Source: an uncultured Alphaproteobacteria bacterium (GTDB lineage Bacteria > Pseudomonadota > Alphaproteobacteria > HIMB59 > GCA-002718135). Taken from it: a stretch of 36,063 nt of DNA. Every line of letters begins with the position of its first letter. Positions within the stretch are counted from its first letter, which is position 1. The position numbers and the translations under genes are program-made. The notes beneath the pieces are model-generated. The model made no database searches and had not been told where the DNA came from. It saw nothing but the letters and a program-made list of their open reading frames with translations. Location of the stretch: NCBI GenBank assembly GCA_902621725.1, contig CACNND010000009.1, positions 1 to 36,063 of the forward strand. Reading direction: 5' to 3'. Below, one piece after another: positions 1-36,063 of the stretch.

Positions 1-1218
1 ATTGCAATCTCTTTTACTGTAATTTCTTCTGTAGCTTCTGCAGAAATAACAATAACTTGGCCGTCTATTTGGGTTGGAAAAGACTCAAAGACTACAGTTA
101 TTGGAGAACTAATAGATGAATTTAATGCAGCAAATGCAGGTTCAATAAAAGTAGTGGTTGAAGAACAAACTGACTATGACATTTATGCTCAAAAACTAAC
201 TGCTCAGATAGCGACAGGTGAATTACCTGACATAATGACAGTTGGTGCTCAGCTTTTGGATGTTTTACATAGAAGTGGGAAAGCAATGGATCTTGCTCCT
301 CATATAAATTCAGATCCACATTGGAATAATGTATATCCAGAAAATGCACTTCAATCTGCTATGACTGATGGAGTTCTTTCAGCATTGCCATACGAACTTT
401 TCGTAACTCCTGTTACTTATAATAAAAAAATATTAAAGGAAGCAGGTTATGATGAGTTTCCTGACAATTATGATGATTTTTTCAAAATGTGTGAAGCAGT
501 TACTGCTAAAGGTAAAGTTTGTACATCTCAAATGACTGGTAAAAATGGTTGGACATCAATGTTATGGTATTCTCAAGCATTAGCTTCTGCCGGTGGACCT
601 GATATTTATGAGAAAGGTCTCGATCACCCAGCCTATGTCAAAGCTTTTGAAGTCATGGAAAAAATGTATCAATACACAACTAGTGATGCCATTGGTGCAG
701 ATGCAGGTGTTTCAGGAGGTCATTTCCTAAATGAAAGAACTGCAGTATTTATGAATGGTCCTTGGTTTATTGCACGATACACTTCTGACGGTATACCTGG
801 TCTACATGAAAATATAGGTGTCGCTGCTGCTCCCATGTTAATGGGTGGTGAAGGTTCACCTGGAGGTTATGTAGGTGGTAGACAATCATCATTAGCTGCA
901 GGCAAACAATCTGATCCTGCTAAAGAAGAAGCAATAGTTAAGTTTTTAAAGTGGTTAACTGTTCCTGAAAATGTTGCAAGGTTATCTTATAGTTCAGGCG
1001 CGATGTTCATTGTTAATGCTGATCTACCTAATGATATGGATAGACTGTTCATAGAAATGAAACAGGGAATAAGTGACGCTCCTTATGTTGCTCCTATCTT
1101 TCAAAATGGAATTGGCTCTTTAGCGGTAGCTAGTGAATTTCCACAAGCATTGTCTGCTTTAGCTTTAGGTGATGTAACACCTGAAGGTGCAGTAGAAATG
1201 TTAAAAGACGCTGAATAA
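1..1218 (+). CDS. ABC transporter sugar-binding protein, 5' end missing
   Basis: Periplasmic solute-binding protein of the SBP_bac_1 type, which would capture a sugar and deliver it to the two permeases encoded downstream. The frame is open from the first base of the window, so the gene starts to the left; 405 residues are visible. The first 14 codons read as the end of a signal peptide (ISFTVISSVASA), with likely cleavage before EITITWPSIWVG at base 43. Family features are the early segment LIDEFNAANAGSIKVVVEE, the aromatic- and Gly-rich middle (FMNGPWFIARY) and the late FLKWLTVPENVARL. The organisation SBP-permease-permease is that of the carbohydrate CUT1 family. The substrate cannot be read from sequence; the sulfatase and glycosidase genes downstream suggest an oligosaccharide. 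The family call is firm and the substrate is inference. Confidence 0.9.
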   Translation: MAISFTVISSVASAEITITWPSIWVGKDSKTTVIGELIDEFNAANAGSIKVVVEEQTDYDIYAQKLTAQIATGELPDIMTVGAQLLDVLHRSGKAMDLAPHINSDPHWNNVYPENALQSAMTDGVLSALPYELFVTPVTYNKKILKEAGYDEFPDNYDDFFKMCEAVTAKGKVCTSQMTGKNGWTSMLWYSQALASAGGPDIYEKGLDHPAYVKAFEVMEKMYQYTTSDAIGADAGVSGGHFLNERTAVFMNGPWFIARYTSDGIPGLHENIGVAAAPMLMGGEGSPGGYVGGRQSSLAAGKQSDPAKEEAIVKFLKWLTVPENVARLSYSSGAMFIVNADLPNDMDRLFIEMKQGISDAPYVAPIFQNGIGSLAVASEFPQALSALALGDVTPEGAVEMLKDAE

Positions 1219-1227
1219 TAACTTAAT

Positions 1228-1257
1228 AACTATGAGGTATTTTTATACCTCATAGTT
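1228..1257 (+). terminator. Perfect hairpin after the sugar-binding protein gene
   Basis: A 13-bp perfect stem (1228-1240 AACTATGAGGTAT, pairing with 1245-1257) closes a TTTT loop, 9 bases after the stop codon of the binding protein and 9 before the first permease ATG. Only three T follow the stem, so it is not a classic intrinsic terminator. By analogy with other binding-protein operons, it may protect the 3' end of the binding-protein mRNA or attenuate read-through, giving more binding protein than permease. Confidence 0.7.
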
Positions 1258-1266
1258 TACTTACCT

Positions 1267-2139
1267 ATGAAAATAAAAAAAGATGAGGTCGGCTGGTTAT
1301 TATTATTTATTGCACCTACCTTAATTCTTTTCACACTTTTTTTTATTTTACCAATTTTATTTCTTTTAGCGAGTAGCTTTACAAATTGGGATGGTATTAG
1401 TGCAGAATTTGTTGGATTTGAAAACTACGTTAAATTGTTTAATAAAAAAAGCTTTGTACGGGCAATAACAAATAACCTATATTGGTGCATCACTGCAGCA
1501 CTTATTACCGTTCCGTTAGGTCTTATTATAGCATTACTCTTATCTCATCGATCAAGGGGATGGAAAGTTTTTAGAACAGTCCTATTTGTGCCACAAGTTG
1601 TATCATCAGCAGCCATAGCGATGCTTTGGGCAGCTGTTTTTAATGCTGAATATGGACTATTAAATTTTATTTTGGATAACATAGGTTTATCTGATTATAA
1701 AAACCATAATTGGTTAGGAAATGTAAGAACTGCAAATGCTGCATTAATTGGGTTTTCTTTGTGCTACGTTGGTTATTTTATGGTTATCATGTTAGCAAAA
1801 ACAGCAAGCATATCAGAAGATTATTACGACGCCGCAAAGATAGATGGAGCAAGTCAAATTCAAAAAGATTTTTATATTACAGCCCCTTTAATTAAGAGCA
1901 CATTTTTTCTTTGCATCATTTTAGCTGTAATCTTTAATTTAAGACAATTTGAATATGTTTATCTTATGACTGCTGGCGGTCCAGCAAATAAAACTCAAGT
2001 ACTTGTAGTTTATATTTGGAATGAATTAACTGTTCAAAGACTTGGAAGAGGAAGTGCCGCAGGAGTTATAATGATTGCATTGGGAGCTATGTTACTTCTT
2101 TTACTTCGTAGAATATTAAAAAGTGAGACTTATAACTAA
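1267..2139 (+). CDS. Sugar ABC transporter permease, MalF/UgpA type
   Basis: Inner-membrane permease subunit of 290 residues, the usual size for CUT1 permeases without the large MalF periplasmic insert. A hydrophobic helix lies at about residues 9-34, with further helices near 70-92, 103-126, 158-178, 210-226 and 262-282. The cytoplasmic EAA loop that contacts the ATPase is clear at about 184-210 (EDYYDAAKIDGASQIQKDFY). It is followed by the C-terminal LMTAGGPANKTQVLVVYIW, typical of this subunit. The ATG at 1267 has no convincing Shine-Dalgarno sequence. The gene lies 48 bases after the binding-protein gene, with a hairpin between them. No ATP-binding subunit occurs in the visible part of this operon, so the ATPase must be encoded upstream or elsewhere. 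Confidence 0.92.
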   Translation: MKIKKDEVGWLLLFIAPTLILFTLFFILPILFLLASSFTNWDGISAEFVGFENYVKLFNKKSFVRAITNNLYWCITAALITVPLGLIIALLLSHRSRGWKVFRTVLFVPQVVSSAAIAMLWAAVFNAEYGLLNFILDNIGLSDYKNHNWLGNVRTANAALIGFSLCYVGYFMVIMLAKTASISEDYYDAAKIDGASQIQKDFYITAPLIKSTFFLCIILAVIFNLRQFEYVYLMTAGGPANKTQVLVVYIWNELTVQRLGRGSAAGVIMIALGAMLLLLLRRILKSETYN

Positions 2140-2140
2140 T

Positions 2141-2977
2141 ATGACTAAGGATTATTCTTTAAATTTTTATTCTATTTTTAAGTGGGTAATAATAATTTCT
2201 TTTGTTGTATATGCAGTATTCCCATTTCTTTGGTTAGTGCTTGCTTCTTTAAAAACAAATGCAGAGTTACTTGATAATCCATTTAAGTTACCAAAAGTTT
2301 TCCAATTTCAAAACTATTCAAATGCAATTCAAGAAGCAGGTTTAATTCAACTAATAATTAATTCTTTAGTGATTAGCACCTGCGCTACTTTTTTAAATAT
2401 CCTTTTTGCTTCCATGTGTGCTTTTGCTATAGCCAGACATATTTTTTGGTGGAAAAATGTATTATTTTTAATGATAACAGCAGGTATTTTAGTTCCTTTA
2501 AATGCATTAATTATCCCATACTACGCAATTATCAATTTTTTAAATCTTTATGACACAAGGATTGGTCTAATCTTAGTTTACTGTGCAGTTGGATTACCAG
2601 TATCTACATTTATCTTAACAGAATTTTTTAAAGGAATTCCAAAAGAAATAGAAGAAGCATCATATTTAGATGGTTGTAATTTTGTAGCTCGCTATTTTAG
2701 AATTATGTTGCCATTAGCTCTTCCTGGTTTAGCCACTGCAGGAACGTTTCAGTTCATTTTATGTTGGAATGAATTTATCTACGCAATGCTTTTAACTTCT
2801 TCAACTGAAATAAGAACAATCCAGTTTGGTATAAGTTATTTTACAAATGAATTTTTCTCTGATTACGTTGGAATGTTTGCAGCAGTAGTAGTTAGTATTT
2901 TGCCAAGCATTACGGTGTTTATACTTTTCCAAGAGAGAGTGATAACTGGCTTAACAGCTGGGTCAGTTAAGGGATAG
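2141..2977 (+). CDS. Sugar ABC transporter permease, MalG/UgpE type
   Basis: Second inner-membrane permease of the carbohydrate transporter, 278 residues from ATG 2141. I chose that ATG because it sits one base after the preceding stop and gives a normal N-terminus (MTKDYSLNFYSIFKW, helix at about 14-36). A GTG at 2123, inside the upstream gene, would add six residues. The EAA loop is at about 169-195 (EIEEASYLDGCNFVARYFRI). The conserved FxxCWNEFxYA segment of MalG-type subunits follows (FILCWNEFIYAMLL). The C-terminal VITGLTAGSVKG is the standard ending of this family. It would pair with the 1267 permease to form the translocation pore. The sulfatase gene starts 7 bases later, which suggests one transcript. 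Confidence 0.92.
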   Translation: MTKDYSLNFYSIFKWVIIISFVVYAVFPFLWLVLASLKTNAELLDNPFKLPKVFQFQNYSNAIQEAGLIQLIINSLVISTCATFLNILFASMCAFAIARHIFWWKNVLFLMITAGILVPLNALIIPYYAIINFLNLYDTRIGLILVYCAVGLPVSTFILTEFFKGIPKEIEEASYLDGCNFVARYFRIMLPLALPGLATAGTFQFILCWNEFIYAMLLTSSTEIRTIQFGISYFTNEFFSDYVGMFAAVVVSILPSITVFILFQERVITGLTAGSVKG

Positions 2978-2984
2978 ATACTTT

Positions 2985-4259
2985 TTGAAACATCCAAATA
3001 TTATAAAGATTGTTTGCCACGATATAGGAAGACACTTGGGTTGCTATGGAGTAAAATCTGTCAATTCAAATGCTATAGATTCACTAGCAAAAAATGGTAT
3101 CTTATTTAAAAACTCATTTGCAACAAGCCCTGGATGTAGTCCAAGTAGAGCTGCGATAGCTACTGGGATGTATCCTCACAATACAGGTGTATTGGGGTTA
3201 GCACATGCACATTTTGGTTGGAGTCTCGATAAAAAAATTAATCACATCGCAAAATATTTTTCAAAAAATGGTTATACCTCAATTCTTTTTGGATTACAGC
3301 ATGTCACCTATCATGAAAAAACACTTGGTTTTAATAAAATTTTTCCAGAGAGGCCAGCTAATGAAGTGCTAAAAAATATTACAAAGAATATTGATAATAA
3401 AATTTTCAAAAAACCTTTTTATGCTGAAGTTAATTTCTTTGAACCTCATCGTCCTTTTGATTATGGGGGTGTTAAGCCAGATAAATCTAAAGGTGTGTAT
3501 ATTCCTAAATTTATACCAAAAAATATTTATAGCCAAAGAGAATTTGCAGAAATGCAAGGAGCAATTAAAAAAATGGATGATACAGTTTTTGAAATAATAA
3601 ACCTTCTAAAGAAAAAAAACCTTTATGAAAATACAATTATAGTTTTTACAACAGATCACGGGATCCCATTTCCCAGAGCAAAAGGCACTCTATATGACTC
3701 TGGCATTGAAACTTGTCTTATAATTTCTTATCCAAAATTAAATATAAAAAATAAAAAATTTAGCGAATTAATTACTAATATAGATATCTTACCAACTCTT
3801 TTAGATTTTGCAAAAATTAAAATACCAAAAGAAATACAAGGTAAAAGTTTTTATCCACTAATATTAAATAAAAAATATTTTGAGAATAATGAAATTTTTG
3901 CAGAAAAAACTTATCATGATCTATTTGATCCAATGCGGTGTGTTCGAAATAAAAATTTTAAATTAATTATAAATTTTGATTCTGATAAAATTATAAGAGT
4001 ACCAGGAGATATTATGATGGGAGACACATATAAAACTATGCTGGGGCAAATTATTAATATTCGAGAACGCTATGAATTATATGATATAAATAGAGATAAA
4101 TTTGAAAGAAAAAATTTAGCTAATAGCAAAAAATATAAAAGTATTAAGCGCGAACTATTGAGAAAAATTGTAAGATGGATGAAAAAAACTAAAGATCCTT
4201 TATTGAAAAAGCAAATACTATCACCTTTTTTTCTTGATACACTAAAGCAACTAAAATAG
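2985..4259 (+). CDS. Type I Cys sulfatase, heparan N-sulfatase-like, cytoplasmic
   Basis: A 424-residue arylsulfatase-fold hydrolase predicted to remove sulfate from a sulfated sugar. The C-x-P-S-R motif that is oxidised to formylglycine is at residues 51-55 (GCSPSRAAIATG). Other likely metal or active-site segments are CHDIGRHLGCYG (11-22), EPHRP (153-157) and TTDHGIPFPRAKG (222-234). The first motif has HD where many sulfatases have DD. I recall that variant from the heparan-N-sulfatase-like branch, so an N- or O-sulfated aminosugar is a possible substrate (inference). The start is TTG 2985, 7 bases after the permease stop; no in-frame ATG precedes the conserved core. There is no signal peptide, so the enzyme should act in the cytoplasm on imported material. 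An FGE-like gene follows 11 bases downstream. Confidence 0.9.
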   Translation: MKHPNIIKIVCHDIGRHLGCYGVKSVNSNAIDSLAKNGILFKNSFATSPGCSPSRAAIATGMYPHNTGVLGLAHAHFGWSLDKKINHIAKYFSKNGYTSILFGLQHVTYHEKTLGFNKIFPERPANEVLKNITKNIDNKIFKKPFYAEVNFFEPHRPFDYGGVKPDKSKGVYIPKFIPKNIYSQREFAEMQGAIKKMDDTVFEIINLLKKKNLYENTIIVFTTDHGIPFPRAKGTLYDSGIETCLIISYPKLNIKNKKFSELITNIDILPTLLDFAKIKIPKEIQGKSFYPLILNKKYFENNEIFAEKTYHDLFDPMRCVRNKNFKLIINFDSDKIIRVPGDIMMGDTYKTMLGQIINIRERYELYDINRDKFERKNLANSKKYKSIKRELLRKIVRWMKKTKDPLLKKQILSPFFLDTLKQLK

Positions 4260-4270
4260 TCTTTTAAAAT

Positions 4271-4963
4271 ATGAAATCATTTGAAAATAAAAAAATATTT
4301 ATAGCATCAAATGAATATACTTATAGAGTTGAACATTTAACACTTGAGGGTACATGTTCAATTGATCATGGCCCAAGAAATGTTAAAATTAAAAATTTGT
4401 TAGTTGATAAGTATCCAGTCACTAATCAACAATATTCCTTTTTTTTAAAAAAAACGGGTTATCAGCCAAGAGATACACAACGATTTTTAGAACACAAACC
4501 AAATAAAAAAATATTCAATCTTCCTGTTGTGTTTGTTTCTCAAAATGATGCAATTGCATATGCTAAATGGGTTGGTGGCCGACTTCCAACTGATGAAGAA
4601 TGGCAATATATTGCAGCTGGTCCAAAATATCTAGACTGGCCATGGGGTAACAAGTTTAATCCTTCATTATGTAATCATGATGGCAATAAACTTGAGTCTG
4701 TTAATGCATATAGAAAAGGAGAAAGTTGGTGTGGCTGTGTAGATATGAGTGGAAATTGTTGGGAGTGGACTGCCGGTATTCATGATGATGGCAATCACCA
4801 ATTTGCATTATTGAGAGGAGGAAGTTATTTCTATGCACATGATCATTGGCATGTTGGAGGAGGTGCGAGAAAAAATAGCTATCATTGGAAATTACAAATA
4901 TTAAATGAAGGAATGAACCGGGCTGCTACCCTTGGTTTTCGATGTGTTTATGATGCAAAATAA
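4271..4963 (+). CDS. Formylglycine-generating-enzyme-like protein without the usual Cys pair
   Basis: A 230-residue protein of the FGE-sulfatase (SUMF1/EgtB/PvdO) fold. Hallmarks are VDKYPVTNQQYSFFL (45-59), GGRLPTDEEWQYIA (102-115), DMSGNCWEW (158-166), LRGGSYF (181-187) and the ending LGFRC (221-225). Position next to a Cys sulfatase suggests a maturation factor. In aerobic FGE, however, the two copper-binding catalytic cysteines lie just after GGSY; aligned by eye, these are Tyr188 and Trp193 here. Cysteines are instead seen at 29, 134, 154, 156, 163 and 225. The protein may therefore be a paralogue with a different job, or use other ligands. There is no signal peptide. The fold call is firm and FGE activity is doubtful. 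Confidence 0.85.
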   Translation: MKSFENKKIFIASNEYTYRVEHLTLEGTCSIDHGPRNVKIKNLLVDKYPVTNQQYSFFLKKTGYQPRDTQRFLEHKPNKKIFNLPVVFVSQNDAIAYAKWVGGRLPTDEEWQYIAAGPKYLDWPWGNKFNPSLCNHDGNKLESVNAYRKGESWCGCVDMSGNCWEWTAGIHDDGNHQFALLRGGSYFYAHDHWHVGGGARKNSYHWKLQILNEGMNRAATLGFRCVYDAK

Positions 4964-6761
4964 ATTTACAGGTAAAAAAAAGTTTATAGATTTTTCATTA
5001 GGTAGTTTGAACTTATCTCTAGATGTAGATAAAAACATTTTTTTAAAAAAATTAAATTTTATAAAAAATATTAATAACGAACTATTTAGTATTCGAGTTG
5101 AAAATAAATTAATTCCGAGAAATAAGTATAAAATAGAAAAAGTCTTTAAAAAAACTGATGTTAACTTCGCTGTAATTTCAATAGATTTTTCACAAAATTT
5201 TGAAAATGATTTCTTTAAAGGAAGAATATCTTTGATTCAGAAGAAAAAAAATATTACTGATTTTATTTTTCAGCTATCTGCTAGATGGCATAAAAATATT
5301 CCGAAGAAAGTGCTCTTAAAATTTCCATTTTTAATTAACCTTCATAAAAATAAAAATTTCTTAAAGCCAGGCGATATCTTTGATGGAAAAAAAAGAATAA
5401 ATAAAGGAGTTTGGAATTTACACGAATATCCACCTTCAATAATATCTGATAATTTAGGAAATCAATGTTTAGGTTTTGAATTTTACGATCAATTCCCTTG
5501 GCAGGCAAACTATAATCTTGGGATTAGTGAAGCTATATCAAATGAAAATTTTGAAAAGCTTGAAACTGAAATTCAATTAACACGTGAATTAACAGATATC
5601 ATTTTAATGAAAATTTACACAAGCTCTCAAGGAAGAGAAAAAATTTTCGGTCTTTGGAAAGAAAATACCAGAGAAAGATATGATCTAAGAAAATACCATG
5701 ATAGTAAAAATAGATGGATAAAAAAAAATTATCTACAACACTTTATGTTTGCTTATGGAGAAGAGGCTTTTGATTATAAAAAAATGGAATTTAAAATTAT
5801 TCAAATCATTAAAGAAGGGAAAGAATTTGGTGGTTATGATTCAATTTTATTTTGGCATCAGTATCCAAGATTGGGTTTAGATGAAAGTAATCAATGGCAA
5901 TTATATAAATATTTACCAAAAAATTATAAAACTATAAAAAAAATTGTTGATATTTGTCATTCGCATAATACTAAATTTTTTATTCCTTTTAAACCATGGG
6001 ATATTAGGTCTAATGAAAGCTTAGATAGTCACGCCAAATATTTAGAAAGATTTATTAAAGCAACAAGTATCGATGGTTTTTTTCTTGATACAATGTCTTC
6101 TTTACCTGATTCATTTTTAAAAATTCAAAAAAAATTTCCCTCGTTTGAATTTTGTTCAGAAGGCACACCTAGAGAACAAAGGCAAATTGAAACTTTAACA
6201 AGTTCATGGGATCAAATTGGTGATATTAGAAGGAATTTTAAAGTGGAGATAAATTCAAATTTTTTTCGTTTTCTTTTTCCAGAACATCCGCTTAATCTTG
6301 TTTCTCGATGGAGTGTTGGATCTGACAAGGATTCGTTAATTAAAAGAGCGGCTTTTAATGGAATGGGAATGGTTATTTGGCAAGATATTTTTGGTTGTTG
6401 GCTTCCATTTAGTATTGAGCAAAAAAAGAATATAAAATCACTTAAATCTATTCTTAAAAAATATCACAAATATTTTTATGGAGATAATTCAATTCCATTA
6501 ATAAATACTTTATCAAAAAAAATTATTTGTAATGAATTCTCAAATTCGCATGGAAAACAAAAAATTTATTCCATTTATAATTTTGGGTCAAATAAAATTA
6601 AAGGAAGAATTTTAAAACTTCCTTTAGAAGTAAAAGAATTTAAGCAAATTTATGGAAAAAAAGCAAATATCCAAATTCAAAAAAAACAAAATATTTTTTA
6701 TTTGTCAGCAAATCTTAATGTAGATGATGTAATTCTAGTAAATATCAAATTTAAAATTTGA
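4950..6761 (+). CDS. Putative TIM-barrel glycoside hydrolase, family not recognised
   Basis: A 603-residue cytoplasmic protein with no signal peptide. The first 230 or so residues look like a beta-rich domain. The middle looks like an alpha/beta barrel of clan-D/GH13-like style: FGGYDSILFWHQYPR, then KFFIPFKPWDI, then DGFFLDTMSS, then FEFCSEGTP. By position in such barrels, Asp380 and Glu404 are candidate nucleophile and acid/base. The C-terminus (from about 520) is again beta-rich, as in many glycosidases. I could not assign a CAZy family. The start is one of two adjacent ATGs (4950 or 4953) inside the end of the FGE-like gene; a TTG at 4932 is also possible. The overlap and order sulfatase/FGE-like/this gene imply shared function on a sulfated glycan. 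Function is inference from fold and context. Confidence 0.7.
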   Translation: MMQNKFTGKKKFIDFSLGSLNLSLDVDKNIFLKKLNFIKNINNELFSIRVENKLIPRNKYKIEKVFKKTDVNFAVISIDFSQNFENDFFKGRISLIQKKKNITDFIFQLSARWHKNIPKKVLLKFPFLINLHKNKNFLKPGDIFDGKKRINKGVWNLHEYPPSIISDNLGNQCLGFEFYDQFPWQANYNLGISEAISNENFEKLETEIQLTRELTDIILMKIYTSSQGREKIFGLWKENTRERYDLRKYHDSKNRWIKKNYLQHFMFAYGEEAFDYKKMEFKIIQIIKEGKEFGGYDSILFWHQYPRLGLDESNQWQLYKYLPKNYKTIKKIVDICHSHNTKFFIPFKPWDIRSNESLDSHAKYLERFIKATSIDGFFLDTMSSLPDSFLKIQKKFPSFEFCSEGTPREQRQIETLTSSWDQIGDIRRNFKVEINSNFFRFLFPEHPLNLVSRWSVGSDKDSLIKRAAFNGMGMVIWQDIFGCWLPFSIEQKKNIKSLKSILKKYHKYFYGDNSIPLINTLSKKIICNEFSNSHGKQKIYSIYNFGSNKIKGRILKLPLEVKEFKQIYGKKANIQIQKKQNIFYLSANLNVDDVILVNIKFKI

Positions 6762-6767
6762 TAAATA

Positions 6768-7952
6768 TTAACTAACTGCTTTTATAATGCCTCTCAATTC
6801 CGATAACCCCATCATTCTTCCTATCGCGGTATAACCAGGATTAATGGATTTTTTAAATTGATCATCTAGTAAACAATGTCCATGGTCTGGTCTCATTGGA
6901 ATTTCAACTTTTTTATTTTTACTTCTTCTTTTTTCTTCTTTTAATATAAGTTTTATTAATTTAACAAAATCGACATCTCCACTTAGATGATTTGTTTCAT
7001 AGAAGCTTTTTTTATCTTTTTCAATTTTTACGTTCCTTAGATGAATAAAGTTTATTTTCTTCTTGAAAGTATCAAAAATTTTATAAATATTATTATTAAT
7101 GTTTGATGCTAGAGAACCTGAGCAAAACGCCATACCATTTGATATTGAGTCATATGAATCTAAAATAAACTTATAATCTCTTAAATTTGAGACAATTTTA
7201 GGTATTCCAAAAAGTGCGACTGGTGGATCATCTGGATGAAGAGTCATATTTACATTACATTCTTCAGCAACAGGCATGATTTCTCTAACAAAATCAATTA
7301 AATTTTCCTGTAATTCTTTTTTTTGATAATTTCTATAAGCGTAAATCATCTTTTTAAATTCATTTATAGAATATTTTTTTTCAGATGCTGGTAATCCACC
7401 CATTACTGCAATCTTCAAATTTTCAATATCTTTTTTATTCATCTTCTTAAAAGTTTTTTCTGCATTTCTAATTTGTTTAGACGAATATCTAGAATCAACA
7501 TCATTTAATTTTAAAATAAAAGTTTCAAATATAATTATGTGTTGATAATTAAATTTTAAAGCCAAACCCTCTGTTGGTAGTTGAAAATCTAATTGAGTTC
7601 TTGTCCAATCTACTATTGGCATAAAATTATAACAAATTGTTTGAATATTATTTTTAGAAACATTTGATATTGAATCTTTGTAATTATTGATGAACTTTCT
7701 AAAATTTTTATGTCTTAATTTAATATCGTTATGAACTGGAATACTTTCAACTACATTCCATTTTAAATTAACATTATTTGAATTATTGTGTTTGTTTATA
7801 AAATCAACTCTCTTTTTTACATCATTTTTAGTCCATTTTTCACCATACGGTATTTGATGTAATGAAGTTACTATGTACTCAGCATTTGATTGTCTTATAT
7901 CTGATAAACTAACTGGATCACTAGGCCCATACCATCTAAAAGAATTTTGCAT
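6768..7952 (-). CDS. uxuA: Mannonate dehydratase
   Basis: Dehydrates D-mannonate to 2-keto-3-deoxygluconate in the hexuronate pathway, acting in the cytoplasm. From the chosen ATG (7950-7952) the protein has 394 residues, the same length as E. coli UxuA, and begins MQNSFRWYGPSDPVSLSDI, matching the conserved UxuA N-terminus. A TTG at 8000 would add 16 unrelated residues. Conserved family segments seen include TLHPDDPP, the FCSGSL region, FIHLRN and the C-terminal IPMRPDHGH metal-site motif. The gene is convergent with the glycosidase gene (6-base gap) and divergent from the aldo/keto reductase gene, with about 50 bases between starts. Its presence suggests that the imported glycan yields a uronic acid. 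No uxuB or uronate isomerase is in the window. Confidence 0.95.
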   Translation of the reverse strand: MQNSFRWYGPSDPVSLSDIRQSNAEYIVTSLHQIPYGEKWTKNDVKKRVDFINKHNNSNNVNLKWNVVESIPVHNDIKLRHKNFRKFINNYKDSISNVSKNNIQTICYNFMPIVDWTRTQLDFQLPTEGLALKFNYQHIIIFETFILKLNDVDSRYSSKQIRNAEKTFKKMNKKDIENLKIAVMGGLPASEKKYSINEFKKMIYAYRNYQKKELQENLIDFVREIMPVAEECNVNMTLHPDDPPVALFGIPKIVSNLRDYKFILDSYDSISNGMAFCSGSLASNINNNIYKIFDTFKKKINFIHLRNVKIEKDKKSFYETNHLSGDVDFVKLIKLILKEEKRRSKNKKVEIPMRPDHGHCLLDDQFKKSINPGYTAIGRMMGLSELRGIIKAVS

Positions 7953-8002
7953 AAGACTTTTATATCTGATAAATTTAGATTTAAAATAACTTCTTTGCAA
8001 CT

Positions 8003-9004
8003 ATGAAAAAAAGAAAATTAGGTAATACAGATATTAAGCTTACAGCAATTGGTTTTGGAGGTGCTCCTATTGGCAATTTGTTTGAGCAACTTAATGAATA
8101 TGATTGCTATGAAATAATAAAAAAATCTTATGAGTCAAAACTTAATTATTTTGATACTGCTCCTCTATATGGTTATGGGTTAAGTGAACATAGAATTGGG
8201 AACTTCCTAAAGACGGTTGATCCAAATAGCTACTATATTTCTACAAAAGTAGGTCGCTACCTTACTCCTGAAAGAAATTATCGAGAACAGCAAGGAAAAT
8301 TTGTAGGAAATTTTAATTTTATACCTAATATTGACTACTCTTATGATGGTGTAATGAGATCTTTTGATCAATCAGTTCATCGTTTAGGAGTCTCAAAAAT
8401 TGACATTTGTTTGATACATGATGTTGATAAAAAAAATTTTGGTAAAGATGTTAGTCACTATTTTAAATTAGCTATGAAAGGCGCATATAAAGCTTTAAAA
8501 AAACTTAAAGAACAAAAATTAATAAAAGCAATTGGAGTAGGATTAAACGATGCAGATATGTGTGCAAAATTTGCCAATGAAGGGGATTTTGATTGTATTT
8601 TGCTTGCAGGAAGATATACACTAATAGATCAAAGTGCACTTGATGAATTTTTTCCTATAGCAAACAAAAATAATATTGGGATAATTCTTGGAGGTGTTTT
8701 TAATTCTGGAATATTAGCAAAAGGTATTGGTGATAATGTAACGTATTCGTATGATAAAATACCACCTGTAATAAAAGCCAAATATAAAAAAATTTATAAA
8801 ACTTGTAAAAACTATGATGTACCTGTACCTGCTGCGGCTCTGCAATTTTCCTATTCTAATAAAATAATTTCATCTATGATATTGGGTATAGATAGAGTGG
8901 AGCAAATAGAGCAAAATTATGAGTATTTAAACTATCCTATTCCAAAGGAATTATGGAGTGATTTAATAAAAGAAAATCTTATTGATGAAAGGTGTTTGTT
9001 TTAA
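8003..9004 (+). CDS. Aldo/keto reductase, aldose/fucose dehydrogenase-like
   Basis: A 333-residue NAD(P)-dependent oxidoreductase of the aldo/keto reductase family. The catalytic tetrad is visible: Asp51 and Tyr56 (FDTAPLYGYG), Lys82 (STKVGR) and His139 (LIHDVD). The segment LAGRYTLIDQSALDEFFP and GIILGGVFNSGILA match the branch that includes D-threo-aldose 1-dehydrogenase and L-fucose dehydrogenase, which oxidise free sugars to lactones. Together with uxuA it fits oxidation of monosaccharides released by the upstream hydrolases (inference). The gene is divergent from uxuA. Its TAA stop is read within TTAA (9001-9004), which also encodes the stop of the convergent ureohydrolase gene. Confidence 0.88.
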   Translation: MKKRKLGNTDIKLTAIGFGGAPIGNLFEQLNEYDCYEIIKKSYESKLNYFDTAPLYGYGLSEHRIGNFLKTVDPNSYYISTKVGRYLTPERNYREQQGKFVGNFNFIPNIDYSYDGVMRSFDQSVHRLGVSKIDICLIHDVDKKNFGKDVSHYFKLAMKGAYKALKKLKEQKLIKAIGVGLNDADMCAKFANEGDFDCILLAGRYTLIDQSALDEFFPIANKNNIGIILGGVFNSGILAKGIGDNVTYSYDKIPPVIKAKYKKIYKTCKNYDVPVPAAALQFSYSNKIISSMILGIDRVEQIEQNYEYLNYPIPKELWSDLIKENLIDERCLF

Positions 9005-9942
9005 TTATTAACCTTAGTCATTGTACACAACATTTCAAAAGCAAGTGTAGCCGCAACTAATGAAGTCATGTTATTTATATCAAATGGAGGTGATACTTCC
9101 ACAATATCTCCACCGACAAAATTAAGTTTATTTAGAGCTCTAATAATTGTTTGTGCTTCCCTCACATTAAAACCACCAACTTCTGGTGTACCAGTTCCTG
9201 GAGCAAAAGTAGGGTCAATGCCATCTATATCAAAAGTAAAATAACAATCTGTGTTACCTAAAATATTATAGATTTTTTCAATACATTTACTAAAACCCAT
9301 TTCATAGTATTCGTCTGTAGTAATGATTGTTACACCTTTTTTTCTAGCCCATGTTAAATCATTTGGGTCGTATAATGCTCCCCTTAGCCCCAGTATTACA
9401 TATTTTTTTGGATCAATAAGGTTTTCTTCAATTGCTCGTCTAAAAGGTGTGCCATGAGTATATTTAAATCCTCCAAAATATGTATCCCAAGTATCAGAAT
9501 GAGAATCAAACTGAAATAAACCTAAAGGTTTTTTTTTCCCAATAGCTCTTAAAATAGGAAGAGATATTAAATGATCACCACCTATTGAAAATGGAATTGT
9601 TTTAGATGTAACAATATTTTCATAAAATTTTTCAATTTTCTCTAAACTATCTTGAAGATCTGCTGGATTTACGGGACAATCACCAATATCTGCAATATTA
9701 AATTTATCATAAGGGCTCTTCAGTGAGACAGGATGATAAAGTCTTACTAGTGATGATGCATTTCTAATTTCTCTAGGACCATGCCTTGCACCAGGTCTAT
9801 TAGTTGTTCCACCATCCCATGGAACTCCAGATATACAGTAATCTAATCTATCCAAATCCTTAATTATAGGTAATCGAAAAAAAGTAGCAACATCCGCAAA
9901 GCGTGGAGTTTGCATACTAGACAAAGGTTTAATTTGAGACAT
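9001..9942 (-). CDS. Agmatinase-family ureohydrolase
   Basis: A 313-residue metal-dependent hydrolase of the arginase/agmatinase fold, which removes urea from a guanidino compound. All six expected Mn ligands are visible: His124 (GGDH), Asp146, His148 and Asp150 (FDSHSDT), Asp238 and Asp240 (TFDIDGIDP). The APGTGTPEVGGF segment (248-258) is typical of agmatinase and guanidinobutyrase. The exact guanidino substrate (agmatine, 4-guanidinobutyrate or another) cannot be fixed from the sequence. The ATG start is at 9940-9942. The gene is divergent from the peroxiredoxin gene, with 48 bases between, and its stop overlaps that of the aldo/keto reductase by 4 bases. It appears unrelated to the sugar module. 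Confidence 0.9.
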   Translation of the reverse strand: MSQIKPLSSMQTPRFADVATFFRLPIIKDLDRLDYCISGVPWDGGTTNRPGARHGPREIRNASSLVRLYHPVSLKSPYDKFNIADIGDCPVNPADLQDSLEKIEKFYENIVTSKTIPFSIGGDHLISLPILRAIGKKKPLGLFQFDSHSDTWDTYFGGFKYTHGTPFRRAIEENLIDPKKYVILGLRGALYDPNDLTWARKKGVTIITTDEYYEMGFSKCIEKIYNILGNTDCYFTFDIDGIDPTFAPGTGTPEVGGFNVREAQTIIRALNKLNFVGGDIVEVSPPFDINNMTSLVAATLAFEMLCTMTKVNN

Positions 9943-9990
9943 AAAAGTATCTTATGATATATAGAGTTTGATTATTCAAGACAAATTAGC

Positions 9991-10533
9991 ATGGATCACT
10001 CTAAATTTCCTAGACCAAAAGATGATGGAAAAGCCAATCATATATTGAATAAACATTTGCCTTCGATTTCCCTCAAGAATCAAAAGGGAATTCTTCTTAA
10101 CTTAAAAAGATCAGATACTTTTAGATTAATATTGTATTTTTATCCTATGACAGGAAATCCAAATAAAATCTTACCTAAGAATTGGGACCAAATTCCAGGA
10201 GCTATTGGTTGTACGTCTGAAACATGTACTTTTAGAGATAATTATGAAGAGTTAATTAAATTAAATGCCATACCTATTGGAATATCAACTCAAAAAGTAG
10301 AAGATATACACGAAATGACGAATAGATTAATTATTCCATATGATGTTTTGAGCGATTCAGATCATTATTTAATGAATGCTTTAAAAATTCCTTATTTTAT
10401 GAATGAAAATAAAATTTATTTTAAACGAATTACTCTTATTGTGGAAAAAAATATTGTTAAAAAAGTATTCTACCCTATTTTTCCTCCTAACAAACATATA
10501 AATGAAGTTTTAGAATGGCTAAGAGAAAATTAA
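9991..10533 (+). CDS. Peroxiredoxin, PrxQ/BCP-like
   Basis: A 180-residue thioredoxin-fold peroxidase predicted to reduce hydrogen peroxide or organic peroxides with thiol reductants in the cytoplasm. The fold is indicated by LILYFYPMTG (46-55). The peroxidatic Cys74 and resolving Cys79 are five residues apart (GCTSETCTFRDN), the PrxQ/BCP pattern; the usual PGCT is altered to AIGCT. Arg82 in FRD would be the conserved arginine region. No signal peptide. The following small secreted-protein gene starts inside the last 19 bases, so the two are probably cotranscribed. The msrA gene about 1 kb away is another oxidative-damage function, but is not in the same operon. Confidence 0.85.
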   Translation: MDHSKFPRPKDDGKANHILNKHLPSISLKNQKGILLNLKRSDTFRLILYFYPMTGNPNKILPKNWDQIPGAIGCTSETCTFRDNYEELIKLNAIPIGISTQKVEDIHEMTNRLIIPYDVLSDSDHYLMNALKIPYFMNENKIYFKRITLIVEKNIVKKVFYPIFPPNKHINEVLEWLREN

Positions 10534-10850
10534 CTATTTTTTTATTTTCTGTTTTAATATTATTTTCTAATCTATTATTTGCCAATCCAAATATTGACCA
10601 ATGGTTGGAGTCAGAAAAATCATACAAAGATCTTATTAATGAGGGTTTTGCTGTAAAGAGTTACGCTATAAGTGATATAGAAGTTGGGAATGGTCTAACG
10701 ATAATTCTATTTGTTACGGTTCTTCAAAAAAATCAAGAAATATACGAATTTCAAGAATATCAAACAATTGACGAAAATGTCGAAACTCTAGATATGAATT
10801 TAATTTGTAAGCAATTAGTTCAACCATATCAAAGGGGTGTTGGAACTTAA
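10515..10850 (+). CDS. Small secreted protein of unknown function
   Basis: A 111-residue protein with a clear Sec signal peptide: positively charged AKRK, a hydrophobic core (LTIFLFSVLILFSNLL) and likely cleavage after LLFA at about residue 23. The mature part, about 88 residues, contains one cysteine (near residue 98, NLICKQL) and no motif I recognise. A short hydrophobic beta-like stretch (GLTIILFVTVL) lies in its middle. It overlaps the end of the peroxiredoxin gene by 19 bases, which is the main argument for translation in this frame. Its stop shares TTAA with the convergent Nudix gene. Confidence 0.7.
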   Translation: MAKRKLTIFLFSVLILFSNLLFANPNIDQWLESEKSYKDLINEGFAVKSYAISDIEVGNGLTIILFVTVLQKNQEIYEFQEYQTIDENVETLDMNLICKQLVQPYQRGVGT

Positions 10851-11428
10851 GAATTATAAATATTTAGAAAAAACCATTGTAGTGCGATTAATGTAAGACC
10901 ATTAAGGATTTCATTATTTTCCATCTTCTTTTTTACTTCTTCAAAACTATAACTTTTTACTAAAATATCTTCATTCTCATTTTCTAAACCTTTTATAATT
11001 TCTTTGCTTGGTGCAACGACCTCACCTAAAAAAAGATGATAAAAAGACTCAGAGGAACCTGGTGCTGGGAAGTAACCTTGTATTGTTCTAAGATTTTTAG
11101 CTTTACATCCTGTTTCTTCAAAACATTCCCTAATTGCTGTTTCTTTAGGGGTCTCACCTTTATCTATTATTCCAGCAACTATTTCATCAAGATAATTATC
11201 GCTATTTCTAGAGATAGTTCCTGGTCGAAACTGTTGAATTAAAACTATTTTTTTCTTATTAGGGTCGTAAGGTAAAACAGCAGAGACTTGAGCACCGCCA
11301 AACAATTCTCTTTTTATTTCATTACTCCACTTTCCGTCGTATTTTTGATATTTTAGAGTAATCTCATTCATTTTGAAAAATCCATTATGAATAATTTTTT
11401 TACCTAAAATTTTAAATTTTGAGCTCAT
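10847..11428 (-). CDS. Nudix hydrolase, ADP-ribose pyrophosphatase-like
   Basis: A 193-residue cytoplasmic pyrophosphohydrolase. The Nudix box is complete (GX5EX7REUXEEXGU): Gly86, Glu92, Arg100-Glu101, Glu104-Glu105 and Gly107. The N-terminal FKMNEITLKYQKYDG and the VLIQQFRPG segment before the box resemble NudF-type ADP-ribose pyrophosphatases. The substrate is therefore most likely ADP-ribose or a related nucleoside diphosphate sugar; GDP-mannose hydrolases of the same branch are an alternative. The ATG start is at 11426-11428. The gene is divergent from msrA with 40 bases between the starts. Confidence 0.88.
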   Translation of the reverse strand: MSSKFKILGKKIIHNGFFKMNEITLKYQKYDGKWSNEIKRELFGGAQVSAVLPYDPNKKKIVLIQQFRPGTISRNSDNYLDEIVAGIIDKGETPKETAIRECFEETGCKAKNLRTIQGYFPAPGSSESFYHLFLGEVVAPSKEIIKGLENENEDILVKSYSFEEVKKKMENNEILNGLTLIALQWFFLNIYNS

Positions 11429-11433
11429 AAAAA

Positions 11434-11461
11434 TTGATATATTCTATATTACATATATATT
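11434..11461 (+). promoter_or_regulatory. Candidate promoter of msrA
   Basis: TTGATA (11434-11439) and TATATT (11456-11461) each match the sigma-70 consensus at five of six positions and are 16 bases apart. Transcription from it would begin at or within a base or two of the msrA ATG at 11469, giving a leaderless or nearly leaderless mRNA. AT-rich background makes chance matches easy. Confidence 0.4.
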
Positions 11462-11468
11462 TATTATT

Positions 11469-11930
11469 ATGGAAAAAGCTTTATTTGGCGCTGGCTGTTT
11501 TTGGGGTGTGGAAGAAACTTTTCGTAATACATCTGGTGTTATAAAAACATTAGTTGGTTATTCAGGTGGAAATACAATTAACCCTTCTTACGAAAGTGTT
11601 TGCCAAGGAAATACAAATCACACCGAAGTAGTTTTGGTTGAATTTGATAATTCCAAAATATCTTTTGAAGAGCTTCTTTTAGTTTTTTGGAAATGTCATG
11701 ATCCCACCACACTAAATAGACAAGGCCCAGATATTGGAACACAATATAGATCAGCAATATATTACTATAATGAAGACCAAAAAATTAAATCCATTAACTC
11801 CAAAAATGAATACGCCAAGAGTTCAGGATTAAATATCGTTACAGAAATATCAGAAGCTAAAGAATTCTACAAAGCTGAGGAATATCATCAAAAATATATT
11901 CAAAAAACTGGGCTGCATTGCGCAATATAG
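11469..11930 (+). CDS. msrA: Peptide methionine sulfoxide reductase A
   Basis: A 153-residue repair enzyme that reduces methionine-S-sulfoxide in proteins. The catalytic Cys10 lies in the invariant GAGCFWGVEETF. Other conserved stretches are VGYSGG, NHTEVVLVEFD, FWKCHDPTTLNRQGPDIGTQYRS (within 76-100) and AEEYHQKYIQKTG. A C-terminal Cys151 (LHCAI) could act as a recycling cysteine. The protein is short but complete, starting directly at the catalytic domain, so it is cytoplasmic. It stands alone between a divergent Nudix gene and a small membrane-protein gene. Confidence 0.95.
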   Translation: MEKALFGAGCFWGVEETFRNTSGVIKTLVGYSGGNTINPSYESVCQGNTNHTEVVLVEFDNSKISFEELLLVFWKCHDPTTLNRQGPDIGTQYRSAIYYYNEDQKIKSINSKNEYAKSSGLNIVTEISEAKEFYKAEEYHQKYIQKTGLHCAI

Positions 11931-11949
11931 TTTAATTTTTTTCTAATTG

Positions 11950-12132
11950 ATGTCAGTTGATTTCTATTACGCATTCTTAACAGGGTGGGCAATACTATTA
12001 TTATTTTGGAGTACTATTGTTTTATTCATATATTTAAGAAAACCTCCAAAATCTAAATTAACTAAAAGTTTTGTGATAAAATCTTATATGTTTTTTTTAG
12101 TTATATTATTTGCGATTTTATATTTTAGATAA
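11950..12132 (+). CDS. Small membrane protein, two helices, unknown function
   Basis: A 60-residue protein with two predicted membrane helices: about residues 6-28 (YAFLTGWAILLLFWSTIVLFIY) and 44-59 (SYMFFLVILFAILYF). A basic loop joins them (RKPPKSKLTK), which would face the cytoplasm. The ATG at 11950 is preceded by an in-frame TTG at 11947 that would add one residue. It starts 20 bases after msrA and could be cotranscribed with it. No family is recognised. The helix-loop-helix pattern and position argue for a real gene, but not strongly. Confidence 0.5.
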   Translation: MSVDFYYAFLTGWAILLLFWSTIVLFIYLRKPPKSKLTKSFVIKSYMFFLVILFAILYFR

Positions 12133-12232
12133 ACCGATTCGTTTTTTCTAAAAATTAGACATCAACATATAGTAGGTTAAAAAGATTAAGATACTAACAT
12201 ATTGATAATTAACAACTTTTTTTTATTTGATG

Positions 12233-12261
12233 TTGAATACTGGTTTTTTAATAAATATAAA
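12233..12261 (+). promoter_or_regulatory. Candidate promoter of the GcrA-module gene
   Basis: TTGAAT (12233-12238) and TATAAA (12256-12261) are separated by 17 bases, the best sigma-70 spacing. Start of transcription would be near 12268, leaving a leader of about 20 bases before ATG 12289. It lies in the 156-base gap 12133-12288, where nothing else is recognised. Confidence 0.45.
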
Positions 12262-12288
12262 CTACCTCGAAATTAATAAATAAATATT

Positions 12289-12513
12289 ATGTCAATAATA
12301 AAAAACTATTTTAAACAAAACAGTGTGACGCATAGCTTTTCTAGTTGTCAGTGGCCAATTGGAGATCCTCAGGAAAAGGACTTCCATTTTTGTGAAGCCG
12401 ACACAGTTGCTGGTAAACCTTATTGTCAAAACCACTGTGATGTTGCTTATATTGACGAAAAAGAGCTTAAAAAAGAAAAAGAAGCTCAAAAAAATCGTCG
12501 AATTGCTGCTTAA
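12289..12513 (+). CDS. Stand-alone GcrA C-terminal module (mini-GcrA)
   Basis: A 74-residue protein that carries only the Cys-rich C-terminal signature of the alphaproteobacterial cell-cycle regulator GcrA: CQWPIGDP (Cys20-Pro27), DFHFC (31-35) and GKPYCQNHCDVAY (42-54). In full-length GcrA (about 170 residues in Caulobacter) this region binds the sigma-70 domain of RNA polymerase, and a separate N-terminal helix-turn-helix reads DNA. Here only 19 residues precede Cys20 and they show no GcrA helix-turn-helix. The tail is a charged helix (KELKKEKEAQKNRR). Cys20, Cys35, Cys46, His49 and Cys50 could bind zinc. The motif match is clear. The role (sigma-factor partner without DNA reading, or a decayed regulator) is inference. 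Confidence 0.8.
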   Translation: MSIIKNYFKQNSVTHSFSSCQWPIGDPQEKDFHFCEADTVAGKPYCQNHCDVAYIDEKELKKEKEAQKNRRIAA

Positions 12514-12563
12514 GTCATTCTCTACAGATTATTTTCTCATCAAATGTTAATAATTTAGAGTTA

Positions 12564-12591
12564 TTGACATAAGAGTTGTTTTTCTTAAAAT
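12564..12591 (+). promoter_or_regulatory. Candidate promoter of cfa
   Basis: A perfect TTGACA (12564-12569) is followed after 16 bases by TAAAAT (12586-12591), five of six to the -10 consensus. Predicted initiation is near 12598, so the ATG at 12600 would have almost no leader. Confidence 0.5.
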
Positions 12592-12599
12592 AAATATAC

Positions 12600-13784
12600 A
12601 TGTTATTCAGTCTATTGAAAAAACTTAATTTTGATGGAACATTAGAAATCATAGATTCTAATAACAAAATTTATAAATTTGGAAATTCAAACCCTCACGT
12701 TTGTATAAGATTAAAAAACAAATCTATTGAAAGAAAACTATTCTTAAACCCTAATCTTCATATAGGTGAAGCATATATGAATGAGGAGTTAGTTGTTGAA
12801 AAAGGCACTATAGAAGACTTTCTTAATTTAATAACTAATTGTTACGATGACTTTATTTCTAACAATAAGTTTTATAAATTTTATGAATATTTATCTTCTA
12901 TTTTCATGCCATTTCAGCAGGTTAATCAGCTTGTAAATTCAAAAAAAAATGTAGCACATCACTACGATATAAATGAGGATTTATATAAATTATTTCTTGA
13001 TCAGGATATGCAATATTCTTGTGCATATTTTCATAATCCCAATATGAGTTTGGATCAAGCGCAGAAAGATAAAAAACAACATATAATTAAAAAACTTCAA
13101 ATTACAGAAAATATGGATGTTCTTGATATAGGGTGTGGTTGGGGAGGAATGGCAATTGAAATAGCTAAATCCACTGGCGCTAAAGTTAAAGGAATTACAC
13201 TTTCAGAAAATCAATTTAAAACCGCATCTGAACGAGCTCAAAAAGAAGGTTTGAGTGATAAAGTTTCATTTGCACTACAAGATTATAGAAATGAGACCGA
13301 AAAATATGATCGCATAGTATCAGTTGGTATGTTTGAGCATGTTGGTGTTAAATATTTTAAAACTTATTTAAGTAAAGCTAATGATATTTTAAAAGAAAAT
13401 GGTGTTTTTCTTTTGCATACAATTGGTCAAAGGGGCAAACCAACTGCTACAAGTCCTTGGATAAGAAAATACATTTTTCCTGGCGGTTATATTCCATCAT
13501 TATCTGAAGTAATGAATGCAACACAAAAACTTAATATAAATGTAACAGATGTTGAAGTATTAAGACTACATTACGCTCACACACTTTCCAAATGGTATCA
13601 AAATGTTATCGAAAATAAAGATAAAATTATAAATATGTTTGATCAGCGTTTTTTTAGAATGTGGGAGTTTTATCTATTGGCAAGTAAGTATTCCTTTGTA
13701 AATATGGGCAATGTTGTTTTCCAAATACAAATTGCAAAGAATATTAACAATTTGCCTCTCACAAGAAATTATATCTACAACTAA
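12600..13784 (+). CDS. cfa: Cyclopropane-fatty-acyl-phospholipid synthase
   Basis: A 394-residue SAM-dependent enzyme that adds a methylene group across the double bond of unsaturated phospholipid acyl chains at the inner membrane. The N-terminal lipid-binding part (1-110) includes NPNLHIGEAYMNEEL. The catalytic part contains VAHHYDINEDLYKLFLD, QYSCAYF with Cys141 (equivalent to the conserved active-site Cys), the SAM motif VLDIGCGWGG (174-183), GITLSENQ, and SVGMFEHVG. C-terminal RLHYAHTLSKWYQN is also conserved. The length is typical of the family. A strong promoter-like pair lies directly upstream. Other methyltransferases of this clan (for example mycolic-acid or furan-fatty-acid enzymes) are less likely but not excluded. 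Confidence 0.93.
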   Translation: MLFSLLKKLNFDGTLEIIDSNNKIYKFGNSNPHVCIRLKNKSIERKLFLNPNLHIGEAYMNEELVVEKGTIEDFLNLITNCYDDFISNNKFYKFYEYLSSIFMPFQQVNQLVNSKKNVAHHYDINEDLYKLFLDQDMQYSCAYFHNPNMSLDQAQKDKKQHIIKKLQITENMDVLDIGCGWGGMAIEIAKSTGAKVKGITLSENQFKTASERAQKEGLSDKVSFALQDYRNETEKYDRIVSVGMFEHVGVKYFKTYLSKANDILKENGVFLLHTIGQRGKPTATSPWIRKYIFPGGYIPSLSEVMNATQKLNINVTDVEVLRLHYAHTLSKWYQNVIENKDKIINMFDQRFFRMWEFYLLASKYSFVNMGNVVFQIQIAKNINNLPLTRNYIYN

Positions 13785-13795
13785 ACAGTTTATAT

Positions 13796-13825
13796 TTATT
13801 GAATTTCCAAGACAGGTAATATAAT
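13796..13825 (+). promoter_or_regulatory. Candidate promoter of the MotA-like/OmpA pair
   Basis: A perfect TATAAT at 13820-13825 lies 9 bases before ATG 13835. Upstream are TTATTG (13796-13801, 18-base spacing) or TTGAAT (13799-13804, 15-base spacing). Initiation near 13832 would leave about three bases of leader. Confidence 0.4.
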
Positions 13826-13834
13826 CTTTCGTTT

Positions 13835-14860
13835 ATGGCGCTATCCCTAAATAATTATATAATTAGAGCATCAATTTTCTTAGTTGCTGTCTTTGTTATT
13901 GTTGTTTTATTATACCCAGTTTTACAAAATGCTTTTTTATCAAATATTTTTATTAACATTATAATTTTATTAGCCCTGTTAATTGGAATTGTATTTAATT
14001 TTTTTCATCTCGTTAACTTAAATTACAAATATATATCTTTCTCAAACTTTAATATTACAAATTCTATAGAAGCATTCTCTACTTTAAGAGGGCAAGACAA
14101 AAATATTTCTCTTGAAATAAAAAATCTTGACGGAAAATTTGTTTTTAAAAGTTCATCAATAAATAGATTGATAGAGAATTCCGATATGACTTTGATAAGC
14201 ATAAGAGAAACTTCTCGTTACCTGGTGGGATTGCTAGTCTTTTTAGGACTCCTTGGAACTTTCTGGGGACTGCTTAAAACCATTGGATCTGTTGGCAATG
14301 TTATCAGTGGTCTAGGTATAGATGATACAAATGTTGCAGGTTTTTTTAATTCTCTCAAAGATGGATTAAATGCTCCACTTGAAGGAATGAGCATTGCATT
14401 TAGCAGTTCTTTATTAGGTTTAGCTGGCTCTTTAATATTAGGATTACTTGATTTAAATCTTGGACAAGCTCAAAATAAATTTAGTCAATATTTTGAAAAA
14501 ATACTTAATAGCAATTCTTCTCCAGATTTTTCTAAAGTAGAAGATAAGCCTACAGGTGAAGCAATTCAAAAAATTTATGACAACTTAGAAAACCTACTAA
14601 ATGCTTTTAAAAAATCATCTGAAAATCAAACTAAAATTTCAAACAATTTAGAGAAGTTTAATGAAATACTTAACAAAATCAATTCTAACTCCTCAAATCT
14701 TGATAAGCAATTATCAAATTTCTTATCTTCACAATTAAATACACAATCCACACTAATGAATTTGACGGAAGCTTTAAGCAAAAATGGAATATTAGAAGCA
14801 AAAAAAGTTAAAGAGTATTTTCAAAAAATTGAAAAAGAACTAAAGAAAATTAAAAAATAA
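13835..14860 (+). CDS. MotA/TolQ/ExbB-like membrane protein with coiled-coil tail
   Basis: A 341-residue inner-membrane protein resembling the stator ring of ion-driven motors. Four helices fit at about 12-31, 38-60, 129-150 and 184-206. The last two contain the MotA-like LLVFLGLLGTFWGLLKTIG and AFSSSLLGLAGSLILGLLDL, separated by a short loop. The remaining 130 residues form a hydrophilic, heptad-rich tail ending in a Lys-rich segment (YFQKIEKELKKIKK). The next gene starts 2 bases after its stop and encodes the MotB-like partner. Together they look like an ion channel and peptidoglycan-anchored rod. There is no flagellar, Tol-Pal or TonB gene nearby. Zorya ZorA is a distant relative, but no other zor gene is present. 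Confidence 0.8.
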   Translation: MALSLNNYIIRASIFLVAVFVIVVLLYPVLQNAFLSNIFINIIILLALLIGIVFNFFHLVNLNYKYISFSNFNITNSIEAFSTLRGQDKNISLEIKNLDGKFVFKSSSINRLIENSDMTLISIRETSRYLVGLLVFLGLLGTFWGLLKTIGSVGNVISGLGIDDTNVAGFFNSLKDGLNAPLEGMSIAFSSSLLGLAGSLILGLLDLNLGQAQNKFSQYFEKILNSNSSPDFSKVEDKPTGEAIQKIYDNLENLLNAFKKSSENQTKISNNLEKFNEILNKINSNSSNLDKQLSNFLSSQLNTQSTLMNLTEALSKNGILEAKKVKEYFQKIEKELKKIKK

Positions 14861-14862
14861 TA

Positions 14863-16629
14863 ATGTCTACTAGGTCTTTAAGAAATAGACTTGCTGATAC
14901 AACAAATATTTGGCCTGGTTTTGTCGATGTTCTAGCTACTCTTTTAATAGTAATCATATTTGTGCTAATGGTTTTCACTGTTTCGCAAATATATCTGAGT
15001 GATGCTATATCTGGACGAGATAAGGCGCTTCAAGATTTAAGAACACAAATAAATGAATTATCTAAAATACTTGTTATTGAAACTAAAGATAAAGAAGAAG
15101 CTCTTTCAACTCTTTCTAAAACTGAGAAAAAACTTGAAGATACAGAATTAAATTTGCAAAGTGAGCAATTACTAAGTGAGCAATTACAAACTGATGTTGC
15201 AAAAAAACGATCAGAAATATTTGTTCAGGAACAAAATATATTAGCTTTATCCGAGCAAATTAGTAGTCTTTTAAAAGAATTGAGAATAGTTGCAAATGCA
15301 TTAGAAACATATGAAGGACAAGAAATTACTTTACTTGAAACTGAGGGGCTCGGAGAACGAATTAATAAAGCTCTTGCAGCAAGAATTGATCAACTAAAAA
15401 TACTTAATCAAGAATTAGATAATGCTAATTTTAAACTACTTGAAAGTGAAAAATCTCTCAAATCTACAATTGTAGAATTAAATGAGAAAAATGAAAATTT
15501 AATGGCCATTAATGAAAGTTTGGGTTTAGAGGAGGGAGGAATTGAAGAGCAGTTATTGGCAATTAAAAATAAAAATGAGAAACTCTTAAGTTTAAATGAA
15601 GAATTAGAAAAGACAAACACCGAATTATCATTAAGAGATGAAGAATTACAAAGTCAAATATCTCAATATCAGGAACTAATGAATGATCTTTTAGAAATTA
15701 ATGATAGTCTTGGCTTAAAAGATGCATCACTTAATGAACAACTTGATGCAATTAGGTTTAAAAATGAAGAATTAGCAAGATTAAATAAAGATTTAATTCA
15801 GAAAGATAGCACAATTTTTAATTTGCGAGGAAAAATATCTGAACTGAATAATGTTCTTTCTTTGTCAGAAGATAAACAAAAAAAACAACTAGAAAAACTT
15901 GAGCTACTTCAAAGTCAAATTGTTTCATTAGCGCAAGAAAATCAAACACAAAAAGAAACATCACTTGAAGAAATTAAAAATATGGAAATACAAGCTTCAA
16001 AAACATTAGAACAGGTAGAAATTCTTTCTAATCAAATTGATACCTTGCAAAAAGAAATAGCTTTACTTAATGATGCTTTAGAAGCTAGTGAAAGCCAAGC
16101 TTTGATTAAAGATTTAGAAATAGAGGTACTAGGTGAAAAGTTAAACAAAGCCCTTACATCGAAAGTATTTGAGCTCCAAAAATATAGATCTGAGTTTTTT
16201 GGAAAATTACAATCTATTTTAGGTGATAGAAAAGACATTAAAATTGTAGGAGATAGATTTATTTTTGAATCAGAGCTATTATTTGATTCTGCTTCAGCAG
16301 ATTTACAACTATCTGGTAAAGAAAAGTTAAGTGAAATTGGTCTTACTTTAAAAGAGACTACTAATGATATTCCTTCAGATATTGACTGGATTATCATGGT
16401 AGAAGGACACACTGATAAAAAACCTATACAAACAATTAGATATCCTTCTAACTGGGAATTATCTTCAGCTAGAGCTAATACAGTTTTAAAACTTCTTCTT
16501 GATCTTGGTTTTCCACCAAATAGATTAGCATCTGCAGGATATGGAGAGTTTTATCCTATTAGTAATGGAGAAACTGAGAGTGATCTACAACAGAATAGAA
16601 GGATTGAATTAAAACTCACTTCACGCTAA
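14863..16629 (+). CDS. MotB/OmpA-like protein with long coiled coil
   Basis: A 588-residue partner of the MotA-like protein. A cytoplasmic leader (1-19) precedes one membrane helix (about 22-44, FVDVLATLLIVIIFVLMVF). Asp22 is at the position of the ion-carrying Asp of MotB/TolR proteins. Residues 50-440 are a very long heptad-rich coiled coil with internal repeats. The C-terminal 140 residues are an OmpA-like peptidoglycan-binding domain: IVGDRFIFESELLFDSASADL (461-481), VEGHTDKKP (513-521), WELSSARA (531-538), and GYGEFYP plus NRRIELKL. I recall similar YRSEFFGKL...IVGDRF proteins beside MotA-like genes in many alphaproteobacteria, where they are annotated only as peptidoglycan-binding. The ATG overlaps nothing and lies 2 bases after the upstream stop. 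Confidence 0.85.
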   Translation: MSTRSLRNRLADTTNIWPGFVDVLATLLIVIIFVLMVFTVSQIYLSDAISGRDKALQDLRTQINELSKILVIETKDKEEALSTLSKTEKKLEDTELNLQSEQLLSEQLQTDVAKKRSEIFVQEQNILALSEQISSLLKELRIVANALETYEGQEITLLETEGLGERINKALAARIDQLKILNQELDNANFKLLESEKSLKSTIVELNEKNENLMAINESLGLEEGGIEEQLLAIKNKNEKLLSLNEELEKTNTELSLRDEELQSQISQYQELMNDLLEINDSLGLKDASLNEQLDAIRFKNEELARLNKDLIQKDSTIFNLRGKISELNNVLSLSEDKQKKQLEKLELLQSQIVSLAQENQTQKETSLEEIKNMEIQASKTLEQVEILSNQIDTLQKEIALLNDALEASESQALIKDLEIEVLGEKLNKALTSKVFELQKYRSEFFGKLQSILGDRKDIKIVGDRFIFESELLFDSASADLQLSGKEKLSEIGLTLKETTNDIPSDIDWIIMVEGHTDKKPIQTIRYPSNWELSSARANTVLKLLLDLGFPPNRLASAGYGEFYPISNGETESDLQQNRRIELKLTSR

Positions 16630-16670
16630 TTTGCCTTAAATTTAACATAAACTGATCATAAAAATTCAAT

Positions 16671-17174
16671 ATGAGATTTTTAATTTTATTTATTTTAAGT
16701 TTCTTTAGCTCATATTCTGTATTTGCTGCATGCAGTGATCAACCAGCAAATGAGGTTGATTGGACTAATTGTAATTTTATAGAAAATCTCGATCTTTCTG
16801 GTACTGGTTTGGCAAATTCTCAAATGTCAGGGGTTAATTTATCTTTATCTAATTTTGAAAAATCTCAACTTAATAATTCAAATTTATCTATTGGTAATTT
16901 TATCTTTTCAAATTTCAGTAATTCAAATTTATATGCTTCAAATTTACAGGGAGCTAATTGTAATAATGCTAACTTTGATAATGCAAACCTTGCAAAAGTA
17001 AACTTTGAGGGATCTAATCTCTTTGGAGCGACTTTTAAAGGTGCAAATCTATATGAGGCAAATCTACTAGGTGCTAATATTTCAGGTGCAATTTTTGATG
17101 AAGCAAATTTGTCAAATGCTATATGGATAGATGGTAAAAAATGTGCTCTTGGTTCTATAGGCAGTTGCCAATAA
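16671..17174 (+). CDS. Secreted pentapeptide-repeat protein
   Basis: A 167-residue protein with a Sec signal peptide (RFLILFILSFFSSYSVFA, cleavage near residue 19 before ACSDQPANE). About residues 40-155 are tandem pentapeptide repeats of the A(N/D)LXX type (for example LQGANCNNANFDNANLAKVN), which fold as a right-handed beta helix of four-sided coils. Cysteines occur at the mature N-terminus, in the repeats and in the tail (KKCALGSIGSCQ), so disulfides in the periplasm are possible. Periplasmic location separates it from the cytoplasmic gyrase-protecting pentapeptide proteins. The function is unknown. A candidate lipoprotein frame begins 10 bases before its last base. Confidence 0.85.
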   Translation: MRFLILFILSFFSSYSVFAACSDQPANEVDWTNCNFIENLDLSGTGLANSQMSGVNLSLSNFEKSQLNNSNLSIGNFIFSNFSNSNLYASNLQGANCNNANFDNANLAKVNFEGSNLFGATFKGANLYEANLLGANISGAIFDEANLSNAIWIDGKKCALGSIGSCQ

Positions 17175-17302
17175 TTTTTTTATTTATTTTTATTGCCAGT
17201 TGCAAAATGTCAGACGTATCTGAAATACAAAAAAATGATGATAATAAAGTTAATTTTAAGATCTCAGGAAGTAAAGAAACTGGTATTCAAATAAATAACT
17301 AA
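17165..17302 (+). CDS. Candidate 45-residue mini-lipoprotein
   Basis: An open frame from TTG 17165 to TAA 17302 overlaps the end of the pentapeptide-repeat gene by 10 bases. Its product begins MPIIFLFIFIASCKMSDVSE: a short hydrophobic stretch ending in a lipobox (Ile10-Ala11-Ser12-Cys13), then a polar 32-residue mature part (for example KVNFKISGSKETGIQINN). The n-region has no basic residue, which is a weakness. The non-hydrophobic part is rich in Lys, Asn and Asp rather than random stop-prone sequence. Translational coupling to the upstream secreted protein is plausible. No homologue comes to mind. Confidence 0.4.
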   Translation: MPIIFLFIFIASCKMSDVSEIQKNDDNKVNFKISGSKETGIQINN

Positions 17303-17348
17303 AATATTAATTTACTTTTATCAAATTTAATGATTTGACCTTTAAACA

Positions 17349-18251
17349 ATGAGTCAAAATTCTTATTTATATGCCTTTAGTGTAGTTTTTCTTGCTGGAA
17401 TTTTTTGGAGTTTTGGAGCTTTGACTGTTAGATATATGGTGGATGGTCATCAATATGTTTTTCAATATTTATTTTATAGAGGTTTAACTATTTCAATTAT
17501 ACTTCTTATATATTTATTTTTTCGGGAAGGATTTGTTTTTTATAAAAATTTTCTCAAAATTGGAATACCATCTATACTTGGAGGTTTATTTCTAGCAACA
17601 GCTTTTACTGGGTTCATTTTTTCTATTACTATGACTACAGCTGCCGTAACATTATTTATGTTAGCAGCGATGCCTTTTATTGCAGCCATTGTTGGTTATT
17701 TTGTTCTTGGTGAAATACTAAAAAGATCAACATTAATTGCAATGGTTGTAGCATTTATAGGTGTGTGCGTAATGATTATAAATGACAGTATTTCTGGAAC
17801 TGCTTTAGGTGCAATAATAGGATTTATTTCTGCAACTGGTTTTGCATTATACACGGTAACAATAAGATGGAAACCTGAAACACCAAAATTCACAACAGTT
17901 GTTTTAGCGGGAATATTTTGTACAATATTTGCATTTTTTATTTTAGGCTTCTCTTTTGAACCTTTTATTCTGATGCCTGAAATAAATAGTTATTTGAGTA
18001 TACTTCATGGAATAATTGTTGCAGCCGGCTTAATACTTTACAGTCTTGGAGCAAAATACTTACCCTCAGCTGAGCTAGCACTTTTATCTTTAATGGAGGT
18101 TGTTGGAGGAGTTCTGTGGGTTTGGCTTCCTATTTTTGGAATAAATGAAGTACCAAGTACAACTGTAATAATTGGAGGTTTCATAATAACTTTAGCTGTA
18201 GTTTATTATGGTTTTGCTGCTAGGCAGATTGATATCAATATTAAAACTTAA
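17349..18251 (+). CDS. DMT-superfamily (EamA) transporter
   Basis: A 300-residue inner-membrane protein with about ten hydrophobic helices, arranged as two EamA halves (roughly 8-142 and 150-292). The first half contains [18 protein letters not shown] and the conserved [19 protein letters not shown]. The second contains the parallel [19 protein letters not shown], where an acidic residue of the same helix is conserved. Members export or import small metabolites such as amino acids or nucleotides; the substrate here is unknown. The gene is monocistronic and convergent with hemA, with a 4-base TTAA overlap of stops. Confidence 0.9.
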
Positions 18252-19483
18252 ATATTTGCTGTAACTTTATTAATATTTTTTCTTGGTAAATTATTTTTAG
18301 ACCAAACTGTATCAAGAGCCTTAATCATTTTTTTGATATGCTCTTCTCTATGTTTTGGGGTAACAGTTATTCTTAGTCTTTCTAAACCTTTTGGTACAGT
18401 CGGGTAAAAAATTGGTTGCGCATAAATACCATGATCATCAATTAAATCTTTAGACACTTTTTTGCATAAAAAAGGATCATTAATTAAAACTGCTACAATA
18501 TGAGAATTTGTATCCAAATAAGGGATTGCTAAGGAATCTAAATTTTCTCTTATTAAAGCTGCATTTTCTTTAATTCTTATTCTTAGTTGTTCTGCCAGAG
18601 AAACAATATCTATTGCTTTAGCTGCTCCTGCAGCAATTGATGGGCAGATTGAAGTTGTAAAAATAAAACCTGGAGCGAAACTTCTAATGTAATCAATTAT
18701 TTCTGAGCTAGCTGCAATATAACCTCCCATTTGACCATATGCTTTTGCTAAAGTTCCATTAATAATATCTATTTTATCTTCAACTCCCATTTCTACTGCA
18801 ATACCTTTACCTTCTTCACCGTAAAGTCCAACTGAATGAACTTCATCAAGATATGTCATACAGTTATATTTTTTTGCTAACTCTACAATTTTAACTATAG
18901 GCGATCTTATACCCTCCATAGAGTATAAACTTTCAAAAACGATTAACTTAGGATTATCTACATTTGACTCTTTTAGTAACTGTTCTAAATGATCAATGTC
19001 ATTATGTTTAAATATATGACACTTAGCTCCACTATTCTTAATACCTTGTATTAAAGATGCGTGATTTAATTCATCAGAAAATATTTCAATTTCTTTAATT
19101 TTTTTTCCTAAAGTCCATAAAGTAGATTGGTTTGCTGTATAAGCAGAAGCAAAAACTAATGCCGCCTCTTTATTATGAACATTTGCCAGTTTTTTTTCAA
19201 GTTCAGTATGATAGGTTGATGTACCAGAAATATTTCTTGTTCCACCTGAACCAGATCCATATTCAAGTAGTGTTTTTACAATTTCATTTACGACTTCTGG
19301 GTGCTGACTCATGTTCAGATAATCATTAGAACACCAAACCTCTACTTCTCTTTCTTTATTTTTGAAACTTTCATCTGCATTTGGAAAACTTTTTATAGGT
19401 CTGTCTATGTTTCTAAAGTCCCTATAAAGACCCTGATCTTTTAAATTTTTTAATTCAGATTTAAAGAAATTTTTGTATTGCAT
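18248..19483 (-). CDS. hemA: 5-aminolevulinate synthase
   Basis: A 411-residue pyridoxal-phosphate enzyme that condenses glycine with succinyl-CoA to 5-aminolevulinate, the first committed step of the alphaproteobacterial C4 heme pathway. The N-terminal half shows [14 protein letters not shown] and the [17 protein letters not shown] glycine-rich loop (76-92). Asp213 and His216 in [12 protein letters not shown] contact the cofactor. The catalytic Lys247 is in [16 protein letters not shown]. The related oxoamine synthases BioF and Kbl are less likely given this motif set and the heme-gene context. The ATG is at 19481-19483. The cytochrome b561 gene ends 55 bases upstream on the same strand, so the two may share a transcript. 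Confidence 0.95.
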
Positions 19484-19538
19484 AAATGTTAGATATCTTA
19501 CCCAATCTGTAATTGTAAGTGTTTAATTGAATGAATTG

Positions 19539-20102
19539 TCACACCTTATTTCTACTAAAAGACATTCTCCTCCAGACACCATACTTATCTTTAATTATAA
19601 GTCGATGATACAACGCCGCTGCAATATGAAGTGAAAAAAGAGCTGTTAACATAAGTGCTGAGTAGTAGTGTATAGCTAGAGCTTGAGGATATAAAAAAAA
19701 ATTCTCTTCGATTAAAGGTGGTATTCTAATTAACCCCAAGAGATGAACATCTTCTCCTCCAAGCCATGTCATAAAGGTACCTTGAATAGGAATAAGAATA
19801 ACTAAACCATAAAGTACAAAATGGACTAAATTTGAAACCAATTTATGAAATAAAGGAATATTTTCATATTTAGGATGAGTATTAAATATGTATTTCCACA
19901 TTAATCTAAGCACAACTAAACTAAAGACTAAGGTGCCAAAAAATTTATGAGTGATAATAAAACCCATTTTAAGAGGAGAAAATTCCATATTATGAAGGCT
20001 AATCCCTGTTGCAACTTGCCAAAAAAGAAGAAGTGCCAATGACCAATGAAAAAGTTTTGCAATCAAGCCCCACGAAGATTTTGTACCTTTAAATTCAACC
20101 AT
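19539..20102 (-). CDS. Cytochrome b561
   Basis: A 187-residue four-helix membrane cytochrome of the prokaryotic b561 family, which passes electrons between quinols and an acceptor such as oxygen or superoxide. Helices are near 14-34, 48-70, 88-108 and 141-168. Candidate heme b ligands are His19 (KLFHWSL), His52 (IITHKFFG), and histidines in the last helix (AIHYYSALM and SLHIAAALYHRL). The LIPIQGTFMTW segment between helices is also characteristic. It is divergent from hemC with only 42 bases between start codons. Its position beside hemA fits a heme consumer, but functional coupling is not shown. Confidence 0.88.
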   Translation of the reverse strand: MVEFKGTKSSWGLIAKLFHWSLALLLFWQVATGISLHNMEFSPLKMGFIITHKFFGTLVFSLVVLRLMWKYIFNTHPKYENIPLFHKLVSNLVHFVLYGLVILIPIQGTFMTWLGGEDVHLLGLIRIPPLIEENFFLYPQALAIHYYSALMLTALFSLHIAAALYHRLIIKDKYGVWRRMSFSRNKV

Positions 20103-20144
20103 TACTAATTTTACAATATAGTGTTATTTATAGAAATATAAGTA

Positions 20145-21653
20145 ATGAAAATAAGAATTTTATCTAGAAAAAGTGACTTGGCAATAATTCAAGCACGCGA
20201 ATTTTCCGATTATTTGCAATCAAAACATCCTTCTGTAGAAATAGAATTTTTAACAAGAAGTACTTCAGGAGATAAAGATCTAAAAACACCTCTTTCTGAA
20301 ATGCCAACAGAAGGGGTTTTTACTAATGATTTAAGAGATGAATTAATAAATAACAAATGTGATTTAATTGTCCACTCTTGGAAGGATCTTCCAATTGAAG
20401 TTGGTGAGAAAACTAAAATTGCTGCTACATTAAAACGTGCTGATAAACGAGATATATTATTCTTAAAAAAAAACATAACATTAGACAGTAAGAAAATAAA
20501 TATTCTTTGCTCATCACCTCGAAGACAATATAATTTAGAAAATTTTATTGAAAATTATCTTCCACAAAAGTTTGATGAAGTTTGCTTTGAAAATATAAGA
20601 GGTAACATACCCACTAGATTTAAAAAATTTTTGGAAGATCCTAATAGTGATGGTTTCATTGTTGCTAAAGCAGCAATTGATAGATTACTTTTAAATAATT
20701 ATTCTGAATTCAATGAATTAAAAACAACTCTAAAAAAATATATTAACGAATGTCTATGGTCTGTTTTACCATTGTCTATAAACCCTTGTTCTCCTGGACA
20801 AGGAGCTCTAGCGATTGAAACAAGAATTAAAGATAATAAACTTAACGAAATTTTAAATGATATTAATTTTTCCAAAGATTATTCAAATGTTATTCAAGAA
20901 AGAAATATTTTAAAAAATTATGGAGGAGGATGTCATCAAAAAATAGGAGTATCTTACATCTCACATAAATTAGGATTAGTTGTATCTAAAAGAGGTGAAG
21001 ATGAAAATGGCAATCATTTTGAGAGCTGGGATTTTATTGATCCAAAAGATATAAGTTTTGCAAGTAATACAACAGATGAAATTTATCCTGAAAATTTAAA
21101 AAATTATAAAATATTTTCTAGAAAACAATTAAATGAAAATGTTGATGATATAAATAATTTACAAAATAAATGTATTTATGTTTCACGAATTAGCTCAATC
21201 CCAAATAAGTCAAAAATCCAATCAAATAATGTTATTTGGACAAGTGGTTTAAGAACATGGAAAAATTTATCTGAAAGAGGTATTTGGGTTAATGGAACTT
21301 CAGATGGTCTTGGCGAGGATTTTGATAAAGATATTAATTCACTTACAAATAATCCTTGGGTTAAGTTAACTCATTCTCAATCACCTGAAAGTTCGATAAA
21401 AAATAAAATTGAAACGTATCAATTAGAGTCTATTGATTTTGAAATAGATATAGAAAAGAAAAAGTATTTTTATTGGATGAGCAGTTCAGCTTTTAAGGTG
21501 AGTATTGATAAATATCCTAAAATTATAGAAAAATATCATTTTTGTGGCCCAGGAAATACTTACAATGAAATTAGTAAAATATTAGGTAATGATAAAAATC
21601 TTTTTGTTGAGCTATCTTATGATAGTTGGAAGAAAAAATTACTAAAAACCTAA
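20145..21653 (+). CDS. hemC: Hydroxymethylbilane synthase with HemD-like C-terminal extension
   Basis: A 502-residue protein; ordinary HemC has about 310. Residues 1-310 are a divergent porphobilinogen deaminase: RILSRKSDLAIIQA (4-17), GVFTNDL (57-63), VHSWKDLP with the catalytic Asp81, RGNIPTRF (152-159), PGQGALAIE and the dipyrromethane-cofactor Cys263 (YGGGCHQKIG). Residues 340-502 contain IWTSGLRTWKNLSERGIWVNG, YFYWMSSSAFK and FCGPGNTYNEI. These resemble uroporphyrinogen-III synthase segments (SS at a strand end, GxxT phosphate-like loop). A fused HemC-HemD is known from Leptospira. The HemC part is firm and the HemD part is inference. No other hemD lies in the window. hemE follows after 2 bases. 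Confidence 0.85.
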   Translation: MKIRILSRKSDLAIIQAREFSDYLQSKHPSVEIEFLTRSTSGDKDLKTPLSEMPTEGVFTNDLRDELINNKCDLIVHSWKDLPIEVGEKTKIAATLKRADKRDILFLKKNITLDSKKINILCSSPRRQYNLENFIENYLPQKFDEVCFENIRGNIPTRFKKFLEDPNSDGFIVAKAAIDRLLLNNYSEFNELKTTLKKYINECLWSVLPLSINPCSPGQGALAIETRIKDNKLNEILNDINFSKDYSNVIQERNILKNYGGGCHQKIGVSYISHKLGLVVSKRGEDENGNHFESWDFIDPKDISFASNTTDEIYPENLKNYKIFSRKQLNENVDDINNLQNKCIYVSRISSIPNKSKIQSNNVIWTSGLRTWKNLSERGIWVNGTSDGLGEDFDKDINSLTNNPWVKLTHSQSPESSIKNKIETYQLESIDFEIDIEKKKYFYWMSSSAFKVSIDKYPKIIEKYHFCGPGNTYNEISKILGNDKNLFVELSYDSWKKKLLKT

Positions 21654-21655
21654 AA

Positions 21656-22654
21656 ATGACAAATATTTTATTCGAAAATGCTATCAAAAGAAATATTCAA
21701 AAAACACCACCCATTTGGTTCATGAGACAGGCTGGGAGGTACCATTCGCATTATCGCAAGCTAAAAGAAAAATATACTTTTGAAGAACTTTGTAAAACTC
21801 CGGATCTAGCTGCAGAAGTCGCTTTTGGTCCAATACAAGAATTTGATTACGATATTGCAATTTTATTCAGTGATATTTTATTTATCTTGGAGGGACTTGG
21901 TTTAGAATTAAAGTTTGACCCAGGACCTAAATTTAATTCTTATATAAATTCAGAAAACATTAATAATTATAGTAATATTGATCGTGGCATTGAGCATATG
22001 CAGTTTCAATTTGAAGCTATAAAAATAACAAAAGAGAAATTGCCAAATAATAAAAGTTTAATTGGATTTGTTGGTGGACCTTGGACATTATCAAAATATG
22101 CATTTGGAAATAATAACTCTGATTTAATCGACACTAAAATGAATTTAGAATTTATTTCAAAAATTCTTTTACCCCTTCTTAAGAAAAATATTCAATTACA
22201 ATTAGATGCAGGTGTTGAACTTGTCATGATTTTTGATAGCTCCTTATATGATTTAGATAAAATAAATTTTCATGAAATTTATTCAAAATTTTTGGAAGAG
22301 ATTGCAATTTCTTTTCCAAATAAACTTGGCTATTATTCAAGAGGTAAGAGTTTAACAGATCTTAATTCTATCATCAGTTTTCCTTTTGCTGGTTTTGGCT
22401 ATGATCACACAATAGATCTTAAATTTATGTTTGAAAATCAAAAAAATGGATTTATTCAAGGAAATTTCAATGAACAATTAATGTTAAGCGAAAAAGATAC
22501 ATTTCTTAATGATTTAAAAGATTTTGTTGAAAAAATGAAATCAATTGAAAATCTTAATGGTTGGATTTGTGGCCTTGGGCATGGAATTAACAAAAATACT
22601 CCAGAAAAAAATGTTCATTTATTTATAGAAAATATCAGAAAAGAATTTAGCTAA
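21656..22654 (+). CDS. hemE: Uroporphyrinogen decarboxylase
   Basis: A 332-residue cytoplasmic enzyme that removes four carboxyl groups from uroporphyrinogen III to give coproporphyrinogen III. The N-terminal active-site motif PPIWFMRQAGRYHSHYRKL is complete. The catalytic Asp is in AILFSDIL. GFVGGPWTLSKYA and the C-terminal FIQGNFNEQLML match the family. I chose ATG 21656, 2 bases after the hemC stop; a TTG at 21626 inside hemC would add ten unrelated residues. Spacing of 5 bases to hemH shows an operon. Confidence 0.95.
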   Translation: MTNILFENAIKRNIQKTPPIWFMRQAGRYHSHYRKLKEKYTFEELCKTPDLAAEVAFGPIQEFDYDIAILFSDILFILEGLGLELKFDPGPKFNSYINSENINNYSNIDRGIEHMQFQFEAIKITKEKLPNNKSLIGFVGGPWTLSKYAFGNNNSDLIDTKMNLEFISKILLPLLKKNIQLQLDAGVELVMIFDSSLYDLDKINFHEIYSKFLEEIAISFPNKLGYYSRGKSLTDLNSIISFPFAGFGYDHTIDLKFMFENQKNGFIQGNFNEQLMLSEKDTFLNDLKDFVEKMKSIENLNGWICGLGHGINKNTPEKNVHLFIENIRKEFS

Positions 22655-22659
22655 TAGAT

Positions 22660-23685
22660 ATGGTTAAATACATAGGTGAAAAAGATTATGAGCACGGGAG
22701 TAAAGAAAAAATTGGTGTTTTAATTACTAACCTAGGCACTCCAGATGCTCCAAATAAAAAAGAACTAAAAGTTTATCTTAATCAATTTTTGTCAGACCCT
22801 AGGGTTATCGAATTACCTAAAATTTTATGGCAAATTATATTGAAGCTAGTAATTTTACAAATAAGACCATCAAAGTCAGCAGAAGCATACAAACAAATTT
22901 GGACTGATAAGGGTTCTCCACTTTTAGATATCGCAAACAGACAACTAAATAAAATCCAATCATTTTTTTCTTCAAAAAATGAAAATATAGTTTTTGAAGT
23001 TGGGATGCGTTATGGAAATCCATCTATTCCAGATGCTTTGTTAAAACTTCAAAAAAAACAAGTAAGAAGATTATTAGTTTTACCTATGTATCCGCAATAT
23101 TGTGCTGCAACAACAGGTAGTACATTTGATGAAGTAACAAATGTATTGCAAAAATGGCGTTGGATACCTGAAATGCGTTTTATCAATCAGTACTTTGAAG
23201 AAAAAAATTATATTGAAGCATTGTCAAATTCAATAAAGTCATTTTGGAAAAAAACTTCAAAACCACAAAAAATTATTTTTAGTTATCATGGTATACCCAA
23301 ACGGTATTTGACAAATGGTGATCCGTATCATTGCTTTTGTCTTAAAACCACAAGACTGGTCAAAGAACAGATGGGATTATCCGATGATGAGATAATGACT
23401 ACTTTCCAAAGTAGATTTGGAAGAGAGGAATGGTTAAAGCCATATACAAGTGAAACATTAAAAGAATTACCAAAACAAGGGATTAAAAATATACATATAA
23501 TATCTCCTGGTTTCAGTAGTGATTGTCTTGAAACACTTGAAGAACTTGAAGAAGAAAATAAAGAATATTTTATGGAGTCAGGTGGAGAAAATTATCATTA
23601 TATACCTTGCTTGAATGATCACGATGATCATATAGATGTTTTTGTAAATCTGATAAAAAAACATACTCAAGGTTGGCCATTATGA
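22660..23685 (+). CDS. hemH: Ferrochelatase
   Basis: A 341-residue enzyme that inserts ferrous iron into protoporphyrin IX, the last step of heme b synthesis, at the inner membrane. Family segments are GVLITNLGTPDAP (19-31), FLSDPRVIELP, PMYPQYCAATTGS, FSYHGIPKRY with the metal-binding His, and FQSRFGREEWLKPYT. The late acidic stretch CLETLEELEEEN contains the conserved Glu-rich helix. Cys residues in DPYHCFCLKTTR lie where some ferrochelatases carry cluster ligands, but a cluster is not claimed. Its TGA overlaps the hemF ATG by 4 bases. Confidence 0.95.
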   Translation: MVKYIGEKDYEHGSKEKIGVLITNLGTPDAPNKKELKVYLNQFLSDPRVIELPKILWQIILKLVILQIRPSKSAEAYKQIWTDKGSPLLDIANRQLNKIQSFFSSKNENIVFEVGMRYGNPSIPDALLKLQKKQVRRLLVLPMYPQYCAATTGSTFDEVTNVLQKWRWIPEMRFINQYFEEKNYIEALSNSIKSFWKKTSKPQKIIFSYHGIPKRYLTNGDPYHCFCLKTTRLVKEQMGLSDDEIMTTFQSRFGREEWLKPYTSETLKELPKQGIKNIHIISPGFSSDCLETLEELEEENKEYFMESGGENYHYIPCLNDHDDHIDVFVNLIKKHTQGWPL

Positions 23686-24491
23686 TTGCTGATCCCAAAT
23701 TTAATACTGCAAAAGAATGGTTTGAAAAATTACGAGATAAATTAGTTGAAACTATTCAAAACATTGATGAAAATCAATTTGAAATAAGTAACTGGGATCA
23801 CAACGGTGATGGTGGTGGTAAAATGAGTAAAATTAAGGGTAATATTATTGAAAAAGGTGGAGTAAATATTTCTACCGTCTCTGGGATATTTAACGAAAAT
23901 ATGAGAGATGCTATTCCAGGTGCTAAAGAAGATCCAAATTATAATGCAACCGGCATCAGTGTTGTTTTACATCCTGTTTCACCTAAAATTCCTTCTATGC
24001 ATTTTAATACAAGATTTATTAAAACCACTCAGGAATGGTTTGGTGGAGGCATGGATATTACACCTTGTTTAATATTTGAGGATGAGAAAAAATATCATCG
24101 TGGTTTAGAAGTTTTGTGTAATAAATATGATAAATCATATTATCCTAAATTTAAAAAATGGTGTGATGACTATTTTTTTCTTAAACATAGAAACGAACCA
24201 AGAGGTGTTGGAGGAATATTTTTTGATTACCTTCAAACTGGCGATTGGGGAAAAGATTTTGAATTTGTCCAAGGTGTAGGCAATTATTTTCACCAGTTTA
24301 TCAAAAATACTTTAATTGAACTTAAGGATGAGAAGTGGAATGAAGAGGAAAAAAAGATACAATTAGTTAAGCGTAGTCGCTATGCTGAATTTAACTTATT
24401 ATATGATAGAGGTACAAAATTTGGTCTAGAGACTGGTGGGAATGTTGATGCTATATTAATGTCAATGCCTCCTCACGCGGTATGGGATTAA
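23682..24491 (+). CDS. hemF: Aerobic coproporphyrinogen III oxidase
   Basis: A 269-residue oxygen-dependent enzyme that converts two propionates of coproporphyrinogen III to vinyls. Seen are GVNISTVSG, IPSMHFNTRF, WFGGGMDITPC, RGVGGIFFDYLQTGDW and RYAEFNLLYDRGTKFGLETG. The start is ATG 23682, overlapping the hemH stop as ATGA; an in-frame TTG 9 bases earlier is less likely. The protein ends at MSMPPHAVWD, about 30 residues before the usual HemF C-terminus. The missing part lies after the catalytic core. Use of HemF implies growth in the presence of oxygen. Confidence 0.94.
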   Translation: MIADPKFNTAKEWFEKLRDKLVETIQNIDENQFEISNWDHNGDGGGKMSKIKGNIIEKGGVNISTVSGIFNENMRDAIPGAKEDPNYNATGISVVLHPVSPKIPSMHFNTRFIKTTQEWFGGGMDITPCLIFEDEKKYHRGLEVLCNKYDKSYYPKFKKWCDDYFFLKHRNEPRGVGGIFFDYLQTGDWGKDFEFVQGVGNYFHQFIKNTLIELKDEKWNEEEKKIQLVKRSRYAEFNLLYDRGTKFGLETGGNVDAILMSMPPHAVWD

Positions 24492-24494
24492 ATA

Positions 24495-24914
24495 ATGTTA
24501 TTTAATACTCTGAAAGTTATTCATATTTTTAGTATCATAGCTTGGATGGCTGGACTTTTATATCTGCCACGTTTGTTTGTAAATCATGCTAATCCTGAAA
24601 TTACAAAAGAAACCTCAGAAACATTCAAACTAATGGAAGGAAAATTGTACAGAATAATAATGTTTCCAGCTTTTATCGTGACGTGGATATCAGGTTTTAC
24701 ACTTACACATTATGTGGGTATTGATACTTGGTTGCTTTTAAAAATTTTATTTGTAATTTTATTATCTGGTTATCATTTTTTTTGTTTAAAATGTCTTAAT
24801 GATTTTAAAAATGATAAAAATAAATACTCCACTAAGTTTTTTAGAATTACAAATGAAGCGCCAGCAGTAATATTGATTTTTATACTTATACTTGTTGTAT
24901 TTCAGCCTTTTTAA
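24495..24914 (+). CDS. hemJ: Protoporphyrinogen oxidase HemJ
   Basis: A 139-residue membrane protein of the HemJ (UPF0093) family that oxidises protoporphyrinogen IX to protoporphyrin IX. The first helix contains the conserved KVIHIFSIIAWMAGLLYLPRLFVNH, where His10 and nearby residues are essential in characterised members. Further helices lie near 52-71 (IIMFPAFIVTWISGFTL), 80-97 and 120-137. A conserved LLLKILFV segment follows. It is the last gene of the hemC-E-H-F-J operon and converges with nth across 3 bases. Confidence 0.93.
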   Translation: MLFNTLKVIHIFSIIAWMAGLLYLPRLFVNHANPEITKETSETFKLMEGKLYRIIMFPAFIVTWISGFTLTHYVGIDTWLLLKILFVILLSGYHFFCLKCLNDFKNDKNKYSTKFFRITNEAPAVILIFILILVVFQPF

Positions 24915-24917
24915 TTA

Positions 24918-25568
24918 CTACTTTTTTGTTTTAATAGGTGTTTTTCTCTTTGGATTACAAACCTTGCATATTTCACACTCCAAACCATAACAACTTCTTG
25001 CCTGACAAAATTTTCTTCCATAAAATATTATTTGTAAATGAAGTTTGTTCCAAGATTTTTTTGGAAAAAGATATTTTAAATCCTTTTCTGTTTGGACAAC
25101 ATTTTTACCATTTGTTAAACCCCAACGTTGAGCTAAACGATGAATGTGCGTATCAACTGGAAATGCAGGATGACCAAATCCTTGAGACATAACAACACTG
25201 GCTGTTTTGTGACCAACACCTGGTAACTTTTCTAATTCCTCAAAACTTTCTGGAACATTGCCTTTAAATTTTTTTACAAGAATTCTTGATAGTTCAAAAA
25301 TTGCTTTTGATTTTTGAGGTGCCAAACCACAAGGGCGAATAATATTATAAATTGTTTTTTTTGGCACTTTTGTCATTTTTATAGCTGTGTTAGCTTTTTT
25401 AAATAGTATTGGTGTAACTTGGTTAACTCTTTCATCTGTACATTGAGCACTAAGAAGTACAGCTACAACTAATTCAAATTTATTTTTGTGGTTAAGAGGA
25501 ATAGGTACTTTTCTGTATATACGATTTAGTATTCTAGAGATCTCTTGTGCTTTCTCTATTTTTTTCAC
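24918..25568 (-). CDS. nth: Endonuclease III
   Basis: A 216-residue DNA glycosylase/AP lyase that removes oxidised pyrimidines. The helix-hairpin-helix is LEKLPGVGHKTASVV (112-126) with catalytic Lys121; Asp139 is in FPVDTHIHRL. LSAQCTDERVN is also conserved. The C-terminal cluster loop is unusual: Cys188, 193, 198, 201 and 204 (CX4CX4CX2CX2C) instead of the E. coli CX6CX2CX5C. Four of the five could still bind a 4Fe-4S cluster. The start is GTG at 25566-25568; no in-frame ATG lies nearby. It is divergent from the dipeptide transporter operon. Confidence 0.93.
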   Translation of the reverse strand: MKKIEKAQEISRILNRIYRKVPIPLNHKNKFELVVAVLLSAQCTDERVNQVTPILFKKANTAIKMTKVPKKTIYNIIRPCGLAPQKSKAIFELSRILVKKFKGNVPESFEELEKLPGVGHKTASVVMSQGFGHPAFPVDTHIHRLAQRWGLTNGKNVVQTEKDLKYLFPKKSWNKLHLQIIFYGRKFCQARSCYGLECEICKVCNPKRKTPIKTKK

Positions 25569-25600
25569 TATATAAAGCCTCCTCTAAAATGTATGTCTTA

Positions 25601-25650
25601 ATTAATACTAATAATTATGACAAAATATAGCACTTATTAATACTAATAAT
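25601..25650. repeat. Two 15-bp direct repeats upstream of the dipeptide transporter
   Basis: The 15-base word ATTAATACTAATAAT occurs at 25601-25615 and again at 25636-25650. The 35-base period is close to three and a third helical turns. Both copies lie in the 142-base gap between nth and the binding-protein gene. They could be operator half sites for that operon or simply low-complexity AT sequence. Confidence 0.6.
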
Positions 25651-25698
25651 ATTGAATATTTCCATTGAAGTAGTATGGGTCTACCATCAAATTTCTAT

Positions 25699-25703
25699 GG
25701 AGG
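25699..25703 (+). promoter_or_regulatory. Strong Shine-Dalgarno GGAGG
   Basis: GGAGG sits 7 bases before ATG 25711. It decides that start over the in-frame ATG at 25675, which would give 12 extra residues in front of the signal peptide. Such a strong site is rare in this window and fits a highly translated binding protein. Confidence 0.75.
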
Positions 25704-25710
25704 AAATAAT

Positions 25711-27285
25711 ATGAAAAAGACTTTAAGCATTGTTTTGTCTTTGCTTTTCATGGGTATTTTCTCACCAGCATTTGCAAACACTATTAAATGGTCAATGCCT
25801 GGTGACTCTTTAACTCTTGATCCGCATGCACAAAACGAAGGACCAACTCACATGGTTTCACGTCAAGTATATGAAGGTTTAGTAACTCCAGGTATTAATA
25901 TGGAAATACTTCCTCAGCTTGCTGAATCATGGAAAACTACTGCTGATGACACTTGGATATTTACAATTCGTAAGGGTGTAAAATTTCATGATGGATCAGA
26001 TTTAACAGCTAGTGATATTGCTTTTAGTATCAATAGAGCAAAAACTGCCCCGTCTGATATGGTAGATTTAATTAAAAGTATTAAATCAGCATCAGCATTA
26101 ACTGATCACACGGTTCAGATTGTAACAGATGGACCAAATCCAATTCTTTTAAACCAATTAACTCAGATATTTGTTATGTCTGAAGATTGGGCAAAAGCAA
26201 ATGGTTGTGAAGTTTCATACAACTGGGATGCAGGTGAAACATCTTATTGTGCTTCTAATGCAAACGGAACTGGACCTTTCAAAATTACTTTTAGAGAACA
26301 GGACGTAAGAACTGTTTTTGAAAAAAATAATAATTGGTGGGGCGATGATAGTACTTTCAATGTAGATACTATTGAATTACTTCCAATTGCAAATGATGCA
26401 ACAAGAGTTGCAGCACTTCTATCTGGAGAAATTGACTACACAAACGTTGTTCCTGTTCAAGATATTGAGAGAATCAAATCTTCTGCTGGACATGGTGTAA
26501 AAATGACTCCTCAAAATAGAACAATATTTTTTGGAATGGATCAAGGTTCTGCTGAACTAAATTCATCTAATATCAAAGGTAAAAATCCTTTTGCAGATAA
26601 AAGAGTTCGTTTAGCTATGTACCATGCTTTAGATATGGAAGCTATTAAGGATAAGGTAATGAGAGGACAAAGTGTTCCTGCAGGAATTATCACTGCTCCT
26701 GGTGTAAACGGTCATACAGCTGCACGTGATGTAAGATTACCTTATGATCCAGAGCTATCAAAAAAACTATTAGCAGAAGCTGGTTATCCAGATGGTTTTG
26801 AGGTTACACTAGATTGTCCAAATGATCGTTATATTAATGATGAAGCAATCTGTGTTGCTGCAATTGGTATGTTTGCTAAAATTGGAGTTGATGTAACTCT
26901 TGATGCAAAAACTAAAAGTCAACACTTCTCAGAAGTTAAAGAAGGTGACGCAAATGGTATGACAAGTGACATGTACATGTTAGGTTGGGGTGTTCCAACT
27001 TTTGATAGTCATTACGTATACTCGTACTTATTTGATAGTGCTGGTAGCTGGAATAAAGTTAATTTCAGTAATGCCAGAGTTGATGAGTTAGTAGCGGCAA
27101 TGGGTGTTGAAACAGATCAAGATAAAAGAAATGCTATGATTGCTGAAGCTTGGGATATTACTCAAGATGATGTAACATATCTTCCTTTACATCACCAAGT
27201 TGTCAACCAAGCATCAAAAAGTAATGTCGATGTTCCAATTAGAATGAACAACGAGCCATTATTTAGATTTGCAAACGTAAACTAA
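25711..27285 (+). CDS. Dipeptide/oligopeptide-type ABC transporter binding protein
   Basis: A 524-residue periplasmic SBP_bac_5 protein. Signal peptide MKKTLSIVLSLLFMGIFSPAFA, cleavage before NTIKW. The mature start SMPGDSLTLDPHAQNEGPT, VYEGLV, WTFTIRKGVKFHDGSDLTA-like segment (WIFTIRKGVKFHDG) and NGTGPFK are all family hallmarks. C-terminal regions include VRLAMYHALDMEAI and the FDSHYVYSYLF stretch. It would bind a peptide or other amide-bearing solute; family members also bind nickel, heme or opines, so the substrate is open. First gene of a four-gene operon. A strong hairpin separates it from the permeases. Confidence 0.94.
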   Translation: MKKTLSIVLSLLFMGIFSPAFANTIKWSMPGDSLTLDPHAQNEGPTHMVSRQVYEGLVTPGINMEILPQLAESWKTTADDTWIFTIRKGVKFHDGSDLTASDIAFSINRAKTAPSDMVDLIKSIKSASALTDHTVQIVTDGPNPILLNQLTQIFVMSEDWAKANGCEVSYNWDAGETSYCASNANGTGPFKITFREQDVRTVFEKNNNWWGDDSTFNVDTIELLPIANDATRVAALLSGEIDYTNVVPVQDIERIKSSAGHGVKMTPQNRTIFFGMDQGSAELNSSNIKGKNPFADKRVRLAMYHALDMEAIKDKVMRGQSVPAGIITAPGVNGHTAARDVRLPYDPELSKKLLAEAGYPDGFEVTLDCPNDRYINDEAICVAAIGMFAKIGVDVTLDAKTKSQHFSEVKEGDANGMTSDMYMLGWGVPTFDSHYVYSYLFDSAGSWNKVNFSNARVDELVAAMGVETDQDKRNAMIAEAWDITQDDVTYLPLHHQVVNQASKSNVDVPIRMNNEPLFRFANVN

Positions 27286-27297
27286 TAAATTTTATAT

Positions 27298-27323
27298 TTT
27301 CTGGCCAGTAATCTGGCCAGAAA
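27298..27323 (+). terminator. Perfect hairpin after the peptide-binding protein gene
   Basis: An 11-bp perfect stem built on TTCTGGCCAG (27299-27308) pairs with CTGGCCAGAA (27313-27322), with an outer T-A pair at 27298/27323 and a TAAT loop. No U-run follows. It begins 13 bases after the binding-protein stop and ends 7 bases before the permease ATG, the same placement as the hairpin at 1228-1257 in the unrelated sugar operon. Likely an mRNA-stabilising or attenuating element. Confidence 0.75.
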
Positions 27324-27330
27324 TTAAACC

Positions 27331-28308
27331 ATGTTTAGCTATTTCTTTAAAAGACTCTTTCAATCTATTCTTGTAATGATTGTTGTAGCTTTTGTTTCAT
27401 TTTCCTTATTTAATTTTGTTGGTGATCCAGTAAATAGTATGACTGGAGAAGATGCTTCAGATGAAAGACGTGCTGAGGTTAGGGAAGTATTAGGTTTAAA
27501 TGATCCTGTTTATGTTCAATTTTCACGTTTTATTGGCAATGTAATTCAAGGTGATTTTGGAATATCATACCAATTAAAAAGAGAAGTTTCAGACTTAATT
27601 GCAGAAAGAATGCCTGCTACTTTAGAGTTAGTATTTGTCTCTGCTTTAATTGCAATCATCAGTGGTGTGATCTTGGGTGTATATACTGGTATCCATAGAG
27701 ACAGTTTTATTTCTAATATTATTCTTGTGATTTCTCTAGCAGGGGTTTCCTTACCAACATTCATTATAGGAATAATGTTAATTTATTTGTTTTCAGTAAT
27801 TTTAGGAGTTCTTCCATCCTTTGGAAGAGGTGAAGTCACACAATTAGGTTTTTGGACTACAGGATTTTTAACTACATCTGGTTTAAAAGCACTAATACTT
27901 CCATCTGTTACATTAAGTTTATTTCAAATGACTTATGTTATTAGATTAGTTCGCGCTGAGATGATGGAAATTTTACAAACAGATTATATTAAATTTGCAA
28001 AAGCAAGAGGGATAAAAAGGAGTGCTATTAACTATAAGCATGCTCTAAAAAATGGATTAATTCCAGTTATTACTATTACAGGTATCAATATCGGAACTTT
28101 AATTGCTTTTTCAATTATTACAGAAACAGTTTTTCAATGGCCAGGTATGGGGTCATTATTTATCAAAGCAGTATACTTTGTCGATATTCCTATAATGTCA
28201 GCATATATGATCATGGTAGCCTTTATATTTGTTATGATAAATTTTATTGTAGACATCACATACTATTTTATTGATCCTAGAATTAGGCTTAAGGAAGAGG
28301 GCAGTTAG
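27331..28308 (+). CDS. Dipeptide-type ABC permease, DppB-like
   Basis: A 325-residue inner-membrane permease with an N-terminal helix (about 11-30), the family-typical periplasmic stretch EVREVLGLNDPVYVQF and GNVIQGDFGISYQ, then five further helices. The EAA loop with DYIKFAKARGI is followed by LKNGLIPVITITGI and ITETVFQWPGMGSLF, all diagnostic of DppB/OppB. The C-terminus YYFIDPRIRLK is the normal ending. It would form the pore with the next subunit, which starts 2 bases after its stop. Confidence 0.95.
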   Translation: MFSYFFKRLFQSILVMIVVAFVSFSLFNFVGDPVNSMTGEDASDERRAEVREVLGLNDPVYVQFSRFIGNVIQGDFGISYQLKREVSDLIAERMPATLELVFVSALIAIISGVILGVYTGIHRDSFISNIILVISLAGVSLPTFIIGIMLIYLFSVILGVLPSFGRGEVTQLGFWTTGFLTTSGLKALILPSVTLSLFQMTYVIRLVRAEMMEILQTDYIKFAKARGIKRSAINYKHALKNGLIPVITITGINIGTLIAFSIITETVFQWPGMGSLFIKAVYFVDIPIMSAYMIMVAFIFVMINFIVDITYYFIDPRIRLKEEGS

Positions 28309-28310
28309 AA

Positions 28311-29234
28311 ATGCTAGTTAAAACGTATAATAAAATTTATGATACTGATATTGGATACAGTTTCTTTAATTCTAAATTAGCAGTAATTTCTTCAACAATT
28401 TTTTTTATTATACTTTTTTGTTCTGTTTTTGCTGGGATAGTTGCTCCTTATAATCCTTTTGATCCAGCATCAGTTTCTTTGATGGATGCCTTTACACCAC
28501 CAGTATGGTCGGATGGAGGAAGTTTTAGCTTTATTTTAGGTACTGATCAGCAGGGAAGAGACATGTTTTCAACAATGATTTATGGTTCAAGAATTTCTCT
28601 TATTGTTGGTTTTGCATCTATAATTTTTGCTATGATACTTGGAGTATTCCTTGGAATAACAGCTGGATATATTGGTGGTAGATATGAGATTATTGTAATG
28701 CGCCTTACAGATGTACAGTTAACTATTCCAAGTATTCTAATGGCTTTACTTGTTGATGGAATTGCAAGGGCAATTATCTCACAATCAATGCATGATGAAA
28801 TGGCGATTTATGTTTTGATTTTTGCCATTGGTATTTCTGAATGGCCTCAGTTTGCAAGAGTATCAAGAGCATCAACTTTAGTAGAAAAAAATAAAGAGTA
28901 TGTCTCAGCTTCAAGAATTATTGGACTATCAAATATATTAATTATGTTTAAGCATATTTTACCAAATATACTTCGGCCCATCTTAGTAATTGCTACAATT
29001 GGATTGGCACTTGCAATTATTACAGAGTCCACATTAAGTTTTTTAGGTGTTGGCGTTCCACCAACAACACCCTCACTTGGTACTCTAATAAGGTTTGGAA
29101 ATAATTTTTTATTTTCAGGAGAATGGTGGATTACCTTTTTTCCAGCAATTTTTTTAATTGTTCTAGCTTTATCAATTAATTTATTAGGGGATTGGATGAG
29201 AGATGCTCTAAATCCAAAATTAAAAAAGAGATGA
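28311..29234 (+). CDS. Dipeptide-type ABC permease, DppC-like
   Basis: A 307-residue inner-membrane permease, DppC/OppC family. A first helix (about 24-46) precedes APYNPFDP, then the diagnostic LGTDQQGRDMFSTMIYGSRISL-type segment (GTDQQGRDMFS). EAA loop EYVSASRIIGLSN with HILPNILRPILV, then ITESTLSFLGVGVPPTTPSLG near the end, and the terminal LLGDWMRDALNPKLKKR. Its TGA overlaps the ATPase ATG by 4 bases (ATGA at 29231-29234). Confidence 0.95.
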   Translation: MLVKTYNKIYDTDIGYSFFNSKLAVISSTIFFIILFCSVFAGIVAPYNPFDPASVSLMDAFTPPVWSDGGSFSFILGTDQQGRDMFSTMIYGSRISLIVGFASIIFAMILGVFLGITAGYIGGRYEIIVMRLTDVQLTIPSILMALLVDGIARAIISQSMHDEMAIYVLIFAIGISEWPQFARVSRASTLVEKNKEYVSASRIIGLSNILIMFKHILPNILRPILVIATIGLALAIITESTLSFLGVGVPPTTPSLGTLIRFGNNFLFSGEWWITFFPAIFLIVLALSINLLGDWMRDALNPKLKKR

Positions 29235-30949
29235 GTTTTTTAGAAGTTAAAGATTTAAACATAAGTTATCCAACACGAAAGGAAACTATAGTTGCAAGTA
29301 AAAATGTAGAGTTTTCTCTGGAAAGAGGGCAAATATTAGGAATTGTTGGGGAATCTGGATCTGGAAAATCTACAATTGCAAATGCGATAATTAACTTAAT
29401 TGATCCTCCAGGTGAAATAACAGATGGCTCAATAAAAATAGACAATATTGAATTGAGAGGTAACCAAGAGATAATTCAAAACATTAGAGGAAAAAAAATA
29501 GGATTTGTTTTTCAAGATCCTCAAACTTCATTAAACCCTCTATTTAAAATAAAAGATCAATTAATCGAAACTATTCAGGCTCATTTAAATTTAAGTTATC
29601 AAGATTCACTTACAAAATCAATTCAATTACTTAAAGAGGTTGGAATAGAGAATGCTGAAAAAAGAATTGAGGACTATCCACACCAATTTAGTGGTGGTAT
29701 GCGTCAAAGAGTTGTGATAGCTTTAGCAATAAGTTGTCAACCTGACTTAATTATTGCAGATGAACCAACAACAGCTTTAGATGTAAGTATTCAATACCAA
29801 ATATTAGAACTTCTTAAGGATCTAACAAAGAAAAGAAATCTTGGCGTTATAATAATAACACATGACATGGGAGTAATAGCAGAAACTACAGATAAAGTTA
29901 TTGTAATGCGATATGGTCATATTGTAGAGCAAGGTGAAACTAAAGAATTACTAACAAATCCAAAATCTACTGAAGCAAAAAGTTTAGTAATTTCAGTACC
30001 TCCTACAAATAAAAAAATTGACAGATTTAAATTGATTAGTCCTGATGGTAAAGAAATTACTTCAAATTCTACAAATCTTACAAAAAATATTATTAAAACT
30101 TGGGGCATAAGAGAAAATAAAAACCAAAAAATACTAGAACTTAAAGATGTTACTAAAATATTTGATGATCAATCTTTAGGAAGTATTTTTTCATTTGGTT
30201 TTAGAAAAAAAATTGATGATCAGATTGTTAGAGCAGTGGATAATGTATCGTTTGATCTTATTGAAGGCGAAACACTTGGATTGGTAGGTGAATCCGGTTC
30301 TGGTAAATCAACTATTGCAAAAATCATCACAGGATTAGTGAATCCAAATAATGGATATATTAAATATAATAACGAGTTATTGTATAACTCGAATAACAAA
30401 TATCAAATTCACAAAAGCAGAGGACAAATTCAAATGATTTTTCAAGATCCTTATTCTTCTTTAAACCCAAGATTTAAGGTTAGAGATATCATTTCTGAAC
30501 CAATAAAATTTTTTCAAAAAAAAATTAATAATAAAGAATTAACAGAAAATATTCATGATTTAATTGATATTGTTGGTATGACACGACAATCTCTAGATCG
30601 ATATCCACATGAGTTTTCAGGCGGACAGAGACAAAGAATATCAATAGCTAGAGCTCTGGCGACAAGACCTCGTTTATTAATTTGTGATGAACCCACTTCA
30701 GCTTTAGATGTAAGTATTCAAGCTCAAATTTTGAATTTATTGAAAGATATTCAAGATGAACTCCATCTAACAATGCTGTTTATTAGTCACGATCTTCCTG
30801 TGATACGACAGATGTGTAATAGAATCGTTGTCCTTAAAAATGGGTTAGTATGTGAAAGTAATGAAACTGAAAGTTTGTTTAATAACCCTCAGCATGATTA
30901 TACAAAACAATTAATTAGGTTAATGCCAAAAATAGAATCACTTAATTAG
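29231..30949 (+). CDS. Fused DppD-DppF-type ATP-binding protein
   Basis: A 572-residue double ATPase that would drive the transporter from the cytoplasmic face. Domain 1 (about 1-250): Walker A GESGSGKST at 40-48, signature FSGGMRQR 153-160, Walker B LIIADEPTTALD. Domain 2 (about 300-572): Walker A 353-360, signature FSGGQRQR 462-469, Walker B LLICDEPTSALD. A linker of about 50 residues (245-300) holds VPPTNKKIDRFK, a remnant of the oligopeptide-transporter C-terminal extension. Such DppDF fusions are common. I chose ATG 29231 (ATGA overlap) over an internal TTG at 29192. Its stop overlaps the LysR stop by 8 bases. Confidence 0.95.
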   Translation: MSFLEVKDLNISYPTRKETIVASKNVEFSLERGQILGIVGESGSGKSTIANAIINLIDPPGEITDGSIKIDNIELRGNQEIIQNIRGKKIGFVFQDPQTSLNPLFKIKDQLIETIQAHLNLSYQDSLTKSIQLLKEVGIENAEKRIEDYPHQFSGGMRQRVVIALAISCQPDLIIADEPTTALDVSIQYQILELLKDLTKKRNLGVIIITHDMGVIAETTDKVIVMRYGHIVEQGETKELLTNPKSTEAKSLVISVPPTNKKIDRFKLISPDGKEITSNSTNLTKNIIKTWGIRENKNQKILELKDVTKIFDDQSLGSIFSFGFRKKIDDQIVRAVDNVSFDLIEGETLGLVGESGSGKSTIAKIITGLVNPNNGYIKYNNELLYNSNNKYQIHKSRGQIQMIFQDPYSSLNPRFKVRDIISEPIKFFQKKINNKELTENIHDLIDIVGMTRQSLDRYPHEFSGGQRQRISIARALATRPRLLICDEPTSALDVSIQAQILNLLKDIQDELHLTMLFISHDLPVIRQMCNRIVVLKNGLVCESNETESLFNNPQHDYTKQLIRLMPKIESLN

Positions 30950-31853
30950 TTAAGTCTAATGAATTATCAAATTCTTTTTTTACTAAATTTATAAAGTCTT
31001 CAGTAAACTTCTTTAACTTTTGTTTCTTTGAAACTATTATTCCAACTTTATTATCTAAAAATAATTTGTGACTAACATTTTTAAATACTAGCTTTTTACT
31101 TTCTATTTCTTTAACTGATCCCGCGCTTGTAAAAAAAGTTAAATAATTGCTATCTTCGATTAAATAGTTTTTTATAAAAGAAAAAGAGTTTGAAATCAGA
31201 TTTGGATTGATGGAATATAATTTTTCCCCTACATCTCTTTGTATAGAATTCCAAAAAGTAACTGTTCCTGGATGAAAAATTAGAGGAAACTTTAAACAAT
31301 CCTCTAAAAGAATTTCTGATTTATTGGACAGAATATGCTTAGTTGAGCACAAAACCCCCATAGGAAAATTATACAAATAAAGTACCTTTAATGTTTTTGG
31401 TAAATCTTTTGTAAATGTTATACCAAAATCAGTTTTATTTGTAATTAAATTGTCTAAAATTGTATCAGGCTGTCTTGAAGATATTTTTATTTTTATATCT
31501 GGATATTGTTTTCTAAATTTTGAAATAATAGGTGATAAAAATTGAACAGCAAATGTTTCACCAGTAGAAATATTTATTTCTCCAGAAGTCGCAGTTTTAT
31601 TTTGTTTTAAATCTGATAAGAAATTTTGATTAGTCTCATTTTGAACTTTTAGATGATCAAATAATAATTTTCCTTCATTTGTTAATTCTAATCCTCTAGC
31701 ATTTCTTATAAATAATTTTGTTTGAAGTCTGTCCTCTAATTTTTGAATTTGTCTTACTATAGCTGATGAATTTATATTTAAATTTTGAGAAGCTTTTCTA
31801 ATAGAGCTATCAAGTGCTGATTGATAAAAATATCTGTACTCGATTGATAACAT
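30942..31853 (-). CDS. LysR-family transcriptional regulator
   Basis: A 303-residue regulator. The N-terminal winged helix-turn-helix (1-60) reads ALDSSIRKASQNLNINSSAI, then VRQIQKLEDRLQTKLFIRNARGLELTNEG, the LysR hallmark. The remainder is a periplasmic-binding-protein-like effector domain (GEINISTGETFAVQFLSPII and later FPLIFHPGTV). It is divergent from the VOC gene (92 bases between starts). It therefore most likely controls the VOC-aspartoacylase-deacetylase-M20 operon and perhaps the adjacent transporter, in response to the substrate (inference). The ATG is at 31851-31853. Confidence 0.93.
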   Translation of the reverse strand: MLSIEYRYFYQSALDSSIRKASQNLNINSSAIVRQIQKLEDRLQTKLFIRNARGLELTNEGKLLFDHLKVQNETNQNFLSDLKQNKTATSGEINISTGETFAVQFLSPIISKFRKQYPDIKIKISSRQPDTILDNLITNKTDFGITFTKDLPKTLKVLYLYNFPMGVLCSTKHILSNKSEILLEDCLKFPLIFHPGTVTFWNSIQRDVGEKLYSINPNLISNSFSFIKNYLIEDSNYLTFFTSAGSVKEIESKKLVFKNVSHKLFLDNKVGIIVSKKQKLKKFTEDFINLVKKEFDNSLDLTN

Positions 31854-31881
31854 TTAAATACTATAAATAAGTGTTGAGAAA

Positions 31882-31894
31882 TTGTCATCACAAA
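31882..31894. promoter_or_regulatory. Candidate LysR operator
   Basis: TTGTCATCACAA (31882-31893) is a dyad TTGT-N4-ACAA. Taken with the next A it fits the LysR T-N11-A pattern. It lies in the 92-base gap between the divergent LysR and VOC genes. Short and AT-rich, so chance is possible. Confidence 0.3.
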
Positions 31895-31945
31895 ATTGAT
31901 TATATTCTACTTTTGGCACACAGTTTTCTCTGTTAAAAAATCATT

Positions 31946-32437
31946 ATGGACTACAGAGAAAGAGCTAGATTGAATCAGGACAAATCAATTCGTATAAAAC
32001 ATATGGCATTTGCAGTCAAAAGTGTGGATGAGGCTCTTGTAAATTATCAATCTTTATTATCAGTTTCTGAAAAAACTGAAAAGGTAATCTGGGAGAAAGC
32101 AGAAACAAAAGTAGCAATTTTTTATATTAACGATATCGAGTACCAACTATGTGAGTCTTTAAATAAAAATGGAAGATTTACAGAATGGATAGAGAAATAT
32201 GGAGAAGGTCTCCATCATATCTGTTATGAAGTAGATAATATTGATAAAGCACTTGAACATGCTCAAAAACATAATGCTAAATTAAGAATTTGTGAGGCAT
32301 GTAATGTTTATGGAAGTCATGCCCATCCAGAGGGTTTCGTGGCTTTTCTTGATGATGAAGCCGCAGGAACTGAAATTGAATTTATGCAAGTATACACAGA
32401 AGAAGAATTAAAAAAACACAAAGTAACGGGAGTATAA
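31946..32437 (+). CDS. VOC/glyoxalase-fold protein, methylmalonyl-CoA-epimerase-like
   Basis: A 163-residue metalloenzyme of the vicinal oxygen chelate superfamily. Four putative metal ligands match the methylmalonyl-CoA epimerase arrangement: His19 (RIKHMAFAV), Gln67 (IEYQLCE), His91 (GLHHICYEV) and Glu145 (GTEIEFMQ). The HICYEVDNIDKAL segment is typical of the epimerase branch. Its place as first gene before three amide hydrolases is unusual for an epimerase of propionate metabolism. A racemase or lyase acting on the imported compound may fit better (inference). The start is ATG 31946; the next gene begins 2 bases after the stop. Confidence 0.8.
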   Translation: MDYRERARLNQDKSIRIKHMAFAVKSVDEALVNYQSLLSVSEKTEKVIWEKAETKVAIFYINDIEYQLCESLNKNGRFTEWIEKYGEGLHHICYEVDNIDKALEHAQKHNAKLRICEACNVYGSHAHPEGFVAFLDDEAAGTEIEFMQVYTEEELKKHKVTGV

Positions 32438-32439
32438 AA

Positions 32440-33423
32440 ATGTCTAAAACAATTGAAATTGGATCAGCAATTGCTGAACCTGGAAGAATAGTGGAGGGAA
32501 ATATTTTTGTAGAAAAATTAGCAGGTGGAAGCGAACTAACAATTCCAGTTACTATTATCAATGGTTCAAAACCTGGACCTTGTTTTTGGATCAACGGAGG
32601 TATTCACGGAGATGAACCTGAAGGTATTCTTACGTGCACACTATTAAAAGAAAAAATTAAACCAGATGATCTTTCAGGTTCAATTGTTATGATACCAGTT
32701 ATGAATGTACCCGCAATGGAAGCGGCAGAACGCGGCAATCCATTAGATACCTTCTCATACGATATGAATAGAATTTATCCTGGAAAAAAAGATGGATACT
32801 TGAGTGAAAGGATTGCACATGTTCATAAAGAATGGATGATTAAATATGCTGATATGGAAATCTCTATTCATTCAGGAGGTGCTCATTCTTATCTTGCAGA
32901 AGCTATGTTTGCAGCCAAAGATGATAAAACACAAGAACTTGCAAGAGCAATGGGTGAAGATTGGAAAGTATGTCTGTATTCTAATATAACATCAAAAAGT
33001 CCAATGGCTGTAATGGCTGAAAATGGTAAACCAGCACTTACTGTTGAGCTAGGTGGACGATCTTCCACTGCTCCTGGAGCATTTCTCAAAGTAGGACAAA
33101 CATTATTAAAAGCATGTATAAATATTTTAACTCATTATAAAATGATTGAAGGCAAACCGCATTATCCTGAAATAAGATATAAAGGCTTTCAGCAAGCTCT
33201 TTTAGCTCCTAAGAGTGGTATATTTCTTCCTAATCCAAATATTAAATTTTTAACTATGATGAAAAAAAATGATGAGATTGCAAAAATCATTGATTATCAA
33301 GGTAAAGAATTATCTACATTAAAGGCACCAGAAGATGGAATGTTTTTTGGTTTGCGAGCTTTACCAAATGTTACAATAGGGGATTGGTGTTGTTTTTATG
33401 CTATAATCGAAGGCGAATGGTAA
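32440..33423 (+). CDS. Succinylglutamate desuccinylase/aspartoacylase-family hydrolase
   Basis: A 327-residue zinc carboxypeptidase-fold (M14) amidohydrolase. Zinc ligands are visible: His56 and Glu59 (NGGIHGDEPEG), and His144 (ISIHSGG). The substrate-carboxylate motif is DMNR (108-111). Also seen are IPVMNVPAMEAAERGNP and the C-terminal APEDGMFFG...GDW barrel-like region. Members remove acyl groups from N-acyl amino acids (AstE, AspA, DoeB). The exact acyl group and amino acid cannot be read. No signal peptide; it acts in the cytoplasm. Second gene of the operon, 9 bases before the deacetylase gene. Confidence 0.88.
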   Translation: MSKTIEIGSAIAEPGRIVEGNIFVEKLAGGSELTIPVTIINGSKPGPCFWINGGIHGDEPEGILTCTLLKEKIKPDDLSGSIVMIPVMNVPAMEAAERGNPLDTFSYDMNRIYPGKKDGYLSERIAHVHKEWMIKYADMEISIHSGGAHSYLAEAMFAAKDDKTQELARAMGEDWKVCLYSNITSKSPMAVMAENGKPALTVELGGRSSTAPGAFLKVGQTLLKACINILTHYKMIEGKPHYPEIRYKGFQQALLAPKSGIFLPNPNIKFLTMMKKNDEIAKIIDYQGKELSTLKAPEDGMFFGLRALPNVTIGDWCCFYAIIEGEW

Positions 33424-33432
33424 AAAAAATTA

Positions 33433-34338
33433 ATGAAATCTTTTGACAGAGACTTAGTAGGGTATGGTCAATCAAGTCCAAATCCTAGATGGCCAAAAAA
33501 ATCAAAACTAGCTATTAATTTTATAGTAAATGTAGAAGAAGGATCAGAGTATTCTCCTTTACTTGGAGATAAAAAATCTGAGTCAGGTCTTTCAGAAGTT
33601 CCAGGCGGAAGACACAGAGAAAATCAAAGAGATTTAGGAATTGAGTCAATTTATGAGTATGGTTCAAGAGTAGGTTTTTGGAGATTAACCAGTCTTTTTG
33701 ATAAATACAGGATTCCACACACCTATTTTGTATGTGCATTAACTTTACTTCAAAATAAAGAAATATGTAATTATATTAAAAAATCTCGAAATGATATTTG
33801 TTGTCATGGTTACAGGTGGGAAGAGCATTATAAATTAACTAAAAAAAAAGAACAAAATCAAATTAACAAAGCTTTTAATTTAATACAAAAATTGACAAAT
33901 AAAGCTCCAAGAGGCTGGTATTGTAGATATGCCCCAAGTGAAAACACTCGAGAACTTATAGTGCAAAATGGAAACTTCTTATATGATAGCGATGCTTACA
34001 ATGATGATTTGCCTTATTGGGTTAATGTTAATAAGAAAAAACACTTAGTTGTGCCTTATTCACTTGATACAAATGATGTTCATTTCAAACTTCCTTCTGG
34101 TTTTAGTGGGTCAAATCAATTTTATGAATATGTTTGTGATACTATAAATTATTTATACAAAGAAGGTGCTCATAAACCAAAAATGTTAAATATAGGCCTT
34201 CATCCAAGACTAATAGGAAGGCCTGGAAGAATTGTTGCAGTTGAAAAAATAATAAATCATATAAAAAAACTAGATAAGGTTTGGGTTTGTAATAGAGAAG
34301 AAATAGCATCTCACTGGATTAAAAACTTCAATGAATGA
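33433..34338 (+). CDS. Polysaccharide-deacetylase-fold hydrolase, PuuE allantoinase-like
   Basis: A 301-residue cytoplasmic protein of the NodB-homology (CE4) fold in the branch containing the metal-independent allantoinase PuuE. Diagnostic segments: GYGQSSPNPRWPKKSKLAIN (10-29), VNVEEGSEYS (32-41), SIYEYGSRVGFWRL (72-85), the DICCHGYRWEEH strand (121-132), and LNIGLHPRLIGRPGR near the end. The branch opens cyclic amides such as allantoin to allantoate. The M20 amidohydrolase gene downstream overlaps it by 8 bases. That supports an allantoin-like route, but other cyclic ureides are equally possible. Confidence 0.85.
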   Translation: MKSFDRDLVGYGQSSPNPRWPKKSKLAINFIVNVEEGSEYSPLLGDKKSESGLSEVPGGRHRENQRDLGIESIYEYGSRVGFWRLTSLFDKYRIPHTYFVCALTLLQNKEICNYIKKSRNDICCHGYRWEEHYKLTKKKEQNQINKAFNLIQKLTNKAPRGWYCRYAPSENTRELIVQNGNFLYDSDAYNDDLPYWVNVNKKKHLVVPYSLDTNDVHFKLPSGFSGSNQFYEYVCDTINYLYKEGAHKPKMLNIGLHPRLIGRPGRIVAVEKIINHIKKLDKVWVCNREEIASHWIKNFNE

Positions 34339-35578
34339 TATTCAGTACACAAAATATCTTTTTGATTCTGTAAAAAAAATCTCTTTTGCTAATCCTGGCG
34401 TAATAAGAGATACTTATGGAAATGGTGAAAACTTAACACATGATTTTTTAATAAAAGAAGCAAATAAATTTACCAAAGATATTATTATTGATTATGGAGG
34501 AAACTTTCTAGCCACATACCCTGGAAAATTGAAAAAAAAAATTGTCATTGGATCACATCTAGATAGTCAAAAACATGGTGGAAACTTTGATGGACTTACT
34601 GGTGTGATAATGGGTTTAGTATTAATAAAATTCTTTTTTGAGAATAACATAAGACCAAAATATTCTATATCAGTTATGGGTATAAGAGGAGAGGAAAGTT
34701 GTTGGTTTCCATACAGTTATATCGGAAGTAAAATTGCAGTTGGAAAATTTGACAAGAAACTATTAGATTCTTTAAAAAGATCAGATACTAAAAAATCTCT
34801 TTCATATCATATAAACAAATCAGGTTTTAATGCTAAGAAAGTATCTAAAAAACAAATTAAATTCGATATTAAAAATTTTAAATTTTTTATAGAACCTCAT
34901 ATAGAACAAGGTCCAGTGCTTGAAAAAAAGAAAATACCTCTAGGTATAGTTACAGGAATTAGAGGAAGTTTTAGATTCAGAGATGCTTTTTGTAAAGGTG
35001 AATATTTACATTCTGGAGCGACTCCTTATGATTATAGGAAAGACTCGGTTGTTGCAGTATCCAATTTAGTAAATGAAATGAATACTTTTTGGAAAGCACA
35101 ACTAAAAAAAAATAAAGATTTAGTTATAACCTTTGGTCAATTTTTTACTGATAGTGAGGAGCATTCTTTTGCAAAAAGCTCTGGTCTTGTTAATTTTTGT
35201 ATAGACGTAAGAAGTAATTCAAAAAATACACTTGATTATACCAAAAAAATTTTAATCAAAAAAATTAAATTAATTCAAAAGCAAACAAATACAAAATTCT
35301 TTTTAGGTAAGGAAACAAATTCAGAACCAGCATTAATGGATAAAAAATTAATAAAAAAGTTTCAAATTTATTCCAAAATGATTTCAATGAAATTTGAAAC
35401 TATGGCAAGTGGAGCAGGGCATGATGCTAGTGTTTTTGCAAATCAAGGCATACCTTCTTTAATGTTATTTATAAGAAATAAGAATGGGAGTCACAATCCA
35501 AAAGAATATATGAGTATTAAAAATTTTGAAAAAGTTTTTAAAGTTTTAAAAGGTATTATTAAGGATAATTATATCTAA
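34331..35578 (+). CDS. M20-family amidohydrolase, allantoate/N-carbamoyl-amino-acid type
   Basis: A 415-residue zinc-dependent hydrolase of the AllC/HyuC/ureidopropionase branch. Metal-site segments: [20 protein letters not shown] (73-92) with His76 and Asp87, [10 protein letters not shown], and [12 protein letters not shown]. The C-terminal [12 protein letters not shown] is diagnostic for this branch. Members hydrolyse allantoate, N-carbamoyl amino acids or beta-ureidopropionate to release ammonia and CO2. The ATG (34331) lies in ATGAATGA, overlapping the deacetylase stop, so translation is probably coupled. Substrate assignment is inference. Its stop overlaps the convergent ABC ATPase gene by 4 bases. 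Confidence 0.9.
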
Positions 35579-36063
35579 TTACAATTAACACAACACTGGT
35601 CTACCCAATGTCCGGGCTCTATTTCAATTAAGCCCATTTCAATATTTCCTCCTTTACAATCTATACCAGGGTTTGGACATCGTGTTCGAAAAACACAACC
35701 TGAAGGAGGATTAATAGGACTAGGAATATCACCTTTAATTAATATTTTTTCTTTATCTTTCCCTTTTACTTTTGGTACTGCAGATAAAAGTGCTCGAGTA
35801 TAGGAATGTTTAGGACTGTTAAATAATTTTGATACTGGTGCAATTTCTACGATATGACCCAAATACATAACTGCAACTTTATCACAAAAAAATTCAATTA
35901 CGCTTAAATCATGTGAAATAAAAATCATTGTTAGATTATAAGTTTTTTTCAATTTTTCTAATAAGTTTAAAACCTGTGCCTGAATAGAAACATCTAAAGC
36001 AGAGACAGGCTCATCAGCTACAATAAATTCTGGCTTAAGTACTAAAGCCCTTGCAATACCAAT
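35575..36063 (-). CDS. Oligopeptide-type ABC ATPase, C-terminal part (gene runs off the window)
   Basis: The last 162 residues of a DppD/OppD- or DppF-type ATPase, open to the right edge of the window. The frame starts within IGIARAL, just after where the ABC signature would be. Walker B is [10 protein letters not shown], followed by the IFISHD switch histidine, and MYLGHIVEI. The C-terminal oligopeptide-transporter extension ([17 protein letters not shown], here [14 protein letters not shown]) ends with a Cys-containing [11 protein letters not shown] region and DQCCVNCN. It shows that a second dipeptide-type transporter operon lies to the right, pointing towards the amide operon. Confidence 0.93.

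Follow-up and report, generated by a model that had tools for sequence, protein, structure and literature searches.

The left end of the window, the 36,063-nucleotide stretch of DNA analysed here, encodes a glycoside-hydrolase-like protein (GHx) and, beside it, a protein with the fold of the formylglycine-generating enzyme (FGE) that lacks the catalytic cysteines of that enzyme. The FGE-fold protein is very probably the partner of GHx and not a sulfatase maturase. It is tentatively proposed that the two form a new and widespread two-part glycoside hydrolase family, in which a sulfatase-maturase fold is reused as a substrate-binding subunit, and that they open a sulfated or sulfonated glycoside for the sulfoquinovose pathway of these streamlined marine bacteria.

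The gene row at the contig edge

At its left end, the window coincides with the edge of its contig, C9. Six genes follow one another on the + strand, succeeded by uxuA on the − strand and an aldo/keto reductase (AKR) gene on the + strand. The first gene encodes the substrate-binding protein (SBP) of a sugar-type ABC transporter (1..1218; PF13416 1.8e-33, PF01547 2e-30). Its 5′ end is truncated by the contig edge, and the remainder of a signal peptide is visible in the window; the signal peptide is complete in a full-length relative (L012:5013-6266). The SBP has 39 PDB matches, and no sulfosugar binder is named among them, a point of little weight. Two permeases come next (1267..2139 and 2123..2977; PF00528, BPD_transp_1, 1.2e-13 and 5.8e-15), and no ATPase gene occurs within the importer cassette of the window. 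These are followed by a Cys-type sulfatase with a TTG start (2985..4259; PF00884 3e-36, 125.7 bits; SGSH_C 3e-21), the FGE-fold protein (4271..4963; PF03781 8.5e-34, 117.8 bits against a cut-off of 23.3) and GHx (4950..6761), a TIM-barrel protein without a named family. The intergenic gaps from the SBP to the GHx gene are 48, −17, 7, 11 and −14 bases. Beyond them lie uxuA, encoding mannonate dehydratase (6768..8000, − strand; TIGR00695, 421 bits against a cut-off of 199.55), and the AKR gene (8003..9004, + strand; PF00248, Aldo_ket_red, 1.9e-36), whose top NCBIfam model is YdjG at 89.7 bits against a cut-off of 550. The earlier note had described this row as an importer, a sulfatase, an FGE-like protein and a glycosidase-like protein. 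The order and the families were borne out and the FGE enzyme was not, while GHx would be a glycosidase by the fold of its model.

A hydrophobicity scan detected no signal peptide in the sulfatase, the FGE-like protein, GHx, AKR or UxuA, in agreement with the claim that the degradative proteins lack one. Missed upstream starts uncovered none either in the four + strand open reading frames (ORFs), where the upstream room is just 10, 1, 11 and 6 codons. The upstream extension of the GHx ORF is hydrophobic. The first ATG, GTG or TTG start in it is the TTG at 4932, and in the protein read from there all 11-residue stretches have a hydrophobicity of at most 1.14, with no signal peptide seen. The missing signal peptides fit cytoplasmic cleavage after import. 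The suggestion of a small import-then-cleave gene set in a streamlined alphaproteobacterium has thus held, with the gene order shared by relatives and signal peptides absent; it may serve the selfish uptake of oligosaccharides that the earlier note proposed.

The Cys motif of the sulfatase is C-S-P-S-R, conforming to the C-x-P-S-R of Cys-type S1 sulfatases, and its top PDB sequences are the S1_8A sulfatase 9bb9 (146 bits) and the N-sulphoglucosamine sulphohydrolase 4mhx (125 bits). When the gene order was searched in related genomes it proved to be conserved: among the 15 loci of the window's type (L011–L025), the sulfatase lies between the permease and the FGE-like gene in 12. The three exceptions are L015, which has no sulfatase, L011, where an inverted fragment sits at the end of a contig, and L024, which begins inside the GHx gene. 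The record titles name Alphaproteobacteria for 14 of the 15; the Euryarchaeota MAG title of L020 is probably due to mis-binning. In the other 58 GHx loci, a BLASTP search with the window's sulfatase over flanks of unequal length, which misses distant sulfatases, returned a sulfatase-like ORF in two (L047 and L054). The sulfatase is an optional member of the cassette, being absent from both L015 and L010.

The probable sulfosugar core and its variable slot

The locus continues on a second contig of the same genome, C22, and is contiguous in related single-cell genomes. The core located there consists of genes for an aldose epimerase, both subunits of sulfopyruvate decarboxylase, a PfkB kinase, a 2-hydroxyacid dehydrogenase, a GH188 sulfoquinovosidase and an SftI/SqvD-like isomerase. 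Its order is identical in all six stretches read, which were chosen solely from genomes with an SftI-like match. Judged from its sequences, this core is very probably devoted to sulfoquinovose catabolism.

The GH188 enzyme, a MocA-type protein, has the PDB entries 8qc3 (357 bits), 8qc2 (353 bits) and 8zn9 (342 bits) as its top matches, the next scoring 124. 8QC2 and 8QC3 are SqgA, a GH188 NAD+-dependent sulfoquinovosidase (PMC10755693); the core protein is like SqgA in retaining the sulfonate-binding Arg and Lys, and its gene sits outside the window, on C22. Both residues occur in all 12 copies that were compared, that of the window's own genome included (11 compared by pattern and L099 by alignment). 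The core kinase has sulfofructose kinase 7ag6 as its best PDB match by sequence (153 bits versus 96 for the next) and is 35% identical to E. coli YihV (169 bits).

Both the alpha and the beta subunit of sulfopyruvate decarboxylase exceed the NCBIfam cut-offs in L015. The genus was sampled through 61 genomes out of a larger group; these are 53–92% complete, and absences among them are therefore soft. The alpha subunit is above cut-off in 45 of the 61 and Xsc, which serves taurine use too, in 48, the window's genome being counted in both (Xsc on contig C34). The SftI-like protein scores 277 bits with the SftI model, against a cut-off of 700 and a best score of 324 among the 61 genomes. Distant paralogues and two control genomes are matched by this model as well, and the 38 genomes counted as having an SftI-like match take in some with fragments or with a distant paralogue alone. 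A close YihT/LacD-type aldolase occurs in 6 of the 61, and 9 further genomes have matches that are weaker or partial; in the window's genome no close one was found, the only match spanning 65 residues.

The core shares a sulfofructose-kinase-like PfkB protein, an aldose epimerase and a candidate SftI/SqvD-type isomerase with the sulfo-EMP and sulfo-EMP2 pathways (the E. coli yih genes; SqvD, SqiK and SqiA), and in some genomes a candidate LacD/YihT-type aldolase. It differs from them in mixing enzyme types, with GH188 in place of YihQ. Sulfo-EMP exports DHPS or sulfolactate, whereas sulfopyruvate decarboxylase and Xsc would here point to the release of sulfite. The string "sulfo" was not found in the main text of the HIMB59/AEGEAN-169 papers examined, and a literature search found no paper naming both sulfoquinovose and HIMB59.

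Of several exchangeable import-and-cleave cassettes found in the variable slot beside this core, the window's comprises the importer, the sulfatase, the FGE-like protein and GHx. The window's cassette is divergent from the core. In 7 of the 10 genomes carrying the FGE-like gene, it shares a contig with the SftI-like gene, at a distance of 3.4 to 5.6 kb. The remaining three are the window's own genome, which is split over two contigs, and G012 and G075, which have no SftI-like match. One alternative cassette combines an importer and an ATPase with a GH31 gene, and in 7 of the 8 genomes with this GH31 gene it shares a contig with the SftI-like gene; another combines an importer with MocA-type oxidoreductases (L099, L101–L103). 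A classic sulfoquinovosidase in the GH31 position would tie the slot to the core, but this enzyme is closer to alpha-glucosidases: its top NCBIfam model is the alpha-glucosidase MalA (260 bits), and it scores 79 bits with sulfoquinovosidase 5aed versus 175 for its top PDB hit. GHx and GH31 are found in 10 and 8 of the 61 genomes, respectively, with none shared. As about 1.3 shared genomes would be expected by chance, this non-overlap proves little and was not retained as evidence.

The full explanation proposed, for and against which the balance is about even, sees the window's left end as one half of a sulfosugar locus with an exchangeable cassette. That the cassette feeds the core is plausible, if slightly less assured. 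The importer would take up a small anionic glycoside, from which the sulfatase, where present, would strip an ester sulfate in the cytoplasm. GHx may then hydrolyse the glycosidic linkage through double displacement, using the predicted residues D380 and E404, in a substrate site that the FGE-fold subunit would build or shape without modifying the sulfatase. The core would isomerise, phosphorylate and split the released sulfosugar, and the C3 sulfonate would be converted through sulfopyruvate and sulfoacetaldehyde to sulfite via Xsc.

It is also quite conceivable, albeit doubtful, that the cassette is unrelated to the core and that the slot is a hot spot. The cassette would then import a sulfated or neutral small glycoside, desulfate it and release a common sugar to glycolysis or to the hexuronate pathway of the flank. 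The core is equipped with its own GH188 sulfoquinovosidase, and GHx is therefore not required for that step. Several unrelated cassettes occupy the slot, of the GH31 and MocA types, one of them with an alpha-glucosidase-like enzyme, so that the slot may just gather sugar cassettes; it is flanked, moreover, by the mannonate dehydratase gene and a fructuronate/tagaturonate-reductase-like gene. A connection to the core is nevertheless favoured by the position of the importer, which is on the divergent side of the core in all six stretches and is the first gene there, except in L099, where it stands behind an abhydrolase-like gene. On the opposite side of the core, L084 lacks a sugar-type importer and instead has one of the oligopeptide type together with an EamA transporter, and the core is retained with every kind of cassette.

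A further reading, along the lines of the earlier note, is improbable: a sulfated, uronate-bearing oligosaccharide would be imported whole, the FGE would mature the sulfatase, sulfatase and glycosidase would cut the oligosaccharide, and UxuA and AKR would process the uronate. It draws on the gene order, the Cys sulfatase, the unseen signal peptides and the adjoining uxuA. UxuA and AKR, however, vary independently of the cassette and were rejected as members of it. The uxuA gene is missing beside GHx in L017, is replaced by another sulfatase-family gene in L019–L022, L024 and L025, and accompanies different cassettes in L100 and L102; it is therefore a flank, and a uronate-bearing substrate found no support. 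AKR is absent in L019, L022 and L025. Nor did a sulfated glycan stand as the main theme of a locus that lacks the sulfatase in two cases and whose remainder is a sulfonate-sugar pathway with GH188. The FGE-like protein, finally, is tied to GHx and not to sulfatases.

The FGE-fold protein and GHx

The top PDB match of the FGE-like model (pLDDT 90) is 1y4j, the human FGE paralogue (Foldseek E 3.3e-15, TM 0.75). Aerobic FGE has two catalytic cysteines, arranged as C-x4-C soon after R-G-G. In the window's protein C-x4-C is absent and both cysteine positions are lost. The motif was likewise found in none of 71 FGE-like ORFs of GHx loci (70 with the R/K-G-G anchor), none of the 41 sequences of alignment A2 and none of the best 120 of 659 homologues; as a positive control, the Haloarcula FGE encoded beside a sulfatase has it. 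PF03781 and the FGE fold are common to this protein, FGE and SUMF2, the structurally nearest being the paralogue, but here C-x4-C is missing and a glycosidase-like protein is the partner.

Across many phyla, 69 of 73 loci pair the FGE-like domain with GHx, 40 as an adjacent gene and 29 by fusion. The four unpaired loci are truncated by contig ends (L024, L044 and L066) or have a broken frame (L081). The pair is encoded by two genes in Alphaproteobacteria and Firmicutes, and by a single fused one in Planctomycetes, Chloroflexi and Bacteroidales. Because it is without the catalytic cysteines and paired with GHx, the FGE-like protein is most likely no part of the sulfatase system, and the claim that an FGE matures the sulfatase was dropped. 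That it is the maturase of the genus through a chemistry without the two cysteines is highly unlikely: its gene is directly 3′ of the Cys sulfatase, the only protein that PF03781 finds in the 61 incomplete genomes of the genus is this FGE-like one (in 10 of them), and TIGR03942, the model of the anaerobic maturase, has no match above cut-off there, but the protein rarely accompanies a sulfatase-like ORF, persists where the sulfatase is missing, and has no PF03781 counterpart found in 51 of the 61. Radical-SAM matches below the TIGR03942 cut-off in 22 of the 61 (best 75 bits, in G064) leave room for another maturase. The available part of one source reports sulfatase-GH fusions and FGE-domain gene counts and does not mention the pairing of FGE-like and glycosidase proteins (PMC6388578).

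GHx itself is matched by no Pfam or NCBIfam model at 1e-3 and by no PDB sequence at E 1. Its model (pLDDT 89) matches the folds of GH36, GH97, GH129, GH101, GH31 and GH13, with Foldseek TM-scores of just ~0.4 for the best structural hits. In a structure re-ranking, in which rows at most 1 Z unit apart are tied, many GH13 barrels had Z values similar to or above those of the whole-length matches of GHx. The predicted nucleophile D380, at the end of strand 4, is conserved in 39 of 39 aligned sequences and the predicted acid/base E404, at the end of strand 5, in 38 (residues counted from base 4950). The model gives GHx a GH36/GH129-like fold, and it may share the catalytic Asp/Glu arrangement of the GH36, GH129 and GH101 alpha-glycosidases. 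It differs from them in having an FGE-fold partner and no match at the sequence level, as the Pfam models of these families match none of the 39 members at E 0.1. GHL6 is matched by three (best 0.0077), and the matches of a GHx profile in the PDB were short GH13 ones only, the best at 2.8e-5 across 38 positions. Outside the genus, the pair is often accompanied by ribokinase genes (the top model for all five kinases tested, above cut-off for three) and also by ADP-ribosyl_GH genes, so the GHx family is not specific to sulfosugars.

Implications for the family and the genus

Many homologues of the FGE-like protein bear the annotation "formylglycine-generating enzyme required for sulfatase activity". 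As this lineage is without the FGE cysteines and is paired with a glycosidase-like protein, the annotation is probably wrong in part. Should the pair prove to be an active glycosidase, it would represent a new enzyme family of unusual two-part design. The sulfoquinovose pathway appears to be near-complete in this genus of streamlined open-ocean bacteria, which is likely a further user of an organic sulfur compound that ranks among the most abundant.

Gene order and signal peptides in the sugar cassette

The genome that holds the window comprises 1.38 Mb in 65 contigs and is 81.6% complete, with the window opening contig C9. The first 6.8 kb encode, in order, a sugar-type ABC binding protein (gene truncated at the 5′ end by the edge of the contig), two permeases, a Cys sulfatase (2985–4259, + strand), an FGE-like protein (4271–4963, +) and a glycosidase-like TIM-barrel protein, termed GHx (4950–6761, +). 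Beyond GHx lie uxuA, on the opposite strand, and then an aldo/keto reductase. From the second permease through GHx, the genes are spaced by 7 and 11 bases or else overlap. The importer, sulfatase, FGE-like gene and GHx are referred to here as the cassette.

The degradative proteins had been described as free of signal peptides. In line with this, none was visible in a hydrophobicity scan. The frame upstream of GHx consists of 11 hydrophobic codons, and the earliest usable start, TTG at 4932, yields no stretch scoring above 1.14. The ABC binding protein of a relative (L012) does carry a signal peptide.

The FGE-like protein and its glycosidase-like partner

A pattern scan with the GHx alignment, using one genome per species for 84,980 species, recovered 73 GHx loci. 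Their record titles include Alphaproteobacteria, Firmicutes, Synergistaceae, Chloroflexi, Planctomycetes, Verrucomicrobia, Spirochaetes, Cyclobacteriaceae, KSB1, Gemmatimonadales and Hydrogenedentes, among others. In 29 of these loci GHx and the FGE-like domain form one fused protein, and in 40 they are direct neighbours; the remaining four are truncated by contig ends (L024, L044, L066) or have a broken frame (L081). PF03781 is also present in 6 of the 108 proteins from the GHx search (P0103–P0108, 920–935 aa), the two entries with an organism name being Bacteroidales. Of the 58 loci that are not of the alphaproteobacterial type, just two (L047 and L054) contain a sulfatase-like ORF. By sequence, the FGE-like protein goes together with GHx, and the two form a putative, unclassified paired glycosidase.

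Both the domain and the fold of the FGE-like protein match FGE. The C-x4-C motif, which belongs to the FGE catalytic site, is absent from all 71 FGE-like ORFs of the GHx loci (72 when counted as domain rows), which derive from 69 of the 73 loci and of which 70 retain the R/K-G-G anchor. It is equally absent from the 41 sequences of the FGE-like alignment and from the best 120 of 659 homologues (115 with the anchor). A Haloarcula FGE adjoining a sulfatase, used as positive control, does carry it. In the alignment, the region of the missing motif is marked by Trp (41/41), a neighbouring His or Tyr, Lys (39/41) and an invariant Arg; the conserved residues of the window's protein here are W193/H194/K207/R217. 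As C-x4-C is missing, the protein is predicted from its residues not to be an FGE by its active site.

A role of this protein as maturase of the sulfatase is improbable, given the missing motif, the association with GHx and the persistence of the protein where the sulfatase is missing. The permease-FGE-like-GHx order is kept in the genus loci L015 and L010, but the sulfatase is absent from both. The sulfated-glycan module of the earlier note is a real and conserved gene set that was in part wrongly explained.

C-x-P-x-R occurs in three sulfatases of the window's genome (window 2994–3815, C1:181947–182948 and C22:13246–13842). Across this genome and 60 genus mates, the cysteine-less protein was the sole one matched by PF03781, and all matches to the anaerobic maturase model fell below cut-off. 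At one contig end (L011:3–563) a sulfatase fragment lies in inverted orientation, possibly as an amplification chimera of the single-cell genome.

In GHx loci elsewhere, ribokinase was the best model for all five kinases tested near the pair, exceeding the cut-off in L026, L028 and L064. ADP-ribosyl_GH-type genes occur in Firmicutes (L026, L027, L031, L037, L043, L082), KSB1 (L047) and Cyclobacteriaceae (L076), the assignment being Pfam-confirmed in L026, L047 and L076 and made through clustering in the others. All of these loci save L076 have a ribokinase-like PfkB.

The probable sulfosugar core and its variable slot

In relatives, the region upstream of the binding protein encodes an aldose epimerase, sulfopyruvate decarboxylase alpha and beta, a PfkB kinase and a 2-hydroxyacid dehydrogenase, followed by a MocA-type protein and an SftI-like isomerase, divergent to the importer. 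The core genes of the window's own genome reside on contig C22, beginning with the SftI-like gene, which is truncated by the contig edge. Both decarboxylase subunits exceed NCBIfam cut-offs in L015. The MocA-type protein is a predicted GH188 sulfoquinovosidase, with PDB matches to 8qc3 (357 bits), 8qc2 (353) and 8zn9 (342) before a drop to 124. According to excerpts of PMC10755693, 8QC2/3/5/6/8 are structures of SqgA, in which the sulfonate is bound by Arg166, Lys172 and the amide of Leu170. The sulfonate-binding Arg and Lys are present in all 12 GH188 copies compared (11 through a pattern, L099 through alignment). The nearest relative of the kinase is the E. coli sulfofructose kinase (35% identity to YihV); on the ribokinase model it scores 114 bits, well below the cut-off of 300. 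Xsc, which also serves taurine use, exceeds its cut-off in 48 of 61 genus genomes, the window's own included.

The weaker points of the core are the SftI-like protein (277 bits against a cut-off of 700) and the LacD-type aldolase. The latter has a close relative in 6 of the 61 genomes; in the PDB it scores highest against a DUF2090 protein (254 bits) and reaches 65 bits against the E. coli SFP aldolase. One genome has, directly behind its SftI-like gene, a 39-residue match to the aldolase (G084:C1:142016–142132), which looks like the remnant of a lost aldolase.

Among the 61 genomes, an SftI-like match occurs in 38 (fragments and distant paralogues included), the FGE-like gene in 10 and a GH31 gene in 8. 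The FGE-like gene shares a contig with the SftI-like match in seven of its ten genomes (G020, G026, G030, G034, G064, G074, G083), and the GH31 gene in seven of eight, the exception being G069. In six stretches picked among genomes with an SftI-like match, the core order is identical and the importer lies on the divergent side in each. The slot beside the core holds the GHx cassette in L104, GH31 in L100 and MocA-type oxidoreductases in L099 and L101–L103. Therefore, the window's cassette is one among several in a variable slot. The GH31 gene (L100:13417–15795), which takes this slot likewise in six other genomes, is closer to alpha-glucosidase than to sulfoquinovosidase. The L100 importer has its own ATPase, and in L099 the importer is separated from the SftI-like gene by an abhydrolase-like gene (7437–8333).

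Proposed working of the cassette and published context

The importer would take up a small anionic glycoside, and an ester sulfate on it may be cleaved off by the sulfatase. In the cytoplasm, GHx and its FGE-fold partner would then cut the glycoside, and the core would process the sulfosugar, if this is the released product. The feeding of the core by the cassette is the weakest step, because a predicted sulfoquinovosidase is already part of the core and the pair elsewhere accompanies ribokinases and ADP-ribosyl_GH genes.

Unusual sugar importers have been described in AEGEAN-169, in a report whose consulted portion lacks the terms "sulfo", "sulfatase" and "sulfur" (PMC10308909). The genomospecies GCA002718135-1.A has a high share of alpha-N-acetylgalactosaminidases, in a source whose excerpts contain "sulfur" once and neither "sulfo" nor "sulfatase" (PMC10734472). 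As GH109 and GH188 enzymes both structurally resemble MocA-type oxidoreductases, according to part of PMC10755693, some of the enzymes so counted could be GH188-type proteins. A literature search found no paper joining sulfoquinovose with HIMB59, whereas sulfoquinovose and SAR11 do co-occur; HIMB59, AEGEAN and SAR11 are absent from the main text of a study of aquatic sulfoquinovose degraders (PMC13372026). Sections of two reviews served for comparison (PMC12890257, PMC9594981).

The ordinary part of the locus is the variable sugar cassette. Its points of interest are the putative, unclassified paired glycosidase and the neighbouring sulfosugar core.
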